From Filomicrobium sp. (lineage in GTDB: Bacteria; Pseudomonadota; Alphaproteobacteria; Rhizobiales; Hyphomicrobiaceae), in contig CP051234.1 in the NCBI GenBank assembly GCA_017792465.1, positions 1,180,606-1,244,605 on the forward strand: 64,000 nucleotides of DNA, given 5' to 3'. Below, one piece after another: positions 1-64,000 of this stretch. Below the pieces are notes generated by a model, which was not told the DNA's origin, made no database searches, and worked only from the letters and a program-made list of their open reading frames with translations. Each line of letters starts with the position of its first letter. Position 1 is the stretch's first letter. The position numbers and the translations under genes were made by a program.

Positions 1-290
1 TTTTGTCATTTTTCGCACCGAAGATCTGATCAACAGCACATTCGGCGATCTTGCCGGGTTTCTGCGTCGCCGACCGTGCATTGCGGCGTGCACATCTCAG
101 GGCCGTACCGCTGGTGGGCAGGCAATATCGTCTATTGATCCATGCCGCGGCGTTGATCGGGGCAGCAAGAGCCTTTATTGAAGCTCGCAGACGTCGGATT
201 CGTCTGTTTTCCTGCCAGTCCGGCTAAATTTTTGGCTAGGCTGCCCAACGTCCGGCCCCACCAACGCAGCTTGAACTAGGACAGATCATC
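1..290. other. Intergenic stretch at window start
   Basis: No coding region of convincing length or recognisable RNA is seen before the guanylyltransferase start at 291. The stretch presumably holds the promoter and leader of that gene, but no promoter could be assigned with confidence. Confidence 0.4.
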
Positions 291-1748
291 ATGCGGATTT
301 TCCCGATCATTCTCTCAGGCGGCGCGGGCACCCGGCTGTGGCCATTGTCACGCTCGCTTTATCCAAAGCAGTTCCTGAACCTTGGGAATGAGGAAGAAAG
401 CCTGCTTGAGGCGACGCTGAAACGGCTGCCGAAAGAGCAAGGTTTTGATGCTCCGGTCATCTTGTGCAACCACCACCATCGGTTCCTGGTGGCGCACGCG
501 GCTGCCAGCGCCGGTGTCGAGCCGGCGGCGATGGTCCTGGAGCCGGTCGCACGCAATACCGCACCTGCAATTGCCGTTGCTGCGCTGGCGATGGTCAAAG
601 AAGACCCGAACGCCATTCTCGTCGTGATGCCCAGCGATCACATCATTCAGGATGCGAAAGGCTTCCAACATGCGGTCCGGAAGGCGGCCGAGGTTGCCTC
701 TGAGGGCCGGCTCGTGCTGTTCGGTATTCCGCCGGAAAGCCCGCACACAGGCTATGGCTATATTCATCGCGGCGGTGCGCTCAAAGGCTTTGATGAAATC
801 GCCTTCAGCGTCGACAGTTTCCGCGAAAAACCAGACGAAGAGACCGCCAAAGGCTACCTGGCCGATGGCGGCTACTTCTGGAATAGCGGCATCTTCGTCT
901 TGCATGCCAAGACGTTCCTCGATGAGCTCAAGGGCTTCAATCCAGAGGTTGTGACAGCAGCCGAAGCGGCGCTTGATGGCGCGACGCCGGACCTCGACTT
1001 CCTGCGACTGGGGGAAGAGGCGTTCGGTGAAAGCCCGTCGATCTCGATCGACTATGCGGTGATGGAGAAGACCTCGAAAGCTGCAGTTCTGCCGGTCGAT
1101 ATCGGGTGGAGCGATGTCGGCTCATGGTCGTCGCTTTGGGAAATCGGCAAGGGCGACGAGCAAGGCAACGTCACTGCAGGCCTTGCCGCACAGCCTGGGC
1201 AGGCGGTGATGGTCGATACGAAGAATACGTATGTGCATTCGACCCGCGGTCTGGTGGCAACGATCGGCCTCGACAATGTCGTGATCGTTGAGACGCCCGA
1301 CGCGCTTTTAGTCTCGGACAAGGCGCGCTCGCAGGACGTCGGCAAGATTGTCCAGCAACTGCGCGCCGACGGCAAAACGCAGCACGAGCAGCATCTGCGC
1401 AACCATCGCCCCTGGGGCTTTTTCGAGCAGCTCAACATCGGCGATCGTTTCCAGGTCAAGCTGCTGCACGTCAATCCGGGTGCGGAACTGTCGCTGCAAA
1501 TGCACCATCACCGCTCGGAGCACTGGGTCGTCGTGCGCGGCACGGCGCTTGTCACGATCGGGGAAGAGAAGAAATTCGTGCGCGAGAATGAGTCCGTCTA
1601 CATCGTCGCAACCCAGTGGCACCAGCTTGCCAACCCGGGCAAGGTGCCGATGGAGATCATCGAAGTGCAGCTCGGCTCGTATCTGGGCGAAGACGACATC
1701 ATGCGTAAGAACGACATCTATCAGCGCCGCGACGACGAGACGAAGTAA
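291..1748 (+). CDS. manC: Mannose-1-phosphate guanylyltransferase / mannose-6-phosphate isomerase
   Basis: A 485-aa bifunctional type II enzyme that makes GDP-mannose from mannose-1-phosphate and GTP, with a C-terminal isomerase cupin. The N-terminus has the nucleotidyltransferase signature GGAGTRLWPLSR (residues 10-21), and the FREKP motif follows near residue 176. The C-terminal third has the cupin start RPWGFFEQL and a metal-binding MHHHRSEHW stretch. Length is normal for the family. GDP-mannose feeds polysaccharide or glycan synthesis, which fits the glycosyltransferase just downstream. The ATG follows a weak purine-rich stretch. Confidence is high for the family; the pathway is inferred from the neighbour. 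Confidence 0.93.
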   Translation: MRIFPIILSGGAGTRLWPLSRSLYPKQFLNLGNEEESLLEATLKRLPKEQGFDAPVILCNHHHRFLVAHAAASAGVEPAAMVLEPVARNTAPAIAVAALAMVKEDPNAILVVMPSDHIIQDAKGFQHAVRKAAEVASEGRLVLFGIPPESPHTGYGYIHRGGALKGFDEIAFSVDSFREKPDEETAKGYLADGGYFWNSGIFVLHAKTFLDELKGFNPEVVTAAEAALDGATPDLDFLRLGEEAFGESPSISIDYAVMEKTSKAAVLPVDIGWSDVGSWSSLWEIGKGDEQGNVTAGLAAQPGQAVMVDTKNTYVHSTRGLVATIGLDNVVIVETPDALLVSDKARSQDVGKIVQQLRADGKTQHEQHLRNHRPWGFFEQLNIGDRFQVKLLHVNPGAELSLQMHHHRSEHWVVVRGTALVTIGEEKKFVRENESVYIVATQWHQLANPGKVPMEIIEVQLGSYLGEDDIMRKNDIYQRRDDETK

Positions 1749-1879
1749 GCGGGCTGCGTTTCGGCCTCAAGCGGCGACGCTGTTGGCATAAGCGTGCCTA
1801 GCCGGTTGCTGCGGAAACGGGCAGGGGCTTGTTGGCTATTCAAAGACAGAAGCGTGTCGTCGTGCGGAGTACTTGAGCC

Positions 1880-2830
1880 TTGGCAACCGGTTTGAAGTCC
1901 ATCAGCGTCATCATTCCGACCTACCGGCGGCAGGACTACCTCGAACGGGCGGTGGCTTCGGTTGTGGCGCAGAGAGATCTGTTGCCGCGCACGGATGTCG
2001 AGATTGTCGTCGTTGACGATGCCTCGCCCGAGCCTATTGAACCGCCTTCCGGCATCGACAATCTCCAGGTCGTTCGACTTGAAGAAAACGCCGGCGCCGG
2101 TGGCGCGCGCAACGCCGGAATTGCCGCCAGCCGCGGCGATTATATCGCCTTCCTCGATTCCGATGACGTATGGCTGCCGGAGAAGCTTGCCCGTCAGATC
2201 GATCTGGCCGGAAGGGTTGGCGCGCGGCCGTTATCGGATAAGTCGCGGCTGGTCATCGCTTGCGGATTTTATATTCCCAACCGGCTCGGCGGATTGCTTG
2301 AGACGCGTATTCCCAAGGAAGCTGGAACCCTCTCGGATTTTGTCGGCGGGTGCTGGATGTGTCCGGGCTCCACCTTCTTTGCGCACCGGTCTGTTTTTGG
2401 CCTCGCTGGGGGATTCGATCCGCGGCTACGGCGCCTGGAAGATTTCGATTGGATGCTGCGCTTTGCCTCGCAAGGCGGGCAGTTGCGCGTGGCGCGTCAC
2501 GCAGGCGTTCTGATCGCACCCTCGGTGGGGTCCAAGCTTGAGCCTGTCGAATGGGCTGTCAAAGTTCTGCGAATGAAGCTTGCGGAAGAACTCGATCTCG
2601 GTTTGAACGCGAGCGACAATCGGATCCTGCAAAGCTACCTGCAGCTTGAACTGGCCGCTGCGCGATTGAGTGGCGGCTGGCGGGTCCGCGGCGGCTATCA
2701 TATGGCGCGGTCGTTGATGTTGAAACCGCGCTTGACCGGCTCGACAGAAGCTTTCTGGGAAATCGAAAAGGCTGTTCCAGCAGACGTCGTTGCGCGCTAC
2801 CAGGAAATGGCAGCGGCGGCCTCACGATGA
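1880..2830 (+). CDS. Glycosyltransferase family 2
   Basis: A 316-aa GT-A type glycosyltransferase. The N-terminus reads SVIIPTYRRQDYLERAV, then a VVDDASPE stretch, then GAGGARNAGIAASRGDYIAFLDSDD, which carries the nucleotide-sugar and metal-binding DSDD motif. No membrane segment is obvious, so it probably acts in the cytoplasm on a lipid-linked or soluble acceptor. The first in-frame start codon after the upstream TGA is TTG at 1880; another TTG lies four codons later. It follows manC by about 130 bp in the same direction, so a role in cell-surface polysaccharide is likely. The acceptor and donor sugars cannot be read from sequence. Confidence 0.85.
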   Translation: MATGLKSISVIIPTYRRQDYLERAVASVVAQRDLLPRTDVEIVVVDDASPEPIEPPSGIDNLQVVRLEENAGAGGARNAGIAASRGDYIAFLDSDDVWLPEKLARQIDLAGRVGARPLSDKSRLVIACGFYIPNRLGGLLETRIPKEAGTLSDFVGGCWMCPGSTFFAHRSVFGLAGGFDPRLRRLEDFDWMLRFASQGGQLRVARHAGVLIAPSVGSKLEPVEWAVKVLRMKLAEELDLGLNASDNRILQSYLQLELAAARLSGGWRVRGGYHMARSLMLKPRLTGSTEAFWEIEKAVPADVVARYQEMAAAASR

Positions 2831-2852
2831 AGCCGCCTGTGTCTGCTTGAGG

Positions 2853-4373
2853 TTACTTCGACACCGGCATTGCGAATTCGGCGCCCTTCGACATGCTTTC
2901 GGGCCAGCGCTGCAGCACCGACTTCTGGCGCGTGTAGAAGCGCACACCTTCTTCGCCGTAAGCGTGCATGTCACCAAACAGCGAGCGCTTCCAGCCGCCA
3001 AAACCGTGCCAGGCCATCGGAACAGGGATCGGGACGTTGATACCGACCATGCCAACTTCGATACGGCGGGCAAATTCGCGCGCGATGTTGCCGTCGCGGG
3101 TGTAACAGGACACGCCGTTGGCGAATTCGTGAGCGTTGATGAGCTCCAGGGCTTCCTCGAAGTTGCTGACCCGGATGCATGACAAAACCGGTCCGAAGAT
3201 CTCTTCCTTGTAGATGGTCATGTCCGGCGTCACGCCATCGAACAACGTCGCGCCGAGGAAGAACCCGGCTTCATGACCCGCTACACTATAGCCCCGGCCG
3301 TCAACGACGAGCTTGGCGCCTTCGGCAACGCCTTTCTCGATATAGCCGCTGATGCGCTGGCGGGCTGCGTCCGTCACGATCGGCCCCATTTCGCTGGCGG
3401 CTTCCATGCCGTTGCCGATCTGAAGCGAGTTTGCGCGCTCTTTCAGGCGTTCGATGACCGGGTCGGCGATGTCACCGACGAGGACGGCAACGGAGATCGC
3501 CATGCAGCGTTCGCCAGCCGAACCGTAGGCGGCGCCGATCAAGCCATCGACGGTCTTATCCAGGTCAGCGTCAGGCATGACGACGAGGTGGTTCTTTGCA
3601 CCGCCGAGGGCCTGCACGCGTTTGCCGTTGCGGGCGCCGGTCTCGTAGACGTAGTTGGCAATCGGCGTCGAGCCGACAAAGGATGCCGCTTTGACGTCAG
3701 GATGTGCGAGCAAGGCATCGACGGCTTCCTTGTCGCCCTGCACGACGTTGAATACACCGTCGGGCAGGCCAGCCTGCTTGAACAAATCGGCGATCATCAA
3801 AGAGGGCGTCGGGTCGGTCGGGCTTGGCTTGAGGATGAAGGTATTGCCGCAAGCGATGGCAATCGGGAACATCCAGGCCGGGACCATGACAGGGAAGTTG
3901 AAGGGCGTAATGCCGGCGACGACGCCAAGCGGCTGGCGCATCGTCCAGTTGTCCATGCCGCTTGAGACCTGATCGGTAAAATCGCCTTTGAGCAGGTTTG
4001 GTGCGCCGCAGGCAAATTCGATGACGTCGATCGCGCGGTCGACTTCTCCTTGGGCGTCGGAAAAGACCTTGCCGTGCTGGGAGGTGATGGTCTTGGCGAG
4101 TTCATCGCGGTTTTCATTCACCAGGGCGAGGAAACGGTTCATGACGCGCGCGCGACGGATCGGCGGTGTATCGGCCCAGGCGGGGAACGCGGCGGCGGCG
4201 GCCTTGACGGCGTCATCGACATCGGCAGCCGTCGACATCACGACCTTGGCTGAAACGTTGCCGGTGGCCGGGTTATAGATGTCCTGATGACGGTCGCTCG
4301 AAGCGGCCTTCGCTTCGCCGGCGATGTAGTTTGAAACCGTTGCGATGCTGTCGTCGTTGACGTGCACGTTCAT
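2853..4373 (-). CDS. mmsA: Methylmalonate-semialdehyde dehydrogenase (CoA-acylating)
   Basis: A 506-aa aldehyde dehydrogenase of the CoA-acylating methylmalonate-semialdehyde family, acting in valine and inositol catabolism to give propionyl-CoA or acetyl-CoA with NADH. The catalytic cysteine lies in [11 protein letters not shown], and the typical PFNFPVMVP and [13 protein letters not shown] stretches are present. The reading frame extends upstream, but the ATG at 4373 ([10 protein letters not shown]) gives the normal family length. It converges on the glycosyltransferase and stands alone. A strong inverted repeat lies between it and cytochrome b561. Confidence 0.93.
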
Positions 4374-4570
4374 TTTGTTGCGCTCCAGTAGAAGACGAGA
4401 TTTCTGCATCGCGCCGATGCCGATTTGCAGTTGAAACCGCCAAACTCCAGGGAGCGCATTGCTTTCGCGCAATTCAGAGCTCTCGGGCAATTGCCTGGAG
4501 CTGCATCGCTGCCGACGGGCGATCTCAGCAATGGCGCAGGTTATATAGTTTTATATATGAGTAGACCAGA

Positions 4571-4608
4571 CCCAAGGCCGCGAAAGTTTGAACTTTTACG
4601 GCCTTGGG
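4571..4608 (-). terminator. Long inverted repeat, possible terminator or operator
   Basis: Two 10-bp arms, CCCAAGGCCG and CGGCCTTGGG, pair perfectly. Inside them AAAGTT and AACTTT pair again across a TG, giving an almost continuous hairpin. It lies 50 bp past the cytochrome b561 stop and about 200 bp upstream of mmsA, both leftward. No uridine run follows the hairpin on the minus strand, so an operator or an RNA-stability role is also possible. Confidence 0.5.
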
Positions 4609-4658
4609 TACGCAGGCATCTGAAATTTTATGTCTTTTATAAGATTACGCTCTCGAGA

Positions 4659-5219
4659 TTATGCCGCGAGATCCTTCGGAGCCCGGCCGGTCATGCGCGC
4701 CAATGTGGCGTCCTTGTCGATAATGTGGTGCTTCAAGGCTGCGGCGACGTGGAGGATGATCAGCGCGATCAACACCTTGCCGCCCAGGCCGTGGATCAGG
4801 TGGGCGGGGCCGGAAATCGCTTCGATCTTGCCTTGTCCGGGAATGGTGAAAAGACCGAACACGTTGATGGCGTGGTTGCCATAAAGCGACATCAGCATGC
4901 CAGAGATGGGCATGATCAGGATGGCCGCCAACAGCGCCCAGTGCATCGCCTTGGCTGCGGTTTCCTGCCAGTTCGGCATGTTCCCAAGGGCCGGTGGGAA
5001 GCCCTGAGCGACCCGCATGCCAACCCGCCACAACGCGAAGAACAAGAACGTAAAGCCGATCGATTTGTGCAGGCCCATGAGTTGCCCCTTGGCTTCCCGA
5101 GGCAGTTCTGCGCCGTCGAGATAAAGGCCGAAGGCGATCATTCCGATCATGACGATCGCCGTGATCCAGTGATTGAAGCGGGAGACCGCTCCGTAGGTTT
5201 TGGGCGTGCTTGTGCTCAT
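4659..5219 (-). CDS. Cytochrome b561 family protein
   Basis: A 186-aa di-haem membrane cytochrome b. It has four hydrophobic segments and haem-ligand histidines in RFNHW near the N-terminus, LHKSIGF, AMHWALL and LHVAAALKHH at the C-terminal end, the usual b561 pattern. It would move electrons between the quinone pool and a periplasmic or membrane partner such as superoxide. The reading frame runs about 30 codons further upstream, but ATG at 5219 (MSTSTPKTYG) gives the normal N-terminus directly before the first haem segment. It is monocistronic on present evidence. The partner is unknown. Confidence 0.88.
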   Translation of the reverse strand: MSTSTPKTYGAVSRFNHWITAIVMIGMIAFGLYLDGAELPREAKGQLMGLHKSIGFTFLFFALWRVGMRVAQGFPPALGNMPNWQETAAKAMHWALLAAILIMPISGMLMSLYGNHAINVFGLFTIPGQGKIEAISGPAHLIHGLGGKVLIALIILHVAAALKHHIIDKDATLARMTGRAPKDLAA

Positions 5220-5414
5220 GACTTTTCCTTCGTTTTTTGGTTTGCCCGGCCAGTTGGCTGGCTTCGGATTTCGTGTGGCGTCGGCGGTTTCTTTTTTCGG
5301 GCAGCGTTGGCTCATCGTCGCTGCGCCTTCGATTCACTTATCTTCCCTGAAAGATAAATTTGGCGATTTGCAGACAACAGATGTCACGTTGTCGCTTGAC
5401 AATTTTTGGCGCTA

Positions 5415-5429
5415 GAACAAAAATAGAAC
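5415..5429 (+). promoter_or_regulatory. LexA box (SOS operator)
   Basis: The sequence GAAC-AAAAATA-GAAC is a perfect direct-repeat GAAC-N7-GAAC box, the form bound by alphaproteobacterial LexA. It lies about 33 bp upstream of the imuA start, with a TTGACA hexamer just before it at 5396-5401. This places the imuA-imuB-dnaE2 cassette under SOS control. Confidence 0.85.
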
Positions 5430-5461
5430 AAATAGTGTATTTTTGTGGGTGTCGTTGGGTG

Positions 5462-6232
5462 ATGTCTCCGGCTTTCGAAATGGTCTCTTTCTCCCAGAAG
5501 TCCGAGGACCGGGTTGCTCTTGGCGCCGAGGCAGTTGATGGGGCGCTTGGCGGCGGTCTGGCGAGAACTGGGCTGCATGAGGTTTATGCGGCAACGCAGG
5601 CCGATAGCGCGGCAGCGACCGGTTTCAGTCTGGGTCTTGCCGCCCGGGCTGCTCGTCAGCGTCCGATCGTCCTCGTCTGGCAGGACATCCTGGAGATTGA
5701 AACGGGCCGCCTCGATCCGCATGGCCTGTGTGCTCTGGGCCTTGATCCGTCCCGCTTCGTGCTGGTGCGCGTGCAAAACGTGAAAGCGGTTCTGAGTGCG
5801 GGTGAACAGGCGGCGCGCTGCCCGGCGCTGGGAGCGGTGGTGATCGGAATATGGGGCGCGTCCAAGCTCATCAATCTGACGACGAGCCGGCGGCTGTCTC
5901 TGGCTTCCAGCCAGTCCGGTCTTCCGGTTTTTGTGATGCGTAGCGCGGTGGAGCCTTGCCCGAGCGTGGCTGCGACGCGGTGGCTCGTTCGGGCGCAGCC
6001 ATCCCGGGCGCTGCTTGCCAATGCGCCGGGCTTTCCAGCCGTCGAAGCGAGCCTGCTGCGCCATCGTGGCGGCAGCGCTGGTGGGCGTTGGTGTGTGGAG
6101 TGGGATCATGAACGCAAAAGGTTCAAGGAGCAGTTCATCGGAGGTGCTGCGCCGCAGCCTCGCTCTGTGGTTTCCTTATCTGGCAACGGACCGCCTGCAC
6201 ATCCGCAAGGGGCTTTGCGCCAAGCCGGGTAA
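5462..6232 (+). CDS. imuA: ImuA, SOS mutagenesis accessory protein
   Basis: A RecA/SulA-like protein of about 256 aa that works with ImuB and DnaE2 in damage-induced mutagenesis. The fold is suggested by GAEAVDGALGGGLARTGLHEVYA near the N-terminus and RPIVLVWQD and LGAVVIGIWG strands further on. The frame is open from 5360, but ATG at 5462 lies just downstream of the LexA box and gives the usual N-terminus. The 3' end overlaps imuB by about 125 bp in another frame, so the two are translationally linked. Confidence 0.86.
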   Translation: MSPAFEMVSFSQKSEDRVALGAEAVDGALGGGLARTGLHEVYAATQADSAAATGFSLGLAARAARQRPIVLVWQDILEIETGRLDPHGLCALGLDPSRFVLVRVQNVKAVLSAGEQAARCPALGAVVIGIWGASKLINLTTSRRLSLASSQSGLPVFVMRSAVEPCPSVAATRWLVRAQPSRALLANAPGFPAVEASLLRHRGGSAGGRWCVEWDHERKRFKEQFIGGAAPQPRSVVSLSGNGPPAHPQGALRQAG

Positions 6233-7733
6233 GCGGCCTTTGGTTATCGCAGAGAAAGTCCGCGGCGCCTTACGGCTTTCGGCTGTCGATCCGCAAGCCG
6301 GACAATGCGGCCTCTCGGTTGGCCTGACGCTGGCTGACGCGCGGGCGCGCATTCGCGATCTTGAGGTGGCGGTGGCTGATCCTGTCGGGGATGCCGAATA
6401 CCTCAAGAAGCTTGCGCTTTTTTGCGAGCGCTACAGCCCAAGCATCGCGGTCGACGCCCCCGATGGTCTGCTGCTTGATATCACCGGGTGCGCGCATCTT
6501 TTCGGTGGCGAAGAACGCATGCGCGCGCTGGTGCTGTCCCGGCTTCGCGGCATGGGGCTTGATGTGCGGGCAACGATTGCCAGCCGGCCCGATCCGGCCA
6601 GGGCGCTCGTTCGGTTCAGCCAAAGCGCGATCTGCCCCGCCGGGTCGGATGAAAAAGCGGTTTATGGATTACCGATTGCCGCCTTGAGCGGAGTGCCGGG
6701 CGATACGATGCTGGCGCTATCGCGGGCCGGTCTCAAAACGATTGGTGCGCTTGCGGCGCGGCCTTCCAGGATTCTTGCAGCGCGCTTCGGTCAAGACCTC
6801 GTGACGCGGCTTGCCATCACGCTTGGACGGGAAGCCTCGCCGCTGAAGCCGTTGCGCGCCTTGCCCGACATCGCGGTGAGCCGCCATTTCCCCGAACCTC
6901 TCGTGCAAGCCGAAGCTCTTGAAGAAATCCTGGGACAGCTGATCGAGGAGGCGGCAACGGCCATGCAGGCGCGCGATCTGGGAGGACGGCGCTTCGAAGC
7001 AAGCCTGTTTCGCAGCGATGGGATGGTGACACGGCTTCATGTCGAGACCGGTCGTCCGAGCCGGGAGGCGTCATCGATCCGGCGTCTTTTCCGCGAACGT
7101 CTTGCCACACTGGCCGATCCGATCGACCGGGGCTTCGGCTTCGATGCGATCCGGCTTGCGGTTCCGATTGCCGCTCCCCTTGGTGCGCATCAGCACGGCC
7201 TCGATACCAAGGAAGCCAGGCTCGAAGACAGCGAACTTGATGACCTTGTCGACAGGCTCGTTGTGCGTTTTGGCCGAGAGGCCGTCCTCAAATTCGAGGC
7301 TTGCGATACGCATATTCCAGAGCGTGCCGCCCGCCGGATCGCCGCGCTCATGCCGCCTGCCAGCCGCCGCGGGAGAGGCATGACGTCTGCCGCTTCGTGT
7401 CCCGCTGCATGGCCGCAGCCGGAGATAGATGAACCGCCGCGACGGCCTTTGCAATTGTTTCACCCTCCCCAACAGGTCGAAGCTATTGCAGAGGTGCCTG
7501 ATGGTCCGCCCAGGCGATTTCGCTGGCGGCGCGTGCTGCATGAAATCGTTTTGGCCGAGGGGCCTGAACGCATCGCGCCGGAATGGTGGCGAACGCGCGA
7601 CGAGCCGCCGCCAGCGCGAGACTACTACCGGGTCGAAGATCGCGATGGACACCGCTTCTGGATGTTCCGCAGCGGCACCTACGGGCAACCGGGTGAACCG
7701 CCGCGCTGGTTTGTGCATGGGGTGTTTGTGTGA
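6108..7733 (+). CDS. imuB: ImuB, Y-family polymerase-like mutagenesis protein
   Basis: A roughly 541-aa inactive Y-family polymerase homologue that links DnaE2 to the beta clamp. The N-terminus LALWFPYLATDRL is the ImuB form of the family start; the catalytic acidic residues of active Y polymerases are not evident there. Helix-hairpin-helix and little-finger regions follow (GLKTIGALAARPSRILAARFG). ATG at 6108 is chosen because upstream codons encode an unrelated stretch that overlaps imuA. The stop overlaps the dnaE2 start as TGATG. Confidence 0.88.
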   Translation: MNAKGSRSSSSEVLRRSLALWFPYLATDRLHIRKGLCAKPGKRPLVIAEKVRGALRLSAVDPQAGQCGLSVGLTLADARARIRDLEVAVADPVGDAEYLKKLALFCERYSPSIAVDAPDGLLLDITGCAHLFGGEERMRALVLSRLRGMGLDVRATIASRPDPARALVRFSQSAICPAGSDEKAVYGLPIAALSGVPGDTMLALSRAGLKTIGALAARPSRILAARFGQDLVTRLAITLGREASPLKPLRALPDIAVSRHFPEPLVQAEALEEILGQLIEEAATAMQARDLGGRRFEASLFRSDGMVTRLHVETGRPSREASSIRRLFRERLATLADPIDRGFGFDAIRLAVPIAAPLGAHQHGLDTKEARLEDSELDDLVDRLVVRFGREAVLKFEACDTHIPERAARRIAALMPPASRRGRGMTSAASCPAAWPQPEIDEPPRRPLQLFHPPQQVEAIAEVPDGPPRRFRWRRVLHEIVLAEGPERIAPEWWRTRDEPPPARDYYRVEDRDGHRFWMFRSGTYGQPGEPPRWFVHGVFV

Positions 7734-10700
7734 TGCCTTTTGCCGAACTCATCGCCGCCTCCAATTACTCGTTCCTGCGCGGTGCCTCTCATCCCCGCGA
7801 TCTTGTGCTGACGTCCTTGCTGTTAGGGCATACGGGTCTGGGCATCGCCGACCGCAACTCGGTGGCAGGTGTCGTGCGTGCCTATGCGGCTCTTGAGGAT
7901 TTGCGCCGGGATGGCCTCATCAAGCCGCAGAAATTGCGCTCCGGATCCGCGCCGGGAGAATTTATCTGGCAGCGCGATCTCAATCGTGATGAGACATGTC
8001 CGGATGAAGCGTTTGTTGATGGCGCGCAACTGCAAGAGCTGGCGCAGGGCTTTAAGCTCGTGACGGGAGCGCGGCTCGTCTTCTGCGATGGTACGCCGGA
8101 CATCGTCGTCTACCCGGAAAACCGCGAGGGCTGGGGACGGCTGTGCCGCCTGCTCACGCTTGGCAGCAGGCGAGCAATGAAGGGCGATTGTCTGCTCTCG
8201 CGCGATGATCTTCTGGCTGATACGCGCGACCTTCTATTGATCGTAATCCCGCCGGCATCGCTTTCTGCGCCGGCGCGTTCTGAAGGCTCGGCGCAGGCTT
8301 GGAATGGCTGGGCGGCTCAAGATTGGGGGCTGGATCTGCCCGAGGTGCTGGCGCGCTGCAAAGAGGCCGCCCCAGACCGGCTGTGGCTTGCCGCCAGCAT
8401 GCCTATGCGCGGTGATGACAGGCGCCGGCTTGCTACCCTGCAGCAGATCGCGGATGTGGCCGCCGTTCCGCTGATTGCCAGCAACGATGTCCTTTATGCC
8501 GATGCTAGGCAGCGCGATCTTCAGGACGTGCTGACCTGCATCCGCAAAGGGCTGACGATCCAGACGGCCGGCCGCCTCCTGCAAAGCAATGCCGAACGCC
8601 ACCTGAAGCCTTCTGACGAAATGGCGCGGCTATTCCGCGACCGGCCTGAGGCTCTCAGCCAGACCCAAGTGCTGCTCGAACGCATCGGCTTCTCGCTTGA
8701 CCAACTGCGTTATGAATATCCTGACGAACCGGTGCCTGAGGGCTGGGAGCCGCAAGCCTGGCTCGAAGAGCTGACCTGGCGCAAGGCGGCAACGCGCTAC
8801 CCTTCGGGGCTGCCTGAAAAGGTCAAAGGCCTGCTGCGCAACGAACTGGACCTGATCGCGCAACTCGACTACGCTCGCTATTTCCTGACGATCCACGATC
8901 TTGTCCAGTTCGCCGAAAGCCAAGCGATCCTGTGTCAGGGGCGGGGGTCGGCGGCGAACTCGGCGGTCTGCTATGTGCTCGGCATTACGTCGGTCGATCC
9001 GGATACCCATGATCTTTTGTTCGCCCGCTTCATCTCAACCGAGCGCAAGGAGCCGCCCGACATCGACGTTGATTTCGAGCATGAGCGCCGCGAAGAAGTG
9101 ATCCAGTATATCTACGCCAAGTATGGGCGCCATCGCGCTGGGATTGCCGCGACCGTCATCAGCTATCGCCCGCGCAGCGCGATCCGCGATGTCGGAAAGG
9201 CGCTGGGTTTGACCGAGGATGTCACTGCCAAGCTTGCGGGCACCCAGTGGGGGAGTTGGGGACGCGACATCTCCGATAAGCATATCGAGGAGGCGGGCTT
9301 CGATCCCAGCAACCCGATGATCCGCCAGACCATCTGTCTGGCGACGCGCCTGCTCGGGTTCCCGCGGCATCTCTCCCAGCACGTGGGCGGCTTCGTTCTG
9401 GCGCGCCACCGGCTCGACGAAATCGTGCCGATTGGCAATGCCGCCATGGCCGATCGCACCTTCATCGCGTGGGACAAGGATGACATCGATGCGCTGGGGC
9501 TGATGAAGGTCGACGTGCTGGCGCTTGGCATGCTGACGTGCATCCGCAAATCCTTCGATCTGTTAAGTGCGCATCGCGGGATCGACTATGGGCTCGCGGA
9601 TGTGCCGGACGAGCAGGAAGATGTCTACGACATGCTATGCAAAGGCGACTCGCTTGGTGTGTTCCAGGTGGAAAGCCGGGCGCAGATGAACATGCTGCCG
9701 CGCCTCAGGCCGCGCGCGTTCTATGATCTCGTCATCGAAGTGGCGATCGTCAGACCGGGGCCCATTCAAGGCGACATGGTGCATCCTTATCTGCGGCGCA
9801 GATCGGGTCAGGAAAAGGTGAGCTTTCCAGCTCCCGCGCCCGAACATGGGCCTGCTGACGAGCTTTATCAGGTGCTGCATAAGACCAAGGGCGTTCCGCT
9901 CTTTCAGGAGCAGGCCATGCGTCTGGCTATGGTCGCTGCGAAATTCACCGATGCCGAAGCCAATGCCCTGCGCCGCGCCATGGCGACATTCCGCAACGTC
10001 GGCACCATCGGGCAGTTTGAAGCGCTGATGATCGAACGCATGGTGGCGCGCGGCTATGATCCGGAGTTCGCACGCAATTGCTTCGAGCAGATCAAGGGGT
10101 TCGGCAGCTACGGCTTCCCGGAGAGCCATGCGGCTTCCTTCGCCAAGCTGGTCTATATCTCGTCGTTCATCAAATGCAGGTATCCGGCGGTGTTTGCCTG
10201 CGCACTTTTGAATTCGCAGCCGATGGGGTTTTATGCGCCGGCCCAGATCGTGCGGGATGCAGCTGAGCACGGCGTCGAAGTTCGCCCCGTCGATATCAAT
10301 CACAGCGTCTGGGACAATACCCTTGAAGAAACCGACTATGGCGCCTTGGCGCTGCGTCTCGGCTTGCGGCAAATCGACGGGCTGGGGGAAAGCGATGCGG
10401 CGCGCCTTGTTGCCGCTCGGACTTTGCCTTTCGCCTCGGTGGAAGACTTGAGCGTGCGCGCGAATTTGCATGGACGTCCGCTTCACCTTCTCGCCGATGC
10501 GGATACCTTCGGTTCGCTTGGGCTCAATCGCCGTAACGCTTTGTGGGAGGTGCGACGGCTGCCGGCTGCTGCGCCACTTCCGCTCTTTGCAGCCGCGGAT
10601 GCACGCGAACTTCGCGCCGAACCTGATGCCCGCCTGCCGCGGATGTCGCCGGGGGAAAATATCGCCGCCGACTACCAGACGATCCGCTTATCGCTCAAAG

Positions 10701-11191
10701 GGCATCCGATGGGGGTGCTGCGTGATGTGTTCCGGGCCGAACGAGTTTTCACCTGCGCGGAAACCTCTTTACGCGGCGACGGATTGTGGACACGCACGGC
10801 GGGACTCGTTCTGGTGCGGCAGCGGCCCGGCAGCGGCAATGCCATCTTTATTACCCTCGAAGACGAGACCGGCATTACCAATGTCGTGTTATGGGCGCGG
10901 CAGTTCGAAAAATTCCGCAAGGCGGTGATGGCGGCGCGGCTCATGCTGGTCGAAGGACGTGTGCAGCGCAGTGCGGAGGGCGTGGTGCACCTGATGGCGC
11001 AGCGTGTCTTCGACCGTTCCGAAGAACTTGGCCGCCTTTCAGAAACCCACGATCCGGTCATCACCTATTCGCGCGCCGATGAAGTCGTGCATGCGCAAGC
11101 GGTTCCGCCACAGCCTCCGGTGCCGCGCCCGTTACGCGCCCGGCACCCACGCGATGTCCGCATTATTCCCAAGTCGCGGGATTTCCACTGA
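7733..11191 (+). CDS. dnaE2: DnaE2 error-prone DNA polymerase III alpha subunit
   Basis: A polymerase of about 1,152 aa that carries out translesion synthesis as part of the ImuA-ImuB-DnaE2 system. An N-terminal PHP domain begins FAELIAASNYSFLRGASHP. The polymerase core carries the catalytic PDIDVDFEHERREEV motif (near residue 440). A C-terminal OB-fold region (GLVLVRQRPGSGNAIFITLED) ends the protein. ATG at 7733 overlaps the imuB stop; GTG at 7730 is an alternative. Length matches DnaE2 rather than the replicative DnaE1. Confidence 0.95.
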   Translation: MPFAELIAASNYSFLRGASHPRDLVLTSLLLGHTGLGIADRNSVAGVVRAYAALEDLRRDGLIKPQKLRSGSAPGEFIWQRDLNRDETCPDEAFVDGAQLQELAQGFKLVTGARLVFCDGTPDIVVYPENREGWGRLCRLLTLGSRRAMKGDCLLSRDDLLADTRDLLLIVIPPASLSAPARSEGSAQAWNGWAAQDWGLDLPEVLARCKEAAPDRLWLAASMPMRGDDRRRLATLQQIADVAAVPLIASNDVLYADARQRDLQDVLTCIRKGLTIQTAGRLLQSNAERHLKPSDEMARLFRDRPEALSQTQVLLERIGFSLDQLRYEYPDEPVPEGWEPQAWLEELTWRKAATRYPSGLPEKVKGLLRNELDLIAQLDYARYFLTIHDLVQFAESQAILCQGRGSAANSAVCYVLGITSVDPDTHDLLFARFISTERKEPPDIDVDFEHERREEVIQYIYAKYGRHRAGIAATVISYRPRSAIRDVGKALGLTEDVTAKLAGTQWGSWGRDISDKHIEEAGFDPSNPMIRQTICLATRLLGFPRHLSQHVGGFVLARHRLDEIVPIGNAAMADRTFIAWDKDDIDALGLMKVDVLALGMLTCIRKSFDLLSAHRGIDYGLADVPDEQEDVYDMLCKGDSLGVFQVESRAQMNMLPRLRPRAFYDLVIEVAIVRPGPIQGDMVHPYLRRRSGQEKVSFPAPAPEHGPADELYQVLHKTKGVPLFQEQAMRLAMVAAKFTDAEANALRRAMATFRNVGTIGQFEALMIERMVARGYDPEFARNCFEQIKGFGSYGFPESHAASFAKLVYISSFIKCRYPAVFACALLNSQPMGFYAPAQIVRDAAEHGVEVRPVDINHSVWDNTLEETDYGALALRLGLRQIDGLGESDAARLVAARTLPFASVEDLSVRANLHGRPLHLLADADTFGSLGLNRRNALWEVRRLPAAAPLPLFAAADARELRAEPDARLPRMSPGENIAADYQTIRLSLKGHPMGVLRDVFRAERVFTCAETSLRGDGLWTRTAGLVLVRQRPGSGNAIFITLEDETGITNVVLWARQFEKFRKAVMAARLMLVEGRVQRSAEGVVHLMAQRVFDRSEELGRLSETHDPVITYSRADEVVHAQAVPPQPPVPRPLRARHPRDVRIIPKSRDFH

Positions 11192-11354
11192 ATGTCATCG
11201 CGGATGCACAGCGAATAAATCGGCTTTTTGACAATTATCATAAGGCAGACACAACCGATCTGCGCACTATAATAAATCCCGGCAACCAAGTTCGCAGGTG
11301 CCGCCTGGCACTTCGCGCGCCGCCCACCAACCGCAAGCAATCCTCATCCAATCC

Positions 11355-13658
11355 ATGACGCAACCCGCAAAAAGCCCGATCAATCTGGTTTCCCGCGCGC
11401 TCATCAGCATCGCGCTCGCATCCTTGGTGATCGGCCTCACCGCCTGGGTCATGGGGTACTCAACAGCGGCGCAATGGATCTGGGCCATCGGTACGATCCC
11501 GGTGGCCACCGGCCTCTTGGTCTCTATCGTCGAGGACTTCCTGGCCGGGCGGGTCGGCGTCGACGCCGTGGCGCTTGTTTCGATGACCGCTGCCCTCATC
11601 CTTGGAGAGAACCTGGCCGGTATTGTCGTTGCCATCATGTATGCGGGCGGCTCGGTTCTGGAAGACTTCGCAATCGAGCGGGCGCAAAGCGATCTGAAAT
11701 CACTTGTCGACAGGGCACCGCGCGTCGCCCACCGCAGCACCGGAACTGCCGTCGAAGAAATTGACGTCGAGGAGGTCAAGGTCGGCGACCGCCTTCTGGT
11801 TCGTGCCGGCGAAGTCATTCCCGTCGATGGCATTCTGCTCGATGACGGCGCCGTCCTCGATGAGTCGGCACTCACTGGCGAACCGTTGCCGGTCGACCGG
11901 GACAAGGGCGAGACGCTCAGAAGCGGCTCGGTCAACAAAAGCGGCGCCTTCGAATTTCGCGCCACCGCAACGGCCGGGGAAAGCACATATGCGGGCATCG
12001 TGCGGATGGTCACCGCAGCCCAGGCCGCCAAAGCGCCGTTTATCCGGCTGGCCGACCAGTTTGCAATCTTCTTGTTGCCTCTCACTCTTGCCGTTGCCGG
12101 CGTTGCCTGGTTTGTTTCCGGTGATCCGGTCCGTGGCTTGGCGGTTCTGGTGGCGGCGACGCCCTGTCCGCTCATCATCGCGGCGCCTGTCGCATTCATC
12201 GCCGGCGTTTCACAGGCCGCACGCAAGGGCATCCTGATCAAGGGTGGCGGTCCGCTCGAAGCGTTGGCGCGCACGCATACCGCGATGTTCGACAAGACCG
12301 GCACGTTGACGGTGGGCGGCGCACGACTGATTGCAGTCGAAACTGCGCCTGGTGCGGATGGCGACGAGATCCTGCGACTTGCGGCGTCTCTCGAACAGGC
12401 TTCGCAGCATGTCGTGGCTGAAGCCATCGTTGAAGCGGCTCGCCATAAAGGCCTGTTGCTGGAGATCCCGGAACGCATCGACGAAGCTGTCGGCGCCGGG
12501 CTTTCGGGTCTCGTCGGTGGGCGCAACGTGCGGGCCGGGTCCTTCCAATACGTCTGCGGCACACATTCGGCCGAACCTTGGGCGCAAAGGGTCCTGCGGC
12601 GGGCGTCCTGGCGTTCGGCACTGAGTGTTTTCGTCGCCGTCGATGGGCGAACGATCGGAGCGTTGCTGCTGGCTGACGAACTGCGCCGCGAAGCCCCAAG
12701 ATCCGTGCAATTGCTGCGCCAACATGGCGTGAAGCGGATCGTGATGGTGACGGGAGACCGCGCGGATGCCGCCGACATTATTGGCGCGGCGCTGGATCTC
12801 GAAGGTGTGCTCGCCGACCGGGAACCGGCTGACAAGGTTCAAGCGGTGGCAACTGAACAGCGCCTTCACCCGACTTTGATGGTCGGAGACGGGATCAACG
12901 ATGCACCGGCTCTTGCCGCCGCCGATGTCGGCATCGCCATGGGCGTGCGCGGTGCGAGCGCCTCTTCGGAGGCCGCCGATGTGGTGTTGATGGTCGACCA
13001 GATCGACCGGGTCGCCGATGCCGTCGAGATTGCCAAGCACGCCCGCGGAATTGCTCTGCAGAGCATTGTTGTCGGGTTGAGCCTCTCCGGCATCGCAATG
13101 GGTTTTGCGGCGTTCGGACTGCTGAGCCCGGTCGCCGGCGCGCTGGCGCAGGAAGCCATCGATGTCGCCGTCATTCTCAACGCGCTGCGGGCCAATTTCA
13201 GTCCCTGGCGACCCGGCCACAAGATCATGCCGCAGGCTTCGGCAATCAAGCTTCGCCAGGAACACAAGGAGCTTGAAGTCTGGCTCGACCGGCTGCGTCA
13301 AATATCTGATGGTCTGGACGATGCCGACCCAGACGGCGCCGTCAAATTGATTGTTGAAGCCAACGGGATTGTTGCAGAGCAGCTCCTTGCGCATGAACAA
13401 AACGACGAGACCAGCGTTTACCCCCGGATTGGCAAGTATCTGAGCGATGGACATGGGCTTGGTGCGATGAGCCGCGCGCATCGAGAGATCATGCATCTGG
13501 GCCGCTTGCTTGAGCGGCTCACCAAAGACCTTTCGCCGGAGGATGCCGATCATTATCTCGTTCGCGACGCCCAGCGGGTCATTGAATCGCTTGAAGCGCT
13601 TATTCGCGTTCACAATGCGCAGGAAGAAGATATTTTCGAACACGCCGCGCGCGGCTGA
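11355..13658 (+). CDS. P1B-5-type metal-transporting ATPase with C-terminal hemerythrin domain
   Basis: A 767-aa P-type ATPase. The actuator loop has LTGEPLPV (173-180), the membrane metal site is TPCP (269-272, rather than CPC), the phosphorylation site is DKTGT (313-317), and the hinge is GDGINDAPAL. From about residue 635 a hemerythrin-like HHE domain follows, with ligands in RQEHKELE, HEQNDET, AHREIMH and HNAQEEDIFEH. TPCP plus a C-terminal hemerythrin domain defines the P1B-5 subgroup, whose Sinorhizobium member Nia exports Ni2+ and Fe2+. There is no N-terminal cysteine metal-binding domain. ATG at 11355 is favoured over an earlier in-frame codon. The metal here is inferred as iron or nickel. 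Confidence 0.88.
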   Translation: MTQPAKSPINLVSRALISIALASLVIGLTAWVMGYSTAAQWIWAIGTIPVATGLLVSIVEDFLAGRVGVDAVALVSMTAALILGENLAGIVVAIMYAGGSVLEDFAIERAQSDLKSLVDRAPRVAHRSTGTAVEEIDVEEVKVGDRLLVRAGEVIPVDGILLDDGAVLDESALTGEPLPVDRDKGETLRSGSVNKSGAFEFRATATAGESTYAGIVRMVTAAQAAKAPFIRLADQFAIFLLPLTLAVAGVAWFVSGDPVRGLAVLVAATPCPLIIAAPVAFIAGVSQAARKGILIKGGGPLEALARTHTAMFDKTGTLTVGGARLIAVETAPGADGDEILRLAASLEQASQHVVAEAIVEAARHKGLLLEIPERIDEAVGAGLSGLVGGRNVRAGSFQYVCGTHSAEPWAQRVLRRASWRSALSVFVAVDGRTIGALLLADELRREAPRSVQLLRQHGVKRIVMVTGDRADAADIIGAALDLEGVLADREPADKVQAVATEQRLHPTLMVGDGINDAPALAAADVGIAMGVRGASASSEAADVVLMVDQIDRVADAVEIAKHARGIALQSIVVGLSLSGIAMGFAAFGLLSPVAGALAQEAIDVAVILNALRANFSPWRPGHKIMPQASAIKLRQEHKELEVWLDRLRQISDGLDDADPDGAVKLIVEANGIVAEQLLAHEQNDETSVYPRIGKYLSDGHGLGAMSRAHREIMHLGRLLERLTKDLSPEDADHYLVRDAQRVIESLEALIRVHNAQEEDIFEHAARG

Positions 13659-13685
13659 TCAGCAAGTCTAAAATAAAAGCAAGCG

Positions 13686-14630
13686 ATGACGGATACGCCA
13701 GACCCCATATCCCAAAGCCTCCCGGAACCCAATAGCCGTTTTATCAGTATCGGCCATTCGGCATGGGATCGCACTTACCGGGTCAAGGATCTGCCGGCTC
13801 CGCCTTCGAAGGTACGCGCGCTTGAGCACATCGAAAACGGTGGCGGCACGGCTGCCAATGCTGCGGCTTCGATCGCAAGGCTCGGTGGTGAAGTCGAACT
13901 GTGGAGCCGGGTCGGAAATGACGGCTTTGGCAACCAGGTTATCGACGAGCTCGACCGGACCTGCGTCGACACGCAGTTCGTGATCCGCCATGAAGGTTCG
14001 AGAACTTCCACCTCCGTTGTGATTGTCGATCAACGCGGCGAGCGGCTCGTCATCAGCGAGCGCGATCACGCCATGCCCGCTCAACCCGACTGGTTGCCTC
14101 TGGACCGCATCGATGGGCGCAGTTTCGTGCTGAGTGATCTGACTTGGCGTGAAGGCACGATTGCCGCTTTTCAGCGTGCCAAGGAGAAGGGCGCAATCAC
14201 GCTCATCGACATAGACATCGCCGGCGGCATCCCTTCAGATGAGATTCTGAAGCTCACCGAATTCGCGGTCGCCTCAGAAAGCGCGCTTGAGGAATTCTTT
14301 CCGGCGCCCACGATCGACGAGCAACTTGCAGCCGTGCTCGCGAAAGGGCCACGCCACGCTGGCGTCACGCGTGGAGAAAAAGGCTATCACTGGCGGACAT
14401 CCGCTGGGTCATCGGGCAGCCTGCCTGCATTCAAGGTTGAAGTTGTTGATACGACCGGCGCAGGCGATACCTTTCATGGCGCGCTCGCGTTGGCGATCGC
14501 CAGCGGTCTTGGGGACGCGGCGGCCGCCCGCTTTGCCTCTGCGACGGCAGCACTCAAATGCCGCCGCCTGGGCGCGCGCAGCGGACTTCCAACCTTGCAA
14601 GAGGTGATGACTTTCTTGCGCGATTCTTGA
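13686..14630 (+). CDS. PfkB-family sugar kinase
   Basis: A 314-aa ribokinase/PfkB-type kinase that transfers phosphate from ATP to a sugar or nucleoside hydroxyl. The first PfkB signature lies around HIENGGGTAANAAASIARLGG, and the catalytic anion-hole motif DTTGAGDTFHGALA is at about 257-270. Length is normal. It starts 27 bp after the metal ATPase and may share its transcript, though no functional link is evident. The substrate cannot be assigned; ribokinase-like and fructokinase-like members look alike at this level. Confidence 0.85.
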   Translation: MTDTPDPISQSLPEPNSRFISIGHSAWDRTYRVKDLPAPPSKVRALEHIENGGGTAANAAASIARLGGEVELWSRVGNDGFGNQVIDELDRTCVDTQFVIRHEGSRTSTSVVIVDQRGERLVISERDHAMPAQPDWLPLDRIDGRSFVLSDLTWREGTIAAFQRAKEKGAITLIDIDIAGGIPSDEILKLTEFAVASESALEEFFPAPTIDEQLAAVLAKGPRHAGVTRGEKGYHWRTSAGSSGSLPAFKVEVVDTTGAGDTFHGALALAIASGLGDAAAARFASATAALKCRRLGARSGLPTLQEVMTFLRDS

Positions 14631-14657
14631 TCTTGCCAGCCGACGGCCGCAGAGCCT

Positions 14658-16217
14658 TTATCCGCAGACCTTGTTGCGACCGCTCTTCTTGGCATCGTAG
14701 AGGGCCTTGTCCGCACTGCAGGCGATGTCCGCGTAGCATTCGCTGGCTTCTGGAATTTCAAAAACACCTGCTGATGTGGTGATGCTTGGAAGGGTTTCCT
14801 TGCCGTAGTGAACTTCCATCTGCGCGACCTTCAACAGCAGTTCTTCGGCGCGCTGGCGAGCGATAGTCCAGTTCGATCCAACCATCAAAACTGCGAACTC
14901 TTCGCCGCCAATCCGGGCGACGACATCGTTCTGGCGGAAGTGGTCCAGCAAGACGCGCGAAAATTCCTTCAAGACAACGTCTCCGGCGTCGTGCCCGAAC
15001 TTGTCATTGAATGTTTTGAAGTGGTCGATATCCAGGAAGATCAGCGATGCGTGCCACTGGCCCTGTTTGATGCGACTGATTTCACGCGAGCAGCGTTCCG
15101 AAAAATATCGCCGGTTGAACAACCCGGTCAGGGGGTCCTTGGTCGACCTGTCCTGGAGCTCCTGGTTGAGCTTCAGATTTGCAATCGCCAGGCTGATCTG
15201 TGCTGCACATTTCGCAGCCAAATTGAACCAATGGTATTGTTCCTCGTTGGTCTGCATTCCGGCCGGATCCGGGCACACATGCAACAGGCCGACCGTCTCA
15301 CCATGCGCCAGGATAGGGATGCAGAAGTAGTGGGAATTTTCATCATGCTGGGGCAGCCCCTCGGCATGGGTATGCTCGCATTCGAAACGCAGGCCTTTGC
15401 GGCCGTAGTGATAGGAATGTCCCTGGCGCAGTCCCCAGCAGTCATTCGGCTTAATTTCACCCAAAGCGATTTCAAACGGCCACGAGCAGGACGGGACCAG
15501 CACATCGCGCGAATTGTTGTAGGTATAGAGGACGCCGACGGAATTCGGCATCAAGCGGGCGACAAAGGTAAGAACGATCGAATTCAATTCTGCGTTCGAC
15601 TTGCAGGAGTGCAGCCAGTGATTGAATTTCGATAAGAGTTCTTCTTGCTGCTTGCGCCCTTCTTCAACGTGCAGGGCCTGGCGCGCTTTGAGTTCGGCGA
15701 CTTCAGCGCGATGCAAGGCTTGGCTGAGTTCGTTTTCTCTTGCTTTCAACCGCGTCAGGTCAGAACAGATTTCAAGCACGCGGCCAGAACTATGGCGATA
15801 GGAACGGCGTAAGATCCAGCGCCCATCGGCCAGAGGCATCCAGCACTCGCGGCGAATGGCGCCTGGTGCAAATGCATGCTGGCTCAGCCAAGCCTCGTCG
15901 CTCTCGCCGTTGAGTTCCCAGATGCCGCGATTGAGACTTTCGCGCAGCACGCCGTCATAGGAAGACCCGATCTTGATCAGGTCTTCAAGGCCTGCGTGGA
16001 GTTGCCGGTAGGCCTCGTTGACGAACTGGTAATGCCCTGTATCGTCGACGATCGCCAAACCGTCGTCGATCGTTTCGCTTAAGATTTCTGCAAGTTGGCT
16101 GCGCTTGATTTCAAGCAGTTCCGTGCCGATCGACTGCGGAGACTGCAAGTTCCTTGGCGTGCGGGAGCGCTTGCTCGAACTTGTAGTTTTGGGCTTGGTG
16201 GACACGGAACAACTCAA
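14658..16217 (-). CDS. PAS-GAF diguanylate cyclase
   Basis: A 519-aa sensor enzyme that makes cyclic di-GMP. A PAS segment (about 45-165) is followed by a coiled linker, a GAF-like region (about 195-335) and a C-terminal GGDEF domain whose signature is GGEEF in RIGGEEFAVLM, a functional variant. No membrane segments are seen, so it is cytosolic. It converges on the PfkB kinase and its start faces the NifA-type promoter region of the TPR gene. Whether it responds to the nitrogen-fixation state is unknown. Confidence 0.9.
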   Translation of the reverse strand: MSCSVSTKPKTTSSSKRSRTPRNLQSPQSIGTELLEIKRSQLAEILSETIDDGLAIVDDTGHYQFVNEAYRQLHAGLEDLIKIGSSYDGVLRESLNRGIWELNGESDEAWLSQHAFAPGAIRRECWMPLADGRWILRRSYRHSSGRVLEICSDLTRLKARENELSQALHRAEVAELKARQALHVEEGRKQQEELLSKFNHWLHSCKSNAELNSIVLTFVARLMPNSVGVLYTYNNSRDVLVPSCSWPFEIALGEIKPNDCWGLRQGHSYHYGRKGLRFECEHTHAEGLPQHDENSHYFCIPILAHGETVGLLHVCPDPAGMQTNEEQYHWFNLAAKCAAQISLAIANLKLNQELQDRSTKDPLTGLFNRRYFSERCSREISRIKQGQWHASLIFLDIDHFKTFNDKFGHDAGDVVLKEFSRVLLDHFRQNDVVARIGGEEFAVLMVGSNWTIARQRAEELLLKVAQMEVHYGKETLPSITTSAGVFEIPEASECYADIACSADKALYDAKKSGRNKVCG

Positions 16218-16280
16218 AACAAAATGGAAATAAGATCACGAATGTTCAGACTACACGTATTTGGATACCAAGCTCCTAAC

Positions 16281-16296
16281 TGTACTCTATCCTACA
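16281..16296 (+). promoter_or_regulatory. NifA upstream activator sequence (TPR-ferredoxin unit)
   Basis: TGT-ACTCTATCCT-ACA is a perfect TGT-N10-ACA site. It lies 135 bp before a -24/-12-like element, the usual distance for NifA enhancers. Single sites of this kind also occur by chance, so the pairing carries the weight. Confidence 0.6.
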
Positions 16297-16430
16297 CATG
16301 CCCGATTACGATTGATTAACTTCTGACGCCGCTCGCCAAGCGAAAGAATTTGATAACGAAATGCACTTGCGCTCAGCCTCCGCGAACCGCGCGTTTTCTT
16401 GGTCTGCCCAGAACCGATGTCCTTTGTCGA

Positions 16431-16445
16431 TGGACCGAATTTTGC
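16431..16445 (+). promoter_or_regulatory. Sigma-54 -24/-12 promoter (TPR-ferredoxin unit)
   Basis: TGGACCGAATTTTGC keeps the GG and GC doublets at 10-base spacing, although the -24 half departs from TGGCAC. It lies 63 bp upstream of the ATG at 16508. The surrounding 290-bp gap to the diguanylate cyclase holds nothing else recognised. Confidence 0.5.
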
Positions 16446-16507
16446 ATTCTTTAAATACAAATCTTGCGCAAACCAAAACGTATAACCGAAAGCGAAGTAT
16501 TGGCCTC

Positions 16508-17005
16508 ATGATCGCACCCATCGAGAAATCCGATGACGCCGCGGAAAACGCGGCTGCGCTTCTGGCGCTTAAAGATGCGCGTTCGGCCCGCTCGGATCCG
16601 GCCGCAGCGGAAACGGCGGTGCTGAGGGCGTTGCAATTGGCGCCGCAAGACCTTGAAGTCCGGCTTGGCGCTTACAGGTTCTATTTCTACAATCACCGAT
16701 ATTCCGATGCTCTTCCGCACGCCCAGTTTATTGTCGAACATTCTGCGCGGCGTCTGAATATTCCGGTCGATTGGAGAGCCGTGAGCGCAGCCGATACCGA
16801 CTTTTCCGCGCTCGAAAGTGTTCCGGGTCTCTATCTCCAGGCTCTACTGGCGTGGGGCTATTGCAACGTGCGGCTTGGCGAATTGGAGCTTGGGCGGGAA
16901 GCTGTCGCAAAGGCTGCTGAAATCGATCCGAGCGATCGTTTCGGTGCGCAGGCGATCCTTGAGATCATCGATAACGGTGACGATAGCGACGCTGACGAAG
17001 CCTGA
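16508..17005 (+). CDS. TPR-like protein of nif island
   Basis: A 165-aa soluble protein of helical repeats: AALLALKDARSARSDP, then AETAVLRALQLAPQD, then ALLAWGYCNVRLGELELGREAVAKAAEIDPSD, the last a clear tetratricopeptide pair. The tail is acidic (DNGDDSDADEA). No catalytic residues are apparent; a scaffolding or assembly role is likely. ATG at 16508 is preferred over an earlier in-frame ATG because it follows the sigma-54 element and matches the start of conserved-looking sequence. It precedes a [2Fe-2S] ferredoxin and probably shares its transcript. The exact family is not recognised. Confidence 0.7.
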   Translation: MIAPIEKSDDAAENAAALLALKDARSARSDPAAAETAVLRALQLAPQDLEVRLGAYRFYFYNHRYSDALPHAQFIVEHSARRLNIPVDWRAVSAADTDFSALESVPGLYLQALLAWGYCNVRLGELELGREAVAKAAEIDPSDRFGAQAILEIIDNGDDSDADEA

Positions 17006-17201
17006 CTTTCCCAAATCAATGCGCTTCCAAGAGATTGTCGCGTTTGTCGGCATTCCTCCAAACAAACTGTGTCTGAGATGGCTACCTAAAGCCGTCCCGC
17101 CCTTGGTTTTCTGCGCAGTTGCGCCGGCTTTGGGCAGTTGGCGCGGCTTTTGAATTGCTCTTTGGCAAAAGAGTTCAAAACAATTCCTGGAGCTGCTGAT
17201 C

Positions 17202-17534
17202 ATGACTTTGGAAATTCCGCAAGTGTACCGCTACCACGTCTTTACGTGCTTGCAGTCGCGTCCTGAGGGCCACCCGCACGGCAGCTGTGCGCAAAGAGGC
17301 GCGAACAGTCTTTATGACTACCTGGCAAACAGCCTTGAAAAGCTCGGCAATCCCGATATCGCCAAGACGGTGACGGGCTGTTTAGGGTTTTGTCTGGCCG
17401 GCCCGGTCATGGTGGTCTACCCGGAAGGCATCTGGTACGTGCCGCGGACGCGGGAGGACATCGACGAGATCATTCAATCTCATTTCGTCGACAATACCCC
17501 CGTTGAGCGACTGATCATCGTCCCGCGCTCCTGA
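17202..17534 (+). CDS. Thioredoxin-like [2Fe-2S] ferredoxin
   Basis: A 110-aa ferredoxin of the thioredoxin-fold type. Cluster cysteines fall in FTCLQSRPEGHPHGSC and GCLGFCLAGPVMVVYPEG, the pattern of the Clostridium pasteurianum and Azotobacter 2Fe-2S proteins. Related genes accompany nif clusters and the protein is presumed to move electrons to or protect nitrogenase. A terminator follows. It lies about 200 bp after the TPR gene with no clear promoter between. Confidence 0.88.
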   Translation: MTLEIPQVYRYHVFTCLQSRPEGHPHGSCAQRGANSLYDYLANSLEKLGNPDIAKTVTGCLGFCLAGPVMVVYPEGIWYVPRTREDIDEIIQSHFVDNTPVERLIIVPRS

Positions 17535-17568
17535 AACTGGCTTTCAAAAATTTCCAGCTCAATCGCAA

Positions 17569-17620
17569 AAGCGTCCAGGCCCCATCCTGAAGGCGGGCCC
17601 TGGTCGCTTATTATTTTTTT
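17569..17620 (+). terminator. Rho-independent terminator after [2Fe-2S] ferredoxin
   Basis: AAGCG-T-CCAGGCCC pairs with GGGCCCTGG-T-CGCTT with one T-T mismatch and one bulge, followed by TTATTTTTTT. It starts 35 bp after the ferredoxin stop and separates it from the convergent bacterioferritin gene. Confidence 0.7.
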
Positions 17621-17699
17621 GCGTGATAGATTTTGAATTGGGTGGGTTGGCGGTCGGCGCTGAACTCAAGCGTTGGGCGAGCTTGAAGCGGATTTCCGC

Positions 17700-18188
17700 T
17701 CAAGCCTCCTGTTCGTTGGCGGGTGCCGACTGCAGCAACGAGAAATTCTCGATCCCAATTTTTTCGAGGAGTTCAAGCTGGGTCTCGATGAAGTCGATAT
17801 GGCCTTCTTCATCGTTCAGCAGGCTTTCAAAGAGCGCCATGGAAACATAATCTTCTTTCTCCCGGCATACAGCTCTTGCCTCGTTATAGAGATCGCGCGC
17901 GCTATACTCAGCGGCGAGATCGCACTCAAGAACCTCTTTGAGGTTCTGGCCGATGCGCAGCGGGTCGAGGGTCTGCAAGTTCGGGTGGCCTTCAAGGAAG
18001 ATGATGCGCTCGATCAGTTTGTCGGCGTGCTCCATCTCTTCGATGGATTCTTCGCGTTCCTTTTTTGCAATCTTCGTAAAACCCCAGTCTTCCAGCAAGC
18101 GATAATGTAACCAGTATTGGTTCACGGCCGTCAGTTCGTGCCGCAACGACTGGTTCAGATATTCGATGACTTTGTCGTCACCCTTCAT
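17700..18188 (-). CDS. bfr: Bacterioferritin
   Basis: A 162-aa ferritin-like iron-storage protein that oxidises Fe2+ at a diiron site. The start [30 protein letters not shown] and the later [18 protein letters not shown] and [16 protein letters not shown] stretches carry the ligand pattern E, E-x2-H, E, E-x2-H. A methionine haem ligand region is not verified. It overlaps the upstream bfd gene by 4 bp (ATGA), so the store and its release factor are co-translated. Placement at the edge of the nif island suggests iron supply for Fe-S synthesis. Confidence 0.94.
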
Positions 18189-18472
18189 ACGAATTCACCT
18201 TCTTCGAGTGTATTGGCTTCGAGTGTGTTGGGGTCCGCCTGGAGCGTCGCCTGCATTGCTTTGCGCGGGCAATTTTCGTTGCCGCACCGCTTTTTGCATC
18301 CATCGATCATGTTGTTGAGGGCGGGCAGACAGCCGCTGCACTGGCGCCGTGCATTCAAGGCGCGAATGACCCGGCCGGGCGTCAGCGTCTGATCTGGCGC
18401 GTCCGACAGAAGATCCACAACAACGGATTCAAAATCCTGCTCCGTGATCACGTTGCATTGACAGATAATCAT
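18185..18472 (-). CDS. bfd: Bacterioferritin-associated ferredoxin, extended
   Basis: A 95-aa BFD-type [2Fe-2S] protein that reduces bacterioferritin to release iron. The cluster motif begins CQCNV at residue 4 and closes with CSGC near residue 46, matching CxC-x30s-CxxC. Beyond that it has an unusual tail with [11 protein letters not shown] and about 25 further residues; ordinary Bfd proteins end soon after the second motif. It precedes bfr and overlaps it. Confidence 0.85.
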
Positions 18473-18502
18473 GAACAGCGTGCCCCTAGTTGGCGGCGGA
18501 GA

Positions 18503-18540
18503 GCCGTGCAGCTTTTGATCAATCTATAAAGCTGCACGGC
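18503..18540. repeat. 13-bp perfect inverted repeat
   Basis: GCCGTGCAGCTTT and AAAGCTGCACGGC pair perfectly around a 12-base loop between the peroxiredoxin stop and the bfd start. No uridine run follows on the minus strand. It could be a terminator for the peroxiredoxin gene, a leader hairpin for bfd-bfr or a protein-binding palindrome. Confidence 0.6.
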
Positions 18541-18567
18541 CACCTGATTGCGATCGCGCGCGGACCC

Positions 18568-19116
18568 TTAAGCCGCAGTGCGCTCTGTCAGTTCGCCATT
18601 GAGATAGGCCAGGATGTTTTGCGGAGCGGATTCGCCGTAGGGATCGCTTTCGCAATTATCCGAATAGCCACTTTCTTCGAACCAGGCTTCGACGACGCCA
18701 TTATTGACGATGGCGGCATAGCGCCAGGAGCGCATTCCGAAGCCCAGGTTATTCTTGTCGACCAGCATGCCCATCTTGCGGGTGAACTCACCGGAGCCAT
18801 CGGGGATGAGCTTGACGTTCTCGAGGTTCTGCGACTTGCCCCAGGCATTCATGACGAATGCGTCATTGACCGACACGCAGTAGATCTCATCGATGCCGGC
18901 GGCGGCGAAGTCTCCATGGAGCTTCTCGAAGTCTGGGAGCTGGAAGGTCGAGCACGTCGGGGTGAATGCGCCCGGCAGTGAGAAAACGATGACGCGCTTG
19001 CCGGCGAAGTAGTCGGCGGTCGTTTTATCTTCCCAGCGGAACGGGTTTGGACCTTCGATGCTGTCGTCACGAACACGCGTGCGGAAGGTGACCTGCGGAA
19101 GCTTTCTGCCAATCAT
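18568..19116 (-). CDS. Peroxiredoxin, Prx5/AhpE-like
   Basis: A 182-aa thiol peroxidase. The peroxidatic cysteine is in SLPGAFTPTCST, the Prx5-type active-site motif. Other cysteines occur in EIYCVSVND and NCESDPYG, so a two-Cys cycle is possible. ATG at 19116 is used because the in-frame extension upstream is basic and not family-like. Similar peroxiredoxins sit beside nif genes in several diazotrophs, where they would remove peroxide formed when Rnf, ferredoxins or nitrogenase meet oxygen. It follows the flavoprotein by 128 bp. Confidence 0.9.
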   Translation of the reverse strand: MIGRKLPQVTFRTRVRDDSIEGPNPFRWEDKTTADYFAGKRVIVFSLPGAFTPTCSTFQLPDFEKLHGDFAAAGIDEIYCVSVNDAFVMNAWGKSQNLENVKLIPDGSGEFTRKMGMLVDKNNLGFGMRSWRYAAIVNNGVVEAWFEESGYSDNCESDPYGESAPQNILAYLNGELTERTAA

Positions 19117-19244
19117 GATATCTCCAATCGTTTCTTCTCTGCTAGTTGAACCCACAGCGCCAGAAGTCCGGCGCCTCTTTAAGCGGTTGCGCAGTTTTTT
19201 TGCTTTCAACCGCCAAAACTCATCTCAACTCTGCCGTGCTCATC

Positions 19245-20282
19245 TCATGCGCGTAGAAGTGTGCGCGTTGCTTCGACCCCGGAGCGCACCGCCCCATCGA
19301 CGGTCCGTTGGGCCAAACGGTTTGCGTCGCCGACGACAATCGCACCAGGATTGATCAGCGAGCGCATATCGGATCCGCACGGGCACCAGCCGGATCGATC
19401 GGCCAGCCCGGAGGCTTGTGCGATTGCGCCAGCCTCTTGAGCGGTAACGAAATTGACGACATCGGCCTGGATCAGTCCGTGCGACGTCTCCAGCCTGCCG
19501 GTGTGCGCATTGATTTCACGAACCTCAACGGGTCTATCGCGGCCAACCCACTCGACACGCTGGCCGAGGTCCGTTGCAGCGATCGCGGAAGCGAATGCAT
19601 CGGCGGCCCGAGTGCCCTCAGTTGCATCCAATACCGTGAGCTTCGACGTTGGTTTCTTGCGCGCAAGGAATTTGGCAATCTCGACTGCGCGCTGTGGCAG
19701 GCCCGCGGGATGACTGACGTCTCCGGACGGCAGGCGGAGCACCACGTGGGTGCCATCGGACATCGCAGCAAGCTGGGCTGTCAGCCGTTTGGCTTCGCGC
19801 GGGCTGCCCCATGCGGCTGGCCAATGGTGGCGCGCGATGGAATCGAGCCCCGCAATACCTTCGTCTTGCGCCGTCGTGCCTGGTGCAACGACGACATAGT
19901 CGAAGGCGAAGTCGCGACCGCTCATGCCGCGTGCGCTTTGGCGTTGCCAATCGATTGCCGCGATTTCGTCGAGAGCGATTTCGATGTCGGCGGCTTTGAG
20001 CTTGTTGAAGACGCCTGAGAGGTTGGGCCGCTGAAACCGTTGCTGAGCGCCGGAAGTGTTTTTGAGCGTTGCGGGATCGCGTTCGATCAGCAAGATCCGG
20101 GCGGAGGTATCGGCCTGACGTAAGGCAAGGGCCGCCGCAACACCGGCTGGTCCTCCCCCGATGATCGCAACCCGTTTGGACTTCGGCCATTTCCCATAAG
20201 ACAACACCTGTTGGCCGGCAGCGAATGCCGAACCGCCAACGAGGAGGCCGGCAATCAGGCTCCTGCGGTTCAGCTCGCGCAT
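19245..20282 (-). CDS. Tat-exported FccB-like FAD flavoprotein
   Basis: A 345-aa flavoprotein resembling the flavoprotein subunit of flavocytochrome c sulfide dehydrogenase. It begins NRRSLIAGLLVGGSAF, a short twin-arginine-type export signal, then GGGPAGVAAALALRQ binds FAD. The region equivalent to the redox-active CPPGPYER of FccB reads SHPAGLPQR (Ser190), so that cysteine is missing, while a CPC pair appears near residue 300. ATG at 20282 overlaps the nifM stop by 13 bp. Operon position ties it to nifVWZM. Substrate is unknown; sulfide oxidation by the classical disulfide route looks unlikely. Confidence 0.75.
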   Translation of the reverse strand: MRELNRRSLIAGLLVGGSAFAAGQQVLSYGKWPKSKRVAIIGGGPAGVAAALALRQADTSARILLIERDPATLKNTSGAQQRFQRPNLSGVFNKLKAADIEIALDEIAAIDWQRQSARGMSGRDFAFDYVVVAPGTTAQDEGIAGLDSIARHHWPAAWGSPREAKRLTAQLAAMSDGTHVVLRLPSGDVSHPAGLPQRAVEIAKFLARKKPTSKLTVLDATEGTRAADAFASAIAATDLGQRVEWVGRDRPVEVREINAHTGRLETSHGLIQADVVNFVTAQEAGAIAQASGLADRSGWCPCGSDMRSLINPGAIVVGDANRLAQRTVDGAVRSGVEATRTLLRA

Positions 20283-21187
20283 GCTAATGGCCTTTCGGAA
20301 AATCGTGGGGTGTCGGACATGCGCTCGCCGCCGCGCGTTTTCGTGTCTGAAGGTGCGCAAATCGATTTGATCCAATTGCGCTTGGCTTGTTGGCGCCTGC
20401 CTTCGGTAATCGCTTCGGCAATCTTGGTGCGGGCTTCCTTGAGTGGGACCGTGCGGGACGTGATGATCTGGTCGCAGCGGGCGATATGGTAGCCGGCTTC
20501 GGTTTGAATTGGCGCGCTGATTTGGCCAAGCTTCAATGCAAAGGCAGCCCGTTCCAGAGGTTCCATCAGCTGGCCTGGCGTCACCACGCCGAGGTCGCCG
20601 GCGCGCAACGCGCTCGGACATTCGGAATGGAGTTGCGCCAGAAGGCCGAAGCTCATGGGGTCCTCCCGCAACCGCGCGTGTAGTTCCTTGATACGGCGGT
20701 GCGCTTCAGCTGGCTCGTTTTCCGGGAATTCCGGATTGATCGTAATGAGAATGTGGCTGACTGCGCGTTGCTCAGGACGGATGAATTCTTCGCGGCGGCG
20801 CTCATAGAAGTCTGCGATTTCCTGCTTGGTTGGCGCCTTCACTGTCGAGGCCACCAGGTCGGTCGTCTTTTCGACAGCCAATTGGCGTTCGATCGCTTCC
20901 AGCAGAATTGCATCGTCAAGACCGCTGGCGGCAAGATCGGCGAGGAAATCGCAGAAGCTGTCGTAGCGCGAGATGATCGACTCACGTGCCGCAGTGATGT
21001 CTGCCGCATCCACTTTCACCGACTTCGCCTCTTGCGAGTTCAAAATTCTGTCTTCGACAAACAGCGTTCTGCGCGCGACGTCGCCTGCTGTCTCGGCTTC
21101 AGAGTCTCTGAGGTCAGCCGGCTTACGCCCGTACTTGTCCTGAGCCGCCTTGAAGAGATGGTAAGCGTAGATGTCGGTCTTGCTCAT
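20270..21187 (-). CDS. nifM: NifM, peptidyl-prolyl isomerase for nitrogenase Fe protein
   Basis: A 305-aa parvulin-type isomerase needed for NifH maturation. The parvulin domain spans about 140-245, with RAVSHILITIN, LGVVTPGQLMEPLERAAFALKLGQIS and AGYHIARCDQI. The N-terminal half is helical (AYHLFKAAQDKYGRKPADL), as in Azotobacter NifM. It overlaps nifZ by 4 bp and the following flavoprotein by 13 bp. NifM is mainly found in gammaproteobacterial diazotrophs, so its presence here is informative about origin. The final 25 residues are poorly conserved. Confidence 0.87.
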   Translation of the reverse strand: MSKTDIYAYHLFKAAQDKYGRKPADLRDSEAETAGDVARRTLFVEDRILNSQEAKSVKVDAADITAARESIISRYDSFCDFLADLAASGLDDAILLEAIERQLAVEKTTDLVASTVKAPTKQEIADFYERRREEFIRPEQRAVSHILITINPEFPENEPAEAHRRIKELHARLREDPMSFGLLAQLHSECPSALRAGDLGVVTPGQLMEPLERAAFALKLGQISAPIQTEAGYHIARCDQIITSRTVPLKEARTKIAEAITEGRRQQAKRNWIKSICAPSDTKTRGGERMSDTPRFSERPLACAS

Positions 21188-21735
21188 GGTGCATCCTTTG
21201 TGGGTGCTTGCTGTTCGGCTTGTTCGGCTGCTGCAGCCAAGACATCGGCCAGGTCTTCAGGATCGTCTTCGACGCTCAGCAAATCGTCCGGGGAAGCTTC
21301 GGCGACGAAATCAAGCGAGGTTTCGGGCACCTGCAATGTGCGGCCCGGAAAGCGCACGTGATAGGCAACGCCACCGGGGTTGTTGCGCAGGACCTTGAGA
21401 ACCTCGCCCTCGTCGCCGGGCTTGGCGATCACTTCGCCGCCAACGGCCAACTGCATCTTCGGCGTGACTTTCTCGCGGAACTCATAAAGGCTCGGCACCC
21501 ATGGATCGCTTGCCAGTTGCAGTTCCTGCTCGCGGCATCCCACGATCAGGTCACCGTCCATGAAGTGGACCGTGTAGATGATCTGGTCCTGCAAGAAGGT
21601 GCCGACGTCGCGGACATAACCGACGCTGCCGCGACGAATGAGCAATTCGCCAACCTTGGTTCCAGGGAAGGTCCCGTCGTTGCGCACATTCCTGATGACG
21701 CGAACTTCATCGCCAAATTGGTACTTCGGGCGCAT
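21184..21735 (-). CDS. nifZ: NifZ, P-cluster maturation protein
   Basis: A 183-aa protein required for forming the second P-cluster of the MoFe protein. It has two tandem NifZ-type beta modules: FGDEVRVIRNVRNDGTFPG with VGYVRDVGTFLQDQIIYTVHF, and VGGEVIAKPGDEGEVLKVL with GVAYHVRFPGRTLQVPE. The tail is acidic and alanine-rich. It follows nifW by 45 bp and overlaps nifM by 4 bp. Confidence 0.95.
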   Translation of the reverse strand: MRPKYQFGDEVRVIRNVRNDGTFPGTKVGELLIRRGSVGYVRDVGTFLQDQIIYTVHFMDGDLIVGCREQELQLASDPWVPSLYEFREKVTPKMQLAVGGEVIAKPGDEGEVLKVLRNNPGGVAYHVRFPGRTLQVPETSLDFVAEASPDDLLSVEDDPEDLADVLAAAAEQAEQQAPTKDAP

Positions 21736-21780
21736 GTCTCAACCTCCTGCAAAATCGAACGCTTGGACGGGACGGCTCGC

Positions 21781-22092
21781 TTATTTGCGAACCAGCTCCA
21801 TTGGAACAAAAGCGACCTGCGGCTGCAGGACTTTGAAAACCTTCTCGGTCAACGCATCCGAAGTCACGAAATCCTCGTAGGCGGTCCGCAAGAAGCTCTT
21901 GTAATAGGCCTCGCAATCGGCTTCGCCTGTGGGCTCCTTGGGATCTTTTTCCAGGTAGTCGTGGAAGCGCTGCAGAATGTGGAGGCGATTGACGTGCACG
22001 ACCTTGGGGTCGTAGTCGATTTCAAAGTGGTCGAGGAAATCTTCAGCGCTCGACAACTCTTGCAGGTCTTCTTCGAATTCTGCGTTGCGCAT
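21781..22092 (-). CDS. nifW: NifW, nitrogenase stabilising protein
   Basis: A 103-aa protein that binds and protects the MoFe protein during assembly. It has the compact NifW helical domain, with ELSSAEDFLDHFEIDYD near the N-terminus and VNRLHILQRFHDYL in the middle. ATG at 22092 (MRNAEFEEDL) is chosen; an in-frame extension upstream covers the gap to cysE and lacks conservation. It lies between cysE and nifZ in the nifV operon. Confidence 0.93.
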   Translation of the reverse strand: MRNAEFEEDLQELSSAEDFLDHFEIDYDPKVVHVNRLHILQRFHDYLEKDPKEPTGEADCEAYYKSFLRTAYEDFVTSDALTEKVFKVLQPQVAFVPMELVRK

Positions 22093-22133
22093 TTCGACGC
22101 TCCTTTGCTGTGTCGACACCGCTTGATGCGGCG

Positions 22134-22871
22134 TTACTGTCCACGGTTCTGATGCGGGTCTTGGGGTAAGTTCTCGCCCATCGAGGCATGAAGCCAACGT
22201 GGAGCTTCGGCTTCAGTGGTCTTGGATGTCGGGTTCAATGCCTGTTCGAGTTTTGTGACCCGGTTCAACAGCGTGCTCAAAGCTTCTGCGACAGGGTCGG
22301 GGATCAGGTGATGATCGAGATCGATGCCGCGCGGATCGAGCGGGGCGCTGCGTTTTTCGCGGACGACCCGGCCGGGAATTCCGACAACGGTGCTGGCTGA
22401 TGGAACGTGATTGACCACGACGGAATTGGCCCCGATGCGGGCGTTGCAGCCAATGGTGATGGGGCCTAACAATTTCGCGCCGCTGCCAACGACGACGTTG
22501 TCGCGCAGCGTCGGGTGGCGCTTGCCTTTGTTCCAGGACGTGCCGCCCAAGGTCACGCCGTGATAAAGCGTGACGTCATCGCCGACCTCGGCGGTCTCGC
22601 CGATGACGACGCCGGCGCCGTGGTCGATGAAGAAGCGATGGCCGATGGTGGCGCCGGGATGGATGTCGATGTTGGTTGCAAAGCGTGTCAGGAAGGACAT
22701 CAGTCGCGGCAGATAACGCCAGCCGCGCGTCCACAGCCCATGCGACATGCGGTGCATCACGATGGCGTGGACGCCGGGATAGGTCGTCAGAATTTCGAGC
22801 GTCGAGCGCGCCGCTGGATCGCGTTTAAAAACGCAGGCAACATCTTCCCGGATCATGGACACTATCGACAT
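22134..22871 (-). CDS. cysE: Serine O-acetyltransferase
   Basis: A 245-aa hexapeptide acetyltransferase that makes O-acetylserine for cysteine synthesis. The left-handed beta-helix repeats include [24 protein letters not shown] and [12 protein letters not shown], with the catalytic DHG and HG residues. In nif operons a dedicated CysE (NifP) raises cysteine supply for NifS. The ATG at 22871 is adjacent to the nifV stop, so the two are coupled. The C-terminal 40 residues form a coiled segment specific to this copy. Confidence 0.93.
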
Positions 22872-22872
22872 T

Positions 22873-24012
22873 TCAGACCCCTGCCAGCATGTGCGCGTGA
22901 TGAAATGAGGTGAGTTCGTCGGCGGTTGGCGAGCGCTTCGTCTTTTCGACGAGACGACGCACATCGGGCAAGATCCGCTGCGCCGCATCGCGCTCCAGCA
23001 TGATGCCGAGCTGCGCGTAGGCATGGATCAACCCCGTGGTGCCGGAGTGTTTGCCGAGAACGAAATTGTGATGGCGGCCGAAATCTGCCGGGTCGACGCC
23101 TTGGTAGTTGACCGGGTCTTTGAGGAGGCCGTCCACATGGATGCCTGACTCGTGCGAAAAGACGCGCTCGCCAACGAGGCTTTTCAGCGGCGAGATCCGG
23201 CAGCCAGATGCCTCTTCGACCAATTGCGTCAGGGCCTGGTAATTGCGCAAGTTGATGCCGGTGTCGATGCCCATGACCTTCGACAGGCCGACGACAATTT
23301 CTTCCAGTGGTGCGTTTCCGGCGCGCTCGCCAAGACCCAGGACGGTTGTGTTGACATGGGTTGCGCCGCCACGGATCGCAGCCAGCGAGTTAGCCGTTGC
23401 TAGCCCGATGTCATCATGCGCGTGCATCTCGATTGCCAGATCGCTCGAAGCTCTCAAGTCGGCGATGCGATCGTAGACCGTGAAGGGGTCCATGATCCCG
23501 ACCGTGTCGGCAAACCGGAACCGCTCTGCGCCTGCGCGTTCGGCAACCTCAAGAACGCTTTTCAGGAAATCCGGATCGGAGCGGGAGGAGTCTTCGCCGC
23601 CGATGCTGACGCGGAAACCCATGTCGCAGGCTTGCGGGACGATGGTTGCAATCTGCTGCAGCACCCAGGCGCGATCGCGATTGAGCTTCTTGGAAATCTG
23701 CTGGTCGGATACGGGGATCGACAGGTCGATCAGCGCAACCGGCAAACCGTGTGCCGCGTCGAGGTCGTCGCGGCGCAGGCGGCACCAGATCATCATGTCG
23801 GCGTTCAGCGACTGGGATGCTAGCGCGGCAATCGTCTCGCGCTCCTCCGCACCCATGGCGGGAATTCCGACTTCGAGCTCGGGAACGCCGATGGCATCGA
23901 GACGTCGTGCGATTTCGATCTTTTCGTCTATCGAGAAGGCGACACCGGCGGACTGTTCTCCGTCGCGGAGCGTCGTGTCGTTGATAATCACTTTGCGAGC
24001 GGACGTCGTCAT
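22873..24012 (-). CDS. nifV: NifV, homocitrate synthase
   Basis: A 379-aa enzyme of the HMGL/isopropylmalate synthase family that condenses acetyl-CoA with 2-oxoglutarate to homocitrate, the organic ligand of FeMo-cofactor. The start [19 protein letters not shown] has the catalytic TTLRDGE motif, and the metal-binding [14 protein letters not shown] and [13 protein letters not shown] stretches are present. It heads an operon with its own sigma-54 promoter and NifA site, after the nifS terminator. Confidence 0.97.
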
Positions 24013-24050
24013 TTGCGATTGTGCTCCAAGCTAGGTTGTTAAGCTTCAAA

Positions 24051-24065
24051 GCAATCCGCATGCCA
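24051..24065 (-). promoter_or_regulatory. Sigma-54 promoter of nifV operon
   Basis: Read on the minus strand the sequence is TGGCATGCGGATTGC, a strong -24/-12 element. It lies 39 bp upstream of the nifV start. Confidence 0.85.
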
Positions 24066-24151
24066 TTGCGTTTTTCCCAATATTTTCAGCATGTTAAACG
24101 CAGACCCCCGACGTCAGGAATTGGCGGTTGTCAGGTCGGCGACTGGGGCCG

Positions 24152-24167
24152 TGTTAGGAAATCGACA
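24152..24167 (-). promoter_or_regulatory. NifA upstream activator sequence of nifV
   Basis: TGT-TAGGAAATCG-ACA is a perfect TGT-N10-ACA site, 87 bp upstream of the -24 element. It lies in the 304-bp gap between nifS and nifV, which otherwise holds only the nifS terminator. Confidence 0.75.
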
Positions 24168-24228
24168 ACAGTTTTGGAGCGCCTTACCAGACGTCGTTCG
24201 GTTGCGTTGAGATTGGCTGTCGCGACGT

Positions 24229-24257
24229 AAAAAAGCGGCCTCTCTCGAGGCCGCTTT
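24229..24257 (-). terminator. Rho-independent terminator after nifS
   Basis: AAAGCGGCCTC and GAGGCCGCTTT form a perfect 11-bp stem with a 4-base loop, and on the minus strand the hairpin is followed by a run of six T. It lies 60 bp past the nifS stop and insulates nifV. Confidence 0.92.
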
Positions 24258-24316
24258 GAGTTTACGGAGGATAAGTCCTGCGTGACTGCCATCAGACTGC
24301 CAATGGCAGACGTTGC

Positions 24317-25534
24317 CTACGCGTAGGTCGGCTCGAAAGCCTGATCGGGATTTTCGACAGGTCCTTCTTTCGACCAGTAAGGTGACAGCTCACGCAACCG
24401 GCTAATGATGCCGGGGAGGGTCGCGATCACCTGATCGATTTCTTCCTGGGTGTTGTCGCAGGATAGCGAGAACCGGATCGTCCCGTGGGCGGCCGTGAAC
24501 GGGATGCCCATGGCGCGCATGACGTGAGAGGGTTCCAACGACCCGGACGTACACGCCGATCCGCTCGACGCTGCGATGCCCTTCTTGTTGAGCATCATGA
24601 GGATCGCTTCGCCCTCGATAAATTCAAAGGCGATGTTGCAGGTGTTGGGCAGCCGGTTGTCGGGATCGCCCGTGACGAAGCAGTGCGTGTTGGCCGCCAG
24701 GATACCGTGCTCCAGGCGATCACGCAGGCCGCGCACGAATGTGTTCTCGTGCTCGATCCGGCTGGCTGCCAGTTCGGCTGCGACGCCAAGGCCGACGATC
24801 GACGCTGAGTTTTCGGTTCCCGCGCGACGGCCGCGTTCCTGGTGGCCGCCACGCAGGAATGGGCGGAAGCGAGTGCCGCGGCGCAGGTAGAGCGCTCCGA
24901 TTCCTTTGGGTGCGTGCAGCTTGTGACCTGAAAGCGACAGCATATCGATCTTGGTCGACTTCAGATCAATCGGGATCTTGCCGACGGCCTGCACGGCATC
25001 GGTGTGGAACATGACGCCGGCTTCGTGCGCCATTTCGGCCATCTCGACGACCGGGAAGATCGTGCCGGATTCGTTGTTGGCCCACATCACGGTGACGAGG
25101 GCGACGTCGTCGTCAAGCCGCTTCTTATAGTCGTCAAGGTCGAGGCGGCCCTTGCTGTCGACGCCGAGCCGGATGATCGTATAGCCTTCTTTCTCCAGTT
25201 GTTCGCCCACGGCCAGAATGGCGGGGTGTTCGACGGCCGTGGTGATGATCGTCGTGCGTTCCGGCTGGGCTTTGAGGGCCGAATAAATCGCCGTTGAATC
25301 TGACTCGGTGCCGCAAGACGTGAAGATGATTTCACTATCGAATTCAGCGCCCAAGAGTTCCTGGACCTGGCGCCGGGCCTTGTTGACGGCGCGCCCGACC
25401 TGGTTGCCGAACTGGTGGATGGACGACGGGTTGCCGAACTGCTCGGTGAAATAGGGCAGCATGGCTTCCAGGACTTGCGGATCGACTTTCGTCGTCGCGT
25501 TGTTATCGAGATAGATGCCTTTGATGTCCGTCAT
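24317..25534 (-). CDS. nifS: NifS, cysteine desulfurase
   Basis: A 405-aa PLP enzyme that provides sulfur for nitrogenase clusters. The PLP lysine is in [11 protein letters not shown], and the persulfide cysteine is in the mobile loop [16 protein letters not shown]. The N-terminus [22 protein letters not shown] is typical NifS. It overlaps nifU by 4 bp and ends at a strong terminator. Confidence 0.98.
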
Positions 25535-26514
25535 AGTCCGGCCTCCTCAAGCTGGCGCTTGCTCAACGGGACGACCTGGACGAATTCACCCAGCTCTTCC
25601 ATCATTTTCTGCTGCAGTCCATTGAGTGTCAGTCCGGCCATCGAGCAGTCGGTGCAGGCGCCGGTCATCTTGACGAAGACCGTCTTGTCCTGGACGTCGA
25701 TGAGCTCAACGTCGCCGCGATCTGCCTGCAGGGCCGGACGCAGCGCTTCGATAGCTTTTTCGATCTTCTGAATGCGCTGGACGAGGGTCAGCTTGCTCTT
25801 TGCCTTTTTAACGGGGGCGGCTGGTTCTTCTTTTGCCGCACCGTTTTGCATGACGGGGAGTTCTTTGGATTTCTTTGCAACCGTGCGGCGCTCCAGAACC
25901 AGATCGGGCCGCCCAGCGCCGGGCGTGAACGTTTCGCCGCGGGCTTCGAGTTCGCGCGCCAGGATCTCTTCGATCTTTTCATGGCACGACGAGCAGCCTG
26001 CGCCCGCCTTGGTGTAGTTGGCGACGTCCTGCACGCTGCTGAGATTGTTGGCGCGGATGGTGTCGACGATGAGCGGCTCTTCGATTGCAAAACATTTGCA
26101 GATCAGCGCGCCTTCTTCGTGGTCATCTTCCCATACTTCGCCGCGATAGTTGGCAATGGCGGCCTGCAGCGCTTCGCGGCCCATGACCGAACAGTGCATC
26201 TTTTCAGGCGGAAGGCCTTCAAGGAAGTCGGCGATATCCTGGTTGGTGACAGCGAGTGCCTCATCCAGCGTCTTGCCTTTGATGATTTCGGTGAGCGCCG
26301 ATGACGAGGCGATGGCCGAGCCGCAGCCGAAAGTCTGGAAGCCGGCGTCTTCGATGATTTCCGTTTCCGGGTTCACCTTCAACGTCAGACGCAGGGCGTC
26401 ACCGCACGTCAGCGAACCGACATCGCCAACGCCGTTGGCTTCTTCTACCGCGCCAACGTTGCGCGGATTGTAGAAGTGCTCTTTGACGGTCTCCGAGTAG
26501 TCCCACATATTCAC
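25531..26514 (-). CDS. nifU: NifU, Fe-S scaffold
   Basis: A 327-aa three-domain scaffold. The IscU-like N-terminus (about 1-125) carries cysteines in LTCGDALRL and [12 protein letters not shown] central [2Fe-2S] domain has ICKCFAI and [15 protein letters not shown]. The C-terminal Nfu domain ends with the [13 protein letters not shown] CxxC motif. A charged alanine and lysine linker (about 215-245) separates the last two. It assembles clusters with NifS for NifH and NifDK. The start follows a purine-rich site and the gene is preceded by iscA. Confidence 0.98.
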
Positions 26515-26612
26515 TCATCCATCTGTTCTGGGCGCAAATCAGCGAAACGGCCGCTGGCTCATGGGCGCCTGGGGGCGTGTTGAAAGGAAGATGTCCCGAC
26601 AAGTCCGTTCGA

Positions 26613-26942
26613 TCAGCATCCTGCTGCGAACGATTTCCCGCAGGCGCAGCTCTTGGTGGCGTTGGGATTGGTGAAGGTGAAGCCTGAGCCTTCCAGGCTT
26701 TCGACAAAATCGACCGTCACGCCTGTCAGGACAGGAATGCTTGAGGGCTCGACATAGATTTTGGTTGGACCGCAGTCGACAACGCTGTCGCCGTCTTTGG
26801 GTTCGGGCTCCAGTGACATTGCGTATTGCAGACCGGAACACCCGCCGTCGACGACCGAGATTCTCAGTCCGCCTATCGGGGCGTCAGCTGTTTCGACAAA
26901 TCTCAGAATTGCTTTTTTGGCGTTGTCTGTGAGTTCCAACAT
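26613..26942 (-). CDS. iscA: Nif-associated IscA/HesB-type Fe-S carrier
   Basis: A 109-aa A-type carrier. The conserved cysteines are in GGCSGLQYAMSLE and in the C-terminal CACGKSF. It begins MLELTDNAKKAIL; ATG at 26942 is used although the frame is open five codons further. It heads the iscA-nifU-nifS unit, which has its own sigma-54 promoter. In Azotobacter the homologue IscA-nif sits in the same place. Confidence 0.93.
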   Translation of the reverse strand: MLELTDNAKKAILRFVETADAPIGGLRISVVDGGCSGLQYAMSLEPEPKDGDSVVDCGPTKIYVEPSSIPVLTGVTVDFVESLEGSGFTFTNPNATKSCACGKSFAAGC

Positions 26943-26997
26943 GTTGCACATCTCCATGGAGGGTACGGCGATTTTGCACTCCGTAAGGAACGGTTAA

Positions 26998-27012
26998 GCA
27001 ATCGCTATGCCA
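26998..27012 (-). promoter_or_regulatory. Sigma-54 promoter of iscA-nifUS
   Basis: The minus strand reads TGGCATAGCGATTGC, a strong -24/-12 element 56 bp upstream of the iscA start. Confidence 0.85.
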
Positions 27013-27038
27013 CGCCCATTTTTCTGCACAAGCCGCTG

Positions 27039-28178
27039 TCATTGTTGATTCTTTTCGATTGTCGGATTTGTGTTTGTCGGCTTCCCGACGCTCCTGACAA
27101 ACGCGTGACGGGCGAGCGCCAACTGCTTTGTCGGTTCCACCACAATGACGTTTGTCGGGGTCACGTGGAACTTCACGCGCTTGGCCATTCCTGGCGTGAG
27201 ATAGACCTTGCCTTTGCCATCGATGAGGAGCGCCAAATCGACATTCATACGTTCGGCGATCCGGCTCCAGTCTTTTACCCCGGCGACCGACAACGCTGTC
27301 GCTGCAGCGTCGGCGCGCGTGCCAACGGTGTGCAGAACGCTCGCGGAGACGATGTCGGTGACCGGACGGCCGGTGCGCGGATCGATGATGTGGGAAAAGC
27401 GCTCGCCGTCGTACTCGAGATACCTCTCATAATTGCCGGAGGTATAGAGCGCTTCGCCGGGGCGCATCTCGACGGAAGCGACAGCCTGCCAGCCGAATGG
27501 ATCGCGGATTGCGACGTTCCAGGGGCGGGCGGCGTATTTGCCTAGGACGTTGAGATCGCCGCCGGCGTTGAGAACCGCATTCTCGATGCCGCGGCGTTTC
27601 AGGATATCGGCGGCCAGATCTAGAGCGGCGCCTTTTGCGACACCGCCAAGGTCGATGCGGACAGCCTTGTTGCTGGATCGAATAGTGCTGCCATCGATCG
27701 TCAAATCGGCAAGGCGCGGACGTGCGGCAACCCAAGTGGCAATCGTGTCGGCTGACGGTGGCTTACCGCTTGGCGGCTCGTCAGCATGGAAGCCCCAGGC
27801 TGCGATCACGCCGCCGATTGCCGGTTCGAACAACTCTTCGCTTTCCTTCGACAGGTTCTGCGCGGTTTTGAGCAGGTTTGCCAATTCGGGGCTGACTTCG
27901 ATTTGCTTGCCGCGCGCAATCGCCTGGTTTACCGCGCCCAATTCGCCACCCTGATGCCAGGCGTGCCAGGCGACATGCACGCGTTCGAACTCGCGCGAGA
28001 TTTCGGCGACGGCGGCGCGCGCAGATTCGGCCGGCTCGCCGCGGATCTCGATTTCGACAAGCGTTCCAAATACGTAGAGCGTCTCGCGATAGTCTTCGTT
28101 GTGGTTTGGCGCGCGAAGAAATGACAAGCCGAACAGCGCTAACAAGCAGGCGGCTAGAATGAATGGGCGCTGGTACAT
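27039..28178 (-). CDS. apbE: ApbE, FAD:protein FMN transferase
   Basis: A protein of about 379 aa that attaches FMN covalently to threonine or serine of Rnf/Nqr-type subunits. A hydrophobic N-terminal segment (FILAACLLALFGLSFL) points to export and membrane anchoring. ApbE motifs include YETLYVFGTL-type start, RIDLGGVAKGAALD and the FSHIIDPRTGRPV site. AGGAG lies 8 bases before ATG 28178; ATG 28184 is an alternative. It closes the modABC stretch, and its likely substrates RnfG and RnfD are encoded 26-30 kb away in the same island. Confidence 0.92.
   Translation of the reverse strand: MYQRPFILAACLLALFGLSFLRAPNHNEDYRETLYVFGTLVEIEIRGEPAESARAAVAEISREFERVHVAWHAWHQGGELGAVNQAIARGKQIEVSPELANLLKTAQNLSKESEELFEPAIGGVIAAWGFHADEPPSGKPPSADTIATWVAARPRLADLTIDGSTIRSSNKAVRIDLGGVAKGAALDLAADILKRRGIENAVLNAGGDLNVLGKYAARPWNVAIRDPFGWQAVASVEMRPGEALYTSGNYERYLEYDGERFSHIIDPRTGRPVTDIVSASVLHTVGTRADAAATALSVAGVKDWSRIAERMNVDLALLIDGKGKVYLTPGMAKRVKFHVTPTNVIVVEPTKQLALARHAFVRSVGKPTNTNPTIEKNQQ
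27129..27144 (-). promoter_or_regulatory. NifA upstream activator sequence of iscA-nifUS, inside apbE
   Basis: TGT-CGGTTCCACC-ACA is a perfect TGT-N10-ACA site 117 bp upstream of the iscA -24 element. It lies within the last codons of apbE. Confidence 0.65.
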
Positions 28179-28197
28179 GCTCATTGCTCCTGCTTAC

Positions 28198-29334
28198 TCA
28201 AACGACGCTTGTTGAGTGCGCTTCATGCTCGCGCAGCGTGCTCAACGGTGGACAAGGCGACGTGCTGGCACGTTGCGAAAGCTGAGTGCCGGCTAGAGAC
28301 GTGCCCTCGCCCAGCGGCTTCACGTACTGCGCCGGCAAGTGGACCGTGATCGTTTCGCCTGCGGCCGGCAGCGGCGTATTCCAGGGCCGGTGGATGTAGA
28401 GCATCGAATTGTCAGCCAGTCGGCATTGCAGTTCGCGAACCGCCCCCATTTCGCGACACCTGACGGCTTTTGCTTGCAGGGCGCAGTCGGGAACAAGACC
28501 GGGTCCGAGACCAATGTGCTCGGCGCGAATGCCGAGCCATTTGGCGCTCAGCGGAACGCCGCTGAGACCGAGTTGGCCCCATGGTCCGGCGACACAGCCC
28601 GCATTCCATGAGCTAACGGGCAACAGGTTGCGCCACCCCAGGACGCAGGCTGCCGCGTATTCGCCTGGATCGTTGAAGATCTCGTGCGCGGCGCCAAATC
28701 GTGCGAGACGTCCAGCCGTCATCACACCGATCCAGTCGCCCACCTGGCGGGCTTCATCGAGATCGTGTGTGACCAGAATTGCCGGCTTCTTGACGGCCGC
28801 GACAAGGCCCATCAACTGGGCGCGAAGGTTTTGGCGCAGGTGGGCATCGACGGCCGAAAAGGGCTCATCGAGAAGCAGGAGATCCGGATCGGTCGCCAGC
28901 GTTCTGGCCAATGCGACGCGCTGGCGCTGACCGCCAGACAATTGCGCCGGATATCGGTCGGCCAGGCCGCCAAGATCGAGGCGTTCGATCCAGGTGTCGG
29001 CGGTTCTTTCCCGGTCGCTCTTGGCAACTCCGAAACCGATGTTCTGGGCCACCGTCATGTTCTGGAAGAGCGCGTAGTCCTGGAAGACGATGCCGACTTT
29101 GCGTTTGCGGACAGGAATGTCGATGCCTTGGTGATGGTCGAACCACGTTTGTGGACCAAGGCTGACGCTGCCGGTCTTCGGGTTTTCCAGCCCGGCGATC
29201 AGGCGCATCAATGTTGTCTTGCCGCTACCGGACGGGCCGAGCAAAACGGTGATCCCTTCGCCCGGGATCTGCGCGTTGACCGCGAGGGAAAAGGCGGCGC
29301 GCTCGAATTCAACGTCGACGTCTAGCGGGTTCAT
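28198..29334 (-). CDS. modC: ModC, molybdate ABC transporter ATPase
   Basis: A 378-aa ATP-binding subunit. Walker A is GPSGSGKTTLMR, the signature is LSGGQRQRVALART, Walker B is LLLLDEPFSAVD, and a C-terminal molybdate-binding (MOP/TOBE) domain occupies roughly 290-350. The start overlaps the modB stop (ATGA). Placement after fdxB and nifX genes ties molybdenum uptake to nitrogenase synthesis. Confidence 0.96.
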   Translation of the reverse strand: MNPLDVDVEFERAAFSLAVNAQIPGEGITVLLGPSGSGKTTLMRLIAGLENPKTGSVSLGPQTWFDHHQGIDIPVRKRKVGIVFQDYALFQNMTVAQNIGFGVAKSDRERTADTWIERLDLGGLADRYPAQLSGGQRQRVALARTLATDPDLLLLDEPFSAVDAHLRQNLRAQLMGLVAAVKKPAILVTHDLDEARQVGDWIGVMTAGRLARFGAAHEIFNDPGEYAAACVLGWRNLLPVSSWNAGCVAGPWGQLGLSGVPLSAKWLGIRAEHIGLGPGLVPDCALQAKAVRCREMGAVRELQCRLADNSMLYIHRPWNTPLPAAGETITVHLPAQYVKPLGEGTSLAGTQLSQRASTSPCPPLSTLREHEAHSTSVV

Positions 29335-30023
29335 GCGATGAGCGCCTCCCGCTTGCCGCCGTTGGCGCCATAGACAATGAGCAGGACGACGAAGGAAAAC
29401 GCCAGGAGCACCATCGACAGAAGGTGGGCGGCTTCGTATTCGATGCTCTCGACATGCTCGTAGATGGCGATCGAGATCACCTGTGTTTCGCCTGGGATAT
29501 TGCCGCCAACCATCAACACGACGCCGAACTCTCCGACCGTGTGGGCGAAGCCCAAGACACTTGCCACAATCAGGCTGCGGCGCATGTTGGGCAGGACCAC
29601 TTCCAGGAAGGTGCGCAGATGGGTCGCGCCAAGCGAAAGAGCGGCTTCGATCGTGCGCTTATCGATGCTCTCGAATCCGGCCTGCAGCGGCTGGACGACG
29701 AAGGGCAGGGAATAGATGCACGACGCGATGACGAGACCGGAGAATGTGAAGACTAACGGCTCGCCGGTCGCCGACTGCCAAGCTTCGCCGATCAAGCTGC
29801 CCTTGCCGAGGAAAACAAGAAGATAAAAACCCAGAACGCTTGGCGGCAGGACCAGCGGCAGCGCCGTTAAAGTTTCGACGACGCCACGGAACGGACTCTT
29901 CGTGTTCGCCAGCCACCATGCGAGCGGCAATCCAAGGATCATCAGGACGGCGAGTGTCATACTTGCGAGTTGCAACGTGAGAAAAATGGGTTCGGTGTCG
30001 AATGTCGCAAGCGCCTCAAGCAT
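29331..30023 (-). CDS. modB: ModB, molybdate ABC transporter permease
   Basis: A 230-aa inner-membrane permease with about five hydrophobic helices. The EAA loop reads EAALSLGATHLRTFLEVVLPNMRRSL and the N-terminus has LTLQLASMTLAVLMILGLPLAWWLA. It pairs with ModA and ModC. The start lies 4 bp after the modA stop. Confidence 0.96.
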   Translation of the reverse strand: MLEALATFDTEPIFLTLQLASMTLAVLMILGLPLAWWLANTKSPFRGVVETLTALPLVLPPSVLGFYLLVFLGKGSLIGEAWQSATGEPLVFTFSGLVIASCIYSLPFVVQPLQAGFESIDKRTIEAALSLGATHLRTFLEVVLPNMRRSLIVASVLGFAHTVGEFGVVLMVGGNIPGETQVISIAIYEHVESIEYEAAHLLSMVLLAFSFVVLLIVYGANGGKREALIA

Positions 30024-30026
30024 GAC

Positions 30027-30827
30027 CTACTCCACCATGTAACCGTATTCGACAATGAGTTTGCGAATGGGTTCGGTTTTCAAGAAGGCCAGGAATTCGG
30101 CGGCTGCCTTGTTGGTTTCGCCGGTTTTCAAAAGGACGGCGGCCTGGGCGATTTTAGAGTGCTGATCGGCCGGCACGATCCAGCTACTGCCTTTGTCGTC
30201 TTCGTCGGCCAGCGCAATTTGCGAATAGGCGAAGAAGGACAGCTCGACGTTGCCGATGACGGCGAACTGGTGCGCTTGTGAGACCGTTTCGCACTTGATG
30301 AGCTTCGGCTCAGCCGCGCTTGTCACACCCAGCTTTTCCATGGTTTCGACGGCGGCTTTTCCGTATGGCGCGAGTTTCGGGTTAGCCAATGCGATGTGCT
30401 CAAACTTGGCGTCTAGGAGCATCTTCTTGGGATCGACGCCTTTTTGGTGCGACCACAAAACCAGTTGGCCGACCGCGTAGACAAACAGGCTTCCCGGAAC
30501 GATATCGCCTTCCGTTTCCAAGCGCTTCGGCTCGCGGGAATTGGCCGCCAGGAACGCATCGAACGGCGCGCCCTTCTTGATCTGCGCATAGAGCTTGCCT
30601 GTCGAGCCTGCGCTGATCTTGACGGCGTTGCCGGTCTCCTCTTCGAACTTCTTTGCGATGACCCGGATGGGTTTCAAGAAGTTCGCCGCAACCGCCAGCT
30701 TGATGTCCTCGGCTAGGGCCGTGCGTTCCCCCGTGGCCAGGAGACAAATGGCGATCATGCCCGTCGCCATCTGCCGCAGAAACGGGCCGGTCCGGCGGGT
30801 GCGGTTTTCAAGCGTCGGGATGATCAT
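30027..30827 (-). CDS. modA: ModA, periplasmic molybdate-binding protein
   Basis: A protein of about 267 aa with a signal peptide (basic NRTRRTGPFLRQ, hydrophobic MATGMIAICLLATG, then TALAED). The mature start IKLAVAANFLKPIRVIAKKFEEETG is typical of ModA. Other family stretches are ISAGSTGKLYAQIKKGAPFDAFLAAN and LIVEYGYMVE. ATG at 30827 follows an AAGGA site and gives a normal signal peptide; a TTG further upstream is less likely. Confidence 0.95.
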   Translation of the reverse strand: MIIPTLENRTRRTGPFLRQMATGMIAICLLATGERTALAEDIKLAVAANFLKPIRVIAKKFEEETGNAVKISAGSTGKLYAQIKKGAPFDAFLAANSREPKRLETEGDIVPGSLFVYAVGQLVLWSHQKGVDPKKMLLDAKFEHIALANPKLAPYGKAAVETMEKLGVTSAAEPKLIKCETVSQAHQFAVIGNVELSFFAYSQIALADEDDKGSSWIVPADQHSKIAQAAVLLKTGETNKAAAEFLAFLKTEPIRKLIVEYGYMVE

Positions 30828-30879
30828 CAAGGCGGTTGTCCTTTGTTCGATCGGCTGGCTGTGGCCAGGCGTCAGCAAC

Positions 30880-31194
30880 TCAGCCCGCGACCGGCGCGGT
30901 GCCGTGGGTCATGCAGTCTTTCGGGCAAACGCGCGAACAGGCTTCGCAGCCGATGCAGTCCAGCGCGTTTTTCAGCGACATGACCATGCTGGTGTCGTCG
31001 GAGAAGCCGTCGTCATCATCATCGTCTTCGTCGAAATCCTCATCCGATTCCTCGCGTTCGATGAGTTCGAAGACGTCGCGGGAACACACCTTGTAACAGC
31101 GGCCGCAACCGATGCAGTTGGTCTGATCCAATTCGAGGACGAACTTGGGAACGTAAGCTTCTCCGCCGCGCGTCAGTCCGGTGATTTCCGACAT
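30880..31194 (-). CDS. fdxB: Nif-specific ferredoxin III with acidic insertion
   Basis: A 104-aa 2[4Fe-4S] ferredoxin of the FdxB/ferredoxin III family. First cluster motif is CIGCGRCYKVCSRDVF and the second is CIGCEACSRVCPKDC. Between them lies a very acidic loop with eight aspartates in a short run (EDFDEDDDDDDGFSDD). ATG at 31194 (MSEITGLTRG) is chosen. It follows the DUF683 gene and precedes modA, and probably donates electrons to nitrogenase or its cofactor machinery. Confidence 0.94.
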   Translation of the reverse strand: MSEITGLTRGGEAYVPKFVLELDQTNCIGCGRCYKVCSRDVFELIEREESDEDFDEDDDDDDGFSDDTSMVMSLKNALDCIGCEACSRVCPKDCMTHGTAPVAG

Positions 31195-31247
31195 TGTGCT
31201 TCTCCTCAAAAAGGGGTGAGCGGTTACGGTCTTGGCGCCGGACAGGC

Positions 31248-31466
31248 TCAGACGGCGTTCTCATTGGTCACTTCAGACAATTGCTTTTCGGCATCCGCCC
31301 AGGCTTTGCAGGCCTCATAGGTGGCGTTGGCGATGCCTGGAATTTCTTCGTAGGCAGCCGGCAGGCGGTCTTCTACGAGGTCGTGCAATTCGCCCGCTTT
31401 TTCGCTGGCGATACGTTTCAGCTTCTTGACGGACTTTTGGAGCGCCTTGAGTTCTTCCTCGTTCAT
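31248..31466 (-). CDS. DUF683/CCE_0567 family nif protein
   Basis: A 72-aa, mainly helical protein (MNEEELKALQKSVKKLKRIASEKAGELHDLVED). The family is nif-linked, and the cyanobacterial member CCE_0567 was described as a small metal-binding protein. It lies between the DUF269 protein and fdxB, its usual place in proteobacterial nif operons. The exact role is unknown. Confidence 0.9.
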   Translation of the reverse strand: MNEEELKALQKSVKKLKRIASEKAGELHDLVEDRLPAAYEEIPGIANATYEACKAWADAEKQLSEVTNENAV

Positions 31467-31545
31467 GGCTCAGTTCCCTTCAATTCTGCATTTCTGGTAA
31501 CACTGGGGGATGGCAGTCCGGCTCTGGCAGCCGGGCTTCAAGACC

Positions 31546-32019
31546 TTAAAGTTCGGCGACCGGGCGATGCGCTTCGATCAAGGCGACGGCCTTCTCGACC
31601 AGCTTTTCGACTTCCTCTTTCAGCTTTTCCAGCGTTGGAAAGCCGAACCGGTGGACGTCGCGAAGTGTCCGGTCGACGACGATGAGCTTGCCGACAATGA
31701 TGATCGCGCGGCCGAAACCTTCGTGGGTGAGATTGACCATCGGCACGGCCATCAAGCCGACGCGCTTTTCGACCAAGACGGAGATGGCGTTGTAATAAGC
31801 CTTGAGGCGCGCCAGCGTGATTTCATCGGGATCGCCAACGATCGGGATTTCACGCTTACGCTCCTTGGTCAGGATGTAGGGGTCGATGATCTCGGCGCTG
31901 TCCATATTGTCGTAAATGCCGTAGGTATCGATTGCGCGCATTTGACGGACGATTTCTGCGGCGACTTCGCTTGCAAGCGCCGGGTCTGCCTTGTCGATTT
32001 GCAAAACTTCAGATGTCAT
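31546..32019 (-). CDS. NifX-associated protein, DUF269
   Basis: A 157-aa protein of the NifX-associated DUF269 family, conserved next to nifX in molybdenum diazotrophs. Characteristic stretches are WGIYD-like YGIYDNMDSAEIIDPYILTKERKREIPIVGDPD and the terminal EKLKEEVEKLVEKAVALIEAHP-type helix. ATG at 32019 overlaps the rseC stop. Function is not established; a cofactor-maturation role is usually assumed. Confidence 0.93.
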   Translation of the reverse strand: MTSEVLQIDKADPALASEVAAEIVRQMRAIDTYGIYDNMDSAEIIDPYILTKERKREIPIVGDPDEITLARLKAYYNAISVLVEKRVGLMAVPMVNLTHEGFGRAIIIVGKLIVVDRTLRDVHRFGFPTLEKLKEEVEKLVEKAVALIEAHRPVAEL

Positions 32020-32573
32020 TGTCTGTTTCCATTCTCGGTAGAAATGTAAGGGAAGGCACCGCCAGCTTGGCCGGCGGCCACATGGCTTGCGTGCCCGGTT
32101 TCCTGGAGGCTTTCGACGGCGAGTGTTGATAGCCCGCGGCTTTGTCGTTCGTTGCGGCGAAGCGGCAGGTAGGACAAGGCGAGTGCAGCGATTGACAGTC
32201 CGGCTGTCGCCATGTCTCCCAGACCCGCCAGCGTCGCCAGACACGCCGTGACAACGAGCGCGGCGGTCGGCAGGAGGTAGGCCAGCATCGTCAGTTGCAG
32301 GAATTCTCCGCCGGAAATCGAGACGACAACATCGTCACCGACGGCGGCGTCCCGATGCGCTGGAACGCAAAGCTGCGGCGGCGCCAGGTTCAAGATTTCG
32401 GCGACGGCGTTGACGCTGCAGCCCGCCTTAGCCGAACAGCTTGAACATGAAGACGCGCGCTCGCCTTTCAGCAACGTCCAGCCATCGCGGACTTCGGCCA
32501 CCCGCATTCGGCTCTTCAAGACGCGATCGTGCTGAAGCGCTGCTGAGGGCAGCTGGAGATCAAGCTCACTCAT
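32016..32573 (-). CDS. rseC: RseC-like membrane protein within nif operon
   Basis: A 185-aa protein of the RseC (SoxR-reducing system) family. The N-terminal cytoplasmic part has the cysteine cluster SSCSSCSAKAGCSVN, followed by two adjacent membrane helices (LTMLAYLLPTAALVVTACLATLAG and MATAGLSIAALALSYLPL). RseC works with Rsx/Rnf complexes in Escherichia coli. Here it overlaps nifX by 8 bp and the DUF269 gene by 4 bp, so it is translated with FeMo-cofactor genes rather than with rnf. ATG at 32573 is used. Confidence 0.85.
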   Translation of the reverse strand: MSELDLQLPSAALQHDRVLKSRMRVAEVRDGWTLLKGERASSCSSCSAKAGCSVNAVAEILNLAPPQLCVPAHRDAAVGDDVVVSISGGEFLQLTMLAYLLPTAALVVTACLATLAGLGDMATAGLSIAALALSYLPLRRNERQSRGLSTLAVESLQETGHASHVAAGQAGGAFPYISTENGNRQ

Positions 32574-33045
32574 CCCAGCCCTCTTCTTCCATCGCGTCGA
32601 AACGGTTGTCGTCTTTGCTTCCGGCAAACGCCGACGCGATCCAGGCTGGCGGCTGGGGTGCGTCCATCTGCTCTTGTATGGCGGCGATGACGAGCGCGAT
32701 TGGCGTGCCGCGGTCTGCCTTCTGGGCGTGGATGCCTTTGGCGCGCAATTGCCCGACCGCGGAAGCACCGATCGCTTGCACGTAAACCGCATGGCAACCG
32801 CGCAACGCTTCGATGCGGGCGGCCAGCTTGCCTTCGTTGCCGTCCTGCAATTCCGGTGGGAATTCAATCACTTCGACGAAGCGGCTGCCGCCGGTTGAAA
32901 CGGCGTAGGCGACGAACGAGGTGCCGGAGCCGAAGTGCTGGTCGACGTTCTTGCGATCGCTGGACGCAAACGCAATGCGCAGCTCTTGTTCGGGCTCGTC
33001 GGGAAACGTGCTGTCGTGCACGATGGCGAGGCGACGTGCGAGCAT
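32566..33045 (-). CDS. nifX: NifX, FeMo-cofactor precursor carrier
   Basis: A 159-aa carrier that binds NifB-co and the VK-cluster. The NifX domain shows LRIAFASSDRKNVDQHFGSGTSFVAYAV and CHAVYVQAIGASAVGQLRAKGIH. An AAGGAGG site precedes the ATG. It directly follows the nifEN fusion gene, consistent with handover to NifEN. Confidence 0.95.
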   Translation of the reverse strand: MLARRLAIVHDSTFPDEPEQELRIAFASSDRKNVDQHFGSGTSFVAYAVSTGGSRFVEVIEFPPELQDGNEGKLAARIEALRGCHAVYVQAIGASAVGQLRAKGIHAQKADRGTPIALVIAAIQEQMDAPQPPAWIASAFAGSKDDNRFDAMEEEGWDE

Positions 33046-33058
33046 GGCGGTGTCCTCC

Positions 33059-35857
33059 TTATTCGGCGGCTATGGCCGTTTCGGGCGTTGCGTAGATGGA
33101 GGTGTATGGGTCGATCTCGCCGCGTTCGAGATGCGCGAGTTCGTTGGCGATATCGAAGAGCGCCTGCTGCGCGCCGCGGTAGCCGACCCAGGTGCGGCGG
33201 AAGCCGCCGATCAAATCGTATTGCGGGAAGCCGGCGCGCAGGACCGGGAGGCCAAGGCGTTTGGCTGAGTCAACGACATGCGAGTTGCCGATCACCATTT
33301 CGGCCTTGCCGTCACGGGCCAGCTGTTCGAGATCCTCCAGATCGCCGAGCTTAACGAGCGGCGCGTTGACCCGGGTCAGCACCGGTGCACTGCTGGGCGC
33401 GACGGCGGCGACCGTTTCGGCGCCCATCTCGGCGAGGAAATCGGAAAAGCCTTTGAGCAGATCAGGATCGTTGGCGAGCGCGAAACGTGTTGTCGTCACC
33501 GAGAAATGGCAATCGAGCATGGCATCGAGCAACTGCAAGCGCTGGCGTTCCATCCATTTCGGCACGGGCTGCTTTGATGCTTCGGCGAGCGCCGCGATGA
33601 GCGCATCGGTTCCGCCGAGCCCCATTACGTGATCGATACTGAAGGTCGGCACACCGGTGCGTTCTTCGAGAAGTTCTGCCGCGCGGCTTAAGGAATCTCC
33701 GATCACCAGGGTTGCTGTTGCAGCTCCCATGGTTTCCAGGAGATGCGTTCTGGTGCCGCCAATCGTCAAGGCGTTGAAGTCCTGATCGGTCAAGCGGCCA
33801 TCAAGCGAGTCTGACAAGTCCGGAACGACGAATGGGACGAGACCAAACGCTTCGACGTATGTTTTGATTTCGTCGATGTCGCCGGGCGTGAGAGCCGACC
33901 CGGCCAGGATGTTCAATTGCTGGGTCGGTTTGATTTCGCCGGCAGCGCGGGCTTCGGAGGTGTCGGGGACCAGTTCATCGATGATGGCATGGACGGCGGC
34001 GGCGAAGCCCGTTTCCAGGCAGCCTTTATAGTCGGGAGTCGACACATGGACGACGGTCGTCGCGTCATATTCCGGGTGCTTGTCGCGGAATTCCTTGAGG
34101 CTGCGTTCGACGTAGCTGCCTTGCGTCTCCGCCAGACCGGTGGTCGGCAGCCCGATGATTTGCGGGGCGGATTTTTTACAGATTGCCGCCAAGCCGTCGA
34201 CGACGTTTTCTTCTGCGCCCATCACCGTCGAGACCTGGTCCATGGCTGTGGTTTGCAGCGGGATCGGTTCGCGGAAGTGGCGGACAAAGAAAACCTTGCC
34301 GAAGGCGGTGCAGCCCTGGCTGCCATGCAGCATCGGCATCGACTTATGGAAACCGAGAAAGGCTAGGGCGGCGCCGATCGTCTGGCTGGATTTCAAAGGA
34401 CTGACCGACAGCGCCTTGTTGCGCTTGACGACCGGTGTCGGCTGGATTTCGGTCGTCGCCAGCTGTGAAGCTGATGCGCCATCTTCGTGCCAAGGGCCTT
34501 TCGATCTTGCCGCCGGCCAGACCGGTGAGTTGATCGTGAGCGACAGCTGGCGGGCCAGTTCGATCATGCCCTGATAACCGGCATAGCCGAAGTCGCGCTC
34601 CTGGTTGATGTCGAGGAACGGCACGCGGGCTTTGAGCGCGGTGTACATATTGCGACCGCCAGCGATCAATAGATCGGCGCGCTGGTCTGCGATCGTATCG
34701 AGGAGCGCGCGCGGGCTGCCGTCTTCCAGCATCTTGGCGTCTTCGCCCATCAGCTCACGGATACGCGCTTTATCTTCTTCGGTGGACTTTTTGGTGCCGG
34801 TTGCGACGACATCCATGCCGAGATCTTGAAGGGCCGCAATCACCGACCAGGATTTGACGCCGCCGGTATAGAGCAATGCACGCTTTCCGGTGAGCTTTGA
34901 GCGCCAGGGCTCCAATTCGTCGGAGATCCGCTGTTCTTCGCGCGCGATCAAGGCCTCTGTGCGGGCGATGAGGTCTTCGTCACCGATGATCCTGGCAAAG
35001 TTGCGCAAGGCATCGGAAACATCGCCGACCCCGTAGAAGCTGCCTTCAAACCAAGGCGTTCCGTAGGTCTCTTGCAGTTTGCGGGCGACGTTGATCATGG
35101 CCTTGGAGCAGACCATCATGTTGACGTCGGCGTGGTGCATGGCCTGCACCTGATGGAAGCGGGCGTCTCCCGACAGCGTGCAGATGACGCGCAAGCCCAG
35201 TTCATCAAGCAACGGAAGGACGTGCCAGAGTTCGCCGGCAATGTTGTATTCGCCGATCAGGTTGACGTTGTAGGTCTTGATGCCGGGGCGCAGGTTCGAG
35301 GTGTTGGCCTTTGGCAAATCTCCTGTGCCGACAACGTACTTCACCATCGCCTCGCCGGCGATGCGGTTGCCGAGGTTCTTGGTTCCGTAGAAGCCGGCGG
35401 CATCGACAGGTACGACCGGCACACCCCATTTCTCGGTTGCCGCCTTGCAGACGGCTTCGAGATCGTCTCCGACGAGCGCCGGCACGCAGGTGTTGTAGAT
35501 AAAGACGGCTGCGGGATCGTGCGTCTCGACGGCCTGCTTGATGGAGTGGAACAGGCGCTTTTCGCTGCGCCCCATGATGACGTCTTGTTCGGTGAGGTCG
35601 GTCGTCATGCCGATGCGGTAGAGCATCGGGCCAGACGAACGCGTTCCGCGGTTATCCCAGGACGATCCGGCGCAGGCGATGGGCCCGTGGACGATATGGG
35701 CAACATCGGCAATCGGGAGAAGCGCGATCTGTGCGCCATCGAACGCGCAACCACCGGCACTGGCGCCAGGCTTGGGTCTTGCACAACCGGATTTGGATTT
35801 CGCGTTGTGACCACAGGCTGGTTCGTCCAATAGCGCGGCAATTTCGCTCGACTTCAT
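33059..35857 (-). CDS. nifEN: NifEN fusion, FeMo-cofactor scaffold
   Basis: A single 932-aa polypeptide containing both NifE and NifN. NifE covers 1-459, with cysteines at 37, 62, 124 and 250, the positions known for Azotobacter NifE. A linker of about 17 residues (460-476, rich in Ala, Ser, Thr and Pro) leads into NifN, which begins with [16 protein letters not shown] and has its ligand cysteine in HGSQGC (516). No stop or restart occurs at the junction. NifEN converts the NifB-co-derived cluster to FeMo-co with Mo and homocitrate. The gene has its own sigma-54 promoter. A 1:1 NifE:NifN ratio is forced by the fusion. Confidence 0.97.
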
Positions 35858-35926
35858 GGCAGATCTCCTGAAGGCGACACGCTGTTACACTCAACGTCGT
35901 GTCTGGCGGAAGATAACCATGACTTA

Positions 35927-35941
35927 GCAAGCCACATGCCA
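35927..35941 (-). promoter_or_regulatory. Sigma-54 promoter of nifEN operon
   Basis: The minus strand reads TGGCATGTGGCTTGC, a strong -24/-12 element 70 bp upstream of the nifEN start. Confidence 0.85.
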
Positions 35942-35985
35942 GCCGTTAACGCATTGTAAATGCGCGCTTTTCAAGCCCACCGCAT

Positions 35986-36001
35986 TGTCGCAAACCTCAC
36001 A
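35986..36001 (-). promoter_or_regulatory. NifA upstream activator sequence of nifEN
   Basis: TGT-CGCAAACCTC-ACA is a perfect site only 45 bp upstream of the -24 element, closer than usual but workable with IHF-independent contact. Confidence 0.65.
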
Positions 36002-36049
36002 ACGACAACATCGTGAAGCGCAAAGCCGGTTGCTTGTAACCGGCGTTCT

Positions 36050-36997
36050 CTAGAAGCAATAAGGTTCGCGATACCAGGCGCGGACGACGGATAGATCCTG
36101 TTCGGCCAAATAGGCGAACTTGCCGACGTCGTGGTCGCGGCAGACCTGCGTGGCGACGACGTGGAGATCCTTTTGGTCGGTCAACATGTGGAAGAACCAG
36201 GCCATCGGATAACCCGCTTTGCGATCGTACTCCGTCAACGCCTGGCCGAGCTGCAAACCGGTCGGCAGCTCTTCGCCGGGTTCGAACTCGACGGCTTCGC
36301 GAATGGAAAATGGGGTTGCCTCCATCTTCTGCTCGCCAAAGCGATCGACATAGCTGAAGATGCGCAAGAGCCATTGATCGCAGAAGCGCGCTTCGCGTGC
36401 CGCGCGGGAATTTTCCCAATCGACGAGAAACCTGGCAAAGCGACGGTTCGTCCCGATGCTCTTATCGAGTTCCTCTAATAATTGCGCGATATGGTAGACG
36501 CTGTGGAACCGGTAGCGCAGGTCTCCGATGGGCTTGGGCTCCAAGCGCTTGGCGTGCGGCGGGTCGAGGAATTCCTCGATATCGGCCGGGACGAACTCTT
36601 CGGTGAAGAGTTCCCGGTCGACGACTTCTTGGAGCGTTTCGAGCTCAAGCTGGACGAAGTCCCAGGCACGCGGACCGCTGGAAGCTGCAAAATAGACCGT
36701 GCGGCCGTCGACGCGGGTGGCGAGTAGATCCATCCAGTTGTCCGGCCAGTCCATGTCCGGGCTGACCTCGTCGAGCTCCTGTTGTGCCCACTCGCGAAGA
36801 TTGCCGGAAAGACGGCTGCCGTCTCGGTCGACGACACCGCCGGCGCGGTGCCAGCCACCGCGTTCGAAGGCGAGGAAGAACTCAAGCTCGGGGGCTGCGC
36901 TCTTCAGCTCTCGAAACAATTGCGTGTGTCCTGCCGTGACCGTGCAGCTTTCGCAGGCCGAGCGCAGGGCTTCAAGCTTGTAAATCGACTTAACCAT
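36050..36997 (-). CDS. Unrecognised 315-aa protein in nif operon
   Basis: A 315-aa soluble protein that I do not recognise. It starts MVKSIYKLEALRSACESCTVTAG, with a CESC pair. The middle is rich in Asp, Trp and Tyr (EVSPDMDWPDNWMDLL), and later come a DLRYRFHSVYHIAQLLEELD helix and an ARFCDQW stretch. No membrane segment or signal peptide is seen. ATG at 36997 is preferred over a frame-open extension that is strongly charged. It follows DUF6129 in the nifHDKT unit and precedes the nifEN promoter, the place where Azotobacter carries uncharacterised nif genes. A role in cofactor or electron supply is possible but unproven. Confidence 0.75.
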   Translation of the reverse strand: MVKSIYKLEALRSACESCTVTAGHTQLFRELKSAAPELEFFLAFERGGWHRAGGVVDRDGSRLSGNLREWAQQELDEVSPDMDWPDNWMDLLATRVDGRTVYFAASSGPRAWDFVQLELETLQEVVDRELFTEEFVPADIEEFLDPPHAKRLEPKPIGDLRYRFHSVYHIAQLLEELDKSIGTNRRFARFLVDWENSRAAREARFCDQWLLRIFSYVDRFGEQKMEATPFSIREAVEFEPGEELPTGLQLGQALTEYDRKAGYPMAWFFHMLTDQKDLHVVATQVCRDHDVGKFAYLAEQDLSVVRAWYREPYCF

Positions 36998-37090
36998 CCG
37001 GCGTTCTTCTCTATCTTTCTTGTGCGCCGTTTGACGGCCCGATCCTTCAGCTTGGGTGTTCAAATGTTTGCCGCCTCGCAGAAGATTCTT

Positions 37091-37363
37091 TCAATCTTCT
37101 TCATCTTCGAGTGCAGCGATGACGAGCCCGGTTGCGTTCTCAGGGGCCGAGGTGAACGAGATGCAATGTTCTCGACCCGTGACCAGGTAGATGTTGAAGC
37201 CTTTGGCCTCCTGGTAGGGGTCGAGCGCGCCGATGTCGTCATCCATGCAGTACGTGAAGTGAATGCCGGGCCAGCTCTTGCGCAACGTACCGACGGTCGT
37301 TTCTTCGGCCCCTTCGCGTTCGACGGTCGCCTTGACGGCGGCTATGGTTTCTGTGTCGATCAT
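37091..37363 (-). CDS. DUF6129-like nif protein
   Basis: A 90-aa protein: IDTETIAAVKATVEREGAEE, then FTYCMDDDIGALDPY and FNIYLVTGREHCISFT. It resembles the DUF6129 proteins that lie between nafY/nifY and nifE in Azotobacter-type clusters. It overlaps the nafY stop by 4 bp. Function is unknown. Confidence 0.75.
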   Translation of the reverse strand: MIDTETIAAVKATVEREGAEETTVGTLRKSWPGIHFTYCMDDDIGALDPYQEAKGFNIYLVTGREHCISFTSAPENATGLVIAALEDEED

Positions 37364-38079
37364 TCGGTTTCATCCATCTCGAAGCGGGCGCGTTCCAGTG
37401 GATCCTTGCCCAAGACCTTGGCGAGCCAAGGCGGCGGCGCACCTTGCAGAACGGCCATCAGTTCTCCGGCAGCCTCGCGGGCGCTGCCGCCATTGGGCCG
37501 CTTGATCGGGTGAATGCCGGCGCGGACGACTTTTGCGACCGGAGGGCCGCCGATCGACACGACATAGAGGATCTGGCAGTCGGAAATAACATTGGCGCGC
37601 AGCGCGTTCTTGTCGGCTTCGGGATCGTCGCTATTTTCGACATCCTCATCGCCGGCTGCTTTACGAACGTCGATCAGACGGACTTCGGTGGGTGAAACTT
37701 GATAAACAAGGAACTGCTTGCAGGAGCCAAAATGTCCATCCAGCAGTTCGCCGCCATTGGAGGCACAGGCTATGCGCAAAGATCCAGGCATATCGCCTTC
37801 GTCGTAGCTTTCCAACGGCGGCAGGTCCGCATCAGCCTGGTTGCCTTTGAGGGCTGCGAGTGCCGCTTTGATGGCATCTCCTGGCATAGCCATCATGGCT
37901 TCGCCGCCGGCCTTGCGGAAGGCTTTCGGCGTCAGAGAATTGATCTTGGTTACCGTTAGAGGCATGCCGACGGCCTCGCCCAGGATGTCGAGCAATTGAC
38001 TTGCGGAGGTCTCCGGAAGGGCTCGCGCGGCAAGGGCTACGCGCAATGCCAATTCACGAGGCAGGTTTGCTTCACTCAC
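37360..38079 (-). CDS. nafY: NafY/NifY-family FeMo-co binding protein
   Basis: A 239-aa protein with an N-terminal helical nitrogenase-binding domain (about 1-95) and a C-terminal NifX-like domain from GSLRIACASNGGELLDGHFGSC to the end of VYVV-type strands (about 105-215). Such proteins bind FeMo-co and apo-nitrogenase and stabilise it until cofactor insertion. It could be called nifY or nafY; the two-domain layout is that of NafY. It lies in the nifHDKT unit. Confidence 0.85.
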   Translation of the reverse strand: MSEANLPRELALRVALAARALPETSASQLLDILGEAVGMPLTVTKINSLTPKAFRKAGGEAMMAMPGDAIKAALAALKGNQADADLPPLESYDEGDMPGSLRIACASNGGELLDGHFGSCKQFLVYQVSPTEVRLIDVRKAAGDEDVENSDDPEADKNALRANVISDCQILYVVSIGGPPVAKVVRAGIHPIKRPNGGSAREAAGELMAVLQGAPPPWLAKVLGKDPLERARFEMDETE

Positions 38080-38290
38080 AGCGGGCTCCTTTACTACTAG
38101 ATCGGTCGGTTTAGATCGGTCGTTTTCGTTGAAAACGTTGGCGCAGCCGATCCCGCGGCGCGCACTTATCCGCCACGCGCGCCGGCTTCTTGAATTGTTG
38201 CGATCGGAACGCGGTCAATGAGCCCGGGGACAGACGGTGTTACGCTTCAAGCGCAAGCGATCTCGCCCCGGCCTCGTTTTCATTTGTGGT

Positions 38291-38491
38291 TCATTCGTCA
38301 GCCGGGATGATGCAGCCGTCTTCCATGCAAGCGTCCAGACACTGCGGTGTGTCGTGATCGCCCTCGCACTCGGTGCAGATATCAGCTTTGATGAAGAACA
38401 CCCCTTTTTTCGGGATAATTGCTGTTGTCGGGCAGACAGGCTCGCAATCTCCGCAGGCGGTGCAGATGTCGGCTACGATTTGCATTGCCAT
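38291..38491 (-). CDS. 2[4Fe-4S] ferredoxin
   Basis: A 66-aa small ferredoxin with CTACGDCEPVCPTTAI and a second motif with an insertion, CTECEGDHDTPQCLDAC. The insertion before the third cysteine is the FdxN-like or Alvin-type form. ATG at 38491 follows AAGGA; a TTG two codons upstream is less likely. It lies between nifT and nafY. An electron donor role is likely. Confidence 0.9.
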   Translation of the reverse strand: MAMQIVADICTACGDCEPVCPTTAIIPKKGVFFIKADICTECEGDHDTPQCLDACMEDGCIIPADE

Positions 38492-38584
38492 GATCAAATC
38501 CTTTCCTTGCTACTCATTCGGTCTCAGTCCAACGGACCGGTCATGCGATGCCCGGTTCCCCGCGAACGATCACCAATGGGCGCG

Positions 38585-38797
38585 TCAGTAGCGCTTGAAG
38601 CGCAGCGTTGTCGGAAACTCCGGTGGCGGGGAGATCGGATCGATGTAGTATTTGGAGCCATCGGTCAGTTCTACGATACCGCCCCAGGCTTCATCGTCGT
38701 CCTTTTCAACAGCGACAACGACCTCTTCCTGGTCTTTCTTCGCGACGTAAAACAAAAGCTTTCCGTCGCTCCCCTTGCGCATCATCACGCTCGGCAT
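38585..38797 (-). CDS. nifT: NifT/FixU
   Basis: A 70-aa NifT family protein. It begins MPSVMMRKGSDGKLLFYVAKKDQE and ends LTDGSKYYIDPISPPPEFP-type sequence. The family is nearly always downstream of nifK; its function is not essential and not known. ATG at 38797 follows GGAGGAC-type ribosome site. Confidence 0.95.
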   Translation of the reverse strand: MPSVMMRKGSDGKLLFYVAKKDQEEVVVAVEKDDDEAWGGIVELTDGSKYYIDPISPPPEFPTTLRFKRY

Positions 38798-38886
38798 TGA
38801 TGTCCTCCGTTGGAGACAGTGACCCAAGCCCGGGGGCTCTTCCTGAAGTCTCAGAATGAGCCCGCCGGGAAAATGGATCTCCTGCG

Positions 38887-40458
38887 TTAGCGCACGAGGT
38901 CGTAGTTGTAGTCGGTCGTCCCCATACCGCGCGTCTCTTCGTCGAGACGTTCGAGCACAGCGTTGACCAGCGTCGTCAGCATCTGCATGGCGCCTTCGTA
39001 ACCCAGGGTCGTCTGGCGATGCAGGTGATGGCGATCGAAGATCGGGAAGCCGATGCGGATCAGCGGAACCTCGAACTCCTTGCCCTTGTGCAGCGTGTCA
39101 CGCTGAATGAACTTGGCGTACGAGTTGCCGATCATGAAGTCCGGCCGGTCGGTGAAGACCAGCGAGCGGAAGTGCCAGAGGTCTTTGCCGATGTGGACTT
39201 CGCAATTCGTGCCGAAGGGGCTCGTAGCCAAGAGCGCCTCAACCGCTTTCTTCCAACGCTTGTTGGCGTGGTTACACAGAATGTGTGTGGGCTCCGCGCC
39301 AAGTTCGAGGAGGAATTTGGTCATGCCGAGGACGAAATCGGCATCGCCGTAGAGTGCGAACTTCTTGCCGTGCAACCAGGCATGGCTGTCGGTCATCATG
39401 TCGACGAGGCGACCACGCTCGGTTTCCAGGCTTTCAGCGATCGGCTTGCCGGTAAGTTCGGAGACAGTCATCAAGAACTGGTCCGTCCACTCCAGACCCA
39501 TCGGGATGTTGACATCCGTGCCAGGCTGCTTCATCGGACCCTTGATGTACTTCTTGGTCTTTGGAAGCTGCCAGGGTTGCAGAAGCAGCGTGTCGATGGC
39601 ATTCGGCGCGTCCTTGACTTCCTCCAACTTCGTGCCGCCGGCATACATGTCGTATTTGCCGTTGGCTGGCGTATCGAGGACTTCGGTCGGATCGCACAGC
39701 AGGGTGTAGCCAACGCCCATTTCCTGCATCATACGATGAAGGACGCGGTAGTTGCCAAGGTAGGTTTCGAAGCCCGGCACGAGGTTGATCTTGCCGTTCG
39801 AACCCGCCTTCTTGTCCTCCATGTAATTCAACGTGAAGAAGCGCAGGATGCCTTCGAACATGTTGTCCCAGCCAGTCGTATGGCTGCCGACGAAGCTCGG
39901 CGTATGAGCAAACGGCGTTGGGAATTCCTGCGCGACGTGACCTTCCTTCTTGGCGTTGTTGATGAACGCGTTGAGGTCGTCACCGATCACCTCGGCCATG
40001 CAGGTCGTGGAGACGGCAACCATTTCGGGCTTATAAAGCGCGATGGCGTTTTCTAGGCCGTCGAACATGTTCTTCTGACCGCCGAACACAGCTGCGTCTT
40101 CCGTCATCGAGTCGGATACGCAAGCGATCGGTTCTTTGAAGTGGCGGTTGAAGTACGTGCGGAAGTAGGCGACGCAGCCCTGGCTACCATGAACGTAGGG
40201 GAGCGTTTTTTCGAAGCCCAAAGCACAAAGAACGGCACCGAGAGGCTGGCAGGCTTTGGCCGGGTTAACGGTCAGGGCCTCGCGGTTGAAGTTGAGTTCT
40301 TTGTACTCTTCGGTGGTCGTCCAGTCGAAGATCTCCTGGATCTTGTCAGCTGGGTGACGCTCTTCGAACGCCTCGATCTTGTTGCCGAGCGAAGCCTTGT
40401 AATCATCGTCGCGGAACAAGGGATAGGAAGGTTTAATATTGTCTACTGTCTGGCTCAT
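38887..40458 (-). CDS. nifK: NifK, nitrogenase MoFe protein beta subunit
   Basis: A 523-aa subunit holding half of each P-cluster. Cysteines 70, 95 and 153 and Ser188 fall at the Azotobacter vinelandii positions. The start MSQTVDNIKPSYPLFRDDDY is the long-form N-terminus of the group I molybdenum enzyme. ATG at 40458 follows GGAGAGGACAAA. It is separated from nifD by 112 bp containing a hairpin. Confidence 0.99.
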   Translation of the reverse strand: MSQTVDNIKPSYPLFRDDDYKASLGNKIEAFEERHPADKIQEIFDWTTTEEYKELNFNREALTVNPAKACQPLGAVLCALGFEKTLPYVHGSQGCVAYFRTYFNRHFKEPIACVSDSMTEDAAVFGGQKNMFDGLENAIALYKPEMVAVSTTCMAEVIGDDLNAFINNAKKEGHVAQEFPTPFAHTPSFVGSHTTGWDNMFEGILRFFTLNYMEDKKAGSNGKINLVPGFETYLGNYRVLHRMMQEMGVGYTLLCDPTEVLDTPANGKYDMYAGGTKLEEVKDAPNAIDTLLLQPWQLPKTKKYIKGPMKQPGTDVNIPMGLEWTDQFLMTVSELTGKPIAESLETERGRLVDMMTDSHAWLHGKKFALYGDADFVLGMTKFLLELGAEPTHILCNHANKRWKKAVEALLATSPFGTNCEVHIGKDLWHFRSLVFTDRPDFMIGNSYAKFIQRDTLHKGKEFEVPLIRIGFPIFDRHHLHRQTTLGYEGAMQMLTTLVNAVLERLDEETRGMGTTDYNYDLVR

Positions 40459-40525
40459 TTTGTCCTCTCCTCCGTGCCACCAATCCGTGAACAAACGGGG
40501 TTGAGCTGGGTACGATCGGCAGACG

Positions 40526-40550
40526 CTGGAGCGGGATACCCCGCTTCCAG
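40526..40550 (-). repeat. Hairpin between nifD and nifK
   Basis: CTGGAGCGGG pairs with CCCGC-T-TCCAG with one bulged T. On the minus strand no uridine run follows. A role in RNA stability or in balancing nifD and nifK translation is possible. Confidence 0.6.
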
Positions 40551-40570
40551 CCGACTGCCGGACTTAAGGG

Positions 40571-42049
40571 TTATTCGGCAGCCTCAGCCTGTGGGGCTTC
40601 ACCCTGGCGCTTCCAAGGAGGCGTCAGGTTCGACCAGCATGGATTGTTCAAGGTCATATCCATGTCGCGGGCGAAGATGGCGAAGCCGTCGTAGCCGTGA
40701 TAAGGGCCGGAATAATCCCAGGAGTGCATCTGGCGGAAGGGAATGCCCATCTTCTGGAAGATGTACTTTTCCTTGATGCCCGAGCCGATGAGATCCGGCT
40801 TCACGCGCTTAACGAACTCTTCGAATTCGTAGCCCGTGACGTCGTCGTAGATGAGCGTTGCGTTGCCCATTTCCTTGATGGTGCGGTCGTAGTCGTCGTT
40901 GTGAGCGAACTCATAACCGGTGCCGACCACTTCCATGCCGAGATCTTCGTAAGCGCCGATGACGTGGCGCGGACGCAGGCCGCCGACATAGAGCATGACG
41001 CGCTTGCCTTCGAGGCGTGGGCGATACTTCTCGATGACCGCATCGGATTCTTTGCGGTACTTCGCGATGACGCGCTCAGCGCCTTCCTTGATCTTGTCGT
41101 CGAAGTGCGAAGCGATTTCGCGCAGGCTTTCTTCGATCTTGGTCGGCCCGAAGAAGTTATATTCAAGCCACGGAATACCGTACTTCTCTTCCATGTGCCG
41201 CGAGATGTAGTTCATCGAACGGTAGCAGTGGAGAAGGTTGAGCTTGACCTTCGGGGTCAGTTCCATTTCCGACAGCGTGCCGTCACCCGACCACTGAGCA
41301 ACGCAGCGCAGGCCCATTTCTTCGAGCAGGATGCGTGAAGCCCAGGCGTCACCGCCGATGTTGTAGTCGCCGATGATGGCAACGTCGTAGGGGGTTGCTT
41401 CCCAGCTGGTGTCGTTGTCGCGCTTGTCGAGGACCCAATCGCGAACGGCGTCGTTGGCGATGTGGTGACCCAGCGACTGCGAAACGCCACGGAAGCCTTC
41501 GCAACGAACCGGAACGACAGTCTTTTCGATGTCCTTGGCCTTCATCTTGGCAACGGCTTCAATGTCGTCGCCGATGAGGCCGATGGGACATTCGGACTGA
41601 ATGGTGATGCCCTTGTTCAGCGGGAACAGCTGATCAATCTCGTCGATCAATTTGGCAAGCTTCTTGTCGCCGCCGAAGACGATGTCTTTCTCCTGGAAGT
41701 CGGAGGTGAAGTTCATCGTACCGAAGACGTTGACGCCTGTCGTGCCGACGTAATAGTTGCGGCGACCGGCTCGCGAATATTGTCCACAACCGACAGGGCC
41801 GTGCGAGATGTGGATCATGTCCTTGACCGGGCCCCAGACCACGCCTTTGGATCCGGCGTATGCACAGCCGCGGATTGTCATGACGCCGGGGAGGGAGCGG
41901 CGGTTCGACGTAATACACTTCTTGGACTGCTCGACCTCCTGGTCGTTGACAGCCAAGTGCTTGGCCCGATCTTTCTTGGCCTTTTCTGGATAGACTTCGA
42001 GGACTTCCTGGATGAGGGCCTCGGTTTCGTCGCGCGTTAGTGCCGACAT
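40571..42049 (-). CDS. nifD: NifD, nitrogenase MoFe protein alpha subunit
   Basis: A 492-aa catalytic subunit. P-cluster cysteines 62, 88 and 154, FeMo-co ligands Cys275 and His442, and the active-site residues Gln191 and His195 are all at the A. vinelandii positions, so the subunit should bind normal FeMo-cofactor and reduce dinitrogen. The stretch [20 protein letters not shown] is typical. It follows nifH by 139 bp. Confidence 0.99.
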
Positions 42050-42188
42050 CTTAAATCTCCTTGCACCAGTGAAACTAATCCATTCACACCGGCAACTCGG
42101 TGGTTTCGAATAAGAGGTTCAGGCTGGCCTACTCCAACGGATTCAAAGTCGCGCCGAGTAGAACCCCACCTGAGACTGTCGTGCAGCG

Positions 42189-43112
<924 letters not shown>

Positions 43113-43172
43113 TCAATTCCCCGAAACTCGGTTTTTCGAAGCGACGGTCTGAATGACGCTCCGACACCAAAC

Positions 43173-43187
43173 GCAAAGGCTGTGCCA
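43173..43187 (-). promoter_or_regulatory. Sigma-54 promoter of nifH
   Basis: The minus strand reads TGGCACAGCCTTTGC, a perfect TGGCAC-N5-TTGC. It lies 88 bp before the nifH ATG. The 568-bp gap to the SIR2 gene holds this promoter, its NifA site and the oppositely oriented SIR2 regulatory sites; nothing else is seen there. Confidence 0.95.
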
Positions 43188-43285
43188 GTTTTAACTTTTT
43201 CTTTAAGATGCTGTTGTTGCTCGTACTTTTCTGGGTATCGTCATTTTTGTCGGGCGTTGTCTTATCGACAATTCCTCCAACCAAA

Positions 43286-43301
43286 TGTCTTAGGAATTAC
43301 A
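43286..43301 (-). promoter_or_regulatory. NifA upstream activator sequence of nifH
   Basis: TGT-CTTAGGAATT-ACA is a perfect TGT-N10-ACA site 99 bp upstream of the -24 element, the standard geometry. Confidence 0.85.
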
Positions 43302-43509
43302 TCTGTGACGGCGTCTCGCGACAAATAAAAAGCCGAGTGTTTTTATATGGATTGGGGAAATGATGCAGTCGATTGGCAAGATCACTTCAGTAATATTCAA
43401 GGACTACTGATCGGCCGTTTTTGAGATCGTTTTTCTACGCGTTGGCGATCGGCGAATTTGGGTGCGCCTGACCGGTGCGACAGCTCTGCGTCATGCATCC
43501 TGCACGGCC

Positions 43510-43525
43510 TGTCACGTTTCAAACA
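43510..43525 (+). promoter_or_regulatory. NifA upstream activator sequence of SIR2-hemerythrin unit
   Basis: TGT-CACGTTTCAA-ACA is a perfect TGT-N10-ACA site 64 bp upstream of a -24/-12-like element on the plus strand. Confidence 0.65.
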
Positions 43526-43588
43526 ATTCAAGCTGAGCGGCGTGCGGTGCGCGCCTTAAAACGTGGTCTCTCAGGCGCTTCGGGCGTG

Positions 43589-43603
43589 TGGTGCAAAACT
43601 TGC
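43589..43603 (+). promoter_or_regulatory. Sigma-54 promoter of SIR2-hemerythrin unit
   Basis: TGGTGCAAAACTTGC keeps GG and GC at 10-base spacing with a TTGC -12 half. It lies 51 bp upstream of the SIR2-like ATG. Confidence 0.6.
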
Positions 43604-43653
43604 GTTGCCTTCCTTAAAGCAATTGACTCTTGTTGGATGAAGGAGAGCCGACG

Positions 43654-44529
43654 ATGGCGCAGCCCAACCTTGATAAACTCTTCGAAGATCTCGCTACTGG
43701 ATCGCTTGTTCCTTATCTGGGTCCGGGCGCACTCGCTGACGTTGTCGATCAACAAAGCGGTCAATCCATGCCGGCCGACAGCGACAGCCTTATCCTGGCG
43801 ATGAACGGCGGGAAGCCGATGGCGCCGAAGCTGATGTATGAGTTTCCGCGCGCGGCGATGAACCAGGAACTGAAGAAAGGCCGTTCGTCGGTCACGCGCT
43901 TCCTGAGCGAACTTTATTCGCGCGACAGCTGGACGACCGGTGCCGTGCATGCCTGGCTTGGCGCACTTAAACCCGACTACCTGATCGATACGAATAGAGA
44001 CCTTACCCTCCAGAACATCTATTCCGACCGGCCGCATCTCCTCATCCAGGGCGTCTCGCGGATCGGCGGAACCGAGTATCGCTTCAAGATCTTCAACTGG
44101 GATGGCGAACGCTACGCGGAGATCACGCAAGAAAACGCCGATCCTTCGCTGCCGATCCTTTTCAAACCCATGGGTTCGCCGGTGCCGGAAGCCAATTACG
44201 TCGCCAGCGACGCCGATTATGTCGACTACATCACAGAACTCATGGGCGGGTTTGCGATCCCCAGCTTTGTCAAGAAATTGCGGGTGGGTAAGCAGTATCT
44301 ATTCCTGGGCCTGCGCATGACGCGCGATACCGAGCGGATGGTTCTTTCTGACATCATCTACGGCGCGCCCTCACCCAAGGGGTATGCCGTCATTGCCGAT
44401 CCGACGGAGAAGGAAATCAAGTTCTGCCAGCGTATGGATATCGAGATCGTCCGCATGCCATTAGCCGATTTCGTCAAGGCGGCGACCGGATCTTCTTCGG
44501 AAACGGCAACGGCTGATAGCGCCGCTTGA
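43654..44529 (+). CDS. SIR2-like domain protein next to nifH
   Basis: A 291-aa protein with a SIR2-like fold. The N-terminus has LVPYLGPGALAD, resembling the GAG NAD-loop, and later WLGALKPDYLIDTNRDLTLQ, matching the NTN-type nicotinamide pocket, and AVIADPTEKEIKF. AAGGAGAG precedes the ATG at 43654. SIR2-like proteins near nif occur in other diazotrophs, including Azotobacter relatives, but their substrate is not known; deacetylation, NAD cleavage or ADP-ribosyl chemistry all remain possible. It overlaps no gene and is followed 40 bp later by a bacteriohemerythrin. Confidence 0.75.
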   Translation: MAQPNLDKLFEDLATGSLVPYLGPGALADVVDQQSGQSMPADSDSLILAMNGGKPMAPKLMYEFPRAAMNQELKKGRSSVTRFLSELYSRDSWTTGAVHAWLGALKPDYLIDTNRDLTLQNIYSDRPHLLIQGVSRIGGTEYRFKIFNWDGERYAEITQENADPSLPILFKPMGSPVPEANYVASDADYVDYITELMGGFAIPSFVKKLRVGKQYLFLGLRMTRDTERMVLSDIIYGAPSPKGYAVIADPTEKEIKFCQRMDIEIVRMPLADFVKAATGSSSETATADSAA

Positions 44530-44568
44530 GCTTGCGCGAACAATTGGCTCTGACAGCGGGAGGCGACA

Positions 44569-44967
44569 ATGGGTGTTCTTGTCTGGTCGGATGAACAGAT
44601 GGGCCTTGGCCGGCAGGATATGGACGACACGCATCGGGAGATGGTCGATCTCATCAACCGCGTGGCCGAAGCGGGCAAGGAATCCTTCGCTCAACGCTTC
44701 GGCGAGCTTGTCGCGCATACGCATCAGCATTTTGCCCACGAATTGGAGCTCATGCAGGCGTCGGGTGATCCGGCACAAAAAGAGCATGAGCACCAACACG
44801 CGAAATTATTAGGGGAATTGGCTGCGATGCAGGCGCGCGTGAATCGTGGCCAATTCACAATGGCGCGTGCATTCGTTGCTGAGCGATTGCCCGAGTGGCT
44901 CCAGTTGCATGCCGCATCGATGGACAGCATGCTTGCAGCACATCTCAAAAATTCAGAAAAAGCCTAG
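44569..44967 (+). CDS. Bacteriohemerythrin
   Basis: A 132-aa diiron oxygen-binding protein. Iron ligands fit MDDTHREMVDLI (His22), HTHQHFAHELELM and HEHQHAKLL, with a final acidic region before MDSMLAAHL. It would bind or store O2 in the cytoplasm and could lower free oxygen near nitrogenase. GGGAGG precedes the ATG. It follows the SIR2-like gene and probably shares its NifA-type promoter. Confidence 0.9.
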   Translation: MGVLVWSDEQMGLGRQDMDDTHREMVDLINRVAEAGKESFAQRFGELVAHTHQHFAHELELMQASGDPAQKEHEHQHAKLLGELAAMQARVNRGQFTMARAFVAERLPEWLQLHAASMDSMLAAHLKNSEKA

Positions 44968-45019
44968 CCATCTCTTCGGATTTGGCTGGGCTGGATTGGA
45001 AGCTGAAGCTCAAGAGATT

Positions 45020-45646
45020 TCAATCGCTGTCTGGAGCAAAGCACACCTGCTTTTCGCTACAAACCTCACATGACGGAGCGCGGCAGATGTAGATGCCTTC
45101 GCCTTCGCAAAGCTTTTTGTAGAGGAATTTTTTCCAGCGCATGTTCTTGGTATTCTGGAAGGCCAAGCGCGGGAAGTTGACGCGCATTAATTCCGTCAGT
45201 TGCGGCCGGGAGATCAATCCCAGATCCGACCAGAGATGATCGCGCCCCATGCAGCCGGCGCAAATGAGTTCGGCGATCCAGCGTTCGGAGCGTGATCGGC
45301 CGGTGCGATGCGTCAACAGAAGGTGGCGGAGATCTTCAACTTCGTCGCCTGTTTCTGGCTGCTCGCGGCTGGCGCTCGACGGCATTTCTCGTGCGGTGAC
45401 GGGAAAATGGAAGTCGAGCATCTCGCGGAACATGGCTGTCGGCAGCCCCATCCATCTTGGAAGGGCCCCTTGTCCCGCCATCCAGGTCGCGCTCATTCCG
45501 GCGATGTAGGCATCGTTAACATCGCCGCGCGCCGACTGCATGAGCCGGTTATAGATGACGAGCTTGGACGACGTTTTGCCGAGCGGTTTTGCTTTCCGCC
45601 CGGCAGGTTTCTGTTTCACGACATTCGATGCAGGTGTCGCGAGCAT
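45020..45646 (-). CDS. nifQ: NifQ, molybdenum donor
   Basis: A 208-aa protein that supplies molybdenum to NifEN. The cysteine motif near the C-terminus reads CRAPSCEVCSEKQVCF, with CAGCMGRDHLW before it, the NifQ Mo-Fe-S cluster pattern. ATG at 45646 begins right after the ferredoxin stop. It ends the nifB operon and faces the hemerythrin gene. Confidence 0.93.
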   Translation of the reverse strand: MLATPASNVVKQKPAGRKAKPLGKTSSKLVIYNRLMQSARGDVNDAYIAGMSATWMAGQGALPRWMGLPTAMFREMLDFHFPVTAREMPSSASREQPETGDEVEDLRHLLLTHRTGRSRSERWIAELICAGCMGRDHLWSDLGLISRPQLTELMRVNFPRLAFQNTKNMRWKKFLYKKLCEGEGIYICRAPSCEVCSEKQVCFAPDSD

Positions 45647-45648
45647 TC

Positions 45649-46005
45649 TCAGTACTCGACCAGGATGTCTTCGTCGCGAACGATGAACTGGCAGGCCAGG
45701 CGCCATTCGCCCGTGCGGTCGACCGTGACCAGATCGTCGAGTTGCTCTTTCGTCAGCTTGCCAAGTTCGCGCAGCTTGACTTGCTCCTTCATCGTCAGGC
45801 TGACGCCCATTGGAGCTTTCCCGGCATCCTTGCCAATCTGCGTTACGCGGACGAGGCAGCTTCCGCAGTCACCGTCCTGGCAATCGAAATTGATCGGGAT
45901 CTTGTTTTCCTGGGCGATCTTCAGGATCGATTTGGTGTGGCTTCCCGCGACAGCGTAGACCGTTCGATCTTTGTAGTCGGGGTTTGAAAAAGTGATCAGT
46001 GCCAT
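45649..46005 (-). CDS. [2Fe-2S] ferredoxin (first of two)
   Basis: A 118-aa plant-type ferredoxin with CQDGDCGSCLVRV and a distal LACQF cysteine. It carries an insertion of about 35 residues between the third and fourth cysteines (GKDAGKAPMGVSLTMKEQ). ATG at 46005 is used. It sits between another [2Fe-2S] ferredoxin and nifQ. Confidence 0.88.
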   Translation of the reverse strand: MALITFSNPDYKDRTVYAVAGSHTKSILKIAQENKIPINFDCQDGDCGSCLVRVTQIGKDAGKAPMGVSLTMKEQVKLRELGKLTKEQLDDLVTVDRTGEWRLACQFIVRDEDILVEY

Positions 46006-46065
46006 TTTCGTGTCTCCAAATTTTAGTGCGGCCTGATGTGCGTTGTCGGCACGCCAGGCCATCAA

Positions 46066-46377
<312 letters not shown>

Positions 46378-46446
46378 TCAGGCAGTCTCGCTCCCACGTG
46401 CGGTACGGCGGCGTTCGTTTTGTTCCGGTGCTTGCCGCGCCGTTCT

Positions 46447-47763
46447 TTATCCAAGCGCCGAAAAATCGATCTCTTTGGCGACGCCGGCGCCTGTCAGATG
46501 TCTCGACAAGCTCTCGCCGAAATCCCGGCAGGTCTGGAGTTCTTCATCGGTCGGGTGAAGCTTGATACGGACGCCTTGTTCGGGCACGCGCATCTTGAGG
46601 CCACGCATGCGGTCCTCGACCATGCGGACAGCCTCACCGGTCCAGCCGTATGAGCCGAACGCCGCACCGAGCTTGCCGCGCATTTCGATGTCGATGAGGC
46701 CTGACAAGAGATCCCAGACAAGCTTGACGGCGTCGCCGTTGATCGTCGGCGTTCCGAAGACGAGGCCGTCGGCTTCCTCGATGAGATCGACGAACGGGGT
46801 GATCTCGCTGCCCTGCAGGTCGTAGACCGAGGCGCGGACGTTCGGGATCGAGCTTGCGCCTTCGTAGATGGCTTTTGCCATCTGCGCCGTCGCGCCATAT
46901 GCGCTGACGTAAAAAATCAGAAGTGTTTTTTCTTCGCCGTCGATTTCGCTTTGCAGCTTGGGCTTTACGAGTTGGCGGTAGTGCTGGAGGTATTGCCGCG
47001 GGTGCGAGCGCAGGATCGGTCCGTGCGAGGGCGCGATCATCGTAATCTCCAAAGGCTCGATCAGATCGAGCGCTTCGACGACGAACCGGCGGAACGGCCG
47101 CATGATGTGGTCGAAGTAATATTCGAAAGCGAAACGGAAATCGCCGACGCGATCATTGAAGAGCCGGTCGTCGCAGAAGTGGCAGCCCAGCAAATCGCAT
47201 GTGAACAGCAGCTCGCTTTCTTCAAGGTAGGTGCACTGCGTGTCGGGCCAGTGCACATAGGGCGTGCACAGGAATGACAGCGTGCGGTCGCCCAGCGAAA
47301 CCTTGTCGCCGGTGTCGGTCATTGTGCACTGATACTTTTCAAAGTCGTCTTTCAGGAGGGCGCGTAGCACCTTGATGCCGCGATGCGAAACGTAGATATG
47401 CGCTTGCGGCGCGCGGCGGAGCAGCTCGGGTACGGCCCCGGTGTGGTCGGGTTCCAGGTGGTTGAGGACAAGCGCCGTGATCTCGCTATAATCGGCGACC
47501 TGTTCAAGGCGCTCGAAAAAGACGTCGTTGAATTCCTGTTTGACCGTATCGATGACGGCAACGCCTTCGCTGCCGCGCACGGCGTAGGAGTTGTAGCTGG
47601 TCCCATTGGCCGTCTTCAGGATAACGTCGAACGAACGCAGATCAGGATCAAGCGCACCGATCCAATGGACGCCATCCATAACCTCGACGACGCCGTCAGG
47701 TGTCCCTGCGGCGCCAATGGTTTTTGCCGTTTGTTCTATGGCCATGTTCGCGCCGCTTGCCAT
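46447..47763 (-). CDS. Flavodiiron protein
   Basis: A protein of about 438 aa with an N-terminal metallo-beta-lactamase-like diiron domain and a C-terminal flavodoxin domain. Diiron ligands fall in NHLEPDHTGA, YVHWPDT, CDLLGCH and SHGPILR, and the FMN loop is YVSAYGATAQMA. It reduces O2 to water or NO to N2O with electrons from a reductase or ferredoxin. ATG at 47763 (MASGANMAIEQ) is chosen from two candidates. It is encoded in the nifB operon, where oxygen removal is a plausible role. Rhodobacter FprA is a related nif-linked protein. Confidence 0.93.
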   Translation of the reverse strand: MASGANMAIEQTAKTIGAAGTPDGVVEVMDGVHWIGALDPDLRSFDVILKTANGTSYNSYAVRGSEGVAVIDTVKQEFNDVFFERLEQVADYSEITALVLNHLEPDHTGAVPELLRRAPQAHIYVSHRGIKVLRALLKDDFEKYQCTMTDTGDKVSLGDRTLSFLCTPYVHWPDTQCTYLEESELLFTCDLLGCHFCDDRLFNDRVGDFRFAFEYYFDHIMRPFRRFVVEALDLIEPLEITMIAPSHGPILRSHPRQYLQHYRQLVKPKLQSEIDGEEKTLLIFYVSAYGATAQMAKAIYEGASSIPNVRASVYDLQGSEITPFVDLIEEADGLVFGTPTINGDAVKLVWDLLSGLIDIEMRGKLGAAFGSYGWTGEAVRMVEDRMRGLKMRVPEQGVRIKLHPTDEELQTCRDFGESLSRHLTGAGVAKEIDFSALG

Positions 47764-47826
47764 TCGCGTTCCTCTAATGGTCCGCGAAGATTGCTGACTT
47801 GGCACAGCCGATGACCCAGGTCCGAA

Positions 47827-48114
47827 CTAACGGGCCTGAATCTCGGCCATTGCCTGTTCGAGAAGTTCGGGCGGTATCCCGGTCAAAGAGCCCGGAGGGT
47901 TCAGTGCCTCACCGCCGGCATCGAGAATTGCGCCTTCGATCGGGCAGATCGAAGCACACTGCGGGCTGGCGTAATCGCCGTCGCACTCGGTGCATTTCTT
48001 TGCGTCGATGGCGAAGTGTGTCGCGCCATCGAGGTTTGCGGTGATGGCGTCGCTGGGGCACAGCGGCAGACAGGCCCAGCAGTTGACGCATGCATCATTG
48101 ATGGAAAGTGCCAT
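47827..48114 (-). CDS. fdxN: 2[4Fe-4S] ferredoxin of nifB operon
   Basis: A 95-aa ferredoxin with CVNCWACLPLCPSDAI and the inserted second motif CTECDGDYASPQCASICP, the FdxN type that supplies electrons to NifB in other diazotrophs. A C-terminal extension of about 30 residues is unassigned. ATG at 48114 lies 14 bp after nifB. Confidence 0.88.
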   Translation of the reverse strand: MALSINDACVNCWACLPLCPSDAITANLDGATHFAIDAKKCTECDGDYASPQCASICPIEGAILDAGGEALNPPGSLTGIPPELLEQAMAEIQAR

Positions 48115-48127
48115 TGTTGCGACCTCC

Positions 48128-49630
48128 TTACGCGATGAGTTGTCCGCTGGCTTCCGACAGGGCGCCGCTTTCGTACATGCCGCGATAGACACCGACGACG
48201 GCGTCCTCGATCGGCTCCATGGCGTATTCGCCGTTGGGGATGATGCCGGCGGCTTCCAGCTTCTCCCATGGGGAGTAGCCGACCTTCGAACAGATGACCG
48301 CCTCGCAGCCTTCCAGCGAGCGGATGGTGATATCGAGCGTCGATTCACCCTCGCCGCAGGTATCGTCGCCGCTGCAGTACTGCTCGGCTTTGCGGTGACC
48401 GATGAACCGCACGCCAGCTGGGGAGGCTTCGTAGACCAGGAACTCCTTGGCGTGACCGAAGTGCTGGTTGACGATGCCTTGGCCCTGGGTGGCAACCGCC
48501 ATCAGGACAGGCCGCAGGTCGGCAGGAAGATCGCCTAGAGGATTGGCATCCTCGGCAGCTGCTTCGGCGGCCTGCTCGGCGCGATGGGCTTCGATCTGGG
48601 CGTGGACTTCGGCGCGCTTTTCCATGGCGGCGGCGTAGTCGATTTCCATCCCTTCGATCTTATCGAGGGTGAATTCGGCACCGCGGTCTTCTCCGAGAAG
48701 CCCGACGGCGTCAGCGCGGCACTGGCGGCAGTGACGCATCATGTTCATGTCACCGGCGCATTCATCCTGCAGCGCGGAGAGTTCTTTCGCGTTGGGGCCG
48801 CGCTGGCCCATAACGCCGTAGAACGTTCCATGTTCGGCTTCGGCGATCAGCGGCATGACGTTGTGCAGGAAGGCGCCCTTGGATTTGACAATCTTGGAGA
48901 CCTCAACGAGGTGCTTGTCGTTGACGCCGGGGATCATGACCGAGTTGACCTTCACGAGGATGCCGCGCTCGATCAGCATCTCAAGGCCTTTTTGCTGCTG
49001 CTCGATGAGGATCTTCGCGCCCTTGGCTCCGCGAATGCGGCGGTTCTGCCAGAACACCCACGGATAGATCTTGGCGCCGATTTCGGGGTCGACACAGTTG
49101 ATGGTGATTGTGACGTGGTCGATGTTGTGCTTGCTAAGCTCTTCGACCTGCTCGGGCAGCGATAGCCCATTGGTCGAGACGCACAGCTTGATGTCGGGGG
49201 CTTTTTCGGTGAGCTGGCGGAACGTCTCGAAGGTGCGCTCTGGGTTAGCCAGCGGGTCGCCTGGACCGGCAACGCCGAGCACGGTCATCTGCGGAATGTT
49301 GGCGGCAACCGCCATGACCTTCTTCACAGCCTGGTCAGGCGAGAGGAGTTCGGAGACAACGCCCGGACGGCTCTCGTTGGCACAGTCGTATTTGCGATTG
49401 CAGTAGTGGCACTGGATGTTGCACGCGGGCGCGACCGCAACGTGCATACGCGCATAGTAGTGATGCGCTTCTTCCGAATAGCAGGGATGATTTTTGACTT
49501 TTTCGCGAATGCTCTCTGGCAGTTGATCCATCTGATCGCTGGTCGAGCCGCAGGCGCTCTTCGAGCAACCGCTTTCAGTGGGGGCGGCGGCACTGCCGGA
49601 ATTGGACTGGCCAAGCACTTTCAATTCCAT
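48128..49630 (-). CDS. nifB: NifB, NifB-co synthase
   Basis: A 500-aa radical SAM enzyme that builds the 8Fe-9S-C core of FeMo-co. The SAM motif is [14 protein letters not shown] (around residues 74-87), with an upstream [22 protein letters not shown] stretch and Cys-rich N-terminus GCSKSACG. From about residue 385 a NifX-like domain follows ([29 protein letters not shown]), the full-length form. It is preceded by a sigma-54-like element. Confidence 0.98.
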
Positions 49631-49716
49631 CTGGACACTCCCGTTGTTCGGTCGGACGGCGGGCCGAAAATCCCGACTTCGGGACTGCTCGACTCGCTTG
49701 GTTGGTTAACCGAACA

Positions 49717-49731
49717 GCAAAGAGCGTGCCG
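49717..49731 (-). promoter_or_regulatory. Sigma-54-like promoter of nifB operon
   Basis: The minus strand reads CGGCACGCTCTTTGC, with correct GG and GC spacing and a near-consensus core, 87 bp upstream of nifB. The rest of the 463-bp gap to nifA shows no perfect TGT-N10-ACA site and no gene. Confidence 0.7.
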
Positions 49732-50093
49732 CAATGCGAAATGGATTTCAACTGACTGATTTTACAAGTTATTTTTCCGGAGACCCGGAGTGCGGAGCGG
49801 ATGCGACAACGCATGTCTTCCGACAATTTGGAGGGTTGGCAACAATGCACTTTGCTGTGTCGGAAGACCGATGCGAGGTGTGCGGCCGGACAGCTTCTCA
49901 CCAGCGTTGAGCTTGCGAGCGAGCCTAGGCGAAGGATGATCTGGAGGGGCTAAGCCGCGCGCCCTAGCTCTTGGCCGCGCTGGAGCCGCAATCTGCTCTG
50001 CATTTGAACTCGGCGCGTGACCTCGGCCCCTGAACTCGACACGGGCTCAAATCTGCGAGCTCGAACCTTCGGACGCGCCTATTGAGATTGTGC

Positions 50094-51782
50094 CTAGATC
50101 CGGCGCACGTGGATGTCGAGCGTCTGGATCCGATAAGCGATCTGGCGCGGTGTCATACCGAGTAGCCGGGCGGCTTTGGCTTGCACCCAGCCGGCCTCTT
50201 CGAGTGCGGCAACGACACGCTCGCGCTCGTCCAGGTCAGGATCGTTGAAGTCGCGAGGCTGTCCGTTACCATTGCCATTGACGTTACCGTTGCCGTTGAC
50301 TTTCACGGCGCCGTTGGTATTGCCGTTCACGGCCTTGGGGCGGCAGACGGCATTCAGTTTGTCTGTCGCGATAAGGCCTGCGAATGGCGTTGTGCCTGGC
50401 GCAAGTCGTCCATCACCAATTCCAATCAGGGAGACGACGTCGCGATCGATCGTTCCCATCTGGCTCAGGACGGCAGCGCGCTCCAAACAGTTCTCAAGCT
50501 CACGGACATTGCCAGGCCAGGCATGGCTCATCAACAGTTGCACCGCGCTCTCGGTGATGTTGAGTGTGCGCCCTTGCGCCGAGCCGATCTTCTGCAACAG
50601 GAACCTTGCCAGTTCCGGTATGTCGTCTTTGCGCTCACGCAGGGCAGGCATGTTGAGCGGCATAACGTTCAGGCGATAGTAGAGGTCGTCGCGGAAATCA
50701 CCGCTCTCGACGGCCGCCTCCAGATTGCGGTTGGTCGCAGCGATGATGCGGACATCGACCTTTAAGGTCCGGGTCCCGCCGACGCGCTCAAACTCGCCTT
50801 CTTGCAGGACACGCAACAGCTTGGATTGAAAAGCCGGGCTGATCTCGCCGATCTCATCGAGAAACAGCGTGCCGCCGTCGGCCTGCTCGAAGCGCCCTTT
50901 GCGCATGGTGTTGGCACCCGTGAACGAGCCCTTTTCGTGACCGAAGAGTTCGGATTCCAACAAGTTGTCCGGCAGCGCCGCACAGTTCAGCTTGATGATT
51001 TTGGCATCCGCGCGCGGCGAGTTGTAATGGATAGCATTGGCGACGAGTTCCTTGCCGGTTCCAGACTCGCCGCGGATCAGAACGGTCGTGTTCCACTTGG
51101 CGACGAGACGGGCCTGCGCGAAGAGCGCCTTCATGGCTTCGGTCTTGCCGATGATATTGTCGAAGCCATGCTGGTTGCGGACAGCGCGGCGCAATGTATC
51201 GCGCTCTTCGTAAAGTTCCCGGCGCTCTTGCTCTGTGCTGCGGGCGATCTGAATGCTTTGACCCAGCAACGTGGCGACCACAGCGGAGAATTTTCCATGG
51301 CCGTCGAGCGGGCTTTGGTCGGCTGGCGGCTGGCACGCGATCACACCGCAGGCTTCATTGCTACGCATGTAGATCGGGACGGCGATGAAGGGAAGTTCGG
51401 GGTCGAACGTCGGGAATATCGAAGCGATGTTGGAGACGCCGCTTGAGCGTTCTTCCATGGTCGGCTTGCCGGACTTCAAAGTCGCGGCCAGGGGGGCGGC
51501 GCGTGGATCGATCTGCTTCTTGTCGCAAACCAGGCTTCCGCCGCCTGACGATACATAGGCTGTGAGTTCGTCGCCTTCGTCGTTCAGCATAGCGATCAGG
51601 CCACGTGCAAAGCGGCCGTTGTCTTCGAGAAACCGCAGCAAGTCACTAGCTACATGGCGGAGTTCGAAGGGATGAACGTCGATGGCTCGGTGCAACACAG
51701 AGCTGACGGACTGCAGCGTATCCATGTCCGCCATGACCGTGCAGTTACTTCCAACCGTACAATCTAGAACCGGGAGTCGCAT
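50094..51782 (-). CDS. nifA: NifA, sigma-54 enhancer-binding activator
   Basis: A 562-aa activator. A GAF domain (about 25-175) is followed by the AAA+ domain with Walker A GESGTGKE (238-245), GSFTGA loop (285-290) and Walker B GGTLFLDE (303-310), then a Fis-type helix-turn-helix (529-560). The alphaproteobacterial oxygen-sensing cysteine set is absent; only Cys432 remains there. Residues 484-507 are an Asn-Gly rich linker. AGGAGG lies before the ATG. It is downstream of nifL and activates the sigma-54 promoters in this island. Confidence 0.97.
50263..50333 (-). repeat. Asn-Gly repeat region in nifA linker
   Basis: The coding strand has repeated AAC-GGC/GGT codons giving [19 protein letters not shown]. 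It is a low-complexity linker between the AAA+ and DNA-binding domains and may vary in length between strains. Confidence 0.7.
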
Positions 51783-52070
51783 GTCATGCCTCCTGCTTCA
51801 GTCGTGGTCAAATTCGACAATGCGCTCGGCGCAATAAAATCAATCAAAACCTGCACCTTTATTCCGACTTGATCAGTCATGTTTCCAAAGCTTCCGGAAA
51901 TGGATCGCCAAGTCTTCGAAATTGACCTGTCACCAAACTAAATTCCTCGATTGCTCCCTCGCATTTCGGCTCTTAGGCCTTATCATTTTTCGCTCTATTT
52001 CAATGTCCTGCTTGTTTTATCGGATCTGCCATTGCCGATCTTGCCCATCAAAGCGATGCAATGATCGGCT
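51783..52070. other. nifL-nifA intergenic region
   Basis: A 288-bp, somewhat AT-richer gap between the nifL stop and nifA start. No clear sigma-54 element or hairpin with T-run was found. It presumably contains the nifA leader; separate transcription of nifA is possible. Confidence 0.4.
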
Positions 52071-53762
52071 TTACTGGCCTTGCGACGCCCCCTGCAACGG
52101 GAGAAAGACACGGACACGGCAGCCGTGACGATAGCGTTCGTCGATTTCTATCCCGCCGCCGTGATCGACCGCAATCTGGCGCGCGATCGATAGCCCGACA
52201 CCGCTTTTCGCGGGGGCATTGGACCAACCGCTGAAGAACGGCTCAAAGGCTCTTGAGCGAATTTCGCGGGTCATGCCGGGGCCGGTATCTTCGATCCAGA
52301 TTTCCGCGGTATCGCCGCCTGAGGCGTCCGTGACAACCTTGATCTTGCGCAGCGAGCCGGTCGTTTGCTCCAGGGCGTCGACCGCGTTGTCCAAGAGGTT
52401 TTTGAACAGGTTGCGAAGCGCGTACGGGCGGCCTTGAATATTGATCGGCTCCATCGAGGGATGCCAGTCGACTCCGACGTCAAACGAGGTCATGCGCTCC
52501 ATCGAGACGACGAGGACTTCACGCAACAACTCATTGATGTTGACCGTCGTCTCGTGCTCGTCGGCGATGTGGGGAACTGAGTTTTCCAGCGTTTCTATTG
52601 CTGCGCGACCCGACTGCATGACCTGCTGAAGTGCGGCGGCCATCGAAGGGTCGGTGTTTTGCTGGCGTTGCGCCATTGCCGACATCGCCGCAATGACGTT
52701 CAACGGGACTTGCATCTGAAATGCAGCTGCCGAAACGATCTCGCGAATGCGGTGAACCATCTGTTGCTCGACCATCATCGCGCGGACGGCATTATACTTC
52801 GCCCGCTGGTATTCATAGCGCTGCAGCGAGATGTCCGTGCACACCAGCAAAAGCGCGTCTTTGGTACGGCGCTTGAAGTAGTTATCGGGCCGGACGTCGA
52901 ATTCCTTGACCCAGTTGCCGGAGCAGGAAAACCAGCGTGGCTGCCGGTTTCCGCCGATATTCAGGCTGATTTCAACGTTCGAGAAATTCTTGTTCTGGCT
53001 GCAGGCCTTTTCGAGATCCGAGCCCAATTCGTGCTCCAGAGCGCTCAGCAAGAGTTCGGCCGGCTCCTTGCCGCCAAGGTCCCCCATCAGGGTCTTATAG
53101 GCCAGGTTGTCCAGGATGACGTTGCGATCGGTGTCGATGAGGGCCATCACGACTGGTGCGCTATTGATGACCGATTCCGTCAGAGCCTTCTGGTTGGAGA
53201 ATTTGCGCTCCAGCTCGTGCAATTCGGTGGCATCGTCGTGGATGCCAAGGAAATAGGTCACTTCGCCGGTATCGGCGCGGATGGGGGTGATTGTCAGATC
53301 GACGACATAGGTATCGCCATCCTTGCGGCGATTGAGTAGCCGACCGTTCCAGGTCTGGCCCGCCAGGATCGTCTGCCACATCTTCTTATAGACGGTCAGC
53401 GGCGTCATCTTGTTGGAATTGATCGACTGCTTCTGGCCGATCAGTTCCTCCAGCGTGTAGCCGGAGAGCTGTTCGAAGCTGCTGTTGGCGTAAAGGATGG
53501 TCGCGTTCGAATCCGTGATCGTAACGGCCAGCGACATCTGCTCAAGCGCATCGATGATTGCCGTTGAGGGACGGCTCGTGCTTGAGCCACCAAGTTGGGC
53601 GCCCAACGCGTTCACTGTCTCCTTTGGCAATTCGCTCAACCCCAAACGTCGGAAGGTCCGCAACGCTGTGCGCAACCTTTCACGCGATCGGCGGCGCATG
53701 TCGGAGCTGTCGCTGCCAGCGCCATCGGGGGAAATCGAATTATCTTGTTCGATTGCTGCCAA
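52071..53762 (-). CDS. nifL: NifL, redox- and nitrogen-responsive anti-activator of NifA
   Basis: A 563-aa protein closely following Azotobacter NifL. PAS1 (about 70-185) contains VTITDSNATILYANSSFEQLSGY and the YFLGIHDDATELHELE end, the FAD-binding redox module. PAS2 follows (about 190-310). The C-terminal GHKL part has N-box NLLDNAVDAL, IEDTGPGM and KSGVGLSIAR. The region of Azotobacter His305 reads AAAFQMQVPLN, so that histidine is absent. TTG at 53762 preceded by GAGGA seems the start; an ATG 22 codons later is possible. It is upstream of nifA. Confidence 0.93.
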   Translation of the reverse strand: MAAIEQDNSISPDGAGSDSSDMRRRSRERLRTALRTFRRLGLSELPKETVNALGAQLGGSSTSRPSTAIIDALEQMSLAVTITDSNATILYANSSFEQLSGYTLEELIGQKQSINSNKMTPLTVYKKMWQTILAGQTWNGRLLNRRKDGDTYVVDLTITPIRADTGEVTYFLGIHDDATELHELERKFSNQKALTESVINSAPVVMALIDTDRNVILDNLAYKTLMGDLGGKEPAELLLSALEHELGSDLEKACSQNKNFSNVEISLNIGGNRQPRWFSCSGNWVKEFDVRPDNYFKRRTKDALLLVCTDISLQRYEYQRAKYNAVRAMMVEQQMVHRIREIVSAAAFQMQVPLNVIAAMSAMAQRQQNTDPSMAAALQQVMQSGRAAIETLENSVPHIADEHETTVNINELLREVLVVSMERMTSFDVGVDWHPSMEPINIQGRPYALRNLFKNLLDNAVDALEQTTGSLRKIKVVTDASGGDTAEIWIEDTGPGMTREIRSRAFEPFFSGWSNAPAKSGVGLSIARQIAVDHGGGIEIDERYRHGCRVRVFLPLQGASQGQ

Positions 53763-53853
53763 TTTTCACTATCCTCGCAAATTGCGGTTGTCGCAATTAA
53801 GACGTGAAGGGCACGCGGAGCATCGGCATCTCAACTCTGCATTGGGGTCAGGC

Positions 53854-53869
53854 TGTCGGAAACTCGACA
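53854..53869 (+). promoter_or_regulatory. NifA upstream activator sequence of rnf operon
   Basis: TGT-CGGAAACTCG-ACA is a perfect TGT-N10-ACA site 149 bp upstream of the -24 element of rnfA. It lies in the 427-bp divergent nifL-rnfA gap. Confidence 0.7.
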
Positions 53870-54017
53870 ACCTGTCACGAGAAAATTTCGATTATGCGAC
53901 CTTTTTATTGGAGCTTTTATTTCAATTGCCAAGCCATTGATCTCAACGCTCAAACAATGAGCTGCTTTCGCATCTTTATTGGGCTTTCTCCGGACCCCGC
54001 AAAACGCGATCTGTTAA

Positions 54018-54032
54018 TGGCATGGTAAATGC
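54018..54032 (+). promoter_or_regulatory. Sigma-54 promoter of rnf operon
   Basis: TGGCATGGTAAATGC has GG and GC at 10-base spacing and a good -24 half. It lies 158 bp before the rnfA ATG, a rather long leader. Confidence 0.7.
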
Positions 54033-54189
54033 ATCGTCGGTTTCCGAACGCTTTCTCTCAAACGTGCAAAATAATGCAGAAATGCAAAACATGAACGCTT
54101 GAGAACGTTACCTGGCGACCCGCGTGGCAGGCTCGATTGAACGAGTTCGTTGCGACTTGCCGGAGGGGCAGCGGGAAGGAGCAACGGCG

Positions 54190-54771
54190 ATGCAGGATTA
54201 TCTAGTTATTTTGCTCGGCACGGCGCTTGTAAACAACGTCGTGCTGGTGAAATTCCTGGGTCTTTGTCCGTTTATCGGTGTCTCGCGCAAGATCGACGCC
54301 GCACTCGGGATGGGGTTTGCGACGACATTCGTTCTCACTCTGGCAGCGATTGCTAGCTGGATCATCGAGAAGGCCGTGCTGGTGCCGATGGGGCTGGAGT
54401 ATCTGCGGATTCTCGCCTTCATTCTCGTGATCGCGGCCGTCGTCCAGTTTACCGAAATCGTAATCCGCAAAGTCTCGCCGGTGCTTTATCAGGCGCTTGG
54501 CATTTACCTGCCGCTCATCACGACCAACTGCGCGGTTCTGGGCGTGGCGCTGCTCAACGTGCAGGAGCAGCACGGCTTCGCTGAGAGCGTGCTTTACGGT
54601 TTTGGTTCAGCGCTCGGATTTACGCTCGTCCTGGTGATGTTTGCGGGGATGCGCGAGCGGTTGGCGCGGGCTGCAGTGCCGAAGGTGTTTGCCGGCGCGC
54701 CAATCGCATTCATTACGGCCGGTCTTCTGTCGATGGCCTTCATGGGCTTTGCCGGGCTGGTCGCGAACTAA
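54190..54771 (+). CDS. rnfA: RnfA, Rnf electron transport complex subunit
   Basis: A 193-aa inner-membrane protein with six hydrophobic helices. The start [28 protein letters not shown] and the [25 protein letters not shown] helix are RnfA hallmarks, with cysteines in LCPF and TNCAVLG that bind a membrane [2Fe-2S] cluster with RnfE. AAGGAG precedes the ATG. It leads rnfABCDGEH. Confidence 0.97.
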
Positions 54772-54820
54772 CGCCTCCGCCGACGTCAACCGTCGGCAGT
54801 TTGCAAAAGGGCATGACGCT

Positions 54821-55384
54821 ATGATCGAAGCAATCGCGACAATGTTCGTCATGGGCATCGGCTTCGGCACTCTGCTTGGAATCGCATCCAAGCGTTTTCA
54901 GGTCGAAACCAATCCTATCCTCGACGAGCTGGAAGAGATCATGCCTGGCACCAACTGCGGTCAGTGCGGGTATCCGGGCTGCCGGGCGGCCATCGAGGCC
55001 GTTATCGAAGGACAGGCGCCGGTCACGCTTTGTCCGCCGGGCGGCGCCGAACTGGCGACCGAACTTGCCGAACGTTTGCGGATCGAAGCCAACCTTGGAG
55101 AAGTGTCTGCGCGCAATCCGCTCGTCGCCTTCATCTTCGAAGACCAGTGTGTCGGCTGCACAAAATGCTTCAAGCGCTGTCCGACCGACGCCATCGTCGG
55201 CGCTTCGCGGCAGATGCATACCGTCATCAACGATGCCTGCATCGGCTGCAAGGCGTGCGTCGATGCCTGCCCGACCAACGCCATTATCGTGCGGGCGCTG
55301 CCTGACAGTTTGCAAACCTGGCACTGGCCCAAGCCAAGTGACGTCAGCCTCGTCCCAGAACCCAAACAGGCGGTGATGTCATGA
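54821..55384 (+). CDS. rnfB: RnfB, Rnf ferredoxin-like subunit
   Basis: A 187-aa protein with one N-terminal membrane helix (MIEAIATMFVMGIGFGTLLG), a CGQCGYPGCRAA four-Fe site, then two [4Fe-4S] motifs, CVGCTKCFKRCPTDAI and CIGCKACVDACPTNAI. It passes electrons between ferredoxin and the Rnf core. ATG at 54821 is chosen; upstream in-frame sequence overlaps rnfA. The stop overlaps rnfC. Confidence 0.97.
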   Translation: MIEAIATMFVMGIGFGTLLGIASKRFQVETNPILDELEEIMPGTNCGQCGYPGCRAAIEAVIEGQAPVTLCPPGGAELATELAERLRIEANLGEVSARNPLVAFIFEDQCVGCTKCFKRCPTDAIVGASRQMHTVINDACIGCKACVDACPTNAIIVRALPDSLQTWHWPKPSDVSLVPEPKQAVMS

Positions 55385-56973
55385 CCCTGTCGTTTTCAAA
55401 CCTGTTGGGCTCCGGCAAGCTGTTCTCGATCCGCGGTGGCATCCATCCCGATGACCAAAAGCATCTCTCGAGCGAGACCGCCATCGAAACGATGCCGATG
55501 CCAACGCTTTTGCGGATTCCCCTGCAGCAGCACATCGGGGCGCCGGCCGAACCGGTTGTCGCCAAGGACGATATCGTCAAGAAGGGACAGCTCCTCGCGA
55601 TTGGCCGCGGGGCGGTTTCGGCGGCGATCCACGCGCCGACTTCGGGCCGCGTCATTGCAATCGGCCGCTTCATCGCGCCGCATCCGTCCGGCCTGCCGGT
55701 CGCGACCATTACCATTCGCCCCGATGGCAAAGATGAGTGGTGCGACCTGCCAGCGCCGCTCGATTTGGAAGAGGCGAGCCCTGAGGAGATTGCCGATCGG
55801 GTTGCCTCGTCGGGCATCGTGGGCATGGGCGGAGCAACGTTCCCCTCATCGGTGAAGCTCAACCTGAGAAAGCGGTTCTCGCTTCAAAGCCTCGTCATCA
55901 ATGCCGCTGAATGCGAACCCTACCTGACCTGCGACGACCGGCTATTGCGTGAACGCAGCGATGACGTTGCCGACGGGATTGCCTTCATGGCGCGCGCGTT
56001 GGGCGTCGAAGATGTGATCATCGCGATCGAATCCAACAAACCGGCCGCCATCGCTGCGATGAAAGCATCGGCCGCGAAGATCCCGGCCAAGGCGCAGGTA
56101 GTCGCGGTTCCGACGCGCTACCCGATGGGGTCTGAAAAACATCTCGTCCAGACGCTGACCGGCAAGGAAACGCCGTCGCGCGGATTGACGGCCGACATCG
56201 GCATCGTCGTGCACAACGCGGCGACGGCCTATGCCATCCATCGGGCAGTGCGTTTTGGCGAACCGCTTATTTCACGCATCCTGACGGTTTCGGGACGCGG
56301 CATCACGCGGCCGGCCAATATTGAAGTCCTGGTCGGCACGCCGATTGCCGATATCATTTCCCATTGCGGCGGCCTTGTGGATGAGCCTCGGCGGCTACTG
56401 TTGGGCGGGCCGATGATGGGGCAGCCGATCGCCAATGTACGCGCGCCCGTCGTCAAGGGTACGAACGGCATTCTCGCCCTTAGCGAATCCGAGACCCGAC
56501 GCGATGAAGTCATGCCGTGCATCCGCTGCGGCAGCTGCGTCAACGTCTGTCCTTGTGGGCTGACGCCGCTTGATCTGCATTCGCGCATTCGCAACGAAGA
56601 ACTACAGGGTGCGGTCGATATCGGTCTGCTTGACTGCGTCGCGTGCGGGTCATGCTCTTATGTGTGTCCCTCCAACATTCCGCTGATCCAGTCGTTCAAC
56701 TATGCCAAGGGCAAGCTGACCGTCCAGCAACGCACCAAGCACCGTCAGGAAGAAACCAAGAGGCTCGCTCAGCAGCGCGAAGAGCGAATGGAGAAGATCG
56801 CTGCAGCCAAGCGCGAAGCGATGGCGAAGCGCAAGGCGGAGAAAGAAGCCAAGAAAAAACGGGATGCCGAGAAAAAAAAGCTGGCAGCGGAAGCCGCTGA
56901 AGCAGCCGATGCCCCAGCCAAGGATGAGGCCACGCCAAAGCCAAAGCCTCAGACGGAGGCGGCTGAGCAATGA
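55381..56973 (+). CDS. rnfC: RnfC, NADH-binding Rnf subunit
   Basis: A 530-aa peripheral subunit. The NADH/FMN domain includes GIVGMGGATFPSSVKL and NAAECEPYLTCDDRLL; the two [4Fe-4S] sites are CIRCGSCVNVCPCGL and CVACGSCSYVCPSNI. A C-terminal Ala/Lys/Glu coiled segment of about 80 residues follows (KREAMAKRKAEKEAKKKRD). It couples NADH to ferredoxin reduction for nitrogenase. Confidence 0.97.
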   Translation: MTLSFSNLLGSGKLFSIRGGIHPDDQKHLSSETAIETMPMPTLLRIPLQQHIGAPAEPVVAKDDIVKKGQLLAIGRGAVSAAIHAPTSGRVIAIGRFIAPHPSGLPVATITIRPDGKDEWCDLPAPLDLEEASPEEIADRVASSGIVGMGGATFPSSVKLNLRKRFSLQSLVINAAECEPYLTCDDRLLRERSDDVADGIAFMARALGVEDVIIAIESNKPAAIAAMKASAAKIPAKAQVVAVPTRYPMGSEKHLVQTLTGKETPSRGLTADIGIVVHNAATAYAIHRAVRFGEPLISRILTVSGRGITRPANIEVLVGTPIADIISHCGGLVDEPRRLLLGGPMMGQPIANVRAPVVKGTNGILALSESETRRDEVMPCIRCGSCVNVCPCGLTPLDLHSRIRNEELQGAVDIGLLDCVACGSCSYVCPSNIPLIQSFNYAKGKLTVQQRTKHRQEETKRLAQQREERMEKIAAAKREAMAKRKAEKEAKKKRDAEKKKLAAEAAEAADAPAKDEATPKPKPQTEAAEQ

Positions 56974-58052
56974 GCATTCAAGCGGTCATCAGCGGGCCTC
57001 ACGCCCATTCGATGTCGAGCGTGACGCGGGTCATGCTGCTCGTCATGGTGGCGTTGTTTCCGGCAACCGCTTTTGGGCTTTATCGCTTCGGATGGCCGGC
57101 GATCAATCTGTTTGTCATCACCATCGTTGCGGCCGTTCTTTTCGAGATCGCATGCCTCTCCACGGCCAAACGGCCCATTGCGAAACACGTCCTTGACGGT
57201 TCGGCCGTTCTGACCGGCTGGCTTGTCGCGATGACGTTGCCGCCTTGGGCGCCATGGTGGATTGGTGTGCTCGGCAGCGGTATTGCGATCGTCATCGGCA
57301 AGCATGTCTATGGCGGTCTGGGACAGAACCTCTTCAACCCGGCGATGGTGGCCCGGGTCATGCTGCTGATATCGTTTCCGCTGCACATGACGACGTGGGT
57401 GCTGCCGGCGCCTTTGGGGTCTGCCGGCGCGCCAAGCTTCCTGGAAGGGTTGGAGATCACGTTTCTAGGGACCGGAAAGTTCGATGCCGTCAGTTCGGCT
57501 TCGGTGCTCGGGCACGTCAGCACGGAACTCGGCCGGGGGCTGGCGCTCGATACGATCCTGCCAAAAACGTTTTCTTATTCGCAGCTGGCGCTCGGGCAGG
57601 TTTCCGGCAGCCTTGGCGAAACCAGCGCGGTCTTGATCCTGGCTGGCGGACTATTGCTTTTGGCCACGCGCACGATCACTTGGGCGATCCCCGTTTCGAT
57701 CCTGGCGATGACGGCGCTGCTTGCAACCATCTTCAATTTCATCGACCCAGCTCGCTATCCCGATGCGGTTTTCCACCTGACGTCGGGCGCGTTGATGCTT
57801 TGCGCCTTCTTTATCGCGACCGACTATGTCACCTCACCTTCGACGACGGCCGGTCAGCTCATTTATGGCGCTTCTACCGCGCTTCTCATTTTCATCATCC
57901 GCACTTGGGCTTCGTTCCCCGAAGGCGTCGGCTTTGCCGTGCTCCTGATGAATGCCTGCACGCCGCTCATTGATCATTTTGTCAGGCCGCGTGTCTTTGG
58001 ACGCAATCGCTCGGGCAAGCCGCTGGCTGTTGCTGCGGGGGATGGCAAATGA
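56970..58052 (+). CDS. rnfD: RnfD, flavin-carrying Rnf membrane subunit
   Basis: A 360-aa inner-membrane protein with about nine helices. RnfD usually carries covalent FMN on Thr in a D-x-x-S/T-G-A-T motif; the corresponding site here is FDAVSSASVLG (around residue 170), so glycine and threonine are both replaced by serine. The C-terminal HLTSGALMLCAFFIATDYVTSP helix is typical. It overlaps rnfC by 4 bp. Confidence 0.95.
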   Translation: MSIQAVISGPHAHSMSSVTRVMLLVMVALFPATAFGLYRFGWPAINLFVITIVAAVLFEIACLSTAKRPIAKHVLDGSAVLTGWLVAMTLPPWAPWWIGVLGSGIAIVIGKHVYGGLGQNLFNPAMVARVMLLISFPLHMTTWVLPAPLGSAGAPSFLEGLEITFLGTGKFDAVSSASVLGHVSTELGRGLALDTILPKTFSYSQLALGQVSGSLGETSAVLILAGGLLLLATRTITWAIPVSILAMTALLATIFNFIDPARYPDAVFHLTSGALMLCAFFIATDYVTSPSTTAGQLIYGASTALLIFIIRTWASFPEGVGFAVLLMNACTPLIDHFVRPRVFGRNRSGKPLAVAAGDGK

Positions 58053-58861
58053 GTCTGGCTCTCGATCCCGCTGCTGCTCCGCTTGGCGCGCTTGGCAGAT
58101 TTGCGAAAGCTGCCGTGGCGCGCGTGAAGAAGTCCGCCAACTACGCCTTCCGCTTTCTACGCGTGACGGGCAAGCGCGCCGACCGCAAGCTGCACAAGAG
58201 CTGGCGCGGTCTGACCGATCGCCTGGAATACTACCAAGGACGACCCGAAATGCATGGGGCTCTGCTTGGAGCGTTCGCCATGGCCTCAGCCTTCCTTCTT
58301 GGAACGGCGAACATGAGCACGCAGGATGCCATCGCCGAACGGGCGGCTGAAGATCTGCGCTATTCGCTTTCGCAAGTCGTCCCGCCTGAAATCTATGACA
58401 ACAACCTTGCCAGCGACACCGGCACGTTGACGGATGCCAAAGAGGGTCCGGTCGCGTTTCACCGCGCACGCATGGGGCGGAAGGTCGAGGCGGTGGCGTT
58501 TGAGATTATCGGGCAGGGCTATGGCGGGAGCATCAAGGTCCTGCTCGGCATCGACACCGCCGGTCGTCTGCTGGGTGTTCGAGTTCTCTCGCATGCGGAG
58601 ACGCCGGGTCTTGGCGACAAAATCGAGCAGCAGAAATCCGATTGGATCCTCGGATTCGACGGCTTGTCGCTCGGCAACCCGCCGGTTGCGATGTGGAAAG
58701 TCAAAAAGGATGGCGGGCGTTTCGACCAGTTTTCCGGAGCGACGATTACGCCGCGTGCTGTCGTTGCAGCGATCCGGCGCGGATTGGAGCTCTTCCAGCG
58801 CGACCGCGATCGGTTTCTGGATATCGTCAAGAAACCCGGCAAGGTCAAGGAGACCGGCTGA
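58049..58861 (+). CDS. rnfG: RnfG, FMN-binding Rnf subunit with N-terminal extension
   Basis: A 270-aa protein. The FMN-binding domain ends with DQFSGATITPRAVV, the SGAT site where ApbE attaches FMN to Thr. The membrane helix is MHGALLGAFAMASAFLLGTANM (about 68-90), so the first 65 residues form a basic cytoplasmic extension not seen in usual RnfG. It overlaps both rnfD and rnfE. Confidence 0.95.
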   Translation: MSLALDPAAAPLGALGRFAKAAVARVKKSANYAFRFLRVTGKRADRKLHKSWRGLTDRLEYYQGRPEMHGALLGAFAMASAFLLGTANMSTQDAIAERAAEDLRYSLSQVVPPEIYDNNLASDTGTLTDAKEGPVAFHRARMGRKVEAVAFEIIGQGYGGSIKVLLGIDTAGRLLGVRVLSHAETPGLGDKIEQQKSDWILGFDGLSLGNPPVAMWKVKKDGGRFDQFSGATITPRAVVAAIRRGLELFQRDRDRFLDIVKKPGKVKETG

Positions 58862-59592
58862 TGGCTAGCCAGTATCAAACGATTGCGCGCAATGGTCTTT
58901 GGGACAACAACATTGTCTTCGGGCAGTTGCTGGCGCTTTGTCCGTTGCTGGCTGTGACGGGGACCGCCACCAACGGCCTGGGAATGGGTTTGGCGACGAC
59001 CGCGGTTCTCATCCTATCAGGGCTGACCGTTTCGGTCTTGAGAAACTCGATCACGCCGGAAGTCCGCATCCCTGCCTTCGTGCTGATCATCGCAACGATC
59101 GTGACCATCGTCGACATGACGATGAACGCCTACCTGCACGGCCTGCACAAGGTTCTTGGGTTGTTTATCCCTCTCATCGTGACGAACTGCGCGATCCTCG
59201 GTCGCGCCGAAGCGTTCGCATCGCGGAACGCGCCCGTGCACGCTGCCTATGACGGCCTCATGATGGGGATCGGGTTTACGGCGGCGCTGGTTGCGCTTGG
59301 GGCCGTGCGCGAAATTCTGGGAGCAGGAACGCTTTTTGCCAACGCCTCACTTCTTCTCGGCAAGAGCCTGTCGTTCCTGGAGCTGACGCTCATCCCGAAT
59401 TACGACGGCTTTTTGATTTTGCTGCTGCCGCCGGGCGGGTTCATCGTCTTAGGGTTCCTGCTTGCCCTCAAAGCGATCATTGACGGCAAGGGCGTAACGC
59501 CTCTGCCAATCGACGAAGATCACGAGCGGATCGAGCAGGTGTTCACCGCCACCGGCGCCCATGCCGGTGGCAAGAGGGAAGCGGCATCATGA
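58861..59592 (+). CDS. rnfE: RnfE, Rnf complex subunit
   Basis: A 243-aa six-helix membrane protein paralogous to RnfA. It starts NGLWDNNIVFGQLLALCPLLAVT and has PLIVTNCAILGRAEAF, with the paired cysteines of the membrane [2Fe-2S] cluster. The first base of the ATG is the last of the rnfG stop. Confidence 0.97.
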   Translation: MASQYQTIARNGLWDNNIVFGQLLALCPLLAVTGTATNGLGMGLATTAVLILSGLTVSVLRNSITPEVRIPAFVLIIATIVTIVDMTMNAYLHGLHKVLGLFIPLIVTNCAILGRAEAFASRNAPVHAAYDGLMMGIGFTAALVALGAVREILGAGTLFANASLLLGKSLSFLELTLIPNYDGFLILLLPPGGFIVLGFLLALKAIIDGKGVTPLPIDEDHERIEQVFTATGAHAGGKREAAS

Positions 59593-59855
59593 ATGTAGGT
59601 GTAACTTTCGCGAAGACGACGACGCAGGTCTGGATGAAAATGGAAGTGCCCGACGGCAGCACCGTGCGCGAAGTCATCGAGCGCTCGGGCATCCTGGAGC
59701 AGTTCCCGGAAATCGACCTCGACACGCACAAGGTCGGCATTTTCGGGCAGATCGCCAAGCTCGACAAGGTCGTTGCCGACGGCAACCGCGTCGAGATCTA
59801 CCGGCCAATTACGGCCGATCCGGAACTCCTCGAACTGGAGAACCAAGACGACTGA
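59589..59855 (+). CDS. rnfH: RnfH-like ubiquitin-fold protein
   Basis: An 88-aa ubiquitin-fold protein of the RnfH family (VPDGSTVREVIERSGIL, then VGIFGQIAKLDKVVADGNRVEIYRPI). Related genes end rnf operons. Function is not clear. It overlaps rnfE by 4 bp. Confidence 0.92.
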   Translation: MNVGVTFAKTTTQVWMKMEVPDGSTVREVIERSGILEQFPEIDLDTHKVGIFGQIAKLDKVVADGNRVEIYRPITADPELLELENQDD

Positions 59856-60017
59856 TTTCCCCAGCCCGTGATGGGCAAGGTTTGCATGCTGGCGCTCTCG
59901 GTCCATACTAGGGGCTAGGCTTCAGACCTGTGAGGGATTTCCGTTACCGTTTCTTCGCCAGACCGCGCGATTTCGCCAACTCAGCCCGAGCTCACTGTCC
60001 GTGCCATCGCCACGGGC

Positions 60018-61730
60018 ATGATTGTCGGTGCGCTTTTGACCCCGTGCAACGTCTATAGCGGGCTGAAAATCGGCTGGACGTTCAACATGTCGGTTGCCGC
60101 CGGGCTTATCGGGTTTGTCTTTTGGTCGGCGGCCGGGCGGCTTCGCGGGACGCCGGGTTGGGGCATCAAGGAGAACAACCTCAACCAGACGGCGGCCTCG
60201 GCAGCGGCTTCGATTATCTCCGCCGGACTTGCTGCCCCTATCCCGGCGCTGGCAATTCTGACAGGCCAGACATTGCCGTTCGGGCTGCTGGCAATCTGGC
60301 TGCTCGTCATCAGCCTGCTTGGGATTGTCGTCGCGGCCGGTCTGCGCAATCAGCTCCTGCTACGCGACCGTCTGCCGTTTCCTTCCGGCATGGTGACGGC
60401 CGAAACGATGAGCGAAATCCATCGCGGCGGCAAAGATGCAGCTGCCCTCCTGCAAACGCTTGGCAGCTTGGCGGCGCTCAGCGCTTCGGTCAAAGGCGCG
60501 GTGACCTATTGGGGGATCGGGCCGATTGCGCCGGCTTTCAAGACGGTGCTGTCGACGCGCGGTGGCGAAACTCTCGCGGTCTCAGCGAAAAATCTTGGGT
60601 TTGCGCTCGATCCCTCGTTCCTGATGGTCGGGTTCGGGGCGATTTCCGGGTTGCGCATTTCGGCGTCGCTGTTGCTGGGTTCGCTTCTCGCCTGGGGTGT
60701 CCTCGCTCCGATTGCGCTCTCGAAAGGGTGGGCGCATCCTGGGGCGGCCGATGCCAATGCAGTTTGGTTCGGGCCGCTGGTCGAGTGGCTGTTATGGCCA
60801 GGCGCAACCCTCATGGTGACGGCGTCGTTGACCTCGTTTGCGATTTCCATGGTGCGGGTCTATGGCCGCTCGCATGCGGCTGGGGCCGACGAGGAGGCCG
60901 CGCAAGCGTGGGTCATGCCGCCAAGGATTTTCGCCATAGCCTTCGGCTTTGTTCTTGTGGCCTGCGTCTGGGCGCAGACGTCCATCTTCGGCATCGGGTT
61001 AATCGAAGCCGTTCTGGCCGTCGGGCTCAGTTACGTGCTGGCGATCGTTGCGGCCCGGGTTTCCGGCGAGACTGCGATCACGCCGATTGGCGCGTTGGGC
61101 AAGATCACACAGCTGACGTTCGGCGCGATTTCACCGGGGGCCGTTTCGACCAACCTGATGACGGCGAATGTCACCGGCGGAGCGGCGGGCCAATGCGCCG
61201 ACCTTATGCACGACTTGCGCACCGGACAGATCATCGGCGCAACGCCTTCATTCCAGCTCCTCGCTCAGACATTCGGCGTTCTCGCCGGAGCTTTTGTCGC
61301 GTCCTTCACCTATCTTTTGCTGATCCCCGATCCGGTCAATCAGCTTATCACGCCGGAATGGCCTGCACCTGCTGTCGCGACCTGGAAGGCGGTTGCCGAA
61401 GTTTTATCGCAAGGCGTTTCGGCTATTCCAACGGGCGCGGGCGAAGCCATCGCGGTTGCGGCTGTTGCAGGCATCGGCCTGGCGTTTGCGGAAGCCCATA
61501 GCGAAGACCCTATCCGCAAATGGTTGCCCAGCGCCTCGGTCATCGGACTTGGATTTGTCATTCCAGCATGGAACGCGTTGTCGATGTTTTCCGGGGCTCT
61601 TCTTGCTGCACTTCTGGCGCATTGGGCGCCGGACTTTGCCAAGAAGCGGATCATGGTCATCGCGGCGGGGTTGATCGTTGGCGAAAGCCTCGCTGGCGTG
61701 ATCGGCGCGATGCTGTCGATTGCCGGTTAG
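60018..61730 (+). CDS. OPT-family oligopeptide or metal-chelate transporter
   Basis: A 570-aa membrane protein of the OPT superfamily, with many helices and the family stretches NVYSGLKIGWTFNMSVAAGLIGF, KENNLNQTAASAAASI and PFPSGMVTAETM. Family-like sequence (ELTVRAIATG) appears upstream of ATG 60018 in the same frame, back to a TGA at 59931, but no ATG, GTG or TTG lies there; only ATT codons could start. The true N-terminus is therefore uncertain. Substrate is unknown. It neighbours the acetamidase/formamidase. Confidence 0.85.
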   Translation: MIVGALLTPCNVYSGLKIGWTFNMSVAAGLIGFVFWSAAGRLRGTPGWGIKENNLNQTAASAAASIISAGLAAPIPALAILTGQTLPFGLLAIWLLVISLLGIVVAAGLRNQLLLRDRLPFPSGMVTAETMSEIHRGGKDAAALLQTLGSLAALSASVKGAVTYWGIGPIAPAFKTVLSTRGGETLAVSAKNLGFALDPSFLMVGFGAISGLRISASLLLGSLLAWGVLAPIALSKGWAHPGAADANAVWFGPLVEWLLWPGATLMVTASLTSFAISMVRVYGRSHAAGADEEAAQAWVMPPRIFAIAFGFVLVACVWAQTSIFGIGLIEAVLAVGLSYVLAIVAARVSGETAITPIGALGKITQLTFGAISPGAVSTNLMTANVTGGAAGQCADLMHDLRTGQIIGATPSFQLLAQTFGVLAGAFVASFTYLLLIPDPVNQLITPEWPAPAVATWKAVAEVLSQGVSAIPTGAGEAIAVAAVAGIGLAFAEAHSEDPIRKWLPSASVIGLGFVIPAWNALSMFSGALLAALLAHWAPDFAKKRIMVIAAGLIVGESLAGVIGAMLSIAG

Positions 61731-61782
61731 GTTATGGGCTGCACGCCGCTGCGCTGAGAGCAATCGTGAAAGGAGAGGGCCT

Positions 61783-62721
61783 GTGAAACCTGCTGCCTAT
61801 ACGATCCACCACAGCCATTGCCATTTTTGCTGGGACCGGAGCATCGCGCCTGTCCAAAAGATCGCTCCAGGCGAAACGATCAAGTTCGAGATCATGGATG
61901 CGTCCGGCGGCCAGATCTCGCCGAACAGTTCAGCCGACGTCTTCGCGAACTACAATTCGGATCGCGTCAATCCAGTGAACGGCCCGGTCTACGTTGATGG
62001 CGCGGAACCGGGTGACGTTCTCGTCGTACGGTTGGAGCATTACGCGCCTTCGGGGTGGGGATGGACGGCCAACATCCCAGGCTTCGGCCTGCTCGCGGAC
62101 GACTTCACCGAAGCTCATCTGTTGCATTGGAACTATGACGCGACCGGCAAGACGCCGCTGCTCTTCGGCACGAACGCGCAAATTCCGCTACAGCCTTTTG
62201 CCGGCACGATTGGCGTTGCGCCAGCGGAGCCTGGGCCGCACTCGATCATTCCGCCACGCCGTGTTGGCGGCAACATGGATATCCGCGATCTGGTTGCCGG
62301 GAGCGTCTTGTATCTTCCTGTCGAAGTTACCGGTGCGCTCTTTTCGATTGGCGATACGCATGCGGCGCAGGGAGACGGCGAAGTCTGCGGCACGGCAATC
62401 GAAAGCCCGATGGACGTCGTCGTGACGTTCGACCTCATCAAGGCTCGCAAGCTGGCGATGCCGATGGCTGAGTTGCCTGAGCGCGATGCTACGCTTGCAA
62501 GGGGCAAGTGCTGGATGACGAGCGGGATCGGGCCGGATCTGATGGCGGCCTCGCAGTCGGCAGTGAGCGGGATGATCGATCTCTTGGGCCGCGAAGTGCA
62601 GCTCGACCCCGTCGCGGCCTACATGCTGTGCAGCGTGGCCGGTGACTTGCGCATCAGCCAGATTGTCGACGCGCCGAACTGGACCGTGACCTTCCATATG
62701 CCGCAAACAATCTTCGGCTAG
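61783..62721 (+). CDS. Acetamidase/formamidase family protein
   Basis: A 312-aa amidohydrolase of the FmdA/AmdA family. Stretches include HCHFCWDRSIAPV, GDVLVVRLEHYAPSGWGWT, GGNMDIRDL and GDTHAAQGDGEVCGTAIE, which hold the metal and active-site residues. A GTG at 61783 preceded by AAAGGAGAGG is the start. It would release ammonia from short amides. It follows the OPT transporter by 52 bp, suggesting a small uptake-and-hydrolysis unit. Confidence 0.9.
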   Translation: MKPAAYTIHHSHCHFCWDRSIAPVQKIAPGETIKFEIMDASGGQISPNSSADVFANYNSDRVNPVNGPVYVDGAEPGDVLVVRLEHYAPSGWGWTANIPGFGLLADDFTEAHLLHWNYDATGKTPLLFGTNAQIPLQPFAGTIGVAPAEPGPHSIIPPRRVGGNMDIRDLVAGSVLYLPVEVTGALFSIGDTHAAQGDGEVCGTAIESPMDVVVTFDLIKARKLAMPMAELPERDATLARGKCWMTSGIGPDLMAASQSAVSGMIDLLGREVQLDPVAAYMLCSVAGDLRISQIVDAPNWTVTFHMPQTIFG

Positions 62722-62795
62722 CTTCGGTTTTGACCGCCAATTGCCGCCAACCACGTCGCGCCGCTTGGCAAGGGCCTCAGTCCGATCGTGTGGGT

Positions 62796-63014
62796 TCAGT
62801 GCAGTGGGCCTTTTCTCGGAGCGAAATGCAGTTCGATGACCTTGTGCACGACAAGGCGCCACTCGGCAGAACGTTGCAAGTCCTGATGGCGGGCACAGCA
62901 CTGTGAGCGAGCCTGGGCGACGACCGCGCAGTCGTCTCCGTATTTGCGGATCAGCAACCAAGCCGTCTGGTCAATATCGAGGGGACGGCAGTTCTTCTTC
63001 GTCTCGTCGCTCAC
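62796..63014 (-). CDS. Small conserved hypothetical protein
   Basis: A 72-aa protein (DIDQTAWLLIRKYGDDCAVVAQARSQCCAR, then SAEWRLVVHKVIELHF). It resembles a common alphaproteobacterial family of about 70 aa with an LLI-YGD-A pattern. It overlaps the DUF779 gene by 4 bp, which supports translation. Function is unknown. Confidence 0.7.
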   Translation of the reverse strand: MSDETKKNCRPLDIDQTAWLLIRKYGDDCAVVAQARSQCCARHQDLQRSAEWRLVVHKVIELHFAPRKGPLH

Positions 63015-63373
63015 TCACCAGCCTCAAGTTCGGCGACTTCGGCTTCGGTGAAGACGCGTGACCGTGTCAGGAACCGCACGCCCTCGGGAGCTTCGAGCGA
63101 GAAGCCCGATCCGCGCCCCTCAACGACATCGATGATTAGATGCGTGTGCTTCCAATATTCAAACTGCGACTTTGACATGTAAAACGGCGCGCCACCGATT
63201 TCGCCCATAAGGACATCCTGAGCGCCGATCTTGAACTCTCCAAGGGGGTAGCACATCGGGGCGCTGCCATCGCAGCAGCCGCCTGACTGGTGAAACAGGA
63301 GCGCGCCATGTTTGCTCGTCAAGACATTGATCAACGCAAGAGCGGTTGGGGTGGCGCTTACTCGATCGACCAT
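63011..63373 (-). CDS. DUF779 family protein
   Basis: A 120-aa protein of the DUF779 family, found next to acetaldehyde/ALDH genes. Conserved features are HGALLFHQSGGCCDGSAPMCYP and FYMSKSQFEYWKHTHLIIDVVEGRGSGFSLEAPEG. ATG at 63373 follows AGGAAGAG. Function is unknown; the linkage to the downstream-facing aldehyde dehydrogenase is typical. Confidence 0.9.
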   Translation of the reverse strand: MVDRVSATPTALALINVLTSKHGALLFHQSGGCCDGSAPMCYPLGEFKIGAQDVLMGEIGGAPFYMSKSQFEYWKHTHLIIDVVEGRGSGFSLEAPEGVRFLTRSRVFTEAEVAELEAGE

Positions 63374-63447
63374 TTCGCTCTTCCTCGGCGTCTGCCAGTC
63401 ATCGTCTGTCGTTTCCCGACAATCGGCTTGCACTTGCTTGGTGTTGG

Positions 63448-63485
63448 AAAAAACGGCCGCAGCTCCAGCGAAGGAGACTGCGGCC
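63448..63485 (-). terminator. Rho-independent terminator after aldehyde dehydrogenase
   Basis: GGCCGCAG-CTCC pairs with GGAG-A-CTGCGGCC around a 6-base loop, and the minus-strand transcript then runs into six T. It lies about 90 bp past the dehydrogenase stop and just before the DUF779 gene. Confidence 0.8.
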
Positions 63486-63576
63486 AGTAACCGGAACCAG
63501 GAGGATACGCCCTGCTCAAGAATGGGATAATCCGTGCTTCCGGGGGTTGAGTTCGTGGATGTCGATCACATCTCCA

Positions 63577-64000
63577 TCAGAAGAAGCCGAGCGCTTTGGG
63601 GCTATAGCTGACCAGCATGTTCTTGGTCTGCTGGTAGTGATCGAGCATCATCTTGTGGGTCTCGCGACCGATGCCTGATTGCTTGTAGCCGCCGAACGCC
63701 GCGTGGGCCGGATAGAGGTGATAACAGTTGGTCCAGACGCGACCGGCCTGGATGGCGCGGCCGAAGCGGTAGGCTCTGGTTCCATCACGCGTCCACACGC
63801 CGGCGCCGAGGCCGTAAAGCGTGTCGTTGGCGATCTGGAGTGCTTCGTCATCGTCCTTGAACTTGGTCACGGCAAGAACCGGCCCGAAGATTTCTTCCTG
63901 GAAGACACGCATCTTGTTGTGGCCTTCGAGGATGGTCGGCTTGACGTAGAAGCCGTCGGCCAGTTCGCCTTCCTGCACGTTGCGTTCGCCGCCGGTCAGA
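63577..64000 (-). CDS. Aldehyde dehydrogenase, C-terminal part (continues past window)
   Basis: The C-terminal 140 residues of an NAD-dependent aldehyde dehydrogenase. Visible motifs are [54 protein letters not shown] and the end [13 protein letters not shown], the form of ExaC/AcoD-type acetaldehyde dehydrogenases. The start and catalytic cysteine lie beyond base 64000. The DUF779 gene follows it. Confidence 0.9.

Follow-up and report, generated by a model that had tools for sequence, protein, structure and literature searches.

Among described nitrogen fixation genes, the closest counterpart of the locus analysed here appears to be pnfA of Pseudomonas stutzeri A1501. According to the available portions of Yan et al. 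(2010; PMC2820453), pnfA lies divergent from nifH, has a promoter with a TGT-N10-ACA site and a -24/-12 element, depends on NifA and RpoN for its expression, as measured by qRT-PCR in A1501, and was reported only in diazotrophs in the authors' comparison. These portions also state that nitrogenase activity at 0.5% O2 fell to 23% of the wild-type level in a non-polar pnfA mutant, and that the mutant approximated the wild type under argon or anaerobically, and lost nitrate-supported anaerobic N2 fixation, with nifH transcription unchanged; the mutant was still Nif-plus, growing on nitrogen-free semisolid medium. The same text notes nitrogenase switch-off in A1501 although its authors found no DraT/DraG, and it likens PnfA to UspA/ETF, not to SIR2 (PMC2820453). 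In the part of a 2024 paper available to us, a table labels PST_1325 a "SIR2 family protein" (PMC11332353). The phenotype of PnfA comes from one paper and from a genus other than that of the DNA studied here. Since the nitrate phenotype arose without O2, the need for PnfA is not confined to the presence of O2, and O2 by itself cannot be the trigger; respiration, or NO formed from nitrate, would fit both the O2 and the nitrate phenotypes.

A related gene group has been described in Azoarcus BH72. In the accessible text of the papers concerned, azo0536 has predicted RpoN and NifA sites (PMC3916325) and sits between draT and dcrH1; azo0536 and dcrH1 were induced under N2 fixation but draT was not, and a secondary promoter was suggested (PMC8467165). 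From these descriptions, we infer that azo0536 corresponds to the SIR2 gene, and dcrH1 to the hemerythrin gene, of the kind discussed below. The BH72 group thus resembles our locus in being a gene pair linked to N2 fixation with RpoN/NifA sites predicted for azo0536, but it has draT before the pair, whereas the genome studied here gave no draT match. In an Azoarcus Tn-seq paper, the main text, as far as it was available, mentions neither azo053- or azo054- genes nor SIR2 or hemerythrin.

We analysed a stretch of 64,000 nucleotides (the window) from Filomicrobium sp. (contig CP051234.1), whose genome is a single contig of 4.47 Mb. A SIR2_2-domain gene and a bacteriohemerythrin gene, both on the plus strand, lie there between nifHDK (minus strand) and a nifQ-ferredoxin-ferredoxin-flavodiiron ... 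nifB-nifA group (minus strand; Table 1). The original prediction, made from the letters of the sequence, had placed a SIR2-like gene and a hemerythrin gene divergent from nifH. Indeed, both genes scored above their Pfam cut-offs and nifH lies on the minus strand; the start coordinate given in that prediction, 43510, is that of the NifA site. For the SIR2 gene, we took the ATG at 43654 as the start, although the longest frame would open at a TTG at 43630. The 39 bases that separate the SIR2 stop codon from the hemerythrin ATG contain no terminator-like site, and the two genes are probably carried on one message. No draT lies between nifH and the SIR2 gene in the window, and Rfam gave no match across positions 42000-46000.

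Table 1. Features of the SIR2-hemerythrin locus in the window, and genes of related loci (L numbers; positions within each locus).
Feature	Position	Strand	Basis
Predicted pnfA orthologue, SIR2_2-domain protein	43654..44529	+	PF13289, AlphaFold2, Foldseek, motif conservation
Bacteriohemerythrin, 132 aa	44569..44967	+	PF01814, TIGR02481, alignment, PDB relatives
NifA-type upstream activator TGT-N10-ACA TGTCACGTTTCAAACA, placed for SIR2-hemerythrin	43510..43525	+	Motif scan; like placement in relatives
Sigma-54 -24/-12-like element TGGTGCAAAACTTGCG, starting 65 bp before the SIR2 ATG	43589..43604	+	Motif scan
Second TGT-N10-ACA site, placed for nifH	43286..43301	-	Motif scan
nifH -24/-12 element TGGCACAGCCTTTGCG	43172..43187	-	Motif scan
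nifH, divergent neighbour of the SIR2 gene	42189..43085	-	Gene call
nifQ, convergent with the SIR2-hemerythrin pair	45020..45706	-	PF04891
Flavodiiron protein (ODP lactamase + flavodoxin)	46447..47805	-	Domain search
nifT-linked SIR2 genes	L085 7950-8888; L086 7977-8819; L087 7956-8867; L088 5992-6834		Neighbourhood of nifT
185-187 aa family members	L062 8847-9404; L133 11155-11718		

Gene order, size, published label and context identify the window SIR2 gene as the predicted orthologue of pnfA. In one related genome (G259, locus L133), we found the order nifA-nifL-rnfABCDGEH-nifY2-146 aa-187 aa-SIR2, followed by divergent nifHD(K). This is the order published for PST1313-PST1328, in which pnfA is PST1325 (available portions of PMC2820453). 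The L133 genes nifA, nifL and rnfA, B, C, D, G and E scored above NCBIfam cut-offs, and rnfH fell just under its own (73.3 versus 75 bits). PnfA has a reported mass of 31.7 kDa in the same portions of that paper, and the window protein (291 aa) one of 32.1 kDa. PnfA is thus like the window protein in its position divergent from nifH, its TGT-N10-ACA and -24/-12 promoter, its size, its SIR2 label and its place in the gene order. The PnfA side differs, as judged from L133, in having a 187-aa gene rather than a hemerythrin gene next to the SIR2 gene and an adjacent rnf operon. The original prediction had called a protection system of this kind not described. That claim does not hold for the gene, its promoter and a mutant phenotype, as those of pnfA had been published (PMC2820453, as available); the window locus belongs to a described but unexplained kind, and the pair is not new.

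The promoter elements announced by the original prediction, a TGT-N10-ACA site and a -24/-12-like element ahead of the SIR2 gene, were both found (Table 1). In the 568-bp nifH/SIR2 intergenic region, each direction has one TGT-N10-ACA site and one -24/-12 element (called by a GG-N10-GC rule), two of each in all. On the SIR2 side, TGGTGCAAAACTTGCG starts 79 bp past the start of TGTCACGTTTCAAACA, keeps GG-N10-GC intact and matches 8 of 11 consensus letters; it is weaker than the nifH-side TGGCACAGCCTTTGCG, which matches 10 of 11, and was missed by a stricter scan that allowed two or fewer mismatches. TGT-N10-ACA alone is common, with 11 occurrences in the window against a mean of 6.5 in shuffles, 3 out of 100 of which reached 11. 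The module in the SIR2 direction appeared in 27 out of 5000 dinucleotide shuffles of the 568-bp region, and the whole window contains seven NifA plus -24/-12 modules under the same rule.

Upstream of the SIR2 gene in related loci, we detected the module in 41 out of 78 cases, whereas shuffles of two-base blocks gave an expectation of 0.42. The 78 loci are those with at least 300 bp upstream, drawn from the best 80 of 305 relatives in named genomes, and the 41 module-bearing loci include many close relatives and so are not 41 independent cases. The -24/-12 element started 48-74 bp before the position aligned to the window SIR2 start codon in 40 of the 41, with a like placement whether or not draT lay upstream; the module was absent under the scan rule in 37 out of 78 loci. 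As a predicted element, the SIR2-direction module exceeds chance, and its conservation across loci is stronger evidence than the shuffles of window DNA. The original prediction had assigned both genes to the nif regulon, and this putative membership is well supported by the recurring module together with the NifA/RpoN dependence published for pnfA (PMC2820453, as available).

We then asked how the family is distributed. In the order to which Oceanobacter mangrovi belongs (reference L079, G004), named Oceanospirillales in NCBI and presumably Pseudomonadales in GTDB and taken here to include Pseudomonas, the SIR2 protein matched 15 out of 341 genomes. All 15 were among the 18 genomes of this sample that are nifD-positive, that is, with a score above the curated cut-off; one of the 15 SIR2 genes contains an in-frame TAG and another is divided between two contigs. 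In the window's class, the family profile matched 6 out of 289 genomes (window included), all among the nine that are nifD-positive; five of the six matches were weak (62-90 bits, with the window protein at 490) and could be members of the nifT-linked subfamily described below. Pooling both samples, 21 out of 21 genomes with a family match were nifD-positive among 630 searched, the window's own counted. None of the genomes without nifD above the cut-off in the two samples (341 and 289 genomes) has the SIR2 gene (Fisher p about 1e-23 for the order and 1e-10 for the class, kinship ignored). The SIR2 family is confined to nifD genomes in the samples searched; 3 out of 18 nifD genomes in the order and 3 out of 9 in the class are without it.

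Closer to the window, nifD scored above the cut-off in 3 out of 39 relatives, the window's own genome included. The original prediction would have been weakened by an absence of the pair near nif in relatives; in a broad search the pair was present there, although none of eight other genomes of the genus, several of them incomplete, had nifD above the cut-off. The window SIR2 gene lies in a gamma-type nif cluster, and its relatives span alpha-, beta-, gamma- and zetaproteobacteria, judging by record titles. Window NifD is 82-91% identical to NifD of SIR2-bearing clusters, mostly gamma- and betaproteobacterial; identity was 83.5% to NifD of G380, a genome of the same order with the SIR2 gene, and 71% (L158) and 76% (L159, a fragment) to that of two other relatives. 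In its available portions, a 2024 Nature paper describes a Hyphomicrobiaceae nif regulon of gammaproteobacterial origin, with a hemerythrin gene in the figure (PMC11208148). Matching SIR2-hemerythrin pairs occur in L002, titled Hyphomicrobiaceae, and in the same-family genome G361 (1.8 Mb), which carries the pair at L145 (SIR2 67%, hemerythrin 55%) and in which only a nifE-type match was found, in a 955-codon open frame. Because L002 and G361 carry such pairs, a similar gammaproteobacterial acquisition of the window nif cluster is likely.

The SIR2 protein matched PF13289 (SIR2_2) with 33.8 bits (cut-off 24.5) and contains the motifs PYLGPGAL (residues 20-27), DTNRD (112-116) and KPMGSP (171-176). 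An AlphaFold2 model (pLDDT 90.1, pTM 0.89) had its best PDB matches by Foldseek in DSR2, KomC/HAM-SIR2 and ThsA (E 1e-10 to 1e-8), with a TM of about 0.57-0.62, an rmsd of about 5-7 and 12-17% identity among the 50 matches listed. DSR2, ThsA and HAM-SIR2/KomC act in defence and hydrolyse NAD by means of a catalytic His. The window protein shares their predicted fold, but the PnfA-type family lacks this His. Met173 occupies its position, and in an alignment of 81 sequences, this position is Met in 60 and Leu in 21, with KP(M/L)G in all 81. The alignment also has PYLG and DxNRD, and Asn114 and Asp116, the pocket Asn-x-Asp, are invariant (81 out of 81). In four canonical SIR2_2 proteins taken from relatives, the motifs read (T/S)xNxD and KLHGS, with the catalytic His in all four, one of them with an insertion before the His (KLNGDIHGS). 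A profile-profile comparison with these canonical proteins was not significant for the PnfA-type family (E 0.13) or for the nifT-linked subfamily (E 0.19), so the equivalence of KPMG and KLHG leans on motif order, the fold and intermediate homologues, of which 2 out of 5 have KPHG or APHG. A PDB sequence search with the SIR2 protein and an hmmsearch with the family profile returned no match.

Of the features that mark an active SIR2 protein or SIR2-NADase, the predicted model has the SIR2 fold, with moderate TM-scores, and the pocket Asn-x-Asp is kept, but the catalytic His of the HG motif is missing. The original prediction had spoken of an NAD-using SIR2 fold; the fold and the pocket Asn-Asp stand, but with Met or Leu for His throughout the family, the use of NAD is doubtful. 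PDB titles among the fold matches include NAD+ bound to DSR2 H171A, and loss of the His is therefore compatible with NAD binding. Because the SIR2 fold keeps the pocket Asn-Asp but has Met or Leu in place of His, the PnfA family is most likely to bind NAD(H) or a ligand of the ADP-ribose type and to leave it unhydrolysed.

An active, NAD-consuming SIR2 enzyme that modifies NifH or drains NAD as O2 rises, acting as a DraT-independent switch-off, is an unlikely account of the family. It would suit the relation of the fold to NADases, the invariant Asn114 and Asp116, the adjacency of draT in 24 of 29 nifH-linked loci, and the switch-off noted without draT/draG in A1501 and described as unresolved in its basis in A. 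chroococcum (available text). However, all 81 proteins have Met or Leu for His, nitrogenase activity falls rather than rises when PnfA is lost, and no PADLOC model matched the window SIR2 protein. The missing His led us to lower the active-sirtuin reading. A role in defence, prompted by the SIR2 fold, was set aside on the PADLOC result.

A second SIR2 subfamily linked to nif lies near nifT in rhizobia and others and is homologous to the PnfA-type family (hhalign E 7.8e-33), with about 27-30% identity in the 40 of 72 plasmid records listed. These proteins have Trp for the pocket Asn in 5 out of 5 and keep the His in 2 out of 5. No hemerythrin was found among the annotated genes of four nifT-linked regions, the annotation of which is incomplete, and one nifT-linked relative gave a weak ThsA match among the PADLOC models (20.8 bits). 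We grouped Rcc03262 of Rhodobacter capsulatus and, possibly, ZMO1821 of Zymomonas with this subfamily by position and label only; in the available part of its source, Rcc03262 was not found in the proteome of a nifA mutant. Like the window protein, the rhizobial nifT-linked proteins and Rcc03262 are nif-linked SIR2_2 proteins.

The hemerythrin scored above the cut-offs of PF01814 (31.8 bits, cut-off 25.3) and TIGR02481 (74.7 bits, cut-off 51.75) and fell short of the stricter bacteriohemerythrin model NF033749 (73.5 versus 84). Residues H22, H54, E58, H73, H77, H114 and D119 match all seven positions of what we take to be the diiron-ligand pattern, each ligand being kept in 52 or 53 of 53 alignment rows. 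Its PDB relatives 4xpx and 4xpw are bacteriohemerythrins of the same fold family with the same ligand pattern; the window protein is unlike them in its genetic context, the nif regulon. Among 62 SIR2 loci with enough downstream sequence, a same-strand hemerythrin lay within 2.5 kb downstream of the SIR2 gene in 45 by tblastn and in 46 by hemerythrin profile; the 46 comprise 37 plus nine hits whose stop-to-stop segments open before the SIR2 end, and equal the 45 tblastn loci plus L016. No hemerythrin was found within 2.5 kb in 16 of the 62, nor within about 1.5 kb downstream in the 15 SIR2-bearing genomes of the Oceanobacter mangrovi order, of which seven were read for 10-13 kb downstream with the same result. 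The pairing of the original prediction is thus common but not general: the hemerythrin is a frequent, not an obligatory, companion of the SIR2 gene. Because it is missing beside the SIR2 gene throughout the order sample, we lowered the likelihood of a core function that depends on hemerythrin.

Other small genes recur at these positions. A family of 185-187 aa with no Pfam match comes after the SIR2 gene in 18 out of 80 loci, often before the hemerythrin gene, and stands next to the SIR2 gene in place of a hemerythrin in 4 of the 15 genomes of the Oceanobacter order. In 20 out of 80 loci (for example, L015 8870-9103), the SIR2 gene is followed by a member of a 77-aa, Cys-containing family that likewise lacks any Pfam match.

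The original prediction had seen the pair as an oxygen- or NAD-responsive protection system for nitrogenase. Protection from oxygen was borne out only in part: at 0.5% O2 the pnfA mutant was impaired, and under argon it was not, but nitrate-supported fixation was also lost without O2. A broader version is an O2/NO protection unit, in which hemerythrin, together with the neighbouring flavodiiron protein, would buffer O2 or NO while the protein with the SIR2 fold would detect the redox result and shield nitrogenase. We consider this possible but tentative. It accords with the hemerythrin downstream in 46 of 62 loci, with the flavodiiron protein cluster in 22 out of 81 SIR2 loci (many loci being too short to show the gene), and with the pnfA mutant, in which fixation suffers under O2 and under nitrate (which may give rise to NO) yet not under argon alone; it sits poorly with the lack of a hemerythrin beside the SIR2 gene in 15 genomes of an order taken to include Pseudomonas, the genus in which the mutant was studied. 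The window flavodiiron protein is a possible O2/NO reductase and, as such, a candidate for nitrogenase protection.

To describe the upstream side, we chose neighbourhood genes by similarity-weighted picking; greedy longest-ORF picking lost the SIR2 gene in 19 out of 81 loci. Divergent nifH was present in 29 out of 53 SIR2 loci with at least 7.9 kb upstream, and in 24 of these 29, draT lay between nifH and the SIR2 gene. A frequent order was nifH, divergent from draT-SIR2-hemerythrin ... draG; Pfam assigns representatives of neighbour clusters 5 and 12 to DRAT and ADP-ribosylglycohydrolase. This recurrent order speaks for the SIR2 protein as an accessory of DraT/DraG, which would read or shield the Fe protein in its ADP-ribosylated form or would tune the NAD supply to DraT. 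Such a role is nevertheless improbable. DRAT gave no match in the window genome (positive control, 5 out of 5 genomes), nor did DraG, for which matches came from other genomes, 5 of the 11 searched; draT was present in 10 and not found in 5 of the 15 SIR2-bearing genomes of the Oceanobacter order. SIR2 function therefore does not require DraT. The pnfA phenotype, moreover, was observed in A1501, whose authors found no DraT/DraG (PMC2820453, as available).

The reading we prefer, to which we give a probability of about 0.5, is that the SIR2 protein is a PnfA orthologue, transcribed under NifA and sigma-54, that binds NAD(H) or ADP-ribose without hydrolysis and sustains nitrogenase after translation during respiration. 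It builds on what is established here for the locus and family: the identity, the promoter module, the predicted fold, the lost His and, within the samples, occurrence in nifD genomes only. In this mechanism, sigma-54 RNA polymerase under NifA would transcribe the SIR2-hemerythrin pair, and the DSR2/ThsA-like fold would bind NAD(H) or an ADP-ribose-type ligand and leave it intact. The PnfA-type protein would then act after translation, keeping nitrogenase active during respiration of O2 or nitrate. It might do so by informing the electron supply of nitrogenase about the redox state of NAD or, alternatively, by shielding the Fe protein. The hemerythrin would be a lineage-dependent partner that may bind O2 or NO nearby. 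A bolder form, which we regard as rather doubtful, is that a dedicated diazotroph pseudo-sirtuin binds NAD(H) or the ADP-ribosylated Fe protein and gates nitrogenase to respiration without DraT/DraG, with hemerythrin as the gas-sensing partner in many lineages. If true, the pseudo-sirtuin could be a missing component of nitrogenase switch-off in species without draT.

The gene matters because it is confined to diazotrophs in the samples searched and because, in one model, most of the nitrogenase activity under microaerobic conditions depends on it; the literature, as far as available, labels pnfA-type genes only hypothetical or "SIR2 family protein". A His-less SIR2 fold, often beside draT and hemerythrin, offers a concrete biochemical hypothesis, NAD/ADP-ribose binding, with relevance to the tolerance of nitrogenase for respiration and to switch-off in draT-less species. 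In the open PMC literature, as far as its text was available, we met no account of PnfA as a His-less SIR2 fold, of its nif-restricted distribution at comparable scale, or of the recurring draT-SIR2-hemerythrin order beyond Azoarcus. Nor did we meet SIR2, hemerythrin and nifH joined together in that literature.

Elsewhere in the window, a 932-codon ORF (33059-35857, minus strand) contains two nitrogenase component 1 stretches and represents a natural NifE-NifN fusion; a NifA site and -24/-12 module lie upstream of it (36001/35941). The window also encodes a P-type ATPase (11298-13658, plus strand) with a C-terminal hemerythrin (HHE) domain at residues 652-780.
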